Source: a virus. Taken from it: a stretch of DNA of 42,966 nucleotides. The translations under genes and the position numbers were made by a program. This document shows, in pieces, positions 1 to 42,966 of this stretch (position 1 is the stretch's first letter; each line of letters begins with the position of its first letter). The stretch spans positions 1 through 42,966 of IMG/VR virus record IMGVR_UViG_3300029893_000419; one strand, 5' to 3'. A model generated the notes under the pieces. It did no database searches and was not told the origin of the DNA. It worked only from the letters and a program-made list of their open reading frames with translations.

Positions 1-71
1 ACCTCCATGCCGGCCCCCTCGACGACCACCCGGCAGGCCGGCGGCTGTGGTGCGCCCCGCAGGTCCAGCAG
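1..71. repeat. Exact 71-bp copy of 41972-42042
   Basis: Bases 1-71 are identical to 41972-42042. The flanking parts of the two glucosaminidase genes differ at many positions beginning at base 72. Perfect identity that starts exactly at the window edge suggests a circular junction or an assembly-graph branch. Recent gene conversion is the alternative. Confidence 0.85.
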
Positions 72-602
72 CCCCCACGCCCGCATGATCTGGATGAGCT
101 TGTCCGCGTATTGCGGGTCGGTCGCGTACCCCGCGCGATGAATGCACCGGGCGTAGGCCGTTACGTCGGTCGCCGGGAGGCATTTGGCGTAACGCGAGGA
201 CGTCAGCAGCCGTGCATGATCGTCCAGGGACTCCTGATAGCTGGCGTAAGCGCGGAATCGAGCCTTGACGCGCCGCCAGCCGGGTACTGGCCCCCATTCC
301 CACGTCCAGCAGGTGACGCTATCTTGGCCCGCCAGGGCCTTGACGCCGAAGAGGTTGTAACTGTACCGACCGGTCTCGGTGTCCTTCGGTACTGAGCGCC
401 CCCACCCGGATTCCAGTGCCGCCTGGGCGATGACGAACCCGGCAGGGATTCCGGTTCGGGTGTCAGTAGCCAGGGCGGCCGGCCGCAGCGCCTCGATGAA
501 CGCCCGCGGTCCCCCGGCATCCGGCTGCTGGGCGACGGCAAACTCGTCCGGGCGGCTGCCATCGTCGGGCTCGCCGGCCCAGAGAGACATGATCTCGTCC
601 AC
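1..602 (-). CDS. Glucosaminidase-type endolysin, cut by window edge
   Basis: Peptidoglycan hydrolase of the bacteriophage/flagellar glucosaminidase type, expected to cleave host cell-wall glycan at lysis. It starts at GTG 602, three bases after the subtilase stop, and reads open to base 1, giving about 200 residues. Family signs are a GIPAGF-AQAALESGWG block with the catalytic Glu in ALESGWG, a YNLFGVKA block, and the FRAY-S-QESLDDHARLL segment. A second complete copy at 41845-42570 continues into a copper-amine-oxidase-N-like beta domain that this copy loses at the window edge. The two copies are visibly diverged except over bases 1-71, which match 41972-42042 exactly. The gene follows the subtilase as part of a leftward lysis cassette. 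Confidence 0.85.
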   Translation of the reverse strand, partial: MDEIMSLWAGEPDDGSRPDEFAVAQQPDAGGPRAFIEALRPAALATDTRTGIPAGFVIAQAALESGWGRSVPKDTETGRYSYNLFGVKALAGQDSVTCWTWEWGPVPGWRRVKARFRAYASYQESLDDHARLLTSSRYAKCLPATDVTAYARCIHRAGYATDPQYADKLIQIMRAWGLLDLRGAPQPPACRVVVEGAGME

Positions 603-605
603 GGC

Positions 606-1664
606 TCATACCCCCTTTGCCCGATGCAGGATCACGCATAGCTCCTCGCGGCTGACCGCCTGATCCGGCCGGAATGTGCCGTCCGGGTAGCCGGTGACAA
701 TGCCGCGCTCCTTGGCCCAGGCGATAGCGCTGGCGCTCCACCGGTCCGCCGGCACGTCCTTGAACGGCCCGGAGGCGTCGGGCATCACCAGGAGACCGGC
801 GCCGTACTCGGGATCGACGCCGGGCGCTCCCAGGTCGCGGGCCTGCGCGGTGATCCAGCCGCGGACATCCTCAACGGTCGGCCTGCGCCCCTGCGTCCGC
901 TTGACCAGGCCGATCCACAGCGCCAACGCTCCGGCCACGTGCGGCGCGGCCATGCTCGTCCCGCTCATGCGCAGGTAGCTGCCGCCCTTGTACGTGGAGA
1001 TCACCTCGACCCCGGGACCGCAGACGTCCACCTCGCGCCCGGTGGACGAGAAGCGGGCCCGGGTCGCCTGATCGTCCACCGCTGCCACCGCGACGGACTC
1101 AGGGAAGTGGGCCGGATAGCCAACCGTGTCGTCTCCAGGACCGCTGTTGCCAGCGGCGCAGACCACCACCACGCCAGCCCGCACAGCCTCGATGATCGCC
1201 TGATGCAGGCTCTCATCCGGCGTCGGGCCGCCCAGTGACATGTTGATGATGTCGCAGCCCTGAGCGGTGCAGAATCTGACGCCAGCAGCCACCTGATCGT
1301 CGGTGCCGCTGCCGTCGTCCGCCAGCACCTTGGCGATGACCAGTTCGGCCTTCGGCGCGGCCCCGACCACACCGCGCCCGTCCCGCGCCGCCGCGACGAT
1401 TCCCGCGACGTGGGTGCCGTGGCCGTGGCCGTCCTGTGCCGTGCCCTTGCCGTTGAAGTCCTGTGCCGCGACGATCCGCCCGCGGAACTCGGGGTGGCCC
1501 AGGTCGCAGCCGGTGTCCACGATGCCGACGCGGACGCCCTCGCCCTGGCTAAGCGCCCAGTAGGGCGGGACGCGCATTAGGCCCAGGCCGGTCTGGGGGA
1601 ATTCCTCCAGCGTCTCCAGCGCCGCCAGCGTGGGTACTGGCGGGACGTAGTATTTGCCCATCAT
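606..1664 (-). CDS. Subtilisin-like S8 protease with C-terminal SLH domain
   Basis: Serine protease of family S8 with a complete triad. Counting from ATG 1664, Asp50 lies in VDTGCD, His85 in HGTHVAG, the oxyanion Asn173 in AAGNSG, and Ser237 in SGTSMAAP. The last roughly 50 residues form a single S-layer-homology domain (FKDVPADRW to EELCVILHRAKG), which normally binds secondary cell-wall polymer. No signal peptide or long propeptide is visible, so release would depend on the phage holin or lysis. I chose ATG 1664 because GGGAGG precedes it and it overlaps the upstream stop as ATGA; a GTG at 1682 is possible. The gene lies between a small membrane protein and a glucosaminidase, so a lysis or S-layer-degrading role is inferred. 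A related C-terminal fragment lies at 42574-42966. Confidence 0.85.
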   Translation of the reverse strand: MMGKYYVPPVPTLAALETLEEFPQTGLGLMRVPPYWALSQGEGVRVGIVDTGCDLGHPEFRGRIVAAQDFNGKGTAQDGHGHGTHVAGIVAAARDGRGVVGAAPKAELVIAKVLADDGSGTDDQVAAGVRFCTAQGCDIINMSLGGPTPDESLHQAIIEAVRAGVVVVCAAGNSGPGDDTVGYPAHFPESVAVAAVDDQATRARFSSTGREVDVCGPGVEVISTYKGGSYLRMSGTSMAAPHVAGALALWIGLVKRTQGRRPTVEDVRGWITAQARDLGAPGVDPEYGAGLLVMPDASGPFKDVPADRWSASAIAWAKERGIVTGYPDGTFRPDQAVSREELCVILHRAKGV

Positions 1665-1945
1665 GACACCCTCCCATTGCACTTACTTGTCGCGGCCAGG
1701 ATGTGGGCCTGGCCAACCTCAAGGCGGCGCAGGGCCTCGCCCTGCTCGGTCAGGCGCTGGCCCACAGACTCTATGACCTTTGCCAGCCCCTCGGTGGCCA
1801 CCGCTTGCCGCTCGATAGCCTGGGCGACGGCGACATTGCTTTCGTGGTCGCCCTTGCCGCTACGCTTGTTGATGGCCGCCAGAGCCACCTGCACGATGCC
1901 GGCCGCCAGGATGCCGGCCACCCCGCCACCCGCTGCCGTGGTCAC
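1661..1945 (-). CDS. Small membrane/coiled-coil lysis-cassette protein
   Basis: About 94 residues. An Ala/Gly-rich hydrophobic segment (GVAGILAAGIVQVALAA) is followed by a basic KRSGKG stretch and then a helical, Glu/Gln-rich region with heptad character. This is one membrane pass with a soluble coiled coil, the reverse of the XhlA order. The start is either GTG 1945 or GTG 1957; GGGAGGTG lies just upstream. The stop overlaps the subtilase start (ATGA), so the two are translationally coupled. A holin-accessory or anchoring role is inferred from position only. Confidence 0.6.
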   Translation of the reverse strand: MTTAAGGGVAGILAAGIVQVALAAINKRSGKGDHESNVAVAQAIERQAVATEGLAKVIESVGQRLTEQGEALRRLEVGQAHILAATSKCNGRVS

Positions 1946-1980
1946 AAGATCGGACACCTCCCAACCCCCCCTCTCCAAAT

Positions 1981-2010
1981 CAAAGGGCCGTCCGCCAGGG
2001 CGGCCCTTTG
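1981..2010. terminator. Strong hairpin upstream of lysis genes
   Basis: CAAAGGGCCG at 1981-1990 pairs perfectly with CGGCCCTTTG at 2001-2010. On the minus strand a T-containing tract (TTTGATTT) follows. It precedes the ribosome binding site of the 1945 gene, so it may be a terminator or attenuator between the tail operon and the lysis cassette. Confidence 0.6.
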
Positions 2011-2157
2011 TGCGCGAATCCCTTAGATTTAGATTTTGGCGCTGAACCTCCCCCCATTTCCCGTCGCCGTTGAAGTTGAGATGGAGCAAGCAACAAGCCC
2101 TAAGAGAAAGGTGGTGTAACCCCGATGGCTGCGCGTATGAGCTCCCCAAAACAGCCG

Positions 2158-2308
2158 GGAGCCCCTTGCCGGGGGCCAACTGGCTACAACCAGTAGGTCC
2201 AGGACAAAGGGCTCCTCAGCGTGGTTTGGGTGATGCGGAGAAACTCATCTAAACCTGAGCCCTGAAGTCCACCGGCAAGGATCACCTCTGAAAGGAGGTG
2301 ACCTGCCG
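2158..2308 (+). ncRNA. Candidate structured leader RNA of the 36-aa ORF
   Basis: The roughly 150 bases before the small + strand gene contain several nested perfect or near-perfect helices. 2158-2164 pairs with 2209-2215 and encloses a hairpin made by 2179-2183 and 2190-2194. 2223-2233 pairs with 2245-2255 over 11 bp including two G-U pairs. 2273-2308 folds over the ribosome binding site and the first base of the start codon, with TCACCTC pairing to GAGGTGA and AGG and CGGC extensions. I do not recognise the RNA class. Structure may begin further upstream, from about 2080. A cis-regulatory role in translation is inferred from the sequestered Shine-Dalgarno. Confidence 0.5.
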
Positions 2309-2418
2309 TGAAAAGACGGTACTATGTCAAATTCGTGGCATACATCACCGTCAACGGCAAGGTCCTTTGGGCTAGGGATTACGGCTATAAAGCCTGGCCC
2401 ATTAGGATCTACTACTAG
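2308..2418 (+). CDS. 36-aa basic, Tyr-rich small protein
   Basis: A GTG start at 2308 follows an ideal AAAGGAGGTGA site. The product of 36 residues begins MKRRYYVKFVAYIT and ends in a PIRIYY tail. It is rich in Tyr, Lys and Arg, with a VNGKVLWARDYGYKAW core that looks like a short beta-rich peptide. It runs opposite to the flanking lysis and accessory genes and has lower GC than they do, suggesting a small cargo insertion. The ribosome binding site lies inside a strong hairpin, so translation is probably controlled. I do not know the function. Confidence 0.6.
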   Translation: MKRRYYVKFVAYITVNGKVLWARDYGYKAWPIRIYY

Positions 2419-2458
2419 AACACCTTATGGGTTGGTACAGAAGACGGCTGTGGACCGG

Positions 2459-3265
2459 TCAGCCACAGATCTCAGCTCCCCTCTGCGCTTCAGCCGCCTC
2501 GAAGGAGATCGCCCACACCCACGGGTTGACGTCCCACCCGAAGCCGCGGCGAGCATGGAGCCGGTCCCAGTAGTGGCGGAGGGCCAGCACCGGCGTGTCC
2601 AGGGCGATGTCGCTCTCGGTCAGGACGCCCGACGGCGCCCACCTGGAGGGCCGCCCCACCTCCGACCAGTCCATGGACCAGCCCGGCTCCTGCTGCCGGT
2701 ACCCACGGCAGTTCGGACGGCTCGTCGCCCCCTCGGCGATGGCGTCCTCACGGGTGATGTCGCGCAACCGCTGCGCCCGGACATCGGTCACCCGCAACAT
2801 GATGCGGCTCGCCCAGCGGGGCATGTGGATTGCGGGGCGCCATGGAAAGCCTCGCTCCTCTTCCGTGGGCGCATGGTGGGGATCAGCGGCGTACACCGGG
2901 GACCACCATCCCATGGCGGTATCCGGGATGCGGTCAGCGCAGGTCACATCCTCGCCGCGGCCGGTTTCGGGATCGACGGCCACGTGGATCGCCTGCCATG
3001 TCTCCCGCACCCACAGCAAGGCCCCCGGCGGGTAAGGGCACTTGCGGCCCCACTCCCCATCCAGGGAATACATCCCGAACACCTCGTCGCCGGGGTATTC
3101 CTCGCCGTCGCGCCCCACCTTCGTCGGGCGGTAGACTCCGACCGCGTAGGCGCCCTCGCAGGGCGGTTGCGGCCTGATCAGCCGCCGCGTCTGCGTCTTT
3201 CGCCCCTCCAGGATCGCACGAACCATCGGGGCGGAGAAAATGATAGGGACACCCCGCTCTGGCAT
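2459..3265 (-). CDS. ASCH/PUA-like phage protein
   Basis: 268 residues. The N-terminal PIIFSAPMVRAILEGRKTQTRR block is characteristic of phage ASCH-superfamily proteins, a PUA-like beta barrel expected to bind RNA or modified nucleic acid. A middle LLWVRETWQ segment and the later RLRDITREDAIAEG block are also typical. ATG 3265 follows GGAGGG at good spacing; an upstream in-frame start at 3355 lacks support and would run through a palindrome. The gene is separated from its neighbours by gaps and has its own likely promoter overlapping the inverted repeat at 3292-3311. Its role in the phage cycle is unknown. Confidence 0.75.
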   Translation of the reverse strand: MPERGVPIIFSAPMVRAILEGRKTQTRRLIRPQPPCEGAYAVGVYRPTKVGRDGEEYPGDEVFGMYSLDGEWGRKCPYPPGALLWVRETWQAIHVAVDPETGRGEDVTCADRIPDTAMGWWSPVYAADPHHAPTEEERGFPWRPAIHMPRWASRIMLRVTDVRAQRLRDITREDAIAEGATSRPNCRGYRQQEPGWSMDWSEVGRPSRWAPSGVLTESDIALDTPVLALRHYWDRLHARRGFGWDVNPWVWAISFEAAEAQRGAEICG

Positions 3266-3291
3266 CTCTTTCCCTCCTTCAAGTGCGCCGT

Positions 3292-3311
3292 ATACTCTAT
3301 TTATAGAGTAT
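3292..3311. promoter_or_regulatory. 20-bp palindromic operator upstream of the ASCH gene
   Basis: ATACTCTATTTATAGAGTAT has perfect 9-bp arms around TT. It sits 27 bp before the ASCH gene start and contains TATAAAT-like -10 sequence on the minus strand. A repressor site overlapping a promoter is likely; no second copy was noticed in the window. Confidence 0.6.
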
Positions 3312-3370
3312 GACACCGGCTCCTTCCTAGTCAGCCGGGTTGAGGCCAGACTCACCGGCCACGAACTTAC

Positions 3371-3646
3371 CTAAGTACCTGTTGCCAATTGCGTGTTGGC
3401 CGCGATCCCGTGATTGTGGGAAATATCGACGCTTGCTGTTCCGAAGTCTTGAAGGAATGACCCAAAGTCGTAGCTGAAATCTGAAGAATTGTTCCATGTC
3501 GTTGTTTGCGTGCTTGGCGGGTTGGCCACCGGGCAGCCGGGCGCACAGACCAGCACGAGCGGCGGGCAGCCCGGCTCCAGCACGACGATCTCCGGCCTTC
3601 CGTCCAGCCGGTTGCGCACCACCACCGGCGGCGTATCGTGGGTCAT
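3371..3646 (-). CDS. Hypothetical protein, 91 aa
   Basis: ATG 3646 overlaps the stop of the XhlA-like gene (ATGA) and has GGAG nine bases upstream. The first half (VVVRNRLDGRPEIVVLEPG) is beta-like with two Cys (GCPP, APGCP). The second half is polar, Thr/Asn/Ser-rich, and lower in GC. There is no recognisable domain. It is probably co-translated with the XhlA-like gene and may belong to the tail end or lysis region. Confidence 0.6.
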   Translation of the reverse strand: MTHDTPPVVVRNRLDGRPEIVVLEPGCPPLVLVCAPGCPVANPPSTQTTTWNNSSDFSYDFGSFLQDFGTASVDISHNHGIAANTQLATGT

Positions 3647-3858
3647 GGCGTCCCTCTCCTCGTCACCATCTGGATCACCAGCATGACGCAGGCGACCGCC
3701 ACGCCCCCGGCAATGCCGACGATCCACCAGTTGAGTCTGTCGATGCGATCAGCCAGCCGCTGCAGCGAGCCGTTCTGCGTGCGTTGCCACGCCTCCAGGC
3801 CCTCTACGCGCTCCTCAAGCCGTGCCACCGCCACGCGCAAATCCACCCCCTCCTGCAA
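3643..3858 (-). CDS. XhlA-like coiled-coil membrane protein
   Basis: A small protein with an N-terminal heptad region (VARLEERVEGLEAWQRTQ then RLADRIDRLN) followed by one C-terminal membrane helix (WWIVGIAGGVAVACVMLVIQMV) and a short basic tail. That is the layout of the hemolysin XhlA family, which acts with holins and endolysins in Gram-positive phages. The start is uncertain: TTG 3858 and TTG 3840 each have a GGAGG eight bases upstream, and 3879 is also open. Its stop overlaps the next gene. Confidence 0.7.
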   Translation of the reverse strand: MQEGVDLRVAVARLEERVEGLEAWQRTQNGSLQRLADRIDRLNWWIVGIAGGVAVACVMLVIQMVTRRGTP

Positions 3859-3954
3859 CCGCACCGCCTCCTCGCGCAAACAAGCGGCGCGATCTTCACC
3901 GGCTGCCCGCCGCGCAGGAACGGCTTTCGCCGCTTTTGAGGATTACCCGGCAAC

Positions 3955-4215
3955 CTAAATCACCCCTCCCGGCGCGATGCGCTCGTACTCGGCAGACGTC
4001 ATCGCCTCCGCCGCATCGCCCAGCAGGATGACGTCCGGATCGGCGTCAAGCTGGGCAAGCACCTCCGGCGCGGCCAGCACCGCAACAATCGCCTGCGTGC
4101 CGTCTGGCGACGAGTACGCCGCCGCCCAGCCGTCGATGGCGTAGTCCGCAGCCTTCGGGCGGCGAGGGTCGGTCTCGGTGCCGGCGCCGACTGTGGGGCA
4201 GAGGTAATAGAGCAT
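3955..4215 (-). CDS. Hypothetical tail-end protein, 86 aa
   Basis: ATG 4215 follows GGGAGGTG. The protein starts MLYYLCPTVGAGTE and has a central AAYSSPDGTQAIVAVLAAPEVLAQLDADPD segment followed by an acidic AEAMTSAEYE stretch. I recognise no domain. It sits between a putative tail-tip protein and the XhlA-like gene, a place where siphovirus tail accessory proteins often occur. Confidence 0.65.
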   Translation of the reverse strand: MLYYLCPTVGAGTETDPRRPKAADYAIDGWAAAYSSPDGTQAIVAVLAAPEVLAQLDADPDVILLGDAAEAMTSAEYERIAPGGVI

Positions 4216-4227
4216 CGTGACACCTCC

Positions 4228-4821
4228 CTAGAGGGGATGGATGGCGAGGTACTCCACAAGGCCCTTTGTCACGCCTACGGCCGAATCTTCGACCCGGCAA
4301 AACTTGAAGCCGGTGTTCATGAGATTCGCCGTATCCGTCACGTCGAAGATCAGCTTGCCGTCAATGTAGACACGATGGCGCGGGCCGACAAAGCTCGCGG
4401 CGTAAGTGTGCTGCTCGTAGGGATTAGCCGCGCTGATTTTGGTTGCTACCGTGGTCCATACGTTCGCAACAACCTTTATGAGCTTTACATCACTTGCCGC
4501 AGTAATTTCCAGCGCCCATTGATTCGCATCATTAGACCGTCGCCAAAAAATCGGCCTTATGTGGATGTTTCCAGCAAGCAGTCTCTGTCGCGATTCAATT
4601 AGACCATCACGAGCTGTATACGGCGGTATTATTGGCCCTCCAAAAGTCTCTGCAACGGCTCGCACTTCGATCCCACGGCTGACCGGGACTGCGGACTCTG
4701 CCTGGACGGTATAGGACAGCCCCGCTTGCGACTTGGCCCCCGTCACCGCGAAATCGTCATACCACCCCCGCCCAGGGCGGAGCACCGGCAGCGGGATCGG
4801 GCGAGACGGAACAAGCAGCAT
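4228..4821 (-). CDS. Putative tail-tip/appendage protein, 197 aa
   Basis: ATG 4821 follows GGAGG at eight bases. Residues 15-197 look all-beta, with WYDDFAVTG near the start and later HRVYIDGKLIFDVTD and GLVEYLAIHPL, a pattern like concanavalin-type lectin or glucanase folds used in receptor-binding tail proteins. The middle (about 4440-4620) has noticeably lower GC than the flanks, suggesting a swapped segment. A tail-appendage role is inferred from position and fold impression. Confidence 0.6.
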   Translation of the reverse strand: MLLVPSRPIPLPVLRPGRGWYDDFAVTGAKSQAGLSYTVQAESAVPVSRGIEVRAVAETFGGPIIPPYTARDGLIESRQRLLAGNIHIRPIFWRRSNDANQWALEITAASDVKLIKVVANVWTTVATKISAANPYEQHTYAASFVGPRHRVYIDGKLIFDVTDTANLMNTGFKFCRVEDSAVGVTKGLVEYLAIHPL

Positions 4822-4833
4822 CGGCCTCGCCTC

Positions 4834-5337
4834 CTAGACCTGGATGATCCGGACGGTGGCGGAGAAGCCGTCCGCCGCGCCCAGGGCGGTGTCGTTGGAA
4901 AGCGTCAACCGGGCACCGTCGCCGAGCATCCAGCCCTCCACCAGCACGGCTTCGCCTTCAGGCACGTTCGCAGAAACCGAGAAGTCCCCGCCCTTCAGCC
5001 GCGGGTAGCGGTCGGCACCGCCCAGGGACGTCGCCTTGAGCTTGATCTTGCCGGTCAGGGCGGTGACGGCGGACGGGTTCCGCACGATGATGAGATACCG
5101 CGCATCTGGTTGCCAGGTGTCCGGCAGAGCGATGTCGTTCGAGACTTCTGTGTTCGCCGCCGCCGAATTGGCCCAGGTGAAGGTCAGGTCGGTGCCGACC
5201 TTCTTGTTCGCGCCCCGCGCCACCGGGTTCCCCGCCGCGTCCTCAATAACGAGTGCCACGCCAGGCGCTTTCCGGCCATCCACGAAGTCCACAACCACCT
5301 GCTTGAGATTGCCGAGCCAGGCCCAATTGAGAGCCAA
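4834..5337 (-). CDS. Putative distal tail protein, 167 aa
   Basis: A beta-rich protein with NLKQVVVDFVDGRKAPGVALVIED, TDLTFTWANS and RYLIIVRNPSAVTALTGKIKLKA segments, resembling virion structural beta proteins. TTG 5337 has a near-perfect AGGAGGTGGT site at ideal spacing, so I prefer it. GTG 5376 overlaps the previous stop (GTGA) but has a weak site. It lies downstream of the hub and spike genes. There is no named family. Confidence 0.55.
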   Translation of the reverse strand: MALNWAWLGNLKQVVVDFVDGRKAPGVALVIEDAAGNPVARGANKKVGTDLTFTWANSAAANTEVSNDIALPDTWQPDARYLIIVRNPSAVTALTGKIKLKATSLGGADRYPRLKGGDFSVSANVPEGEAVLVEGWMLGDGARLTLSNDTALGAADGFSATVRIIQV

Positions 5338-5372
5338 TCGAACCACCTCCTGTTGAAAATCGACGAGGCCGG

Positions 5373-5558
5373 TCACCCGGCCCCATCGTCATCCTGCTCA
5401 TCTTCGTGTTGGTCAGCCACGGCCCTGCGCCGCTTCAGCCGGCACCGGAAGCCCACCTCATCAACCAGAAAATCCATCCAGAGACCGCCAGCATCGTCCT
5501 TGACCCGGCGGGCATCCACATGGAGCGGTTCATCCTCGCCACGATCCTCTACCACCAT
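5373..5558 (-). CDS. Small acidic tail-region protein, about 61 aa
   Basis: Starts at ATG 5558 after a GAGGTGGGG tract. It contains GGLWMDFLVDEVGFRCRLKRRR and ends in an acidic DQHEDEQDDDGAG tail. It fills the gap between the 82-aa spike-like gene and the 167-aa tail protein, with its stop overlapping a possible upstream start of the latter. The start codon is uncertain and the function unknown. Confidence 0.5.
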   Translation of the reverse strand: MVVEDRGEDEPLHVDARRVKDDAGGLWMDFLVDEVGFRCRLKRRRAVADQHEDEQDDDGAG

Positions 5559-5607
5559 CCCCACCTCAATGGGATGGTTCTGCGTTTCCAGTCCGCACTC
5601 CTGCCTG

Positions 5608-5856
5608 CTACACCGGGATCTTCGCCAGTACCAGCCGGTCGCTGGCATCATGCCCCCACTGGAGGACGACCACGTAATCGTTGACCGCCGGGGTATAACC
5701 AGAGGCACAAAGGATCTGTGGCGTGGCCGCGCCGGCGCCATCCAGCTTGACATCGGCGTAGTAGGGGCCGGCCCCGGTAACTGCGGTCACGATCCCGCGG
5801 GCGATCGGCCTGGGCAGCCGGGCCATCACCTCGGCCATGATAGTTTCGAGCGGCAT
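5608..5856 (-). CDS. Small baseplate/spike-like protein, 82 aa
   Basis: Starts at ATG 5856, four bases after the hub stop, with GAGGTG just before. Residues 15-80 form a compact beta region: IVTAVTGAGPYYADVKLDG, then PAVNDYVVVLQWGHDASDRLVLAKI. That is the look of the OB-fold found in small phage spike or hub-associated proteins. Placement straight after the hub protein supports a tail-tip role. Confidence 0.6.
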   Translation of the reverse strand: MPLETIMAEVMARLPRPIARGIVTAVTGAGPYYADVKLDGAGAATPQILCASGYTPAVNDYVVVLQWGHDASDRLVLAKIPV

Positions 5857-5860
5857 GGCA

Positions 5861-7843
5861 TCACCTCGCGATCTGGCTCAGCTCCGCCGAGCATTCCAGG
5901 CCCCGCTCGGCATCCAGGCTGATCCGGTATCGGTCCAAGCGGAAGACCCCATCCACCGCCACTGCCGGCATGACGACTTTCACGACGTCGCCGGGGTCGT
6001 GGCCAGGGTGGATGATCCCCTGCGGCTTCAGCGTCTGGGTGACCCGTGTCCGCTCGGCGAGGATCGCCCTGGCCCGGGCCTCGCACTTGGCGATCGTATC
6101 GGCATAGGGGTCAAACACCTTGTCGAACAAGGTCCCGATACGCTGGATGCTGGTTGGGCTGTTGAGGTTGTCGTCGGCGGCGACCCCCTCCACCGGGCGG
6201 AAGTTGGCGTTCATCCCCACGACCTTGATCTTGTTCCGCAGGGCATCGGTGTCGATCTCGGCCGGCAAGGCAGAAAAGTTGGCCTCCCCCTCCTTGTATG
6301 TCCATGCCGGCGATGTCGGGTCCATCTCGGGTGGTCCCACCTCGTCGTAGCCATCGGCGCTGAAGCGGTATTCCCAGCCGATCGACTGAACGAGCTTCTG
6401 GAGCTGGTCCAGGTGGTTATGCTCCTCGGCGAACCCGAGCGGGTACTTGTAGTACTGCCATGTCCGGGTGATCCGAAGCCGTGCGTTCGGGTCCGCGTGC
6501 TGGATGATCTGCTGGGCCAGGTAGCTGATCGTATTGACCGCCGTGATCTTCTTCACCGAGACGTCCCGCAGGATCACTGCCCCGGTCGCTTCAGTGACCT
6601 CGACCTTGATGTAGCGGGCCGTGACGTCGGCGGCGAAGGCATGTTCCACGGCGCCAGCCTTCCGGGTCGAAGTCGTTTCTTGAAGCGTCCAGGCAGAGCC
6701 ATCCGCGGATGTCGACAGCCTATACTTCACTCGGTTCCACAAGTCGCCGTCCGATGTGCCCCACTTCAGCCAGACCTGGTTGAATGTCCGGCTCTGACCC
6801 AGGTCTATAGTGATCCACCGGTCCAGGTCTGTGGCCGACGGGCGCCAGGCCGTGGTCGCATCACCGTCAACAGCGTTGGAGGCCGGGTGGGTCGCGTTCT
6901 GCCTGACCTCGATCTCGGCCACCTCAGCCGCAAAGGTCCGAAGGCCGGCGGTGACGCCTTGGTCGGCTGCCAGAACCTTCACGCGCAGGTACCGGGCCGT
7001 CGGCGATCCCGCGAAGGCCGTCCAGGTATTGCCGTCTGCGGACGTCTCGGTGGCCTCCAGGGTCCCGAGAGTGAGGGTAACATTGACCGCCTGGAGTTGC
7101 TCCGGTTTGCCCAAATCCAAGGTGAAGATCAACCGGAGCTGGCTGTACCCGGCGGCGGCGTCGTGGGCGTACTGGTAGCGGTAGACGCTGGCCGTGCTGT
7201 GGTCCACCACGGCCCGGATGTCGGTGTTGGCGGCCGACTGGTTGGTAACGCCATCTTTCTCGTTTTTCACGATGCCCCCAATCGTGGCCTCGGCCCTGAT
7301 CCCCACCGACGCCTGCCGCTGGATGGGGTCGCCGGCGGCCAGAGAGGATGACGCCGAAGCGGTCGCCCCCTGGGCCGCCTTCGCATAGTCGGCTGTCTCG
7401 GTCGGGCTGTCGGTGTACGTCTTTACCTCTCCAAAGCTGGTGTCAAGCCGGGCGGCGCCGTCCTGGGCCTCGACGGTGATCAGGTCGCCTTCGGCGGTCG
7501 CGTCCGGCATCGGGCGGCGGAAAATGAATTCCCCGAGCTGGACCCACTCCTCGCCGGCCGCTGTCACCAGACCGACGTAGGCCTTCGCCCACTTGTTGCG
7601 CCAGAAGAGGCTGGCCAGCAAGTTCTTCAGGTCCGGTGTATACTGGCCGCCGGCATTATCGAGCCTGATGGTGAGGCCCCGCCGAATCAGCCGGCTACGG
7701 TCGCCGTCCACCGTTACGCTGATGGCATCCGTCAAGGTCTTGAGTAGCGTGGTTCGGTCGCTGTCGTAGATATCCAGCTTCAGCCGGGGGTTGAGGTCGC
7801 CCCGCTTGAACGCTGCGTCGAAGGTGCTGGTGGTGGTGCGCAT
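5861..7843 (-). CDS. Tail hub/baseplate protein with discoidin-like inserts
   Basis: 660 residues. The N-terminus (about 1-140) resembles phage distal-tail or hub domains (NPRLKLDIYDSDRTTLLKTL, LGEFIFRRPMPDA). The middle (about 165-430) holds discoidin (F5/8 type C)-like carbohydrate-binding modules: one block with LDLGKPEQLQAVNVTL and RYLRVKVLAADQG, another with HPASNAVDGDATTAWRP, RWITIDLGQ and RYIKVEVTEATG. The C-terminus (430-660) has the gp27/hub-type profile ending DVVKVVMPAVAVDGVFRLDRYRI. The start codon abuts the upstream stop (TAGATG). The inserts probably bind cell-surface glycan. Confidence 0.75.
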   Translation of the reverse strand: MRTTTSTFDAAFKRGDLNPRLKLDIYDSDRTTLLKTLTDAISVTVDGDRSRLIRRGLTIRLDNAGGQYTPDLKNLLASLFWRNKWAKAYVGLVTAAGEEWVQLGEFIFRRPMPDATAEGDLITVEAQDGAARLDTSFGEVKTYTDSPTETADYAKAAQGATASASSSLAAGDPIQRQASVGIRAEATIGGIVKNEKDGVTNQSAANTDIRAVVDHSTASVYRYQYAHDAAAGYSQLRLIFTLDLGKPEQLQAVNVTLTLGTLEATETSADGNTWTAFAGSPTARYLRVKVLAADQGVTAGLRTFAAEVAEIEVRQNATHPASNAVDGDATTAWRPSATDLDRWITIDLGQSRTFNQVWLKWGTSDGDLWNRVKYRLSTSADGSAWTLQETTSTRKAGAVEHAFAADVTARYIKVEVTEATGAVILRDVSVKKITAVNTISYLAQQIIQHADPNARLRITRTWQYYKYPLGFAEEHNHLDQLQKLVQSIGWEYRFSADGYDEVGPPEMDPTSPAWTYKEGEANFSALPAEIDTDALRNKIKVVGMNANFRPVEGVAADDNLNSPTSIQRIGTLFDKVFDPYADTIAKCEARARAILAERTRVTQTLKPQGIIHPGHDPGDVVKVVMPAVAVDGVFRLDRYRISLDAERGLECSAELSQIAR

Positions 7844-10069
7844 CTACCGGATCACCTCCCGGAGCGGCACGACAACGCGGTACTTCGCGGTGGTTGCCGG
7901 CACGATCTGCACCCGCCTGGGTCCAGGCCGTGATACCTTCACGCGCCAAACCCGTCCCAAGGGATCGCGTAGGGCCAGGGGATCGGATTTCGCCAGCTCA
8001 GCGAGGAGGTTCTGGTATTCGGTCTCAGAGACCTCGTCCAGGGCCAGGGTGATCCTGGCCCCCGTACGGCCGCCGTCAGGGCCGACTTTCTGATGGATGG
8101 GGACGCTCTTCCCCAAGACCTCCTGTTCGGAGATCTTGAAGCCGTCCTCGGCTTCCCAGGCCTCCACTCCGGGAAGCTTCAGCGCCTCTAGCCACCAGTC
8201 CCCCGCGGTCCAGGTGACCGAGACATTGGTGGCCGCCGTGGACTTGACCGACTCGTAGGTGTCCGTGGCCACGGCCGTCACCGCATAGTCGTAGGCCACC
8301 CCGCGGCCCACGGCCTTGTCGGTGTAGGAGTTGGTGCCCACCGTGGAAACATTGATCCTCGCATACTGGCTGTCGGGAGCGCCGGCGGGCTTGCGGTACA
8401 CGTTGTACCCCGCCAGGTTTTCGCCCGAATGCGCCGCCCAAGCCAGGTCAATCTCGGCGTTGGCTGCGTCGGCGGTGGCGGTTAGGCCGGTAGGCGGCAT
8501 AAGAATGCACTGGAACCAGCCCTCGGAGGACCAGGCGGACCACTGCGGGAACGTGGCGTCGGAATCCTTTGCCCGCCAGCGCCAGCGGTACTTTGCACCG
8601 TATTTGAGGCCCGCCGCCGAGGGAATATTGACCGTCACCGTGCCGCCGGAGGCGGTGGAGTCGGCCACCTCCCCGGAATCCCAGACGATGTTGCCAGCTT
8701 CGTCCAAGATTTGATGCTGCTTACTGCTCGCTGCAAGGCCCTCCGGGTCGGTGTAGACGCCGGAGAGAGGTGGCGTCACATCATCGTTGACGATGGTCGG
8801 GTTGGCTTGGGTGCCGTTGAGCGTCGTGATCGTGACTGTGGGAGCAGCGTTGTATGTGATGGTCAGCTTAGGCCGCAGGGTGGTGTTGGTGGCCTCTTCG
8901 CGTGAGTAGAAGCTCGTGTAAGCGAATCCGCCAGCCTCGTTGACCCGCTTGAAGATGACGCCGTAGTTGCCAGACGTAAACCAGCTCTGGACCAATGATG
9001 CGAGCCCAGCCCACGTTTTCCACCCACTGCCCGTAACGTTTACAATTGTCGTTGCGGTGGCGTTGAAGCTCGGCTGAGCCGCCCAGGTAACGCCGGTCTC
9101 AGTCCAGTCAGATAGCACCGAATGTGCGCCAATATTCCCTGGATCAGCATTAGTTGATCCCGTAGAGTACAGATCAACTTGCGCGGATTGCACCACCGTA
9201 GTCGGTGGGAGACTGCTAATATCCCACTTCAGCAGCCCGCGCAGAGAAAAACCAGTTCCGGTAGAACCATCACCAACATTGATTATACTTGCCGTCCCGT
9301 AATTGGTGGTGGGGGTGTCCTTCCGAACGTAGGCATCGGCACTCGACGGCTGGATCGTGACAGTCGTCGGGTCCACCACCACCGGCCACACCCGCGCCGG
9401 GTCACCGAGCCACGCCGCATCAGGGGTGATGGTCAGTGTCGTGCCGTCGTAGGTCAGCGTCGCCGAGCCACGGACGCCTTTGGCATCCTGGCACCAGGGG
9501 GCCAGCATCCGGCCCAGCGGAGCGCCCTGGGCGTCCAGCACCTCGATGCCGCCGTCCGCCGCCGGGCGGAGGGTTACACCGCCAATCTCGGCCACACGAA
9601 AGGTGAAAGATGTGGGGGCCTGGGCGGATTTGAGGACGATGGACTCCTTCAGCCGCTCCAGGCCATGCTCATAGATCAAGTCGGCAGCGGTCCACAAGTT
9701 CGCGTAAGTGACGCGGTTGCCCGTGGCGACAGGCTGCACCACCTGGGCGACACCGGCGGCGGACAGGGTGACGTATTGCCCGACGCCGAAGCCCAGGCGA
9801 TGACGGCCACGCGGGCCGAACCGCGCGCGAAGCGGGGCGCGGTTGACGGCGTGAGAGAAGCCGGGGGCCTCTGGGCGGGCGTCGGCGATGACAGCGTTGT
9901 CGCAGTCGTCCCAGGCGGCCAGGTCCCTGTTCCAGAAGTGCTGTCCCTGCTGGAGGACGGCGACACGGCGGCCGTCGGGCAGCGTGAAATGCTTGGCGTG
10001 GGCGGTGCACTCCTCCAGGAGCTCCGTGGCTTCCACCTGCTGGCCGTCAACCTCGATCAGCCGCTTCAT
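7844..10069 (-). CDS. Tail adhesin with DNRLRE and fibronectin III domains
   Basis: 741 residues from ATG 10069, preceded by AGGAGGTGACGGC. After an N-terminal region come a DNRLRE/carbohydrate-binding-like domain (DAYVRKDTPTTNYGT, LLKWDISSLPP, DWTETGVTWAAQP, RPKLTITYN) and then two fibronectin-III-like modules (YRWRWRAKDSD and LAGYNVYRKPAGAPDSQYARINV). A roughly 130-residue C-terminal domain follows, with WRVKVSRPGPRRVQIVP and KYRVVVPLREVIR. DNRLRE domains are known mostly from secreted surface proteins, so this is probably a receptor-binding or tail-tip component. It lies just downstream of a terminator at 10086-10115. Confidence 0.75.
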   Translation of the reverse strand: MKRLIEVDGQQVEATELLEECTAHAKHFTLPDGRRVAVLQQGQHFWNRDLAAWDDCDNAVIADARPEAPGFSHAVNRAPLRARFGPRGRHRLGFGVGQYVTLSAAGVAQVVQPVATGNRVTYANLWTAADLIYEHGLERLKESIVLKSAQAPTSFTFRVAEIGGVTLRPAADGGIEVLDAQGAPLGRMLAPWCQDAKGVRGSATLTYDGTTLTITPDAAWLGDPARVWPVVVDPTTVTIQPSSADAYVRKDTPTTNYGTASIINVGDGSTGTGFSLRGLLKWDISSLPPTTVVQSAQVDLYSTGSTNADPGNIGAHSVLSDWTETGVTWAAQPSFNATATTIVNVTGSGWKTWAGLASLVQSWFTSGNYGVIFKRVNEAGGFAYTSFYSREEATNTTLRPKLTITYNAAPTVTITTLNGTQANPTIVNDDVTPPLSGVYTDPEGLAASSKQHQILDEAGNIVWDSGEVADSTASGGTVTVNIPSAAGLKYGAKYRWRWRAKDSDATFPQWSAWSSEGWFQCILMPPTGLTATADAANAEIDLAWAAHSGENLAGYNVYRKPAGAPDSQYARINVSTVGTNSYTDKAVGRGVAYDYAVTAVATDTYESVKSTAATNVSVTWTAGDWWLEALKLPGVEAWEAEDGFKISEQEVLGKSVPIHQKVGPDGGRTGARITLALDEVSETEYQNLLAELAKSDPLALRDPLGRVWRVKVSRPGPRRVQIVPATTAKYRVVVPLREVIR

Positions 10070-10085
10070 GCCGTCACCTCCTGGG

Positions 10086-10115
10086 CAAACAAAAGAGGAG
10101 CCACGCGGGCTCCTC
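10086..10115 (-). terminator. Rho-independent terminator inside the tail operon
   Basis: On the minus strand, GAGGAGCC pairs with GGCTCCTC around a CGCGT loop and is followed by TTTTGTTTG. It lies between the 57-aa gene and the adhesin gene, which both read leftward, so it would partially stop or regulate late transcription. Confidence 0.8.
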
Positions 10116-10140
10116 GGAAAGAATGCTGGGTTGCTGTGGT

Positions 10141-10314
10141 CTATCTGCCGGCCTGGATCAGCTCGTCCCAGGCCAAATCTTGGCCATCGACGGCGTAGTA
10201 GGACCGGAATTCGAGCAGTCGACCGTGGGGGAATACCGGGATCTGCGGGCACTCGCTGCACCACCCGGAGTCCCAGATCTCAACGCCTCGCTCAAAGACC
10301 TGCAAGCGATACAT
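10141..10314 (-). CDS. Small tail-region protein, 57 aa
   Basis: ATG 10314 follows GGAGGTGATGCTAG, an excellent site. The product begins MYRLQVFERGVEIWDSGW, with two Cys (WCSECP) and a FRSYYAVDGQDLAWDELIQAG ending. It sits between the tape measure and the adhesin, where tail-tip adaptor genes are expected, and is followed by a terminator. I recognise no family. Confidence 0.65.
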   Translation of the reverse strand: MYRLQVFERGVEIWDSGWCSECPQIPVFPHGRLLEFRSYYAVDGQDLAWDELIQAGR

Positions 10315-10329
10315 CTAGCATCACCTCCA

Positions 10330-12732
10330 CTACTTGAACTGCTTGCCACCCAGGAGGCCAGCTTCGCGTTTCAGTTGGCGCTCCACTTCCTTCGAGAGCC
10401 GGTCGGGACGTGGGTCGTCGATCTTGATGTTGACGCCGCCGTGGATATTCAGCGACGTCGGCGTCCATACGTCCTTTCCGAAGACGGCACCGGGGACCGT
10501 CATGGTGCCAAAGTTGGGTGTCGCCGTCCTGCCAAAGGGAAGGCTGGCAGCCGCCTGTTTCACCTGATTGATTTTGTTCATCAAGCCGTCCAGGTCGTCC
10601 CCCAGCCCCTTAATACCCTTCTTCAAGGCCTCCTGCGTGGCCCGCCATTCTTTTTCGGCCTCGTCGGCCGCCTTCTTGATCAGCTCTCCGGCATTGTTGG
10701 CCTCTGTTATGACCTTGTTGACGGTGGCGGGGATGTCCGGCGCCTGAAAGCCCCTCAGCCAAAGTTCGCCTGCGGAAAGACCGGCCACCTCGAAGGGTTG
10801 CTCATAAGCCTGGAGGATACGGACAATTTCCTCATAGGCGCCGGTCACTCCGGCCTTGAGTTTCGAGAGAAGCTCCATCGCCTGGCGGTCTACGGTGTCC
10901 TTCAACTCGGCGTAGTGCTGCTGGACCTGCTCGCGCTGCTGCCGCAGGGCCTCCTCCTGTGCCCGGTTCTCCTCCTCCAACCGGCGCTTCTTTTCATCGG
11001 TCTGGCGGTCGATCTCGTCCAGTTCGGCCTGTAGGCCGTCCTTTTTGGCCTCCAGCCGCCGCCGTTCGGCTTCGCGGGTACGCTCCTCCTGGATGTCGGC
11101 CAGGTCATCCATGATGGCCTTGGCCCGCTCAGGGTCGACGCCGGCGGTAAACAGTTCCTCTTTCGCGCCAGCCTCCCGCTTCTGCCGGTCGGCTTCCTCG
11201 TTGGCCTGGTCCTGGGCTTCCATCAGCCGGTCGATCTCGTCGATCTGAGCCTGGATAGCGGTCTTCTTCCGGCGCGTGGCTTCTTCCAGGGCCTCGACCT
11301 CGCGCTTGTAGTGGTCGCGGAGGCTGTCGATCTGGCGGTCGAGGCTCTTGGTCTGGGTTTTCTCCTGCTCGTCATACCGCTTCCGCAGGGCCTGGGTAAG
11401 CTGAGAGTAGAGTCGATCAACCTGGCTCACAATGCGCCGCTCTTCCTGCTTGGCGGCCTGTTCGCGGACGCGGGCGAGTTCGCGTTCCTTCTTGATAGTA
11501 TCCCCGATCGCGGCTTGCTGAGCGGCATGAGAGGCCCTCGCCGCGTCGGCCATGGACTGCTGGACTTCCTGCTGTTGTTTCTTGAGCTCGTCCATCTCGC
11601 GGCGGCGTTTGTTGGCCAGGGCCACCGAGGCCCCGATGGCTAGGCTGATACCGGCGATAACCCCGATGATCCCCTTCGAAGAGAGAGCCAGGCCCCACAG
11701 CTCCACCTTCGTGGCGGCCAGGACGCCCTTCAGGATCTGCGCCAGCCGGGTCAGACCGATAACCGCCGTCCCCAGTCCCAGGAACGCGCCGGCGGACGAT
11801 ATAGCCCCGGCCACCAGGGCGGGGTTCGCGTTGACGAGGGCTTCCAGTTCTTTAACCAGGGGGACCAGCGTCTCGTACAATCCTTCGAGAGATGGCTCCA
11901 GGGCGCCACCAATGGCGGCCTGCAGCTCCTGTGCGGCTTTGCCTGCCTGTGCCTGTTTGCCGGCCAAGGTCTCGACCATCTTGGAGGCACCGCCGGCAAA
12001 ACGCGCCGACTCTTGGAGGATACCGTTGAGGATCACTTGCCTGATGCCCGCATCCTCTGATGCCCGCATCAAATCCTGCGCAGAGTAGCCCGCCTCTTCG
12101 AGCATCAGAGAGAGGTTCTTAGTTATGCCGGCGTTGTCGACAAGGATAGAGTTACCGTTTTTTATGCCTATGGAGGCCCCTACGATGGCTTCGCCCATTG
12201 ACAGGAATCCCTGCCTGTTTAACGCAGCCGAATCCTTTAAGGCGTTAAACAAGCGGATCGCTTCCGGGAGGTTGAACCCGCTGGCGAGAAGATTGCTCAG
12301 CGCTTTGGCGGCATCACCCACGGGCACTAAGCCGTCGGCGGTCACCTCTTGCAATGCCTCTTGCACAGCCCGTTGATCTTGACCGAAGGACGCCGCCACA
12401 GAATCAAGCGCCATGGTGGCCGTTTGCAGTCCTGTGTAAGCCTCAATTGCCTTGTTGACTTCGACGACGAGGCCCGCGAAGGCGGCTCCTGCGGCTAAAC
12501 CGGCCGCATTCATGTCGCTGGCCAGGCGGCCAGCCGCATCGCTGGCCTGATTCATCGCCCGGCTGGCAGCCTCGGCCCCCGCCTCGGTCTGCGCGCCAAA
12601 CTGCTCCCCAGCCTGGCCGGCCTGTTGGGTGGCGCCGCCGGTCTTCTCTACCTCACTGACGATCTTCTGGAGGACGGGAGTGGCGGCGTCGATAGCTTTC
12701 AGGAGGATTTCGATCTCGTTGCGGCCGGCCAT
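10330..12732 (-). CDS. Tail tape measure protein
   Basis: 800 residues from ATG 12732, preceded by GGAAGGGG. The N-terminus (EIEILLKAIDAATPVLQKIV) and the following Ala/Gly-rich region with hydrophobic stretches (GAISSAGAFLGLGTAVIGL, GIIGVIAGISLAIGASVALA) are typical. A long charged coiled-coil region (roughly residues 400-620, KKQQQEVQQ to EEALRQQREQVQ) follows, then a C-terminal region with EIVRILQAYEQPFEVAGLSAGELW. Tape measure proteins set tail length and help DNA entry. Usually the two frameshifting tail chaperone genes lie just upstream; here that space holds two oppositely oriented genes instead. Confidence 0.88.
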   Translation of the reverse strand: MAGRNEIEILLKAIDAATPVLQKIVSEVEKTGGATQQAGQAGEQFGAQTEAGAEAASRAMNQASDAAGRLASDMNAAGLAAGAAFAGLVVEVNKAIEAYTGLQTATMALDSVAASFGQDQRAVQEALQEVTADGLVPVGDAAKALSNLLASGFNLPEAIRLFNALKDSAALNRQGFLSMGEAIVGASIGIKNGNSILVDNAGITKNLSLMLEEAGYSAQDLMRASEDAGIRQVILNGILQESARFAGGASKMVETLAGKQAQAGKAAQELQAAIGGALEPSLEGLYETLVPLVKELEALVNANPALVAGAISSAGAFLGLGTAVIGLTRLAQILKGVLAATKVELWGLALSSKGIIGVIAGISLAIGASVALANKRRREMDELKKQQQEVQQSMADAARASHAAQQAAIGDTIKKERELARVREQAAKQEERRIVSQVDRLYSQLTQALRKRYDEQEKTQTKSLDRQIDSLRDHYKREVEALEEATRRKKTAIQAQIDEIDRLMEAQDQANEEADRQKREAGAKEELFTAGVDPERAKAIMDDLADIQEERTREAERRRLEAKKDGLQAELDEIDRQTDEKKRRLEEENRAQEEALRQQREQVQQHYAELKDTVDRQAMELLSKLKAGVTGAYEEIVRILQAYEQPFEVAGLSAGELWLRGFQAPDIPATVNKVITEANNAGELIKKAADEAEKEWRATQEALKKGIKGLGDDLDGLMNKINQVKQAAASLPFGRTATPNFGTMTVPGAVFGKDVWTPTSLNIHGGVNIKIDDPRPDRLSKEVERQLKREAGLLGGKQFK

Positions 12733-12758
12733 TGGATTGCCCCTTCCAGTGGTATACT
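12732..12758 (+). promoter_or_regulatory. Likely promoter of the moron pair
   Basis: TATACT at 12753-12758 with TTGGAT at 12732-12737 (15-bp spacer) lies 18 bp before the lipoprotein start and overlaps the first codon of the divergent tape measure gene. The -35 and spacing are imperfect. Confidence 0.45.
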
Positions 12759-12776
12759 TCTGCTGAGGTGATGCCA

Positions 12777-13169
12777 ATGAAGGGTTTTCTGATCCTTGGC
12801 GCCGTTCTCGTATTCACTGTTGGGTGCGGGTCATCAGGCGCATTATCATCGGATAACAAGACCGCAACACTACCCTCTGATGCCTTCCCAACTTCTAACG
12901 CAAAGATCAGTAATATCCCTGTCGGAAACACCGATCTGGGCACGGAGCTTATCGGGGAGATCGAGAATAAGTCCGCCCGCGATTGCGGTGTGGCTATTTT
13001 TACCGCCACCCTATACGACAAGGAGGGTGGATTGCTGGACACCGAGAAATTCATAGTCAACAACTTTCCGGCTGGCGCCAAGCGAACGTTTGAAGTTTCC
13101 TTCCTCGATCTTCCCTTCAGGAAGGTTCAGGGTGGATCATTCAAAATCGACGTGGACGCCTGTCAGTAA
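12777..13169 (+). CDS. Phage-encoded lipoprotein (moron)
   Basis: About 130 residues. After ATG 12777 come a short Lys, a hydrophobic stretch (FLILGAVLVFTVGC) and a lipobox-type VGC at residues 15-17, so the mature protein would be lipid-anchored on the outer face of the membrane. The mature part has the FxLyD/DUF-like pattern GTELIGEIENKSARDCGVAIFTATLYDKEGGLLDTE seen in secreted beta-sandwich proteins. It runs against the tail operon and has a GC content lower than its neighbours. Comparable phage lipoproteins can block superinfection, so immunity is a reasonable inference. ATG 12771 is an alternative start. Confidence 0.75.
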   Translation: MKGFLILGAVLVFTVGCGSSGALSSDNKTATLPSDAFPTSNAKISNIPVGNTDLGTELIGEIENKSARDCGVAIFTATLYDKEGGLLDTEKFIVNNFPAGAKRTFEVSFLDLPFRKVQGGSFKIDVDACQ

Positions 13170-13206
13170 TTCACCTGCATATTGACCAGCGAAAGGGGTG
13201 GTCCGC

Positions 13207-13506
13207 GTGTCGCTGCTGGAAGCAGGTCTGACCAGGGTCTTCGCCACCCTCATCCCTGGTCTTGGGCATGTTTTTCTTGGGCGGTGGGGCGACGGTCTCG
13301 GCTGGTTTGTGGCTTACCAGGCCTCGGTTGCCCTTTTCTTGTTTGGCCTCTTCAGCAGTTTCGATGTCCATTGGGTCCTGGCAATTATCGGTGGTGTCGG
13401 GATGTTGTTGATCTGGGCGCTGTCGCTGGACCACGTATCTCGCCTGATCCGCCAATTCGATGCAGCCTACGACGGCGAAGAAGGCCTGGATGGGGGCCAG
13501 GAATGA
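13207..13506 (+). CDS. Small TM2-like membrane protein (moron)
   Basis: 99 residues from GTG 13207 (AAGGGGTGG upstream); GTG 13198 is possible. Two or three membrane segments are visible: GLTRVFATLIPGLGHVFLGRW leading to GLGWFVAYQASVALFLFGLF, then HWVLAIIGGVGMLLIWALSL. The PGLGHVFLGRWGDGLGWF pattern resembles TM2-type small membrane proteins. It follows the lipoprotein by about 40 bp in the same direction and ends in a strong hairpin, so the pair is a self-contained unit inserted between tail tube and tape measure. Function unknown; a role with the lipoprotein is inferred. Confidence 0.65.
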   Translation: MSLLEAGLTRVFATLIPGLGHVFLGRWGDGLGWFVAYQASVALFLFGLFSSFDVHWVLAIIGGVGMLLIWALSLDHVSRLIRQFDAAYDGEEGLDGGQE

Positions 13507-13523
13507 ACTGGCCCCTCCCCATC
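13489..13523. terminator. Bidirectional hairpin between convergent genes
   Basis: GATGGGGGCCAG and CTGGCCCCTCCCCATC form a long stem around GAATGAA. It covers the stop codons of both the membrane-protein gene (+) and the tail tube gene (-). No clear T-run follows, but position and strength suggest transcript-end formation for both. Confidence 0.6.
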
Positions 13524-14523
13524 AGTAGCTCGTCTGCGTGTTGATCAGCCGCACCTCGACGTCCCAGCCGTCAGCCGAGGAGTAAAACGCATCCGCGTTG
13601 GCCGTCACGATCACCGGCCCGGGGCCGCCCATGGTGATCGGGTAGGCCGTGTACCGCACCTTCGGAAACCGAAGGCGCAGTTCGTAGTAGTACGTGCCGC
13701 TGATGAGCGCCCCGGTGAACTTGATCTCCAGCGCCTGGTCGGTGCCGGCGACGAACTTATTGAACTCGGTGTCGTCGGCGGGGTCGACCTTGAGGGTCAG
13801 CTTCTGTTCCGGCAGGTCCTCCCGCTCGTACCGGGCAATGAGGTCTGTGGCGTTCAGGAGCGCCTTGCCCTTTAACTTGTTGTCGTAGCTCCATTCGGCG
13901 GACTCCAAGTCGTTGTAGGCCGAGGCCCCGTCCAGACCGGCGATGGTGGTCGCCACCTTGATGGCCGCTTGCTTCCACAGCCAGGCCTCGTTGGACTCGT
14001 AGCTCGGCGTGTCGGGCGTGGCCACACGGGACTGGTCCTTGGCCAGGACACCCATGGTCGCCTTCAGGACCTTCTCATCGGTGCCGAAGGCCAGGGCCAG
14101 GGAGTTGACGACCGCATCTAGGAATTGGAAGCCCTGGGACAGGTCGCGATGGACCCGCATCGTGTAGGGCGGTGTGGGGCAGCCGGCCGCGAAGTCCGAC
14201 TGCGCGAGCTTATAGACGTGCTGGTAGACGGTGGGGTTGCCTACGCCGTCCGGCTGAGATGAGGTCGGCGCGCCGAACAGCGCCCGCAGGACATGGCCGA
14301 GGGCGTTCGGCTGCGGCTCGAAGGCCACGTTGCCACCGAAGGTCTTGAGCCCCTGGCGGGAGGGATACCTGCCCAGCACGCCCCGGATAGCTTTGTTCTC
14401 CACCTGCTCCCATGTCTCAGTGATGCTCTCCTCCAGGATCGGCAGAAACGTGAAACCCGTCTCCACCGCCGTCCCAAAGGCCGTCTGTTTCACCAGGCCC
14501 AGGTGGCCCTTTGCTCCGCGCAT
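13522..14523 (-). CDS. Phage tail tube (major tail) protein
   Basis: 333 residues. The start (RGAKGHLGLVKQTAFGTAV) is the conserved opening of a large class of siphovirus major tail proteins. It continues with beta-rich repeats such as FQFLDAVVNSLALAFGTDEKVLKATMGVLAKD and ends YELRLRFPKVRY-AYPI. ATG 14523 shares one base with the upstream stop. It precedes the tape measure in the late order, separated by the moron insertion. Confidence 0.82.
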   Translation of the reverse strand: MRGAKGHLGLVKQTAFGTAVETGFTFLPILEESITETWEQVENKAIRGVLGRYPSRQGLKTFGGNVAFEPQPNALGHVLRALFGAPTSSQPDGVGNPTVYQHVYKLAQSDFAAGCPTPPYTMRVHRDLSQGFQFLDAVVNSLALAFGTDEKVLKATMGVLAKDQSRVATPDTPSYESNEAWLWKQAAIKVATTIAGLDGASAYNDLESAEWSYDNKLKGKALLNATDLIARYEREDLPEQKLTLKVDPADDTEFNKFVAGTDQALEIKFTGALISGTYYYELRLRFPKVRYTAYPITMGGPGPVIVTANADAFYSSADGWDVEVRLINTQTSY

Positions 14524-14702
14524 CAGTCGTCAGCCCCCTTCTCTGCCGGCCGGAACATCAGAGTACCCGGCGCCAGCCACAGTCCGGCCAACTCTTCGTC
14601 GTATGGGACGACCTGGCCCGGCTCGAACACGCCCTTGCCGGGCACCTCCATGGCAAACGAGCCCTGGAACTCCAGGGCTCGCGGCGTTTCCTTCTTGGCC
14701 AC
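14523..14702 (-). CDS. Small head-tail protein, 59 aa
   Basis: GTG 14702 has GGAGGTGG nine bases upstream. The product is a single small beta domain: RALEFQGSFAMEVPGKGVFEPGQVVPYDEELAGLWLAPGTLMFRPAEKG. Such small proteins commonly sit between tail completion and tail tube genes. It is co-translated with the tail tube gene through stop/start overlap. I cannot name the family. Confidence 0.6.
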   Translation of the reverse strand: MAKKETPRALEFQGSFAMEVPGKGVFEPGQVVPYDEELAGLWLAPGTLMFRPAEKGADD

Positions 14703-14716
14703 CAGCGGCCACCTCC

Positions 14717-15166
14717 TCACGCTCTGATGGTGCACTGCAGGGTGATGGTCGCCCGCGAGATGTGGCCGCCGCCCTGCTCGTCCTCGTCAAAGTCCATGTT
14801 GGTAATCTCGTGGTACCGGACCAGCCCGCCCAGAGTGGCGTTGGCCGAGTCCTCAAGGATGGCCCGGACGTTCTCCAGGAAGCTGGCCAGGGCATCGTCC
14901 GAGTCCTCAAGGCTCTTCATGGAGAAGGCGGCCAGGTCGACGAAGAAGGTCAGGGTTACCTCGTTGGGCCGGGTGCCGCCGATGGTGGCCGGCTTCTCCG
15001 GGGCCTGCTGGGTGAAGACCCGGACAACCGGGCACTGCTCCACGGTGGCGTCCTTGCGGCCGTAGAGGACCGTGGCGCCGTCGATCTTGCCGCCCGCGCC
15101 GGTCTCGGCCTGGAGGATGTCCCGGATCTTCTGCTTCACCGCGGCGAAGTTGACGTTACCCACCAC
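14717..15166 (-). CDS. Putative tail terminator protein
   Basis: 149 residues from GTG 15166 (GGAGGTGACCC upstream), overlapping the end of the preceding gene by 11 bp. It begins with a helix (FAAVKQKIRDILQAETGAG) and continues with beta strands VVRVFTQQ, EVTLTFFVDLAAF and a C-terminal SRATITLQCTIRA. The size and order (after a gpG-like protein and before the tail tube) fit a tail terminator or minor tail protein, but no strong motif fixes this. Confidence 0.5.
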   Translation of the reverse strand: MVGNVNFAAVKQKIRDILQAETGAGGKIDGATVLYGRKDATVEQCPVVRVFTQQAPEKPATIGGTRPNEVTLTFFVDLAAFSMKSLEDSDDALASFLENVRAILEDSANATLGGLVRYHEITNMDFDEDEQGGGHISRATITLQCTIRA

Positions 15167-15806
15167 GGGTCACCTCCATCAGGTATTCGGCCGCGATCTC
15201 CGCGATCCGAATCTCCCCATAGACCTGCTGCTCTGTCGGCAGCATCGGGCGCGCCGGCAGACCTGGATGCCGGACCTTGCGAAAGACGCCCATCCCTTGA
15301 CCGCCGCCGCGGGAGAGTCCGCCCTTTTGAGTCCGATACAAGGCCTTGCCGGTAGCCAGGTCGCTGGCCACGGCCTTATGGAACACGCCTCCCGCCTTCA
15401 CGAAGTTGCCGCCCCGCGCCATGGGGAACGCGAGCGCCGCCGCGCTTTTCGGCCGGATCTCGTAGGGGCCGGTGCCTTCTTCGTGGTACCGGGCGATCTG
15501 TGAGGGCGTGCCCACCCGGACCTCGTTCCGGGCGTGACGTGCCCGGAAGGTGTTCTTCAGGTGCATCCCGGTGTTCTGCAGGATTTTGCTGCTGCCCTTG
15601 CGCCGGCCGGCGATGGTATTGGGAGAGAGAGCCTTCCATTTCGGCGACCCCTCGCGCTCGAAATTGCGGGCGATCCAGCCCAAGGTGGCCTCTCCGAACC
15701 GCTTATGGAGGGGGGTCAGGTCACTCGTCCTCTCCCGCAGCTCCTGGAACGTCCGCCGGAGGCTGGGGCTGACCTTGTACTCCACCCTGAGCCCATTGCC
15801 AGCCAT
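15156..15806 (-). CDS. Phage virion morphogenesis protein (Mu gpG-like)
   Basis: 216 residues. It resembles the virion morphogenesis/tail completion family: FGEATLGWIARNFEREGSPKWKALSPNTIAGRRKGSSKILQNTGMHLKNTF, followed by an HEEGTGPYEIRPK block and a VRHPGLPARPMLP C-terminus, where the domain usually ends in a P-R-P motif. It is needed for head or tail completion in Mu-like phages. It follows the DUF1320-like gene by four bases, in Mu-like order. Confidence 0.78.
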   Translation of the reverse strand: MAGNGLRVEYKVSPSLRRTFQELRERTSDLTPLHKRFGEATLGWIARNFEREGSPKWKALSPNTIAGRRKGSSKILQNTGMHLKNTFRARHARNEVRVGTPSQIARYHEEGTGPYEIRPKSAAALAFPMARGGNFVKAGGVFHKAVASDLATGKALYRTQKGGLSRGGGQGMGVFRKVRHPGLPARPMLPTEQQVYGEIRIAEIAAEYLMEVTRGG

Positions 15807-15810
15807 ATCC

Positions 15811-16272
15811 TCACCGCCCTATGGCGTCAAGCCGATCCTGATCCACCACCCAGTCCTCCGGCTCGTCCAAGTTGAAGATGGGGGTGTAGTCCTTGGTGTT
15901 GGAGGTTACCCGCCGCTGATCGGTGCGCGTCGGAATGACGGCCCCGGCGACATCGACCAAGGGCAGCTCCCCGGTCCCATACTGTCGCAGCTTCTTATCG
16001 GCCCGCTCAATGAGGACTGCGGCCTCCTTCTCCAACTCGGAGACCTCGGGGCCTACGCCGGGCCGGAGGAGCAATTTGGCATACGCCATGTCCACCTCCA
16101 GCCACTTCAGTCGCGGACAATTGGCAACCGGCACCGTGTAGAGCATGGCCAAAGCGCTGTCGATGTCCTGGGAGGCCTCATCCAAATAGGTCTGCAGGGC
16201 GGCGTCGTCCAGGCCGGCCTCGCCGGCCCGCTTGTATCGGCTCTTCAGGTCCGCTACCGCCGCGTAGGACAC
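15811..16272 (-). CDS. DUF1320-like head-tail connector (Mu gp36-like)
   Basis: 153 residues from GTG 16272 with GGAGGTGA upstream. The typical DUF1320 opening YAAVADLKSRYKRAGEAGLDDAALQTYLDEASQDIDSAL is followed by VPVANCPRLKWLEVDMAYAKLLLRPG and an ERADKKLRQYGTGELPL segment. This family forms head completion or adaptor rings in Mu-type virions. The position between capsid genes and gpG agrees. Confidence 0.78.
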   Translation of the reverse strand: MSYAAVADLKSRYKRAGEAGLDDAALQTYLDEASQDIDSALAMLYTVPVANCPRLKWLEVDMAYAKLLLRPGVGPEVSELEKEAAVLIERADKKLRQYGTGELPLVDVAGAVIPTRTDQRRVTSNTKDYTPIFNLDEPEDWVVDQDRLDAIGR

Positions 16273-16299
16273 GGCCCGTCACCTCCCGCTTGAAAGGCT

Positions 16300-16327
16300 G
16301 CGGGGCGGCTCCCCCGAACCGCCCCGC
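16300..16327 (-). terminator. GC-rich hairpin after capsid genes
   Basis: GCGGGGCGG at 16300-16308 pairs perfectly with CCGCCCCGC at 16319-16327, in the 67-bp gap after the 70-aa gene. Only a short CCTTTC follows on the minus strand, so it may be a partial terminator or mRNA-stabilising hairpin that raises capsid expression over downstream genes. Confidence 0.5.
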
Positions 16328-16339
16328 GCCCGTGTTGCT

Positions 16340-16552
16340 CTACTCCTGGCCGTCGTCGGTCGCCTTGGCCGGCGCTTCAGCCTTGCCCGCTTTCCCTTTG
16401 GCCGGCGCTTCGGCCTTCGGGATCTCGACGGCGCCCAGGGCTTCCAGGTGCTTTGCCTGCTCCCGATTCAGCCCGGCAACGTCCTGCGGGTCCGCCGCCG
16501 GCGCGTAATCCTGGCCGTCATGAGAGAGCGGCCACTTCACGATCACCTTCAT
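16340..16552 (-). CDS. Small head protein with Ala/Lys/Pro-rich tail, 70 aa
   Basis: ATG 16552, with GGAGG eleven bases upstream. The N-terminal 40 residues (MKVIVKWPLSHDGQDYAPA then LNREQAKHLEALGAVEI) resemble the small FluMu/Mu gp35-type proteins placed after the capsid gene. The C-terminus is a low-complexity EAPAKGKAGKAEAPAKA repeat. The Mu-like gene order supports a minor head role. Confidence 0.6.
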   Translation of the reverse strand: MKVIVKWPLSHDGQDYAPAADPQDVAGLNREQAKHLEALGAVEIPKAEAPAKGKAGKAEAPAKATDDGQE

Positions 16553-16569
16553 CGGTCATCAATCCTCCA

Positions 16570-17490
16570 TCAGGCCAGCGTGTCGACGATCAGGTAGCCG
16601 GCGTCAGCGGCCACGATCTTCTCGTCCACCACGTGACTCGGTTCGAAGACGTTGGAATGGGCCCCCTCGTCCCGCCAGCGGCGGACCTCGAAGTCCCGCG
16701 CCTGGAAGGTGTAGCCGAAGCTCATGTCGCGGAGCGCCGGGCGCGGGTTGATGTAGCCGATCCAGACGTTGTCGTTCCAGACGGGGGCCAAGGACGCCGT
16801 CTGCCCCTCCGTGGCGCTGTCGTAGCGGGCCTCTCCGACGAAGATGTTCTCGATCTCGAAGAGGTCCTTCAGCAGGTCAATCGTCACGATGTCCTTCGAC
16901 GTGTACTTGATCCGGTCGCGAATATCGGTACACTGCTTCAGCGCCCGGAAGACGGCGTCGGAGATCGCCATGGCGTTGGGCCGCACCCCGACGTCGAGCA
17001 GCGCCTTCTTGGCATCGTCGACGTCCTTGACCGGCGTTGCGGTGGACGCCGCCGACCACTGGCTCGTCCCGGAGAGGGTCACCTTGTTGCTGGTCGCGTA
17101 CTGGGTCGCGTCCTGCACGAGGGCCGCGATCCGCTTCTCCTGGGCCAGGAGGAGCTGGTCGGTGAGGGTTTCTACCGTGGTCGTCTCGATGGCGATCGGC
17201 GTGTCGGCGTTCTGGTATTCCCGGTCGTCGATGAGGTCATGGAGCGCGTGCTCATCGCACGAGTACGTGTCGGTTGTGACCGTCCAGCTCGACTGCTTGG
17301 ACCTGGTCTTCGGCGCCCGGAGAGTCTCCGGGGTGCGGAAGCGCTCCTTGCCGAACCTGTAGAACTTGTCTGACTCCTTCTTCACGGGCACGATCGGCAG
17401 GACCTGCGTGCCGATCAGCTTGTTGTTCCGGTACGCGATGCTGATGTTGGTCAGTACCGCGTCCACATGGATGTCGCGCAAATCAGGCAT
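16570..17490 (-). CDS. Major capsid protein
   Basis: 306 residues from ATG 17490. Features typical of major capsid proteins in this lineage are LTNISIAYRNNKLIGTQVLPIVPVKKESDKFY near the start, LTDQLLLAQEKRIAALV, KVTLSGTSQWSA, PNAMAISDAVFRALKQ and the C-terminal DEKIVAADAGYLIV. It is expected to adopt the HK97 fold and form the icosahedral shell. It lies after protease/scaffold and decoration genes, in the canonical order. Confidence 0.85.
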   Translation of the reverse strand: MPDLRDIHVDAVLTNISIAYRNNKLIGTQVLPIVPVKKESDKFYRFGKERFRTPETLRAPKTRSKQSSWTVTTDTYSCDEHALHDLIDDREYQNADTPIAIETTTVETLTDQLLLAQEKRIAALVQDATQYATSNKVTLSGTSQWSAASTATPVKDVDDAKKALLDVGVRPNAMAISDAVFRALKQCTDIRDRIKYTSKDIVTIDLLKDLFEIENIFVGEARYDSATEGQTASLAPVWNDNVWIGYINPRPALRDMSFGYTFQARDFEVRRWRDEGAHSNVFEPSHVVDEKIVAADAGYLIVDTLA

Positions 17491-17519
17491 CAGCCGTCAC
17501 TCTCCTTTCGTTGGGGGCC

Positions 17520-17960
17520 TTACCAGCGCTGCGGGCTGATGAAGACCTCGATGAGGTCGCCGTCAGCAGCCGCCGCCTCCAAGGCACGGCCGATGATGTA
17601 CGCGATGCTGGCCGCACCCGGAGCGCTCGTGGTGGCGTTCTGGGTGTAGGTGCCGGCCGTGTTCTCCGTGTGGGTGTGGCCGTCGCCGGCCGCGGCGATC
17701 TTGCCGCTGGCGGCGGCAGCGACCGCGGCCCCCTTGGAGATGGCTCCGGATGCCTTCATCTTACTGGTGCCGTGCATGCGCACCTGGGCCGCCTGGCCGC
17801 TGGTCGGCTTGTTCTGGAGGACGCCGATCGACTCCTCATTGGCGCCGGCCAGCACGACCTCGTTGGCGCCGGTGCCGAGTTTGACCGCGGCGTACTGGCT
17901 CGTCGACAGGTCCGCCCCGGCCTTGAAGGTAACGTCAAGAACCGCAACCGCCTGGCTCAT
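17520..17960 (-). CDS. DUF2190-like capsid decoration protein
   Basis: 146 residues. GVLQNKPTSGQAAQVRMHGTSKMKASGAISKGAAVAAAASGKI and the final IIGRALEAAAADGDLIEVFI match the DUF2190/capsid stabilising protein pattern. The start overlaps the upstream stop as ATGA. It would trim the capsid surface. A small insertion (GDGHTHTENTAGTYTQNATTSAP) carries His/Thr-rich sequence and may form a loop. Confidence 0.75.
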   Translation of the reverse strand: MSQAVAVLDVTFKAGADLSTSQYAAVKLGTGANEVVLAGANEESIGVLQNKPTSGQAAQVRMHGTSKMKASGAISKGAAVAAAASGKIAAAGDGHTHTENTAGTYTQNATTSAPGAASIAYIIGRALEAAAADGDLIEVFISPQRW

Positions 17961-18496
17961 CGGGCGTCAGCCTCCTTCTCCTGGTAGGCCTTGTACAGCT
18001 CGGGCTTGGCCCGCGCCACAGCGAGAACCGCGTCCCTGTACTCAACCCCCTGGTGTTTCTCCTGGTACTCCCTCACGGCGGCCAGGAAGTCACCATCCCC
18101 GCCGCCCTTGTCGCCCGCGCCGGAGAACTCCTTGAATTCCACCAGCTTGGGCAGGCTCTGGACATAGGCCTTGAAGCCGTCCAGCAGCGACTTCTCGCCG
18201 TCGCTGAACTTGACCACCTTGCCCTCATCCAGGGCCTCCATGAAGGTCTTCATCAGGCCCTCATGGGTGGGCAGGACGCGCCCCTCCCGCTTCTGCGCCT
18301 CAACGAAAGCGGCGATCTCGGTCGACCGCTTCTCGGCCTGCAGGCGCGCCCGCTCCTGTTCCGCGGTCTCGGCCTTGGACTTGTAGCCTTTGGCCTCCTC
18401 CTCGGCGGCCCGGGCGCGGTCCTCGGCCTCCTTGGCCTTGCGCTCCGCGTCGGCCAGGCGCTCCTCATAGACCTTCTTCAACTCGTCGTCGGACAT
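17957..18496 (-). CDS. Nested in-frame scaffold protein
   Basis: Inside the protease gene, an ATG at 18496 (MSDDELKKVYEERLADAE) is preceded by AAAGGAGATGACGGC, an ideal ribosome binding site. It would give a separate 179-residue product made of the long coiled coil (ADAERKAKEAEDRARAAEEEAK) and the C-terminal part. This copies the nested protease/scaffold arrangement of lambda C/Nu3 and Mu I/Z. The independent product is inferred. Confidence 0.65.
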   Translation of the reverse strand: MSDDELKKVYEERLADAERKAKEAEDRARAAEEEAKGYKSKAETAEQERARLQAEKRSTEIAAFVEAQKREGRVLPTHEGLMKTFMEALDEGKVVKFSDGEKSLLDGFKAYVQSLPKLVEFKEFSGAGDKGGGDGDFLAAVREYQEKHQGVEYRDAVLAVARAKPELYKAYQEKEADAR

Positions 18497-19063
18497 GCCG
18501 TCATCTCCTTTCCCCTTCGGTTTCCCGGCGCCAGCGGCGCCCCCGGGCAGGCCATCAGCTCCCCGGTCAAAAGCCACGACCCTCCAGTCGCCGGGCTCCT
18601 CGTCATAGAGGGCCAGCAGGTCTTGGAGGGTCGAGACAGCCGGTATATCAGCCCCCAGGAAGCTGATCGCCTTCAGCACTCGGGGGTACCTCCTACCGGT
18701 CCCGCCGTCGTAGTCCCAGTAGATTTCCGCGGACCGTTTACGGTAGGCGCCCTTCTCGATCAGCTCGTAGAGCGCTCTCGGGACCTTCGTCAGGTCGGCC
18801 ACCAGTTTGGCGCCCTCCCGCCGTAGCCCCTTAATCCACCCCAGGGCCGGGTGGCCGTCCTTCTGGCCAAGGAACTTCTGGCCTTCGGTATGGCCCAGTT
18901 TCACAGGGGGGTCCAGCTTGCCATGGAGGTCCTGGTGGGCACGGACCATCTCGTCCAGGTCCGCTTCGGTATAGGGGTCGCCGTTCCAGGTTCCCGCGGC
19001 GAAGATCTCCATCCCCTCGATGTCCACAGTTCCGTCCGGCGCTTGCGTCACCTTAACCGGCAT
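17957..19063 (-). CDS. Prohead protease-scaffold (Mu gpI-like)
   Basis: 368 residues. The N-terminal roughly 180 residues resemble the Mu I-type prohead protease: VDIEGMEIFAAGTWNG, VKLGHTEGQKFLGQKDGHPALGWI (with the candidate catalytic His), a KRSAEIYWDYDG block (candidate Ser) and LKAISFLGADIPAV. The C-terminus is a coiled-coil scaffold. It digests scaffold during capsid maturation. It overlaps the portal gene at its start and the decoration gene at its stop. Confidence 0.8.
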   Translation of the reverse strand: MPVKVTQAPDGTVDIEGMEIFAAGTWNGDPYTEADLDEMVRAHQDLHGKLDPPVKLGHTEGQKFLGQKDGHPALGWIKGLRREGAKLVADLTKVPRALYELIEKGAYRKRSAEIYWDYDGGTGRRYPRVLKAISFLGADIPAVSTLQDLLALYDEEPGDWRVVAFDRGADGLPGGAAGAGKPKGKGDDGMSDDELKKVYEERLADAERKAKEAEDRARAAEEEAKGYKSKAETAEQERARLQAEKRSTEIAAFVEAQKREGRVLPTHEGLMKTFMEALDEGKVVKFSDGEKSLLDGFKAYVQSLPKLVEFKEFSGAGDKGGGDGDFLAAVREYQEKHQGVEYRDAVLAVARAKPELYKAYQEKEADAR

Positions 19064-21335
19064 GGCGGCATCTCTCCTCTTCCAAAGCGAAACCCACCGC
19101 GGGTTGCAGCTCCGGCGGAGGGCTCACCTGGTACGGCTCTCGCTTGGTCACCGGCACCCAGAGGGACCGGCAGTTGAAGTGGTTCGGCGGCGTGTACTTC
19201 TTCACCAACGGATCGCCCCGCTTGAGGATTCGCCCGTGCATCGAACGGCAGAAGGGCGTCGTCCTGGCGTCCAGGATGGCCGAGTATTGGACTGCCGGCA
19301 CGAAGTCGCCAAGGTCCGGATCGGCCATCTGCGCGAGGCGTCCCTCGTTGTACGCCTCATTAAGGCTGGTTCGGGTGATGGTCTCAAGCCTCGACGGCGA
19401 CAGCAGCGGGCTGTCCGGCAGATAGGCCGCTGCGAATATCTCGCCCAGCCGGAAGATCACCGTGTCCAGGGTGTCGCCATTTTTGATGGCGTTGTACAGC
19501 GCCATCTTGGCCTCCTTGAGGATCCACTCCCGCTCCACACCGGCCACGGTGAATGCTTTGGCCTCAAAGAACTTCTCCGGCCCCGGAAAATCGGACGCCG
19601 CGAAGGTGTCGACCGTCACCTGCAGGTCCAGCTCCTGGCGCACGTCGGCCTTGCCCTGACCGTAGACGGCCATGAAGGCCCTGGCCAGCTCGCGCCTGAA
19701 CGCACCAACCTGACCGATCTGCAGCTTCTCGACCTGGGCCGGGTCAGTCTTGAGGGTGTCGAACTGCTCCCGGACCGCCCGCAATAGCTCGTCGCGCTGG
19801 CGCCGGACCACCCCTTGGAGCCCGGACACCAGTCTGGCCTCGGCCTGGTCCAGGAATCTGCCGACCTCGGCGAAGTTGACCTTCCGCTCGTACGGGGTGA
19901 GCTCCACGCCGTCGGGTGCCGAGAATTGCCGTGGCGGCTTGCCGCCTTTGTCACCGTCCGGCGCCTGGTCCCGCTGCCGGCCGGCCGCCCCCGGATCGCC
20001 CATCGCCCACTGCTTCTGCTGGCGGGCTTCCTTATCCGCCTGCCAGCTCTCCCACTCGGCGTCGTCGGCAAATTCCGGGTACTCCATGCGCTTCCGCATA
20101 TGGTCCATGTCGGCTTTGCGGTTAGGGTCGAGGACGCCAGCGCCGATGGCCTCCTTGAACTCCTGCATGGCTTTGGCCTTATCCTCTTTCGTCATCTCGC
20201 CGAATTTGAATTGCGGGTAGGCGTCGACCTGGAAGTTGTAGTCCACGAGACGCCGAATAACCTGCTCGCCCATCACGGCCTCTTCGAGGTCTCGACCAAG
20301 GTCGCTGATCGTCGCCATGAAGAGATCAAAGTGCTTCTCGCCAAGGTTATAGCTGCCGCTTTCCTCTTCGGTGAAGCCCATCTTTGCTGGAATCAACATT
20401 GACCGGGCGATCATCGTGTTGTGCTTCTCAATCGCCTTCTCGTAACCAGCTTCGCCCTGGCGCTGGGCCTCCAGGAGGTCGATCCGTAGGTGGTCCGGCA
20501 GGGTAATCCCTGTAGCTGTTTGAATTTTGTCGATGATGTCTTCCAGCGTCTCCTGGTCTTTGCTCGTCGCCACCCCGCCGGCACCGATCGGCCCGATCGC
20601 CCCGGCCGCTTTGTACCGGCCAACGACGGTTGGCATCCCGAACCGCTCTAGGTAGATGTTCCAGAACTTGATGATCACGTTCTTACTCCACCAAGAGCGG
20701 TAGGCCGCTCGCAGGTCACTCTCACCGTAAGGGTTGCCGAACTCGTTGTTATAGGCGTAGAGGACGAACTTATTCACCGGGTAACGGACATCACCGCCGG
20801 GCAGGCGGTGGATTATGCCGTCCGGCTTGACGTCGCCGTTCTCCTCGACATCGAAGTCGAAGTTGTGAGGCTTCCGGCCCTTAATCGCTCGGAGCCCGAC
20901 CTTCCCGCGATATGGTCCCCGGTCAATGATCTCCCAGACAAGCTCCGAGACGCTGAACCCGTACCTCATAGCCGTCAGGATATCCCTGAGATCACTCTCC
21001 AGGGTGCCCCTCATGGCCTTCAATACCCACCTGACAAATTCCGCCGCCTCGACGTCGCGGGGGTCTTCGCTGGCCGGCTGGATACTCCACCCCGTGGATA
21101 GGCGGGTCCGGACCTTCAGGTAATAAAGGGCCTTCACCTGGTCGTCCCGCATCATCTCGTCATAGATCTTGATGCCGCCCTTTTTGAGGGCCAGATCGTC
21201 GGGGTTGTAGGGGGTGATCTTATAACGCGCGTAATAGGGCGTCTCGGTAACCGATACCTCGCCCATGGGCGGCCGGGTGGCCTCGGCGTAGCGGATCGGC
21301 ACCAGGAGCCCGTTCATCTCGCGGTAGTCGGCCAC
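19053..21335 (-). CDS. Portal protein (DUF935) fused to MuF head morphogenesis domain
   Basis: About 760 residues. The N-terminal half is a Mu gp29/DUF935-type portal: MMRDDQVKALYYLKVRTRL, TAMRYGFSVSELVWEI, VLYAYNNEFGNPYGESDLRAAYRSWWSKN. The C-terminal part (from about 560) is an SPP1 gp7/Mu gp30 (MuF) domain with PSRLETITRTSLNEAYNEGRL, ILDARTTPFCRSMHGR and NHFNCRSLWVPVTKRE. In Mu these are two genes. The portal forms the DNA entry ring and MuF acts in head assembly. The start is GTG 21335 (GAGGGG eight bases upstream) or TTG 21341. Confidence 0.85.
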   Translation of the reverse strand: MADYREMNGLLVPIRYAEATRPPMGEVSVTETPYYARYKITPYNPDDLALKKGGIKIYDEMMRDDQVKALYYLKVRTRLSTGWSIQPASEDPRDVEAAEFVRWVLKAMRGTLESDLRDILTAMRYGFSVSELVWEIIDRGPYRGKVGLRAIKGRKPHNFDFDVEENGDVKPDGIIHRLPGGDVRYPVNKFVLYAYNNEFGNPYGESDLRAAYRSWWSKNVIIKFWNIYLERFGMPTVVGRYKAAGAIGPIGAGGVATSKDQETLEDIIDKIQTATGITLPDHLRIDLLEAQRQGEAGYEKAIEKHNTMIARSMLIPAKMGFTEEESGSYNLGEKHFDLFMATISDLGRDLEEAVMGEQVIRRLVDYNFQVDAYPQFKFGEMTKEDKAKAMQEFKEAIGAGVLDPNRKADMDHMRKRMEYPEFADDAEWESWQADKEARQQKQWAMGDPGAAGRQRDQAPDGDKGGKPPRQFSAPDGVELTPYERKVNFAEVGRFLDQAEARLVSGLQGVVRRQRDELLRAVREQFDTLKTDPAQVEKLQIGQVGAFRRELARAFMAVYGQGKADVRQELDLQVTVDTFAASDFPGPEKFFEAKAFTVAGVEREWILKEAKMALYNAIKNGDTLDTVIFRLGEIFAAAYLPDSPLLSPSRLETITRTSLNEAYNEGRLAQMADPDLGDFVPAVQYSAILDARTTPFCRSMHGRILKRGDPLVKKYTPPNHFNCRSLWVPVTKREPYQVSPPPELQPAVGFALEEERCRHAG

Positions 21336-21347
21336 CGTCAACCCCCC

Positions 21348-23021
21348 TCAGAAATCTTGACGCGCTGTCTCTCTCTCCCGGGCGGCCACTCCTGCATCAA
21401 TGGGCCCGGTAAACTTGCGGAGCTGTAGGGCGATGGCCGTGGCCAGCACCCGGTCATCAAAACATCCAAGATCAGCCTCAGGCTTACCCTTGGCGTTGAC
21501 GACAAACGATAGGCACTCGCCACGGAGCCCTTCCCCGTTGATCCTGAGCCAGTCGCCTCGTACCCCGGCCTTCAGATCAGCCAGCATCACCGGGCGGGTC
21601 TTCTGGTTTGTTGGCCAGCCGGGCGGCAGGTCGTCGGGGTCTTTGGCCTTGTCTTCATCGTCCCATTCCTGATGCCGATAAAGGTTCGGATATCGCGTGT
21701 AGTTCAAGAGCACATTGTTGACCGCGTGACCGTGGTTATTGCGCTCCACCCCGAGGAGCGCCCAGCCGTACCAGGCGCTCAGGACGTGCAGCTTCCTGGC
21801 GAAGACGTCCACATCGAAGTGACCGTGCAGCTCGGCCACCTGCTCACAGGTCCCCCAGTCCATAACCTCGCCGCAGGAATAGTCGCCCTTCTCTAGGCCC
21901 TCGGCGACGTCGGCGCCCACGACGTAGATCTGGCCGGGTTGTGGCAGCCTCCAAACCTCCAGCTCGCCGGCGGGATCGGGGGTAACCTGACCATTGACCT
22001 CGTCGATGGTGTACCGCTCGCCCGGGCGGATGGTGATGCCCATAAGCTTCTGCCGGTCGAAATACGGCCGGCCAGACGTCAGGAAGCATGTGACCGGATC
22101 CTCGGGATATTCTTGGGGGAACTTGTCCTCCAGGTCCTTGATCTTCTCCCGGCGCCACTTGATCTGCTCCGGGGTCAGGTTGGCCCGGGCCGTCAGTGCT
22201 CGCTCCTCGTCGGTGTATTCGACCCGTTCCCCGGGCTCCAGCGGCAGCCGGTAGTCGGTGTGGATCCACCACTCGAAGAAGTGGGGCTTGAAGCGGCTCT
22301 CGCCGGCCTTCGACCTCTGCCACTCTTTGTGGTGCCAGGTGCCGAACCCGTTGGCCGTCGATTCCTCCCGGACCCGCCCATCATCCGGTACAGCCTCCAG
22401 GAGGCCCGTCATCAACTCTTCCGGGTCGGGCCAGAAGGCCACCTCGGAGGCGTGGAGGTTATTAATCGTCTGGCTCCGGCCGAAGTTGAGGTTGCCGGCG
22501 GTGCCGACGATGAACCAGGAGTCAACCCGGTCGAAGTACAACTCCCGCCGGTTCTTGTACTGAGGCTTTTCCGGACGGGCACATAGACGCGCCTTCTCCG
22601 CCTCCGGGAGCATGTCGTAATAGCGCTGGACGATCTGGAAGAGCCGCTCGGTGCTCTCCGCGTCGTGGGCCACGACGACACTGACGGTATGCTCATGCCG
22701 CGCCGTGTCCTCGAAGAACTCGGCCAGGATCAGCGTGGAGACGCCGCCCTGCCGGTACTTCAGGATCAGGTCCCGGTTGGTCCGGGCCTGCCAGTAGGCC
22801 TCCTGGATCGGGTTGAACCTGAGCGGCACCACCCGTTTATCCTTCGTGCGGATCCACAGGTGCCGCTCGATCCAGGCGCGGGCCTCGATGCTGGCCCATT
22901 CGGGGTCTACCTCGGCCAACTGCAGGCTCAACTCGTCCGCCGGCACATCCCCCAACTGGGCGATCTGCTCATCGGTCAGATGCCGGCGGAGATACGCCGG
23001 CAAAAGAGCGAGATGCTCCAT
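21348..23021 (-). CDS. terL: Terminase large subunit
   Basis: 557 residues. It has the packaging ATPase layout: LILKYRQGGVSTLILAEFFED is the Walker-A-like adenine/ATP region, SVVVAHDAESTERLF follows, and HASEVAFWPDPEELMTGLLEAVPDD lies in the Walker B/coupling area. The C-terminal nuclease carries Asp residues in VVGADVAEGLEKGDYS and FDDRVLATAIAL. It cuts and pumps DNA into proheads. It overlaps the small-subunit gene by 53 bp. Confidence 0.88.
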   Translation of the reverse strand: MEHLALLPAYLRRHLTDEQIAQLGDVPADELSLQLAEVDPEWASIEARAWIERHLWIRTKDKRVVPLRFNPIQEAYWQARTNRDLILKYRQGGVSTLILAEFFEDTARHEHTVSVVVAHDAESTERLFQIVQRYYDMLPEAEKARLCARPEKPQYKNRRELYFDRVDSWFIVGTAGNLNFGRSQTINNLHASEVAFWPDPEELMTGLLEAVPDDGRVREESTANGFGTWHHKEWQRSKAGESRFKPHFFEWWIHTDYRLPLEPGERVEYTDEERALTARANLTPEQIKWRREKIKDLEDKFPQEYPEDPVTCFLTSGRPYFDRQKLMGITIRPGERYTIDEVNGQVTPDPAGELEVWRLPQPGQIYVVGADVAEGLEKGDYSCGEVMDWGTCEQVAELHGHFDVDVFARKLHVLSAWYGWALLGVERNNHGHAVNNVLLNYTRYPNLYRHQEWDDEDKAKDPDDLPPGWPTNQKTRPVMLADLKAGVRGDWLRINGEGLRGECLSFVVNAKGKPEADLGCFDDRVLATAIALQLRKFTGPIDAGVAARERETARQDF

Positions 23022-23391
23022 TGGCGATCAGCTCTCTCAGGGTGGGCGGCCGGTCTTGGCTGACCACAACCTGGACGTTGGTCTCCTGCCCTTTCAGCAC
23101 GCCGGCCAGGTCGGCCACCAATTTGGCGGCTTGCACATCTCCCCGCTGGGCTTGATGGATAACCGCGGCGACAACACCGGGCAGGTGGCGCCGTATCGTG
23201 CCGCGCCAGATAGATTCCCAGGCGGCCACAAACCCCGGATCGCGCTCCAGCCAGCGGTAGAAGGTGGAAGGCGCAATACCGGCCGACGCGCACACGGTCG
23301 TGATATTACGGTCCAATCCTGCTTCCTGGGCGGCTTCAAGGACTCGGGCTTGGCGAGGAGATGGCACCCAGGTTGTTGCATTTTTTTTCAT
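22969..23391 (-). CDS. terS: Terminase small subunit
   Basis: 140 residues from ATG 23391, preceded by GGAGGTGG. The N-terminal DNA-binding HTH (QARVLEAAQEAGLDRNITTVCASAGIAPSTFYRWLERDPGF) is of the type used by small terminase subunits to recognise pac/cos DNA. The middle (QAQRGDVQAAKLVADLAGVLKG) is a helical oligomerisation region. Its position before the large subunit fits. Confidence 0.78.
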   Translation of the reverse strand: MKKNATTWVPSPRQARVLEAAQEAGLDRNITTVCASAGIAPSTFYRWLERDPGFVAAWESIWRGTIRRHLPGVVAAVIHQAQRGDVQAAKLVADLAGVLKGQETNVQVVVSQDRPPTLRELIANGASRSFAGVSPPASDR

Positions 23392-23429
23392 ACCAACCAC
23401 CTCCAGACCCGCAAAACTCCCCTCACTAA

Positions 23430-23915
23430 TTAGGCGGACACCGTATGGCAAGCCGCGATGAGCTTCTCCAGCCCGCGGGTCACGTAGCTCTGCACGGAGG
23501 CCTTGGAGACCCCCAGCGCCCGCGCCGCGTCGCCGTAGCTCATCCCCTCCGCCTTGACCATCAGGACCGCCTCGCGCTCGCGTGGCGACAGCCCCCGCAG
23601 GGCCGCCAGCACCGCCTCGCGCTGTGCCCGGCGCTCCGGCGTCCGGTGGCTGCGCCGGCGGTGGATCTCCGCCGCCACCCGCGCCTGCATCCGCTGAGGG
23701 TCCATCGGCACCGTCCGGCAGGCGTCGTCCGGCGGCGGGTGGCCCCATTCCAGGTATGTCAGCGTCCAGATCAGGTCCTGCTCCATGCCGTGCAGCAGGG
23801 AGAGGTCGGCCTTGGCCGGCTCATCCTCCGTGGCGGCCCTGTTGTGGGCCCGGCGCATCGCCTCCCGGACGCCGGCCAGGCTATGGCGGTACGACGGGAT
23901 CAGGTCTCTGGCCAT
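23430..23915 (-). CDS. Sigma-70 region 4-like late regulator
   Basis: About 161 residues. The C-terminus (LRGLSPREREAVLMVKAEGMSYGDAARALGVSKASVQSYVTRGLEKLI) is a clear sigma region 4/ArpU-type helix-turn-helix. The N-terminal MARDLIPSYRHSLAGVREAMRRA with DLSLLHGMEQDLIWTLTYLEWGHPPP resembles phage transcription regulators placed just before terminase genes, which turn on late transcription. ATG 23915 has a modest GGGGGTG site; a start further upstream is possible. It is the last early gene before terS. Confidence 0.7.
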   Translation of the reverse strand: MARDLIPSYRHSLAGVREAMRRAHNRAATEDEPAKADLSLLHGMEQDLIWTLTYLEWGHPPPDDACRTVPMDPQRMQARVAAEIHRRRSHRTPERRAQREAVLAALRGLSPREREAVLMVKAEGMSYGDAARALGVSKASVQSYVTRGLEKLIAACHTVSA

Positions 23916-24007
23916 CTCGCACCCCCGCGGCCGCCGGCAGGAATCCGGCATCCCGCCGGCGAAGTCCCAGCTTGTCCAGGGCCGGGCCTCCGCGAGGAGG
24001 CTCTCTT

Positions 24008-24280
24008 TTACTCCGCCCACACCTCCATGTGCCACCCGCATTCCCGGCAGAACGCTATCGGCAGCACCTCCCTCGTCCCACAGGGCGCCACCGCAACCCG
24101 CAGCCGAGCGCCGCAACAGCAGGCCGGCCCCGGCTCCCACGGCACCGGCAGACCGTACACCGGATGCCACATCGCGGCCTGGTGCTCCAGGATCGCCACC
24201 CGCATATCCCGCGTCTCGGCCTCCGGGCTATACGGCCGGCCCAGAGGCGTCCAGAGCGGGAGCTGCATCAAGCGTGGCAC
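24008..24280 (-). CDS. Small zinc-ribbon-like protein
   Basis: 90 residues or slightly fewer. It overlaps the end of rusA by about 50 bp. It contains MRVAILEHQAAMWHPVYGLPVPWEPG and a Cys cluster CCCGAR ... CRECG suited to binding zinc. The likely start is GTG 24280 with GGAGGTGA twelve bases upstream; TTG 24271 or ATG 24268 are alternatives. Function unknown. Confidence 0.55.
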   Translation of the reverse strand: MPRLMQLPLWTPLGRPYSPEAETRDMRVAILEHQAAMWHPVYGLPVPWEPGPACCCGARLRVAVAPCGTREVLPIAFCRECGWHMEVWAE

Positions 24281-24644
24281 GGCGGATCGTCACCTCCACG
24301 CGCTCGTCTTCCGCGCGGCGGACGCGGTGGATTATCACCCGACCGTCCACCACCTGCCGGTCATCGCGGTAAGCAACGCCATTGAGCGCATCCGAAATCA
24401 CCTTACCCGTGTTGTCCCAGTCACCGTGGCGGCCGCGGACGTAGACGTGTACCTCAAGCGCCACATCGCCCTCCAGCGGCCTCGCCCCCGCCGCCAGGGC
24501 CGCCAGCCGCACCTGCTCTTCGTACTCCCGCGTCTCCCGCGGGGTGTAGGCATGGGCCTCAACCATCCGCCACCCGCGCCACCGCACGGCCACGCGGGGG
24601 CGCTGTTTGGGCACAGGGCGGCCGGGGATGACGATCCGGATCAC
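24228..24644 (-). CDS. rusA: RusA-type Holliday junction resolvase
   Basis: 138 residues from GTG 24644 (GGAGG eight bases upstream). The RusA signature is plain: VIPGRPVPKQRPRVAV at the N-terminus and the acidic active site GDWDNTGKVISDALNGVAYRDDRQVV, where several Asp residues bind metal. RusA cleaves four-way junctions, helping to resolve recombination and replication intermediates before packaging. It lies in the early operon near the sigma-like regulator. Confidence 0.88.
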   Translation of the reverse strand: MIRIVIPGRPVPKQRPRVAVRWRGWRMVEAHAYTPRETREYEEQVRLAALAAGARPLEGDVALEVHVYVRGRHGDWDNTGKVISDALNGVAYRDDRQVVDGRVIIHRVRRAEDERVEVTIRRATLDAAPALDASGPAV

Positions 24645-24659
24645 ATACACCACCTCCTC

Positions 24660-25187
24660 TCAGACCGCCACTTGCTTTGCCACCTTCTCCTGGTGGTAAG
24701 CCATGAGCGCCTCTTTTGGCTGCCCTTTGAGCCGTTGGACTTCTTCCGCCGTATAGATGGGCATTCCCCGTTTCTCAGCGTTCTTCCGGTGTTTTGGATC
24801 CAGCAAAACGATGATGAGATCGTCCAGGACCGCAGAGTTGATCACTACCCAAGCAGGGGTTGAACCGCTTTCACGCCAGCGGACCGGCAGCCCGTCCACC
24901 GCCCGGTCGTCCATGGCCTGGCCCAGCTCGCTGACCTGGAGCAGCCAGACCAGGCGCCCGGCATGCGGCGCCAGCTCGGCTTTGTATTTGGCCCATTCCG
25001 CCTCCGGGATCTGGCCGTTGGCCAAACGCCACTTGCCGCCTGCCGAAACGATCCTGGCCCCCAGGCAGCGCAGCCCGTGGAGGATGCCCGTCAGATCCGT
25101 GCAGAAGGCTTCGGCGTTGATCAGCAACCTCGTCCACTGCTCGCTGTCGGCCTTCAGGTCCGGGCGCGGGTCTTGGCGTATATCCAT
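24660..25187 (-). CDS. Hypothetical early protein, 175 aa
   Basis: ATG 25187 follows AAGGAGTGG. Residues 10-60 are helical (WTRLLINAEAFCTDLTGILHGLRCLGARIV) and later parts read LVWLLQVSELGQAMDD and VINSAVLDDLIIVLLDPKHRKNAEKRG, with a C-terminal basic helix. It sits directly downstream of the iteron-rich region. I recognise no family; a replication-associated role is possible from context only. Confidence 0.6.
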   Translation of the reverse strand: MDIRQDPRPDLKADSEQWTRLLINAEAFCTDLTGILHGLRCLGARIVSAGGKWRLANGQIPEAEWAKYKAELAPHAGRLVWLLQVSELGQAMDDRAVDGLPVRWRESGSTPAWVVINSAVLDDLIIVLLDPKHRKNAEKRGMPIYTAEEVQRLKGQPKEALMAYHQEKVAKQVAV

Positions 25188-25204
25188 AACTAGCCACTCC
25201 TTCC

Positions 25205-25527
25205 ATATCCTCCGTAACTCCCGACCGCTCCCGACCTGGTTTTTAAAAAGTCGGGAGCTGATTTTCCTTAGAGCCACAAGGCTTTATTGGTATTGCTCCC
25301 GACTTTTCCGACTTTCCCGACCATGTTGTTCCTATAGTGCTTTCATAGAAATTGCTATGGGATGTTGCAATTTGGTCGGGAGAGTCGGGAGCGAGCCGTG
25401 AAACATTAGAGCCTCAAGGCTTTCCGGGCGTGAAACAAGTCGGAAAAAAGTCGGGAGGGTCGGGAGCAAAAGTCGGGAGATTTTAGGATTATGTAAACAC
25501 TCCCGACTTTCCCGACTTTCCCGACCA
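25205..25527. repeat. Iteron-like repeat cluster, putative replication origin
   Basis: This non-coding stretch between the primase-helicase gene and the 175-aa gene carries 13 copies of TCGGGA/TCCCGA in both orientations. They start at 25219, 25229, 25251, 25297, 25315, 25376, 25385, 25451, 25460, 25473, 25501, 25510 and 25519. Many extend to CTCCCGAC/GTCGGGAG and several are spaced 9-10 bp. An AT-rich segment lies between clusters (25321-25375). This is the look of a replicator-binding origin beside a primase gene. Confidence 0.65.
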
Positions 25528-28170
25528 TCATTTGAACCACTCCTCTCTGCAGATCAGCGCGATTTTCCGCCCCGGCCCATCCCCGCGCTTGACCCGCAGG
25601 TTTTTTCCGTCTTTGGCGATCCAGCCGGCTTCGCCCCAGTCTCGCAGGACGCGCCCGGGGTCGAATCCGGCGGCGGCAATGGCCGGCTCCCAGGCCGTCG
25701 GTATCAGCACCAATTCCGTCGGGCGCGCCGACCACGATGGTGTTACCCACCAACCGTATTTGATCCGGCCATTCGCCTCGAACGCCTCCGGGTTCTGTTC
25801 AACCCATCCCAGCGTCCATTCCAGCGCCCGCTCGGCGTATGAAGCCTGTTCCCCCTCCGGTGGCAGGCATTCCAGAATCGTCATGGCCAGATCGACGGCC
25901 TCCAGGTGCGCTTCGGCTTCCTTCGCGCCGGCCAGCCACTGCGAGAAGAGGAGATCGGCGAGGCAGACCGTCGCGATCCCGTCCAGATGGGCCGGCCGCA
26001 GGTCCCGTCCCGCCCGCCCGGCGATCTCCTCCCGCAGCCGGACATGTACCGCCCGCAGGCGTTCGGCAGACTCAAACAGCAGGCGGTTGACGAACGCCGG
26101 GCCGGCATGGCCATGGCAGTCCTGGACGAACCGGTGCATTTCCTGGGCCAGGTTCTTGTCCGGCATGGGTTCTCCGTACAGGTCCAGCACCCGCCCCTGC
26201 TGACCGGAGAAATCCTTGGAGGTGGTCATGGGCACCTCGCCCGACGTCAGGGCCACTAGGCGCCACGTCGCCGTCGTCTGGAGGCCTCCGCCGCGGCTGC
26301 CCCGAGTCTTGCCCGTCCCCTGGGCCAGCAGGTAGGCCAGTGTGCGCCTGAACTCGACGTGATCCTGGAGCTGCAGCTCATCCAGCCCCAGGAGCAGGTC
26401 CGAGAATAGGGCCGCCAGGCGTTCCACTCCGACCTTGGTGGCATAGAGGCTGGCCATCAGCCGCTCCGGGTCGCCCCACGCCGAGACGGCCAGTTTGATG
26501 ACGGCCGACTTGCCGGCCCCGGACTCGTGGCACAGATGGACGATGAACGACCGCACCTTCAGGGGCTTGAGCAGGGGGCCGGAAAACGCTGCGGCCAGGC
26601 CGAACCGGGCCAGGGGTGAAGCCGCCCGGGCTCTGGTGGCCAGGGCCAGCCAGTCTGTCAGGTTGCCTGTTGCTCGAAATCCGGTAACTATAAGGGCGTC
26701 GCCGCTCCCCTCAGGGTGGAGATGGATATTGCGCTCCCCGATGGGCCGGCCGGCCAGGAAGGTGGAGTCGTCGATCCAGCCGTTTGTGGAAGAAAGGTCC
26801 TGCCGGGCCAACTGGCCGACGTTGTAAGCCTCGAAGGCGTCCAGATACTTGACCACGGCCGTTGCATTGGCCGAGGTGACCGGCAGTCCGAACTCGGCCA
26901 TGTCCACAAGCTTCCGTGCATTCATCGCCACGGCGCGGTTGACCCATTGGCCCTGCTCCCGGCCGCGGTGGTGATAGCGGAGGTCAAGGAATATGCGTCC
27001 GGAGCGGATGTCTTCCCCGACGCTCCCGATCCAGATCGGCGCCATGGTTATCGGGACGAGCTCCTCATCTCCTTGCACCACCTTCCGGTAGTACAATCCC
27101 CCGGGCTGGAGGGCATAAGGGTATGGCACCTCCAGAGGCTTGATGGAGAACCCTTCCGCAGGCGGCGCGGCGGCCGCCTGCTCCTCAACGGCGGTCTTGC
27201 GTTGCCAGACATGGCATTCTTCTTTCCCCGGGCAGAACTTCGAGGACCAGATCGGGTCGTCGCACCCGAGCGAGACATAACCCTGACCGCCGGCGCCGGA
27301 GTAAGCGCTGTCGACCTTCTGCTGTACGGCCGCATCGGATACCGGCGGCTGGCACCGGCTGTTCGCCTGCTGGACCAGCGCTAGGGCCACCTCCTGCGGG
27401 TAACCGGCCCGGCGCAGGTGTTTTGCCAGGGTAAAGAGGCTTACATCCCGCCCCCCCTCGTCCACGCCGTTTTCCAGGAACGCCTTGGCGCAGGCGAGCA
27501 GCGCGCCCCGTAGCGGCACCACGTTCGCCGGCGGCGATTGGCGCCTGGGATCTGAGACCAGCTTGATTCCGTGAGCCTCGATCACTGCATCCAGCTCCGC
27601 AGCGGTCATACGACGGACGACCGCGAGGAACTCCTCGAGGGAGAGGGCCCGCGGGCCGTCAACCATCACCCGCCGGCCATTGGTCGTGTGCGGGGGGAAA
27701 TAGGGCAGGTTGATGTAGTTCCCGAAACGCACCCGGGTGGCGTAATCCTGCTTGGGAAACACCTCAGGCGCCGGCCGCTCGGGAGCCGCCGTTTTCCAGG
27801 CTGCCAGAAGAAGCGCCCGAACCTTCCTGGCCGGCACTGGCTCGGAGAAGAAGACCCAGACGTGGTATCCCTTCGACTTCGAGGTCTCTATGTACGCCGG
27901 GACGTCCCAGTCCATGAGGGTGTCCCGGACCTCTGCTGCCAGAATAGGGTCATCCTCATCGATGTCGATGGCCGCGAACCAGACCGTGCCGTCGGGCAAG
28001 AGAGGATAGATCCCAAGCGACTCGTATCCCCGCAGGTGACGGACGTACTCCTTGAGCGTGACGGGCTGTTTGACGCACTGGCCGCCCACCTTGCCCCAGG
28101 CGTCCTCCCGTCCCCGAAACAGCAGGGCGAACTGTTCGGCCAGGTCGTTCTGTGGTGCAACGATCACCAT
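25528..28170 (-). CDS. AEP primase-DUF927 helicase fusion
   Basis: 880 residues from ATG 28170. The N-terminus is an archaeo-eukaryotic primase: FAAIDIDEDD provides metal-binding Asp69 and Asp71, and TSKSKGYHVWVFFSEP carries the conserved His103. A Cys cluster (GCDDPIWSSKFCPGKEECHVW) follows at about 300-325 and could hold zinc or iron-sulfur. The C-terminal half is a DUF927-type helicase/ATPase: IVHLCHESGAGKSAVIKLAV is Walker A and LLLGLDELQLQ Walker B. It probably initiates and unwinds at the adjacent iteron region. Its 3' end abuts those repeats. Confidence 0.85.
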   Translation of the reverse strand: MVIVAPQNDLAEQFALLFRGREDAWGKVGGQCVKQPVTLKEYVRHLRGYESLGIYPLLPDGTVWFAAIDIDEDDPILAAEVRDTLMDWDVPAYIETSKSKGYHVWVFFSEPVPARKVRALLLAAWKTAAPERPAPEVFPKQDYATRVRFGNYINLPYFPPHTTNGRRVMVDGPRALSLEEFLAVVRRMTAAELDAVIEAHGIKLVSDPRRQSPPANVVPLRGALLACAKAFLENGVDEGGRDVSLFTLAKHLRRAGYPQEVALALVQQANSRCQPPVSDAAVQQKVDSAYSGAGGQGYVSLGCDDPIWSSKFCPGKEECHVWQRKTAVEEQAAAAPPAEGFSIKPLEVPYPYALQPGGLYYRKVVQGDEELVPITMAPIWIGSVGEDIRSGRIFLDLRYHHRGREQGQWVNRAVAMNARKLVDMAEFGLPVTSANATAVVKYLDAFEAYNVGQLARQDLSSTNGWIDDSTFLAGRPIGERNIHLHPEGSGDALIVTGFRATGNLTDWLALATRARAASPLARFGLAAAFSGPLLKPLKVRSFIVHLCHESGAGKSAVIKLAVSAWGDPERLMASLYATKVGVERLAALFSDLLLGLDELQLQDHVEFRRTLAYLLAQGTGKTRGSRGGGLQTTATWRLVALTSGEVPMTTSKDFSGQQGRVLDLYGEPMPDKNLAQEMHRFVQDCHGHAGPAFVNRLLFESAERLRAVHVRLREEIAGRAGRDLRPAHLDGIATVCLADLLFSQWLAGAKEAEAHLEAVDLAMTILECLPPEGEQASYAERALEWTLGWVEQNPEAFEANGRIKYGWWVTPSWSARPTELVLIPTAWEPAIAAAGFDPGRVLRDWGEAGWIAKDGKNLRVKRGDGPGRKIALICREEWFK

Positions 28171-28248
28171 GCTGTAACCCGCCTCCTATCCCGGCAGCTT
28201 CGACTGACGACGATCTGCGACCAGCTCAACCACCCTCAACCACCGCCC

Positions 28249-28893
28249 CTACTCCGCCGGCGCGATCATGACCCGCACCCGCCGGCCCCTGGCCTCGGCC
28301 GGCAGCCGGCTGACGAGCTCCGCGATGGCCCCCTCCACCTCGCGGGCCTCACCGCCCTGGCCAATCAGGAACAACTTGTGGTCATACTCCGCGATGATGC
28401 CCTCGACCTTGACGTAGGCTGCCGGCGCCGGGGCCGCTGCCTCCCTCGACACGCCGTTGACCGTTGCTGCGCCGGCGCGCCCCGCCGCCCTCTCAATCCC
28501 GTACCGGTATCGCACCTGGGTGATGATGGTCCGCGGCACGCCGAACCGCTCTGCGATCTCTCTATCCAGCAGTCCCTCAGACGCAAGCCGCCGAATCTCG
28601 GCGACCTCCTCCTCCGTCCACCGCCGGTTGACCGGCTTGGGTACGGCTTGATCCGTCATAGCCACCGCCTCCTCGTCGGTCTGTTTCGTGGCGGACTGTT
28701 GCGTCGCCCGCCGCCACGCGAGGTTGAGAGGGCGCTTCTCCCGCCGTTCCGGGCGGCGCGCCCTGTACCGCGCCAGCTCTTCCTCGCTCAGCCGGTACTC
28801 GACCACCGGGCCGGCGGCGTAGTCGGGGCTTGGCCGGTGCGTCTCCGACGGCAGGATGATCCCGTCAGGTCCGCGGTGCTTGCAATACGGCAT
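28249..28893 (-). CDS. HTH protein of the early operon
   Basis: 214 residues if it starts at ATG 28893, which overlaps the upstream stop (TGATG). A central HTH (NRRWTEEEVAEIRRLASEGLLDREIAERFGVPRTIITQVRYRYG) is clear. The C-terminus (YVKVEGIIAEYDHKLFLIGQGGEAREVEGAIAELVS) is a small alpha/beta domain. An internal ATG at 28659 with GGAGG eight bases upstream would give a shorter 136-aa form beginning at the HTH. A DNA-binding regulator is likely; the target is unknown. Confidence 0.6.
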   Translation of the reverse strand: MPYCKHRGPDGIILPSETHRPSPDYAAGPVVEYRLSEEELARYRARRPERREKRPLNLAWRRATQQSATKQTDEEAVAMTDQAVPKPVNRRWTEEEVAEIRRLASEGLLDREIAERFGVPRTIITQVRYRYGIERAAGRAGAATVNGVSREAAAPAPAAYVKVEGIIAEYDHKLFLIGQGGEAREVEGAIAELVSRLPAEARGRRVRVMIAPAE

Positions 28894-29366
28894 CAGGGCC
28901 ACACCTCCGCCGCCACGATCCACCTGCCCCACCGCAGCGCCTCCTCCCGGCTTGGCATCCATACGTCTACCACCGGCGGCGTCCGCCCCTCACAAGCCGG
29001 GCAGCGATCCTCCACGACGACGCGCCCAATGCCGGGGATGTCCAGCACCGTCCCCAGCGGAAACACCCGCCAGTCGGTTGCCGCCACGCCGGGCCGTCCC
29101 CGTGTCCCCGTCGCCGTCCGGCAGGCCGGGTCGTAGCAGGTGTAGGCGGTGACCTCGACCCGCACCGTCCGCCCGATCTCCCGCTCCACCTCCGTCGGGG
29201 TGGGCCATGTCGGCTCCTCCGGCGGCAACAGCGCCACCGCAGGCGCGGGCGCTTCGGCGACGCGGGCGGGGTGGGTGAGGCGCCAACCGGCGACGGCGAC
29301 GCCGATCAGGAGCGCCCACAGGGCCAGGGAGATCGCAAGCGCAGCGAGGAGCGTCCGCAGGCTCAC
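28893..29366 (-). CDS. Membrane-anchored 3D-domain protein
   Basis: 157 residues from GTG 29366. A strong N-terminal membrane segment (LLAALAISLALWALLIGVAVAGW) is followed by a proline-rich linker and a 3D domain with VEVTAYTCYDPACRTATGT, PLGTVLDIPGIGRVVVEDRCPACEG and VDVWMPSREEALRWG, carrying the expected acidic residues. 3D domains occur in peptidoglycan-cleaving MltA/RlpA-type proteins. The start overlaps the upstream stop. It is unusual to find it among replication genes. Confidence 0.75.
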   Translation of the reverse strand: MSLRTLLAALAISLALWALLIGVAVAGWRLTHPARVAEAPAPAVALLPPEEPTWPTPTEVEREIGRTVRVEVTAYTCYDPACRTATGTRGRPGVAATDWRVFPLGTVLDIPGIGRVVVEDRCPACEGRTPPVVDVWMPSREEALRWGRWIVAAEVWP

Positions 29367-29596
29367 CGGCTTTCCTCCTCCTTCCGTCGGCGCCGCTCGT
29401 CGCGGATGATGCGCCAGACGTCGGCCAGATACCACTCATGCATCTCCCGGAGGCGACGTTGAGACAGCCAGAGACGGTACATCGCTTGCTTCGGCGCCTC
29501 AACCTCGATCTCGAACAGCCGCGTCTCGATGCGCCGCAGCCCGGCCCGCGCCGACGCGATCCGGCGCTGCTGGCGGAGGAGGTCGGCGTCGGTCAC
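29363..29596 (-). CDS. Small basic helical protein, 77 aa
   Basis: GTG 29596 overlaps the stop of the upstream gene (GTGA). The sequence is mostly helical and rich in Arg/Glu/Gln (DADLLRQQRRIASARAGLRRIETRLFEIEVE, then REMHEWYLADVWRIIRDERRRRKEE). It is co-translated between two membrane proteins. Function unknown; a coiled-coil partner of its neighbours is one idea. Confidence 0.55.
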   Translation of the reverse strand: MTDADLLRQQRRIASARAGLRRIETRLFEIEVEAPKQAMYRLWLSQRRLREMHEWYLADVWRIIRDERRRRKEEESR

Positions 29597-29946
29597 CGCC
29601 ACGCCCACCACCACCCCACCACAGCGATCGCCGCCAGCGCCCAGGCGAGGCGATGCAGCCATCTCCCGGTGGCGTCGTAGGCGGCTATCAACCGCCGCTC
29701 GGCTTCGTCCCAGTCGATGGCCTCCAAAGCCATGCGTTCCTGCACCACGACATCGCGCAACTCGGCGATGCGCGCCTCAGCCGCCCGCAGGCGGTGGTAG
29801 GCCGCGTCGCTCGCGGGGTCAGCGTCGTATCGCTCACGGGCCAACCGCCACTCGGCCACGGCCTCGCGCCAGACCTGGATATCCTGCCAGCCATCTCCGA
29901 ATGCATCATCCCGCCCGTGAGGGGCATAATAGATAGGGGTGTCCAT
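29593..29946 (-). CDS. Coiled-coil membrane protein, 117 aa
   Basis: ATG 29946 follows AAAGGAGAT. A helical region with heptads (YHRLRAAEARIAELRDVVVQERMALEAIDWDEAERRLIAAY) is followed by one C-terminal membrane helix (LHRLAWALAAIAVVGWWWAW). It opens the three-gene set with the helical protein and the 3D-domain protein, all coupled by stop/start overlaps, so a membrane or envelope complex is inferred. Confidence 0.6.
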   Translation of the reverse strand: MDTPIYYAPHGRDDAFGDGWQDIQVWREAVAEWRLARERYDADPASDAAYHRLRAAEARIAELRDVVVQERMALEAIDWDEAERRLIAAYDATGRWLHRLAWALAAIAVVGWWWAWR

Positions 29947-30156
29947 CGTGGCATCTCCTTTCCCGCTGGGCGGCCACGGTTCGCGGCCACGCCGCCCAGC
30001 CTTGTCTATGTACGCCCCGGCCCCCTACCTGCCGGAGCCTGTCCGGGCCGCTCTCACGCGCCGGCCTCGCACCGCCCCATTCGAGGCGCCGCGCCAGCCT
30101 CGCCCGGACGCCCGACCTTCGCGCCGCCGTCCCCCGTGAGTGGCGGCGGTCATCGG
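29947..30156. other. Non-coding gap with long hairpin
   Basis: A 210-bp gap. GCTGGGCGGC at 29965-29974 pairs perfectly with GCCGCCCAGC at 29991-30000. On the minus strand the hairpin lies just before the ribosome binding site of the 29946 gene and lacks a T-run, so it may be a leader structure. The rest (30001-30156) is very GC-rich; I see no gene there. Confidence 0.4.
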
Positions 30157-32499
30157 CTATGCCGCAAAAAACGCTTTCACGTCCTCCAGCCGATCAGTCA
30201 CCCGCACCTTGGGCAACGACCGGAGAAAGGTCTGCCCGTACCGCTTCGTGATCAGACGCTTATCCAGTACCGCAACCACCCCGCGGTCGGCCCGCGATCT
30301 GATCAGCCGCCCGAACCCCTGCTTGAAGCGGATCGTCGCCTCGGGAACAGACAGCTCCATGAAGGCCGACCCGCCCCGCGCCTCCACGGCCTCGGCCCGG
30401 GCCTGGGCCACAGGGTCGGATGGCACCGAGAACGGGAGCTTGTCGATAATCACCAGGCTCAGGGCCTCACCCTGGACGTCCACCCCCTCCCAGAAGGAGG
30501 CGGTGGCGAAGAGGATGCTCGAGACGTCCCGCTTGAACTCCTCGATCAGCCGCCCCTTGGGCGCCTCACCCTGCTTCAGACACCGCCAGGGGAGGCGGCT
30601 GGCCAGCGCCCGGTGGATCTCCTCCATCGTCCGGTAGCTCGTGCAGAGGACAAATGCCCGGCCGCGGCTCGCATGCAGGAGCTGCTCGATTACCGGGATG
30701 GCCGCTTCCAGCCATCCGCGCTCACCGGGCTCTGGCAAGTGCGTGGCGACATAGAGCTGGCACTGGTCCCAATAGTCGAACGGGGAGGCGACGACCATCT
30801 CCAGGGCGTCGTCAAGGCCGATCCGTTGCCGCAGGTAGTCGAACCGCCCCCCGGCGGAGATGGTAGCGCTGGCGAGCACCGCGGTGGCATTGTTCCGAAA
30901 AAGGTGCTCCCGTAGCCGCTCCGCCACCGAGATCGGCGTGGAGTGGAGGATAACGCGGGCATCCCGCCCCTGTCGTTCCTCCACCTCTGCCCAGGAGACG
31001 GCCTCCTCCTGGCCGCGGAGGATGGTGACCAGATCGGCCCGAAGGCCCTCAACGAGGTCTGCGAGCTTGCGGCGCTTTGCCTGCTGCTCGTCGAGCCTGC
31101 CGTAGTCGACGCCGGGCGCCGGCTCGACGAGTCTCCACAGGGCGCCAAGACCGTCCAGCAGTCGCCCGGTCTCAAGCCTGTCCAGGGCGTCGGCAGGAAG
31201 GCGGTAAGCCTGTTCTCCATCCGGTTTCAGACTGAGGGCCAGCCCAAACACCCGGTCGTTTTCTTCCTCAAGTTGCTGGAGGAGCTGCCCAACCTGTCTC
31301 ATGTCGGCTTGTTCCAGGCCGGTGAACCACTCGCTCTTACGGATGCGGCGCACCAGCCACCCAAGGCGGCGGTTGGAGGCCTCGGTTCCCAGCGCCCCGA
31401 TGGCCGCCTGCTCCAAGTGGTGCGCCTCGTCGAACACGACCGTCGCCGCCGGTGGCAGGACACCCGCGGCCCCGCCCGACGCCAGCCGCACCTTCATGTC
31501 GGCGAAGAAGAGGGCGTGGTTGCAGACGACGACGTGGGCCTCCTCCAGGCGCCGCTTCGCCTGATAATAGAAGCATGTGTCGTAGTAGCCGCATTTTCGC
31601 CCCGTGCAGGAGTCGTCGGCGCACACCATGTCCCAGGCGCCGTTGGGCGCAAACGGCAGATCGGACTTATCGCCAGTCTCGGTCGCCTTTGACCACCGGA
31701 GGATGGCCTGCGCCGCTTCGTCCAAGGCGAAGGCCGGCTGCGCCTGCTCCTCGTCCAGCCGCTGCTTGCACAGGTAGTTTCCCTTGCCCTTTGCCAGCGC
31801 CGCCCTGAACTGCACGCCCAGGTGCTGCTGCAGGAAGGGGATGTCCTTGCCGACCAGCTGCTCCTGCAGGGCGATGGTGCCGGTTGAGACGAGCACCCTC
31901 CTACCCTCCCGGACAGCGTGGCCGATAGCCGGGACGAGGTAGGCCAGGCTCTTGCCCGTGCCCGTCCCGGCCTCGGCGATCACATGCCGGCCCTCCTCCA
32001 GCCCGCGGGCGACCAGCCTGGCCATCTGGAGCTGCGGCACCCGAGGCTCGTAGCCCGGCAGGGCGCGGGCGAACCTCTCGCGGAAAGTCGTGTCCACGAA
32101 CAGGTCGAGCCGCGAGAGATCGTCACCATCGCTGTCGTCATCATCGTCGGCCGGCGGCGCCTCCCCGATCACGAAGAGCGGCACCCACACCTCCCGCTCC
32201 TCTTCGGCCAGTCGGCCGGCGGCGGCCAGCATTTCCTCGGCCGTCACCGTGTCCGGCCGCGGCAGCCCGAGCTTCTCGCAGCATTCGGGGCCGTAGCCGA
32301 CCGCCAGGCTGGAGGGATGAGTGATTTCCAGCCCGCAGCGGTGACACCGGTCCGACGGACGGATCGTGTAGCGGAGGCGCACTAGAGCCGCCTTGTCTGT
32401 CCTGGACACGACACCTTCCAGCATCACGACCCTGGGGAGCTCCTTCTCTCGGGCCAGCCATTGGGGCAGCCGGATCTCCTGGGCGAGTCCAGTCGCCAT
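30157..32499 (-). CDS. DinG/XPD-family DNA helicase with N-terminal zinc motif
   Basis: 780 residues from ATG 32499. The core is a DinG-type superfamily 2 helicase: HVIAEAGTGTGKSLAYLVPA (Walker A), VVFDEAHHLEQ (DEAH box), an Fe-S cluster set CADDSCTGRKCGYYDTC, VVCNHALFFAD, and the motif VI segment FKQGFGRLIRSRADRG. The N-terminal roughly 140 residues are extra: a small Cys motif (RCHRCGLEITHPSSLAVGYGPECCEKLG) and an acidic linker. It unwinds DNA 5' to 3', probably during replication or recombination. It lies at the end of the recombination gene set. Confidence 0.88.
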   Translation of the reverse strand: MATGLAQEIRLPQWLAREKELPRVVMLEGVVSRTDKAALVRLRYTIRPSDRCHRCGLEITHPSSLAVGYGPECCEKLGLPRPDTVTAEEMLAAAGRLAEEEREVWVPLFVIGEAPPADDDDDSDGDDLSRLDLFVDTTFRERFARALPGYEPRVPQLQMARLVARGLEEGRHVIAEAGTGTGKSLAYLVPAIGHAVREGRRVLVSTGTIALQEQLVGKDIPFLQQHLGVQFRAALAKGKGNYLCKQRLDEEQAQPAFALDEAAQAILRWSKATETGDKSDLPFAPNGAWDMVCADDSCTGRKCGYYDTCFYYQAKRRLEEAHVVVCNHALFFADMKVRLASGGAAGVLPPAATVVFDEAHHLEQAAIGALGTEASNRRLGWLVRRIRKSEWFTGLEQADMRQVGQLLQQLEEENDRVFGLALSLKPDGEQAYRLPADALDRLETGRLLDGLGALWRLVEPAPGVDYGRLDEQQAKRRKLADLVEGLRADLVTILRGQEEAVSWAEVEERQGRDARVILHSTPISVAERLREHLFRNNATAVLASATISAGGRFDYLRQRIGLDDALEMVVASPFDYWDQCQLYVATHLPEPGERGWLEAAIPVIEQLLHASRGRAFVLCTSYRTMEEIHRALASRLPWRCLKQGEAPKGRLIEEFKRDVSSILFATASFWEGVDVQGEALSLVIIDKLPFSVPSDPVAQARAEAVEARGGSAFMELSVPEATIRFKQGFGRLIRSRADRGVVAVLDKRLITKRYGQTFLRSLPKVRVTDRLEDVKAFFAA

Positions 32500-32514
32500 A
32501 TGGATCCTCCTCCA

Positions 32515-33015
32515 TCAGGCAAACGGCCCGGAGTCCATGCCGTCGAGGAAGTCCCCCTGATGCGCGGAGCTTCCCGCTGCGGTGCCATCCGGCGTTGAAA
32601 TCAAGCGGTTGATGTAGACATTGCGGTATTCCTCACCGTCGGAGCGCTTCTTCGTCTTAATGGTGATCTCCACCCTGCGCCCGATGAACTCGGCGAGGTT
32701 GATGTCGGAGAGCCTCTGCAGGTAGATGCCGACGGTGGCCAAGTCGCCCTTAAAAAATCGCAGGTTGTCCACTGTCTCGACGCCGCTGAATTTGCGCACC
32801 GTCTCTCCGGCGTATTCCCCTTCCGCGATGGAGAAGTCCCATACGAACAGCAGTCGGCCCGTCTTGCGAGACGTGTCGAAGCAGACGTCCGCGATCTCGG
32901 CAACATAGGTGCCGTCCGGGACCTCGCTCACTCGGCCGCCCTGGGCCGGCTCGATCTGTTGCCACTGGTCGTCCCACTTCTTGATGTCATCCATCCAGGT
33001 CGTGCTCATGGTCAT
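32515..33015 (-). CDS. DUF669-like phage ssDNA-binding protein
   Basis: 166 residues. ATG 33015 is preceded by GGAGGGTGA. The pattern QGGRVSEVPDGTYVAEIADVCFDTSRKTGRLLFVWDFSIAEGEYAGETVRKFSGVETVDNLRFFKGDL matches DUF669 phage proteins, which usually sit with recombinases and act as ssDNA-binding or recombination accessory factors. It ends with an acidic C-terminal tail (GDFLDGMDSGPFA) like SSB proteins. Confidence 0.75.
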   Translation of the reverse strand: MTMSTTWMDDIKKWDDQWQQIEPAQGGRVSEVPDGTYVAEIADVCFDTSRKTGRLLFVWDFSIAEGEYAGETVRKFSGVETVDNLRFFKGDLATVGIYLQRLSDINLAEFIGRRVEITIKTKKRSDGEEYRNVYINRLISTPDGTAAGSSAHQGDFLDGMDSGPFA

Positions 33016-33020
33016 CTCGT

Positions 33021-33887
33021 TCACCCTCCGATGATGTGATAGGTCTTTGGGCTCCGCGCCCGGCAGGTATGCCAGTACCCGCACCGGTGCGGGTGGCATT
33101 GCCAGGCGTGGAGGTTGGGCGGGAACAACCCCGCCCTGACGCATGCGATGGTCTGACTGATAGTCAGGTCCAGCCCTGCGTAGTCCGCCGGTCCGCGATC
33201 CGCCAAGAACCGTTCCAGCCGTGGAGGCCGGGATTTGCGGATCACGTCCAAGCGACATGCCTTCTCGCGTTTCCCCGATTGACGCCAGGCCAGGCTGTAT
33301 CCGGTGAGCTGCATCCCGCGAAGCGCCTGGTGCTCCATGTCGGCCTTGGGGCCGACCACTTTCAGGTCGGCGATGACTTCCTCGTCAATGAGGTCGATGA
33401 ACCCGACCAGAACGGTGGCGGTGAGTTGCGCCCGGATCGGCACCTGTACCGCCGTCGGGCGGACCGCTGGCGCATACTCGGCCTGGAACAGCTCGACATA
33501 CTGCAGGATCTGGGCCCGGACAGTTTCCGGGTGCGTCTCGCCCCAGTGCTCAACCTTGCCCTTCTCGGCGTTCCAAATCGCGTCGGCCGCCTCGATGAGC
33601 GCCGCCAAGGGCTGGTCTTTCCCCGTGGCGATCTTCTCCCGGAAGGCGGCTTCAGCCACCTTGTCCACGACCCCGCCGATCAGGATTTCCGGTGTCGGCG
33701 GGGTCCGGCGCCCCTCGATGTACTTCTGCCGGAACGCCTCAGGACAACCGTCCCAAGTCTCCTGTTTGCCGCGGATCGACCAGGTCGCCGTCACGTCCGC
33801 GGGGCGGGCAGGGTTGTGTGCGGACTCCCCCGTTTCGGGTTCATCGTCCAGCACCTGGTCGATGAAATCGGCAAACGTCGCCGGCAT
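33021..33887 (-). CDS. PD-(D/E)XK nuclease
   Basis: 288 residues. The nuclease core VLVGFIDLIDEEVIADLKVVGP gives the D...DLK active site, with upstream GGVVDKVAEAAF supplying the helix. The C-terminus has Cys and His residues (LHAWQCHPHRCGYWHTC) resembling the Fe-S/zinc clamp of Cas4/RecB-type enzymes. It shares one base with the stop of the Sak4-like gene (TGATG). It probably processes DNA ends for strand annealing. Confidence 0.8.
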   Translation of the reverse strand: MPATFADFIDQVLDDEPETGESAHNPARPADVTATWSIRGKQETWDGCPEAFRQKYIEGRRTPPTPEILIGGVVDKVAEAAFREKIATGKDQPLAALIEAADAIWNAEKGKVEHWGETHPETVRAQILQYVELFQAEYAPAVRPTAVQVPIRAQLTATVLVGFIDLIDEEVIADLKVVGPKADMEHQALRGMQLTGYSLAWRQSGKREKACRLDVIRKSRPPRLERFLADRGPADYAGLDLTISQTIACVRAGLFPPNLHAWQCHPHRCGYWHTCRARSPKTYHIIGG

Positions 33888-34912
33888 CAGACAGAGGCCT
33901 CCCGGCCGGTCTGGCCGTTCCCGCTCATCAGGGTCTCGCGGTGTCGCTGCACAAGCCTGACCGCGGCATCCTTGAGCTTGGCGGCGTCGGTGGTAGCCAG
34001 GCCGTCGATGAACTGCTGGGCCTGTTCGGAGGTGAGCGCCTTGGCGGATGCGGTGCCGAATTTGGCGAACATCAGGGCCTTGACCTCAATCTCCTCCAGC
34101 CCCCGCTCCGCGCCCGTAGCGTAGACCCGCTGCTGCTGCTCTGCCGTGGACGGCGCCGGGCGCGAGAGAATCGCAGCCTCTGCGTTGGCGGCATCCTCTT
34201 CGGTGCCCGATCCTTCGGCTGCCAGCCCTTGGCCGTAAGCCGCCAGGACGGGCTCGAAGGTCCTGAAGCTGGGATCTTTGATCCGGCCCGCGGGGAGCAT
34301 GCCGGTCCGGTCTTTCTCGACGATGCCCCAGAAGTTGCCGTGGCGATCCTTCTCCAGCCGCAGGACGATGTCGGGCTGGTAGAGCACCTTGGCATCGGCG
34401 TCCATCTTCTCGCCGATCTTTTTGAGGTTGTCGCCTTCGCCCTCGAACTCGTCTTTGATCCAGCCGGTGATGACGGTATGTGCCGGCAGGTTGTAGAGCC
34501 GGGTCAGCATCGACCGGATCTGCGTCTTCATGAGCCCCCAGTCCCGCGGCGTCAGGTTGGCATCGTCGGGATTCCGGCCGCGGGCCCGGGCGCGGTCCTG
34601 AGCGATTTTTGCATAGGTCTCCTTCAGCACGTCATTGATCACCGTGAAGGAGTCGATCACGAGGGTCTCGCAGGGGACCTCTCCCCGCTCGACCGCCTCG
34701 ATGGCAGCCTGGACCTCCGTGGGGCGCTTGGTCTTCAGCACCTGGAACTCGAACCGATTCGTGAAATAGTCGGTCCCATTTTCGGTGTCGATTACCGCCG
34801 GCCGCGGGAAGGTCAGGGCAAAATGGCTTTTGCCGGATCCGGGCGGGCCGTATACGGCAACCTTCAGGTATTTCCGGCTCTGGCCGGCGGGCTTGAACGG
34901 GTTTGCCATCAT
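33887..34912 (-). CDS. Sak4-like RecA-fold recombinase ATPase
   Basis: 341 residues. VAVYGPPGSGKSHFALTFPRP is Walker A, CETLVIDSFTVINDV is Walker B, and the DTENGTDYFTN segment is typical of the AAA_24/Sak4 family. These ATPases act in phage single-strand annealing. The C-terminal tail (from about 240) is a separate helical region. The start overlaps the Gam-like stop (ATGA), and nuclease and DUF669 genes follow. Confidence 0.8.
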   Translation of the reverse strand: MMANPFKPAGQSRKYLKVAVYGPPGSGKSHFALTFPRPAVIDTENGTDYFTNRFEFQVLKTKRPTEVQAAIEAVERGEVPCETLVIDSFTVINDVLKETYAKIAQDRARARGRNPDDANLTPRDWGLMKTQIRSMLTRLYNLPAHTVITGWIKDEFEGEGDNLKKIGEKMDADAKVLYQPDIVLRLEKDRHGNFWGIVEKDRTGMLPAGRIKDPSFRTFEPVLAAYGQGLAAEGSGTEEDAANAEAAILSRPAPSTAEQQQRVYATGAERGLEEIEVKALMFAKFGTASAKALTSEQAQQFIDGLATTDAAKLKDAAVRLVQRHRETLMSGNGQTGREASV

Positions 34913-35493
34913 GCCTTCACCTCCACGCTGAATTTGTCCGGCCGTTCCAGGGCCTCGACGCCGGGCACCCGCTCCCCCGTGGCCGGATCAACCGCCACGA
35001 GGATATGGGGCCGTTCAGGGTCGGGAACGAATTGCAGTTCGGACTTGAGGCGTGCCCAGTCCGTCTCCTTCTTGACCCGGACACAGTCCGGCTTGTTGGC
35101 CTCAACCCAGGGAAGGAGCTGCCGGTCGTCACGGATATACTCCGGCTGCTGGGCTCGGAGTTTCAGCACGCCATAGGGCAGAGTGATGGTTTTGGCCTTC
35201 GGATCATCGGCGATCACCCTGCGGTGGTATGCATCGAGGAGCGCGGTGAAGAACTCGGCCTCCTCATCAAGCCTCTGAGTTTCGCTCATCGCCCACTCTT
35301 GAATACGGGCGATTTCCCGCTCCGCCGTGGCCTTGATTTCTGCCCGTTTAGACTCGATGCGGGCCAGTTTTCGGCATGCCCAATTGGCCTGGTCTTGAGT
35401 CTCGATGCGGAACGATTCCCGGGTCTCGCAGTTCGTTTCCGCCTGGATCCGATCATCCAGATACTGTTCAAGCGTAGACACCGTGATCGTCAT
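34909..35493 (-). CDS. Gam-like host-nuclease inhibitor
   Basis: 194 residues from ATG 35493. It has the long helical region of Mu Gam-type proteins (FRIETQDQANWACRKLARIESKRAEIKATAEREIARIQEWAMSE), then FFTALLDAYHRRVI and the beta part ITLPYGVLKLRAQQPEYIRDD with VRVKKETDWARLKSEL. Gam binds DNA ends and blocks RecBCD-like nucleases. It is coupled to the Sak4-like gene by ATGA overlap, consistent with protecting ends before annealing. Confidence 0.65.
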   Translation of the reverse strand: MTITVSTLEQYLDDRIQAETNCETRESFRIETQDQANWACRKLARIESKRAEIKATAEREIARIQEWAMSETQRLDEEAEFFTALLDAYHRRVIADDPKAKTITLPYGVLKLRAQQPEYIRDDRQLLPWVEANKPDCVRVKKETDWARLKSELQFVPDPERPHILVAVDPATGERVPGVEALERPDKFSVEVKA

Positions 35494-35777
35494 GCTCCCC
35501 ACCTACCCTTCGTCCGCGCATTGCCATTCGCCAAGTCCTCGCGGATTTCGTACTTTATGCCGCACACGCAGACGACGGCGATGATCCGCCACCGGCCGCG
35601 CTCGACTGTCTCCCGGCGGCAGGCCGGCCAGTAGGCGTTGCAGCCGCAGGCCGGGCAGGTGTGATTCGTGCCCGGCAGCTTGATGAGTCGGGCGGAATGT
35701 GCTACGCTCTTCGTAGGTGTTTTCTTCATGGCCCCGGTCCCCAGCTGGGGCCTTGCCATCTCGACGATCTGTCCCAT
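35490..35777 (-). CDS. Zinc-ribbon-like early protein, 95 aa
   Basis: ATG 35777 follows GGGAG. A four-Cys pattern (TCPACGCNAYWPAC then CVCGIKYEI) suggests a zinc ribbon of the type seen in phage transcription or DNA-binding accessory proteins. It overlaps the Gam-like gene at its stop. Function unknown. Confidence 0.6.
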   Translation of the reverse strand: MGQIVEMARPQLGTGAMKKTPTKSVAHSARLIKLPGTNHTCPACGCNAYWPACRRETVERGRWRIIAVVCVCGIKYEIREDLANGNARTKGRWGA

Positions 35778-35781
35778 CTCG

Positions 35782-36306
35782 TCACGCTCCCTTCCGCGGC
35801 GCCAGATAACCCCTGGCCGCCACCTTGCTCTCCCACCGCTGGCGGATGCCCGGCAGCGTCGCCGCCGTCGCCTCCGTGACCGCCACCAAACTCACGGCGG
35901 CCGCCGGCAGGAGGTCCATCACCTGCTCCAGCGCCGCCTCCAGGCGGTCGCGGTCGTCGTCGCGGTGCAGGAGCATCCGCTCGATCTCGCGGGCCGCCCG
36001 GGCGGCCTCCTCCAGCTCCTCCGCCAGCTTGCTGACCACGGCCACCGGGTGCTTGTCCACGCCCTGGAGCACCGGCAGCCGGAAGAACCCCACCCGGCAC
36101 CCGGCGCACGCCTGCAGCCGGATCATCACCCCGCCCGGCAGGGCTTCGGCTGCGGCGTCCACGACGTCCGGCGACAGTCGCCGCTTGCCGCGCTCCCACC
36201 GGCAAATGGCCGAGGCCGAGGCGTTGAGCCGGTGCCCGGTCTCCCGGAGGCTCAGGCCGGCCTCCTCGCGGGCCTGGCGCAGCACCGATCCACTCACGCG
36301 CAACAC
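35782..36306 (-). CDS. XRE-family HTH protein with long C-terminal region
   Basis: 174 residues from GTG 36306 (GGAGGTGATC just upstream). The N-terminal 60 residues are an XRE helix-turn-helix (VLRQAREEAGLSLRETGHRLNASASAICRWERGKRRLSPDV). The rest has a possible metal site (CAGCRVGFF) and a helical region (KLAEELEEAARAAREIERMLLHRDDDRDRLEAALEQV). It belongs to the leftward early operon and is likely a transcription regulator. Confidence 0.7.
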   Translation of the reverse strand: MLRVSGSVLRQAREEAGLSLRETGHRLNASASAICRWERGKRRLSPDVVDAAAEALPGGVMIRLQACAGCRVGFFRLPVLQGVDKHPVAVVSKLAEELEEAARAAREIERMLLHRDDDRDRLEAALEQVMDLLPAAAVSLVAVTEATAATLPGIRQRWESKVAARGYLAPRKGA

Positions 36307-36308
36307 GA

Positions 36309-36686
36309 TCACCTCCTCCCTCTCTGCTTGGCAACCGCAACCACCTGGCCCGTTGCCAGGCCGGGCGGTACGCTGTTGGTGTCGCCGGCCACCCAGGCGC
36401 GGAGCTCGCGCACCGGGATGAGCACCCGCTTGTTGAGCCGCCGGTGGGGGAGCCCGGCGCGGATGGCGTCGTCGATCAGGTCCGGCGAGACCCCCAGGGC
36501 ACGGGCCGCCTCGTCGCGGGAGAGCGCCAGCCGCTCCCCCGGCGCTTCGTGGACGTGCACGTCGGGCCGCTGCTCCGCCAGCCGGTCGGTCAGGGCCTCC
36601 ACCGCGGCCCGCAGCGCGGCCAGTTCGGCCATCAGCCGCTCGGCGTCGCGCCGGGTGAGGGCGTCTGTGGCGCGGAGCGGCATCAT
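36309..36686 (-). CDS. HTH_17/excisionase-like DNA-binding protein
   Basis: 125 residues. The first 50 form a helical coil (RRDAERLMAELAALRAAVEALTDRLAEQ). The middle (LALSRDEAARALGVSPDLIDDAIRAGLPHRRLNKRVLIPVRELRAWVAG) is a MerR/excisionase-type winged helix. It overlaps the Cro-like stop (ATGA), making it the second gene of the early operon. It could act as Xis or as an early regulator. Confidence 0.65.
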   Translation of the reverse strand: MMPLRATDALTRRDAERLMAELAALRAAVEALTDRLAEQRPDVHVHEAPGERLALSRDEAARALGVSPDLIDDAIRAGLPHRRLNKRVLIPVRELRAWVAGDTNSVPPGLATGQVVAVAKQRGRR

Positions 36687-36931
36687 GCCCGGTCACCTAC
36701 CGCCGGGTCGAGGGCGGCGGCGTGGTCGTCCGGCTCGGCGCCGCCGAAGACCTCCTCGAAAGTCTGACCAAGCGCTTGGCAGATCCGCGCCGCTACAGCC
36801 GCGGACGGCGTTGCGGAACCGCGCTCAATTGCGATAAGAGCCTGGCGGGAGATGCCAACGCGCCGGGCCAATTCGGCCTGGCTCAAAGGAGGCTGATGTT
36901 GCTTGCGAAAGTACCTGATCTGGTTACGCAC
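36683..36931 (-). CDS. Cro-like XRE repressor
   Basis: 82 residues from GTG 36931 (AGGAGG eight bases upstream). An XRE HTH covers residues 12-70 (LSQAELARRVGISRQALIAIERGSATPSAAVAARICQALGQTFEEVF). It is divergent from the CI-like gene across a 97-bp operator, the standard place for cro. It starts the early operon. Confidence 0.78.
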   Translation of the reverse strand: MRNQIRYFRKQHQPPLSQAELARRVGISRQALIAIERGSATPSAAVAARICQALGQTFEEVFGGAEPDDHAAALDPAVGDRA

Positions 36932-37028
36932 CCAGCATTCCTCCTGTCGGGATCACTTTACACTATTGGGCTGCACCATGTCAAGCGGTCGCGACCAAAA
37001 ATTTTTGGATGTCGTGTACACTTGACCT
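36932..37028. promoter_or_regulatory. Divergent cro/cI control region with palindromes
   Basis: The leftward promoter has TTGACA at 36979-36984 and TGTAAA at 36957-36962 (16-bp spacer). The rightward promoter has TACACT at 37017-37022, six bases before the CI start. Palindromes lie between: GGTCGCGACC (36987-36996), CCAAAAATTTTTGG (36995-37008) and GTGTACAC (37014-37021). They probably include operators for the two divergent repressors. Confidence 0.65.
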
Positions 37029-37790
37029 ATGGGTCAGAAAGAGCTTGGGCAATACCTGAGGGCAATACGAAAGCGGCGGGGTTGGAGTGTGGTAGAGGCC
37101 GCCCGCAGGGTTGGTCGCACCCGTCAGGCGGTGCACGACATAGAAAACGGCCGTTATTGGCCGCGCACCGATACGGTTATGGCTTTTGCTGAGGCATATG
37201 GAGTGCCTCTGGAACACCTCTTGGCAGCTTTGGAGGATAGCATATCTGTCGATGACCTTATTAGCCGCATTGAACTACCAAACGAGGAAATTTTGATGCA
37301 ACGGGTAGGCCGAATTTACGGAGCCGATCGCGCCGCCGAATCCCGCGTCCCCTACGATGCCAGCTTACCTCCCGGCGCCTGGGAGCCGGAGTTCGTCCGC
37401 ATCCCCATCCTGGGCCGCATCCATGCCGGCGACCCGCACTGGGCCGAGCAGCACGTCGAGGGCTGGACCACCATCACCGCCGAGCGGGCCAGGAGCGGGG
37501 AGTTCTTCGCCCTGCGGGTCACGGGAGACTGCATGGCGCCGGCCCGCATCATGCCGGGCGACATCGTGATCGTCCGCCGGCAGCCGACGGTGGAGGATGG
37601 CGAGATCGCGGTCGTCTGGTGGAACGGCGAGGATGAGGCGCATCTGCGGCGGGTGCGGCGGGTGGACAAACAGGTGCTCCTCACCGCCGACAACCCGGCC
37701 TATCCGCCGGTGCTTTTGCCGCCGGCGAAGGTGACGATCCTGGGGAAGGTCGTGGAGGTCAGGATTGAGCCGAAGCCGGCGGGGGATTAA
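37029..37790 (+). CDS. CI-like XRE repressor with S24 domain lacking canonical dyad
   Basis: 253 residues. XRE HTH at 5-62 and a LexA/CI-type S24 C-terminus from about 122. The Ala133-Gly134 cleavage pair is present (RIHAGDP). The catalytic Ser position reads Cys (RVTGDCMAP, Cys168) and the Lys position reads Arg (HLRRVRR, Arg207). No Shine-Dalgarno precedes ATG 37029, and a TACACT box six bases before it suggests leaderless mRNA, as for lambda cI. The N-terminal half has lower GC than the C-terminal half, suggesting domain shuffling. It keeps lysogeny by repressing early genes. Confidence 0.85.
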   Translation: MGQKELGQYLRAIRKRRGWSVVEAARRVGRTRQAVHDIENGRYWPRTDTVMAFAEAYGVPLEHLLAALEDSISVDDLISRIELPNEEILMQRVGRIYGADRAAESRVPYDASLPPGAWEPEFVRIPILGRIHAGDPHWAEQHVEGWTTITAERARSGEFFALRVTGDCMAPARIMPGDIVIVRRQPTVEDGEIAVVWWNGEDEAHLRRVRRVDKQVLLTADNPAYPPVLLPPAKVTILGKVVEVRIEPKPAGD

Positions 37791-37811
37791 TGAAGAGGTG
37801 GGGGAATCTTT

Positions 37812-38513
37812 ATGGTTATTGTGGAGCTGGACACCTCGGGGTATGAAGAGCCTCCTCTCACCTATTTGTTCCACGATGAGAGCGGCCTGCCCAAAAACGG
37901 AGACGTGTTCATCTCTGGCTTTCTTATGATTGCTAAACCAGCCATAGGGATTATTCGGCGAAAAATTCAAGATGTGCTTGCAGGCTTTCACTTTAACAAC
38001 GAACTGCACTTTACGAAGATGTCCAATTTAAGGTTCAAGGTATACCAAGCCGTCATCGAAACCCTGATGCCGCTTGACTGGCGTTTCCATTCGATCGTAG
38101 TCCAGAATAATCTTCTCGACCTTTCACGGTTTGGGGGTTCCCCTTACCGCTGCTACAATTTTTTTACCCGGCTTCTCATTCAACACCGAGTCGCCGAGTG
38201 TGGGGACATCTTGATTTTTACGGATGAAAAGAGCCGGCTACGCGAAGACAATTTTCTAGATTATTTGCGGGCTGAACTAAACTTTCAGTCGTGGATGGGT
38301 GGTTTCGGGTACCAGGTGAAGCGGGTCATTCCGGTTTCATCGAAGCGGTCTCTGTTTATTCAGTTGGCGGACTTACTCCTGGGCGTAGTTAATACATGGG
38401 AAACCAGGGGGTTGCATGGGGAAGACAGAAAAAGCAGGATTGCCAAATCCGTCTATTACTCGCCTTACCGTTCAAAGATCAACGTCTGGCGTTGGCGGCC
38501 CAAAAAGAGTTAG
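37812..38513 (+). CDS. DUF3800 protein
   Basis: 233 residues. The DUF3800 hallmarks are present: YLFHDESGLPKNGDVFISG with Asp and Glu near the start, DILIFTDEKSRLREDNF in the middle, and SLFIQLADLLLGVVNT near the end, together giving an RNase-H-like acidic centre. The family is widespread beside mobile elements and is often linked to defence; its biochemical role is not settled. The gene is clearly lower in GC than most of the window, suggesting recent acquisition. It lies just after cI and could be a lysogenic conversion gene. Confidence 0.8.
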   Translation: MVIVELDTSGYEEPPLTYLFHDESGLPKNGDVFISGFLMIAKPAIGIIRRKIQDVLAGFHFNNELHFTKMSNLRFKVYQAVIETLMPLDWRFHSIVVQNNLLDLSRFGGSPYRCYNFFTRLLIQHRVAECGDILIFTDEKSRLREDNFLDYLRAELNFQSWMGGFGYQVKRVIPVSSKRSLFIQLADLLLGVVNTWETRGLHGEDRKSRIAKSVYYSPYRSKINVWRWRPKKS

Positions 38514-38691
38514 GCGACGGTGCCTACTACCCCTCCCAAACCGGAGGGCGTTCGACCGGCGCCGCCGCCCACTTATCGCAGGTTATCCTGCGACAGGTGC
38601 CTCGCGACTATATTATCGCCCTTGAGGCGTAGAAAGTCAATACCACAAGAACTTGATCATGTCAAGGGATGCTTATACCATATGTAGGGCT
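38514..38691 (+). other. Non-coding region with hairpins and tRNA-like blocks
   Basis: Downstream of DUF3800 there are two perfect hairpins: CCCTCC/GGAGGG (38531-38536 with 38543-38548) and TCGCAGG/CCTGCGA (38576-38582 with 38587-38593). ATCGCAGGTT plus ATCCTGC at 38574-38590, and CAGGTGCCTCGC at 38594-38605, repeat parts of the T arm and anticodon arm of the tRNA that lies on the opposite strand at 38692-38766. No protein is convincing here. Confidence 0.45.
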
Positions 38692-38766
38692 TGGAGGCGG
38701 CGGCAGGAATCGAACCTGCGATAGGTGTTTGCGAGGCACCTGCCTTTGCCACTTGGCTACGCCGCC
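38692..38766 (-). tRNA. Cys-type tRNA with abnormal anticodon loop
   Basis: A complete cloverleaf with encoded CCA. The acceptor GGCGGCG/CGCCGCC, the D arm GCCAAGTGGCAAAGGC, the T arm GCAGG-TTCGAAT-CCTGC, and discriminator U73 are those of tRNA-Cys. The anticodon arm reads GGTGC-CTCGCAA-ACACC if the loop has seven bases, giving anticodon CGC (Ala codon GCG) and a C31-A39 mismatch. With a perfect AGGTG/CACCT stem the loop would have nine bases and still contain GCA. Acceptor position 3-70 is C-G, not the G-U expected of tRNA-Ala. It lies between DUF3800 and the integrase gene. Confidence 0.8.
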
Positions 38767-38778
38767 ATCCAGGTAGTA

Positions 38779-38808
38779 ATCTTACCATCTTCACCGGCTT
38801 TCGGACAA
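38779..38808 (-). promoter_or_regulatory. Candidate tRNA promoter
   Basis: On the minus strand TTGTCC (38808-38803) and TAAGAT (38784-38779) are spaced 18 bp, ending 12 bp before the tRNA 5' end. This suggests the tRNA is expressed from its own promoter. Confidence 0.45.
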
Positions 38809-38833
38809 GTTATTCCAAGGGGGAGTATCAGGA

Positions 38834-40051
38834 ATGCCCTCCGGCCATGTCCGTAAACGGGGAGAACGCTCTTGGGCCATCATCATCGAACTGGGCCGCG
38901 ACCCGGTGACGGGTAAGCGCCAGCGCCGCCACTGGGAGACCGTCCGCGGAACCAAGCGCCAGGCCGAGGAACGGCTGCGGGAGATTCTGGCCGCGCTCAA
39001 GGCGGGCACCGCCGTCGAGCCGCACCGGGAGACGCTGGGCGAGTACCTGGAGCGGTGGCTGCGGGATTACGGCCAGGCCCGTTTGGCGCCGAAGACCCTG
39101 GAGAGCTACACCGACATCCTGCGGGCGTTCGTAATCCCGGCCCTGGGCCATGTGCCGCTCCAGGCCCTCCAGCCGGCACACCTCCAGAGCCTCTATGCCC
39201 GTCTCCTCGAATCCGGGCGGCGCGACGGGCGCCCGGGCGGGCTTTCGCCCCGCACCGTCCACTATATCCACAGGGTGATCCACCGCGCCCTAGAGGTCGC
39301 GGTCAAGCTGCAGCTTGTGCCCCGCAACGTCGCCGATGCGGTGGAGCCGCCGCGGGCCCGCCGACCGGAGGCCACGGCGCTTGACGCCGAGGGCGCCCGC
39401 CGACTGCTGGAGGCCGCGGATGGGCACCGCCTCTACCCGATCATCCACCTGGCCCTGCACACCGGCCTGCGGGCGGGGGAGCTGCTCGCCCTGCGCTGGG
39501 AAGACGTCGACCTGGACCGCGGCATCCTGCAGGTCCGGCGCACGCTGCAGCGCCTCCGAGGCCAGGGCCTGCACGTCAAGGAACCGAAGACCGAGCGCGG
39601 GCGGCGCACCGTGGCCCTGCCGGCCTCCGCCGTCGAGGTTCTGCGCCGGCATCGCCGGCAGCAGGCCGAGGAGCGTCTTGCCGCCGGCCCCGACTACCAG
39701 GACTATGGCCTCGTCTTCTGCTGGCAGGACGGACGTCCCCTCGACCCCTACGGCTGGCTCACCCATGCCTTCCGCCGCCTGGCCGACCGGGCGGGGTTTC
39801 CGGGCCTGCGGTTCCACGACCTGCGGCACACCCACGCCACCCTGCTGCTCCTCGGAGGCATCCACCCCCGCGTCGCCCAGGAGCGCCTCGGCCACAGCGA
39901 CATACGCACGACGCTCGAGCTCTACTCCCACGTCGTGCCCGGCCTCCAGGAGGCCGCCGCCGCGAAGATCGACGAGCTACTGGGACATACTGGTGGGCGT
40001 CAATTGGGCGTCAACGGCGCAAAAAAGCCGCCTTCACGGCGGCAGTCATGA
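38834..40051 (+). CDS. int: Tyrosine integrase
   Basis: 405 residues from ATG 38834 (GGGGGAG upstream). The N-terminus is an AP2-like arm-binding domain (RSWAIIIELGRDPVTGKRQRRHWETVRGTKRQAEERL). The SAM-like core-binding domain (TLGEYLERWLRDYGQARLAPKTLESY) follows, then the catalytic domain with Arg213 (HTGLRAGE), Lys249/252, His328-x-x-Arg331 (HDLRHTH), His354 (LGHSDIRTT) and Tyr364 (LELYSHV). All key residues are intact. The last codons contain the left arm repeats of attP, whose core follows 33 bp after the stop. Confidence 0.93.
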   Translation: MPSGHVRKRGERSWAIIIELGRDPVTGKRQRRHWETVRGTKRQAEERLREILAALKAGTAVEPHRETLGEYLERWLRDYGQARLAPKTLESYTDILRAFVIPALGHVPLQALQPAHLQSLYARLLESGRRDGRPGGLSPRTVHYIHRVIHRALEVAVKLQLVPRNVADAVEPPRARRPEATALDAEGARRLLEAADGHRLYPIIHLALHTGLRAGELLALRWEDVDLDRGILQVRRTLQRLRGQGLHVKEPKTERGRRTVALPASAVEVLRRHRRQQAEERLAAGPDYQDYGLVFCWQDGRPLDPYGWLTHAFRRLADRAGFPGLRFHDLRHTHATLLLLGGIHPRVAQERLGHSDIRTTLELYSHVVPGLQEAAAAKIDELLGHTGGRQLGVNGAKKPPSRRQS

Positions 40052-40268
40052 ATCTCGAAAGCCTTGCGGCTCTAGGTGTTTAAGTGGCGCGCCCTGGAGG
40101 ATTCGAACCCCCGACCTACTGATCCGTAGTCGGTCATCGATCCTCAGACGCAAGCCGATGATAGCCGATGACGCCGCGAAAATCAAGACATTGGCTGTTG
40201 GCGGCATTGGCGTTTTACGCTCAAATCGGACGCCCGCCGATGGATTTGGGCGTCAATTTGGGCGTCGA
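39994..40268. other. attP region with flanking arm-type direct repeats
   Basis: TGGGCGTCAA occurs at 39994-40003 and 40005-40014 on one side, and at 40247-40256 with TGGGCGTCGA at 40259-40268 on the other. The spacings are 11 and 12 bp. Between them lies the 3' half of a tRNA-Arg gene (40085-40132). Paired direct repeats on both sides of a tRNA-derived core, next to int, is the classic attP layout. Confidence 0.72.
40085..40132 (-). other. tRNA-Arg(ACG) 3' half, att core
   Basis: The minus strand gives the anticodon loop CTACGGA, the T arm GGGGG-TTCGAAT-CCTCC, the acceptor AGGGCGC, G73 and CCA. The 5' half is missing and similarity ends within the anticodon stem (one mismatch at the position 29 pair). 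Integration would restore a host tRNA-Arg. Confidence 0.8.
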
Positions 40269-40441
40269 TTATCCATTCCTCCAATCGCATCTGCCCTCAT
40301 AATCTCGATCCGGCCTTCATGGAGGACAAATATCACCATCAACCCCTCTGACAGGCCCAATAGAGCGCGAACAGCTGGGGGCAAGACCACACGGCCAACA
40401 TCATCTATTTTGCGGGGTCCGTCAATAATCGCACTTTCCAT
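40253..40441 (-). CDS. AbrB/SpoVT-like regulator, 62 aa
   Basis: ATG 40441. The swapped-hairpin DNA-binding signature is present: GPRKIDDVGRVVLPPAVRALLGLSEG followed by VIFVLHEGRIEIMRA. It is divergent from the two operator-controlled + genes and its 3' end overlaps the attP arm repeats. It might bind the AAACCA-type palindromes, but nothing in the sequence proves this. The ribosome binding site (GGGAAGGGG) lies rather far upstream. Confidence 0.72.
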   Translation of the reverse strand: MESAIIDGPRKIDDVGRVVLPPAVRALLGLSEGLMVIFVLHEGRIEIMRADAIGGMDNRRPN

Positions 40442-40501
40442 GTATTGGATGATAACATCCCCTTCCCGAAAAGTAAACACGAAAAATATTAACCAAACCC
40501 C

Positions 40502-40531
40502 TTGACGGATATAAACCACGTGGTTTATAAT
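40502..40531 (+). promoter_or_regulatory. Strong promoter with palindromic operator 1
   Basis: TTGACG (40502-40507) and TATAAT (40526-40531) are 18 bp apart. The 20-bp perfect palindrome TATAAACCACGTGGTTTATA (40510-40529) fills the spacer and enters the -10. A bound repressor would block RNA polymerase directly. Confidence 0.82.
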
Positions 40532-40556
40532 TGTCTCAGAAAGGAGGTGTAACCCG

Positions 40557-40868
40557 ATGGTCAAGACGATGTTCCTGGTTCCGATCCGCGACAACGAGGG
40601 CCGGCCTTTCCCCCGGTCCCACTGGCGTGAGCTGGAGCAGCAGCTCCTCCAGTTCGGCGGGTTCTCCCGCACGACGGGCGTCGCGGGCACCTGGACGGAC
40701 GGCGGGCGGATCTACCGCGACACCAGCCGCCAATACGTCGTGAGCCTGCAAAGCTGGACGCAGATCCCGGCGTGGCTCGAAATCGTCAGGTGGGCCAGGG
40801 AGCGGTTCCGGCAGGAGGCCATCTACATCGAGGTCGCGGGAGTGCCGGAGATCATCGGGGGCGGATAA
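40557..40868 (+). CDS. Hypothetical protein of operator-controlled module, 103 aa
   Basis: ATG 40557 follows AGGAGGTGTAACCCG. A compact alpha/beta protein: MFLVPIRDNEGRPFPRSHWRELEQQLLQFGG, then GVAGTWTDGGRIYRDTSRQYVVSLQSW and LEIVRWARERFRQEAIYIEVAG. I recognise no family. It is the first gene of the twin-operator module beside attP and is tightly controlled. Function unknown. Confidence 0.65.
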   Translation: MVKTMFLVPIRDNEGRPFPRSHWRELEQQLLQFGGFSRTTGVAGTWTDGGRIYRDTSRQYVVSLQSWTQIPAWLEIVRWARERFRQEAIYIEVAGVPEIIGGG

Positions 40869-40890
40869 CCTCCGCCCCCTGTATCTGTGG

Positions 40891-40920
40891 TTGACACGAA
40901 TAAACCATATGGTTTATGAT
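40891..40920 (+). promoter_or_regulatory. Strong promoter with palindromic operator 2
   Basis: TTGACA (40891-40896) and TATGAT (40915-40920) are 18 bp apart. The 18-bp perfect palindrome ATAAACCATATGGTTTAT (40900-40917) lies in the same relative position as operator 1 and differs only in the two central bases within the shared core. Confidence 0.82.
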
Positions 40921-40948
40921 CAGTATAGGCAGGGGGGGGGTGAAGACG

Positions 40949-41446
40949 ATGCAGACATACACGACGCTTGATGGTCGGGTGCTCGACCTCACCGACCTGA
41001 CGGAAGAGGAGCGGGATTTCTTTGGCCGGTGCCTGGCCGATTACCGAGCAGGCGTCGCATGGGAGCGGTTCGCTCGCCTTGTCGAGGGGCCGGAAAACCC
41101 CCTCATCAGGGCGGCCGGACGGGTCACTCAAGCCGTGTGGAATCACCCCCTATACCAGGCCGTCCGCGACCTGGAGGACCGCCTCGGGATTCAGCAGGGG
41201 CACCTTGCGCCAGGGCCGGATGACGACCCTTTCCTCGACCCGTTGGAGGATGAATGGATTCCGGCTGCGCAGGCGGCAGCCAGCAAAGGCGTCACCATGC
41301 CAGGATTGCACAAGGCCATCAACCGCGGGGACGTCATCGCCCGCCCCGCCAAGCCGGGCGGATCGTGGCTGCTGGTCAGCGTTCGCAGCCTGCGGCGCTG
41401 GCAGCCAAATCCGGTGCGCCAGGCGGCGCGGCGCCGGATACAATAG
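40949..41446 (+). CDS. HTH protein of operator-controlled module, 165 aa
   Basis: ATG 40949 follows a G-rich ribosome binding site. The N-terminal half (LDLTDLTEEERDFFGRCLADYRAGVAWERFARLVEG) is helical. The C-terminal 65 residues (EDEWIPAAQAAASKGVTMPGLHKAINRGDVIARPAKPGGSWLLVSVRSLRRW) resemble an excisionase/MerR-type HTH_17. It might be the excisionase, given its closeness to attP, or the regulator of the twin operators. Confidence 0.65.
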   Translation: MQTYTTLDGRVLDLTDLTEEERDFFGRCLADYRAGVAWERFARLVEGPENPLIRAAGRVTQAVWNHPLYQAVRDLEDRLGIQQGHLAPGPDDDPFLDPLEDEWIPAAQAAASKGVTMPGLHKAINRGDVIARPAKPGGSWLLVSVRSLRRWQPNPVRQAARRRIQ

Positions 41447-41472
41447 AATTGCCCGTGACCACCGGGCTGCGT

Positions 41473-41546
41473 GGCCCCAGGGGCTGCTCACCCTGGGGCC
41501 AAAAACACAAAAGGCCCGGCCAGGGGCAGTCCCCCAGCCGGGCCTT
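41473..41546 (-). terminator. Two hairpins ending convergent transcription
   Basis: GGCCCCAGGG/CCCTGGGGCC (41473-41482 with 41491-41500) and AAGGCCCGGC/GCCGGGCCTT (41511-41520 with 41537-41546). On the minus strand the second is followed by TTTGTGTTTTT, a good intrinsic terminator for the holin end of the lysis operon. The first may serve the + genes. Confidence 0.75.
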
Positions 41547-41554
41547 CATTTCGC

Positions 41555-41812
41555 TCAGCCGTCGCCCTTAACCGTAGCCCTCGTCCCGCTGTAGAGGCCG
41601 CTGGCCCCCAGCCCGATCATCAGCCCGGCCAGCACGGCCTGGCGGGGGTCGCCCGGAACCACCCAGACGAAGCCGGCGACCAGGCCCAGCGCCAGCGACA
41701 CCAGCGGCGCCCATCTCGTGGGCAGGCCGATCTGCTTGGCCCCCTCCACCAGGGCCACGACCAGCGGCACAAAGGCCGCCCCCGACGCGAACAGCTCCTC
41801 CAACTCCAACAT
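41555..41812 (-). CDS. Holin-like membrane protein
   Basis: 85 residues from ATG 41812 (AAGGAGGG upstream). Two or three membrane helices are visible: SGAAFVPLVVALVEGAKQI, then APLVSLALGLVAGFVWVVP and RQAVLAGLMIGLGASGLYSG. Small size and position after the glucosaminidase fit a phage holin, which opens the membrane for the endolysin. It is followed by an intrinsic terminator. Confidence 0.72.
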   Translation of the reverse strand: MLELEELFASGAAFVPLVVALVEGAKQIGLPTRWAPLVSLALGLVAGFVWVVPGDPRQAVLAGLMIGLGASGLYSGTRATVKGDG

Positions 41813-41844
41813 GATACCATCCCTCCTTGAGATTTGCCGGCCTG

Positions 41845-42570
41845 TCAGGGCCGGCTGATCCGCACCGTCCGCGATCCCGCGTCCCACGCGACCCGAGCCC
41901 CCAGCGCCTCGGTGACCTGGCGCACCGGCGCCCAGGCCCGCCCGTCGATGATCTGGCCGTCCGTGACGACGACCTCCATGCCGGCCCCCTCGACGACCAC
42001 CCGGCAGGCCGGCGGCTGTGGTGCGCCCCGCAGGTCCAGCAGGCGCCACGTCCGCATGATGCCGATGATCTTGTCCGCGTACCGCGGATCGGTCGCGTAC
42101 CCCGCCGCCTGGATGCACCGGGCGTAGGCCGCCACGTCCGTGGCCGGCAGACACCGGGCGTAGCGAGGCGAGGTCAAGAGCCGGGCGTGGTCGTCCAGAC
42201 TCTCCTGATAGCCGGAGTAGGCGCGGAATCGGGCTTGCACCCGCACCCACTGGCCGCCTTGATACTCCCACGTCCACGCAGTCACGGCGTCTTGGCCGTC
42301 CAGGGCCTTGATCCCGAAGAGGTTATGGCTGTACCGACCGGTCTCGATGTCTTTCGGCACCGAGCGCCCCCAGCCGCTTTCCAGGGCGGCTTGGGCGACG
42401 ATGAACCCGGCGGGGATCCCGGTACGGGCGTCCGTCGCCAGGGCGGCGTCACGGAGGGCCACGACGAACGCCCGCGGCCCCTCGGCATCGGGCAACTGGG
42501 CCACGGCGAATTCGTCCGGCCGGCTGCCGTCGTCCGGCTCACCGGCCCAGAGGGTCATGATCTCGTCCAC
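41845..42570 (-). CDS. Glucosaminidase with C-terminal copper-amine-oxidase-N-like domain
   Basis: 241 residues from GTG 42570, three bases after the upstream stop. Catalytic region: GIPAGFIVAQAALESGWG with Glu in ALESGWG, YSHNLFGIKALDG, and FRAYSGYQESLDDHARLL. The last 60 residues (VVVTDGQIIDGRAWAPVRQVTEALGARVAWDAGSRTV) are a copper-amine-oxidase-N-like beta domain common in Gram-positive surface proteins. It is a diverged copy of the gene at 1-602, identical only over 41972-42042. Confidence 0.85.
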   Translation of the reverse strand: MDEIMTLWAGEPDDGSRPDEFAVAQLPDAEGPRAFVVALRDAALATDARTGIPAGFIVAQAALESGWGRSVPKDIETGRYSHNLFGIKALDGQDAVTAWTWEYQGGQWVRVQARFRAYSGYQESLDDHARLLTSPRYARCLPATDVAAYARCIQAAGYATDPRYADKIIGIMRTWRLLDLRGAPQPPACRVVVEGAGMEVVVTDGQIIDGRAWAPVRQVTEALGARVAWDAGSRTVRISRP

Positions 42571-42573
42571 GGC

Positions 42574-42966
<393 letters not shown>

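Follow-up and report, generated by a model that had tools for sequence, protein, structure and literature searches.

The 42,966-nucleotide stretch of viral DNA analysed here (the window; IMG/VR virus record IMGVR_UViG_3300029893_000419, positions 1 to 42,966) holds one tRNA gene, located at 38692–38766 on the minus strand, which combines a tRNA-Cys body with an anticodon region in which the expected triplet is displaced. Judged from its sequence, this tRNA is of the Cys type and lacks the Cys anticodon. The explanation that fits best is that it is a redundant phage tRNA-Cys gene that recently ceased to decode normally but kept its fold, a reading to which we give about an even chance of being correct. 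The initial annotation of this DNA had listed decay among several possible fates of the tRNA, and it is this suggestion that the present results favor, at the same even strength.

ARAGORN called the gene over exactly 38692–38766 (minus strand) and labelled it tRNA-Ala(cgc). A covariance-model comparison, which the initial annotation had proposed as a check, returned a full tRNA with a canonical fold, the match to Rfam RF00005 scoring 60.8 bits (E 7e-11) against a gathering score of 29. The sequence of the tRNA strand is GGCGGCGTAGCCAAGTGGCAAAGGCAGGTGCCTCGCAAACACCTATCGCAGGTTCGATTCCTGCCGCCGCCTCCA. Its CCA end is encoded (38692–38694) and adjoins U73 (38695), all pairs are formed in the acceptor stem (GGCGGCG/CGCCGCC) and in the T stem (GCAGG/CCUGC), and the T loop is UUCGAUU. 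A possible weak promoter for the gene, TTGTCC-18-TAAGAT with 8 of 12 consensus bases, was read by eye at approximately 38772–38813 on the minus strand; this site fell under the threshold of the promoter scanner and is absent from its list.

The displaced anticodon region comprises positions 31–39 of the tRNA (CCUCGCAAA; 38728–38736, minus strand), as located by sequence, Rfam alignment and fold. The sequence and the Rfam alignment place CGC at positions 34–36 and GCA at positions 35–37. When the arm is read with a seven-base loop, it is GGUGC-CUCGCAA-ACACC, the anticodon is CGC, and C31 stands opposite A39 as a mismatch. In the minimum-energy fold, A26–G30 pairs with C40–U44 and leaves CCUCGCAAA as a nine-base loop, in which GCA lies one position too far 3'. 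The two registers are near each other in energy. Both forms of the arm, the mismatched stem with a CGC anticodon and the well-paired stem with a nine-base loop around GCA, had been described in the initial annotation, and both descriptions hold. A mismatch at 31:39 occurred in none of 231 distinct tRNAs drawn from the loci collected first and in 29 of 753 tRNAs on phage loci; by itself it is uncommon, not unique, and the exceptional feature is the displacement of the anticodon.

The body is clearly of the Cys isotype. With the loop masked, comparison with the same 231 tRNAs gave tRNA-Cys as the closest (score 43), followed by tRNA-Gln (32), and Ala was absent from the top 14. A BLAST search of 154 genomes of the host class likewise returned tRNA-Cys(GCA) as the nearest tRNAs, at up to 82% identity. 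The bacterial Cys determinants are U73, G2-C71, C3-G70 and G34-C35-A36, the anticodon bases being major determinants for CysRS, and those for Ala are A73, G3-U70 and G20 (identity table and text of PMC9976931). The phage tRNA carries U73, G2-C71 and C3-G70, and in the seven-base register it has C34-G35-C36 in place of the Cys anticodon. As for Ala, it has U73, C3-G70 and C20 where A73, G3-U70 and G20 are expected. In contrast, the genuine phage tRNA-Ala in L177, whose D arm is similar, carries both G3-U70 and A73. Charging of the phage tRNA with alanine would therefore be improbable, because it has neither G3-U70 nor A73. The Cys body, U73 and acceptor features read in the initial annotation are thus borne out by both the determinants and the nearest relatives.

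The relationship to the tRNA-Cys(GCA) of the Thermaerobacter class (for example in L013, L019 and L135) is close. The acceptor determinants, U73, the GCCAAGTGG...AAGGCA D arm, a short variable loop and a Firmicute-type body are common to both, and most of the bacterial genes also have the CCA end. The phage tRNA differs in having CUCGCAA instead of the CUGCAAA found in tRNA-Cys of the host class, in its 31:39 mismatch and in one extra base in the D loop, and identity over the whole is about 75–82%. Although the body departs from host-class tRNA-Cys at about 18–25% of positions, the acceptor, T and D stems are still paired; therefore, the damage is restricted to the anticodon arm.

The displaced loop is a singleton. 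The tRNA-Cys pattern was matched in 102 genomes of the host class, all with the loop CTGCAAA, and one additional match (G086) does not have the appearance of a tRNA-Cys. No Cys body with the displaced loop was found in the 154 host-class genomes, nor did the displaced loop turn up in 398 genomes of the phylum. Several patterns were also run against IMG/VR, where at least 120 stretches have the normal tRNA-Cys loop and no Cys body with the displaced one was found; the other matches there proved to be coding or other sequence, a partial piece in L053 and the true tRNA-Ala of L177. The L053 piece, in a viral record at about 11225–11275 on the minus strand, is a tRNA-like 3' portion with the loop TCGCAAA (C33 before GCA) that ends in TCCA. 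ARAGORN made no call on it, and it is possibly a fragment of an attachment site.

The window carries the genes of a temperate phage, including portal, terminase, tape measure, primase, an S24-type repressor and a tyrosine integrase, and its hosts are Thermaerobacter-like heat-loving bacteria. Comparison with catalogued phages and plasmids gave no DNA match. The tRNA gene sits between the integrase gene (38834–40051, plus strand, divergent from the tRNA; PHROG 1 integrase E 5e-84, PF00589) and a gene for a DUF3800 protein (37812–38513, plus strand; PF12686), which adjoins the repressor as well as the tRNA and belongs to the PADLOC candidate defence family PDC-M04A (PDLC04353, E 4e-19). The attP core (40082–40131, minus strand) corresponds to tRNA-Arg(ACG) in its 3' part, anticodon arm to CCA end, and its 50 bp are identical to attB in the tRNA-Arg gene of a metagenome-assembled genome that bears the label Thermaerobacter marianensis; within the genome collection, a 47-bp portion of the core matched no record other than this one. 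Repeats of TGGGCGTCAATTGGG at 39994–40019 and 40247–40261, on either side of the core, are likely arm-type sites of the integrase. The contig ends (1–70 and about 41972–42042) are near-identical and then diverge, which suggests either that lysis-type modules are duplicated or that the genome is near-circular and varies between strains. A related prophage fragment is present in a genome of the host class (G002), with a primase 60–62% identical. The initial annotation had held that a normal tRNA-Cys in the host or in a related phage, with the present sequence as an error, would speak against its reading of the gene; relatives of the host do keep a normal tRNA-Cys, whereas this prophage, the only relative identified, lacks a tRNA in its integrase region.

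The formal CGC anticodon on a Cys body raises the possibility, also put forward in the initial annotation, of a missense tRNA that inserts cysteine at GCG codons. Such a tRNA would leave GCG at conserved Cys positions and away from conserved Ala positions, and codon conservation contradicts this. GCG accounts for 333 of the 9,346 codons (3.6%), and when the window was aligned to the related prophage, 25 of its 77 GCG sites faced Ala and only one faced Cys, while TGC codons faced Cys at 12 of 21. In the integrase, relatives have Ala at GCG sites as often as at GCC sites. We observed that GCG sites face Ala less often than other Ala codons do (25/77 versus 97/183, p 0.003), a deficit that is absent in the reciprocal comparison and comes with no shift towards Cys. 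Because GCG is common and aligns with Ala, not with Cys, the conservation pattern indicates that GCG codons of this phage are decoded as alanine. A tRNA-Ala(CGC) is encoded by a bacterium of the host class itself, and CysRS, moreover, relies heavily on anticodon bases (PMC9976931). These results contradict recoding of GCG as cysteine, and we consider a missense role extremely improbable.

The explanation that we favor, the recent lapse of a redundant tRNA-Cys gene, would require a change from CUGCAAA to CUCGCAA, either through a C inserted after U33 and the loss of one A or through replacement of exactly the bases at 34–36, in addition to U31 to C. The transcript would be expected still to fold and to mature with its encoded CCA end. 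Since G34-C35-A36 for CysRS and A73 with G3-U70 for AlaRS are missing, poor charging and little part in decoding would be expected, and the tRNA probably reads no cysteine codons now. The gene appears to have been long under selection for its fold, because its other helices show paired differences from host tRNA-Cys, and the lapse would have come recently, with the host supplying its own tRNA-Cys. We infer the recency from the same pattern. No relative with an intact version of the tRNA at the same place is known that would fix the direction and time of the change. The intact cloverleaf, the encoded CCA, the clustering of damage in the loop and the preserved length can equally be read as signs of selection for a new role.

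One such role would be that of a working variant, in which the arm adopts the nine-base loop, CysRS still sees GCA at 35–37, and the codon read is UGC, or UGCG by way of a +1 shift, much as for extra-base frameshift suppressors. The minimum-energy fold is indeed the nine-base register, with an intact GCA followed by AA, 31:39 mismatches are tolerated in the 29 of 753 phage-locus tRNAs noted above, and +1-frameshifting tRNAs with an extra base, such as SufB2, are a documented precedent (PMC7803779). The phage tRNA resembles the SufB2 type in that its anticodon loop is altered and the triplet displaced. However, the length of the phage arm is unaltered, without the net extra base that classical frameshift suppressors have, and the phage tRNA is natural, whereas the suppressors were selected. 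The closeness in energy of the two registers also means that the loop is not locked, and no frameshift site requiring this tRNA was identified, a search for such a site in the tail genes having given nothing usable. On balance, we regard a working variant as possible, though unlikely. We are more doubtful that the loop change was selected as an escape from, or a decoy for, a host anticodon nuclease. Phage tRNAs often carry anticodon-loop changes relative to the host at positions that nucleases cleave (PMC10264068); this phage-borne tRNA also differs from its host counterpart in the anticodon loop, and the adjoining DUF3800 protein belongs to a candidate defence family. In the published pattern, however, the anticodon is kept so that the phage tRNA replaces the cleaved one, whereas a tRNA that has lost its anticodon is no simple replacement for a cleaved host tRNA-Cys. 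A similarly low probability attaches to the idea that a tRNA-Cys that CysRS cannot charge, with GCA one base off and a UCCA end, has evolved as an effector or a variant decoder; it might, for example, present a permanent 'uncharged tRNA-Cys' signal to a host Cys T-box riboswitch, or read UGC or UGCG with an altered frame. Two loci of the host class (L152 and L170) have a T-box whose specifier appears to be UGC (Cys), upstream of a gene that inspection by eye suggested to be cysE. An error of sequencing or assembly in this metagenomic contig is very unlikely. The loop is known from one record and the phage has no second copy, yet an error would have to consist of an insertion plus a deletion, or of three to four substitutions, within nine bases of an otherwise perfect tRNA, and the word CAGGTGCCTCGC recurs at 38594–38605, perhaps by coincidence. 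Two other candidates were rejected. A permuted tmRNA gave a weak Rfam match (16.4 bits against a gathering score of 47) that rests mostly on the T arm, and the tRNA lacks the Ala determinants. Derivation of the loop from the anticodon arm of tRNA-Ala(CGC), which is present in a bacterium of the host group, does not agree with the loop there (UUCGCAU) or with its different stem.

The place of the gene beside an integrase recalls tRNA-dependent lysogeny, in which the attachment core measures 8–17 bp and does not restore the host tRNA, and the phage carries a tRNA of the same isotype (PMC10865867, including Table 2). Like those phages, this one is temperate and has a lone tRNA adjoining its tyrosine integrase. 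It differs from them in that the attP core is 50 bp long, runs through CCA and rebuilds tRNA-Arg, and the carried tRNA is of the Cys type, not that of the Arg attachment site. The 50-bp tRNA-Arg core rules out tRNA-dependent lysogeny as a present function. The gene might nevertheless be a relic of an earlier system of this kind, in which the phage once integrated in tRNA-Cys and carried the replacement gene, and exchange of the integrase for one that uses tRNA-Arg left the gene free to decay. Besides the layout of a single tRNA by the integrase (PMC10865867), related integrases in the class adjoin many different tRNA genes, and one of them (L140) is located 3' of a tRNA-Cys and tRNA-Val pair; against this, no remnant of an attachment core derived from tRNA-Cys was found. 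Such a history strikes us as rather improbable. It concerns where the gene came from, does not compete with the recent lapse of a tRNA-Cys gene and proposes no function of its own; an earlier lysogeny system is a possible source of the gene that the layout alone suggests.

Between the DUF3800 gene and the tRNA, a repeat search located pieces identical or near-identical to tRNA segments 52–71, 40–54 and 25–36 (gene numbering), arranged in reversed order at 38550–38605 on the plus strand, opposite to the tRNA. None of 2000 shuffles was as rich in words shared with the tRNA. We read these pieces as the remains of rearranged tRNA copies. On the minus strand at 38505–38640, a promoter-like TTGACT-17-GATAAT (38640–38612) and a terminator-like hairpin (38526–38511) enclose about 100 nt that fold strongly, which makes this region a candidate small RNA overlapping the reversed pieces. 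An antisense action of this structured RNA on the tRNA found no support, since the interaction energy of the folded forms was matched by 39 of 300 shuffles and was not better than chance.

If the lapse is recent, the case carries a caution for annotation: software labels the gene tRNA-Ala, yet the tRNA is of the Cys type and neither identity is complete. Codon supply, nuclease evasion and lysogeny are the usual explanations for phage tRNAs, and none of them neatly accounts for an intact body with a displaced anticodon. If instead the gene is under selection, it would offer a natural test case for phage tRNAs that do not decode or that alter the reading frame.
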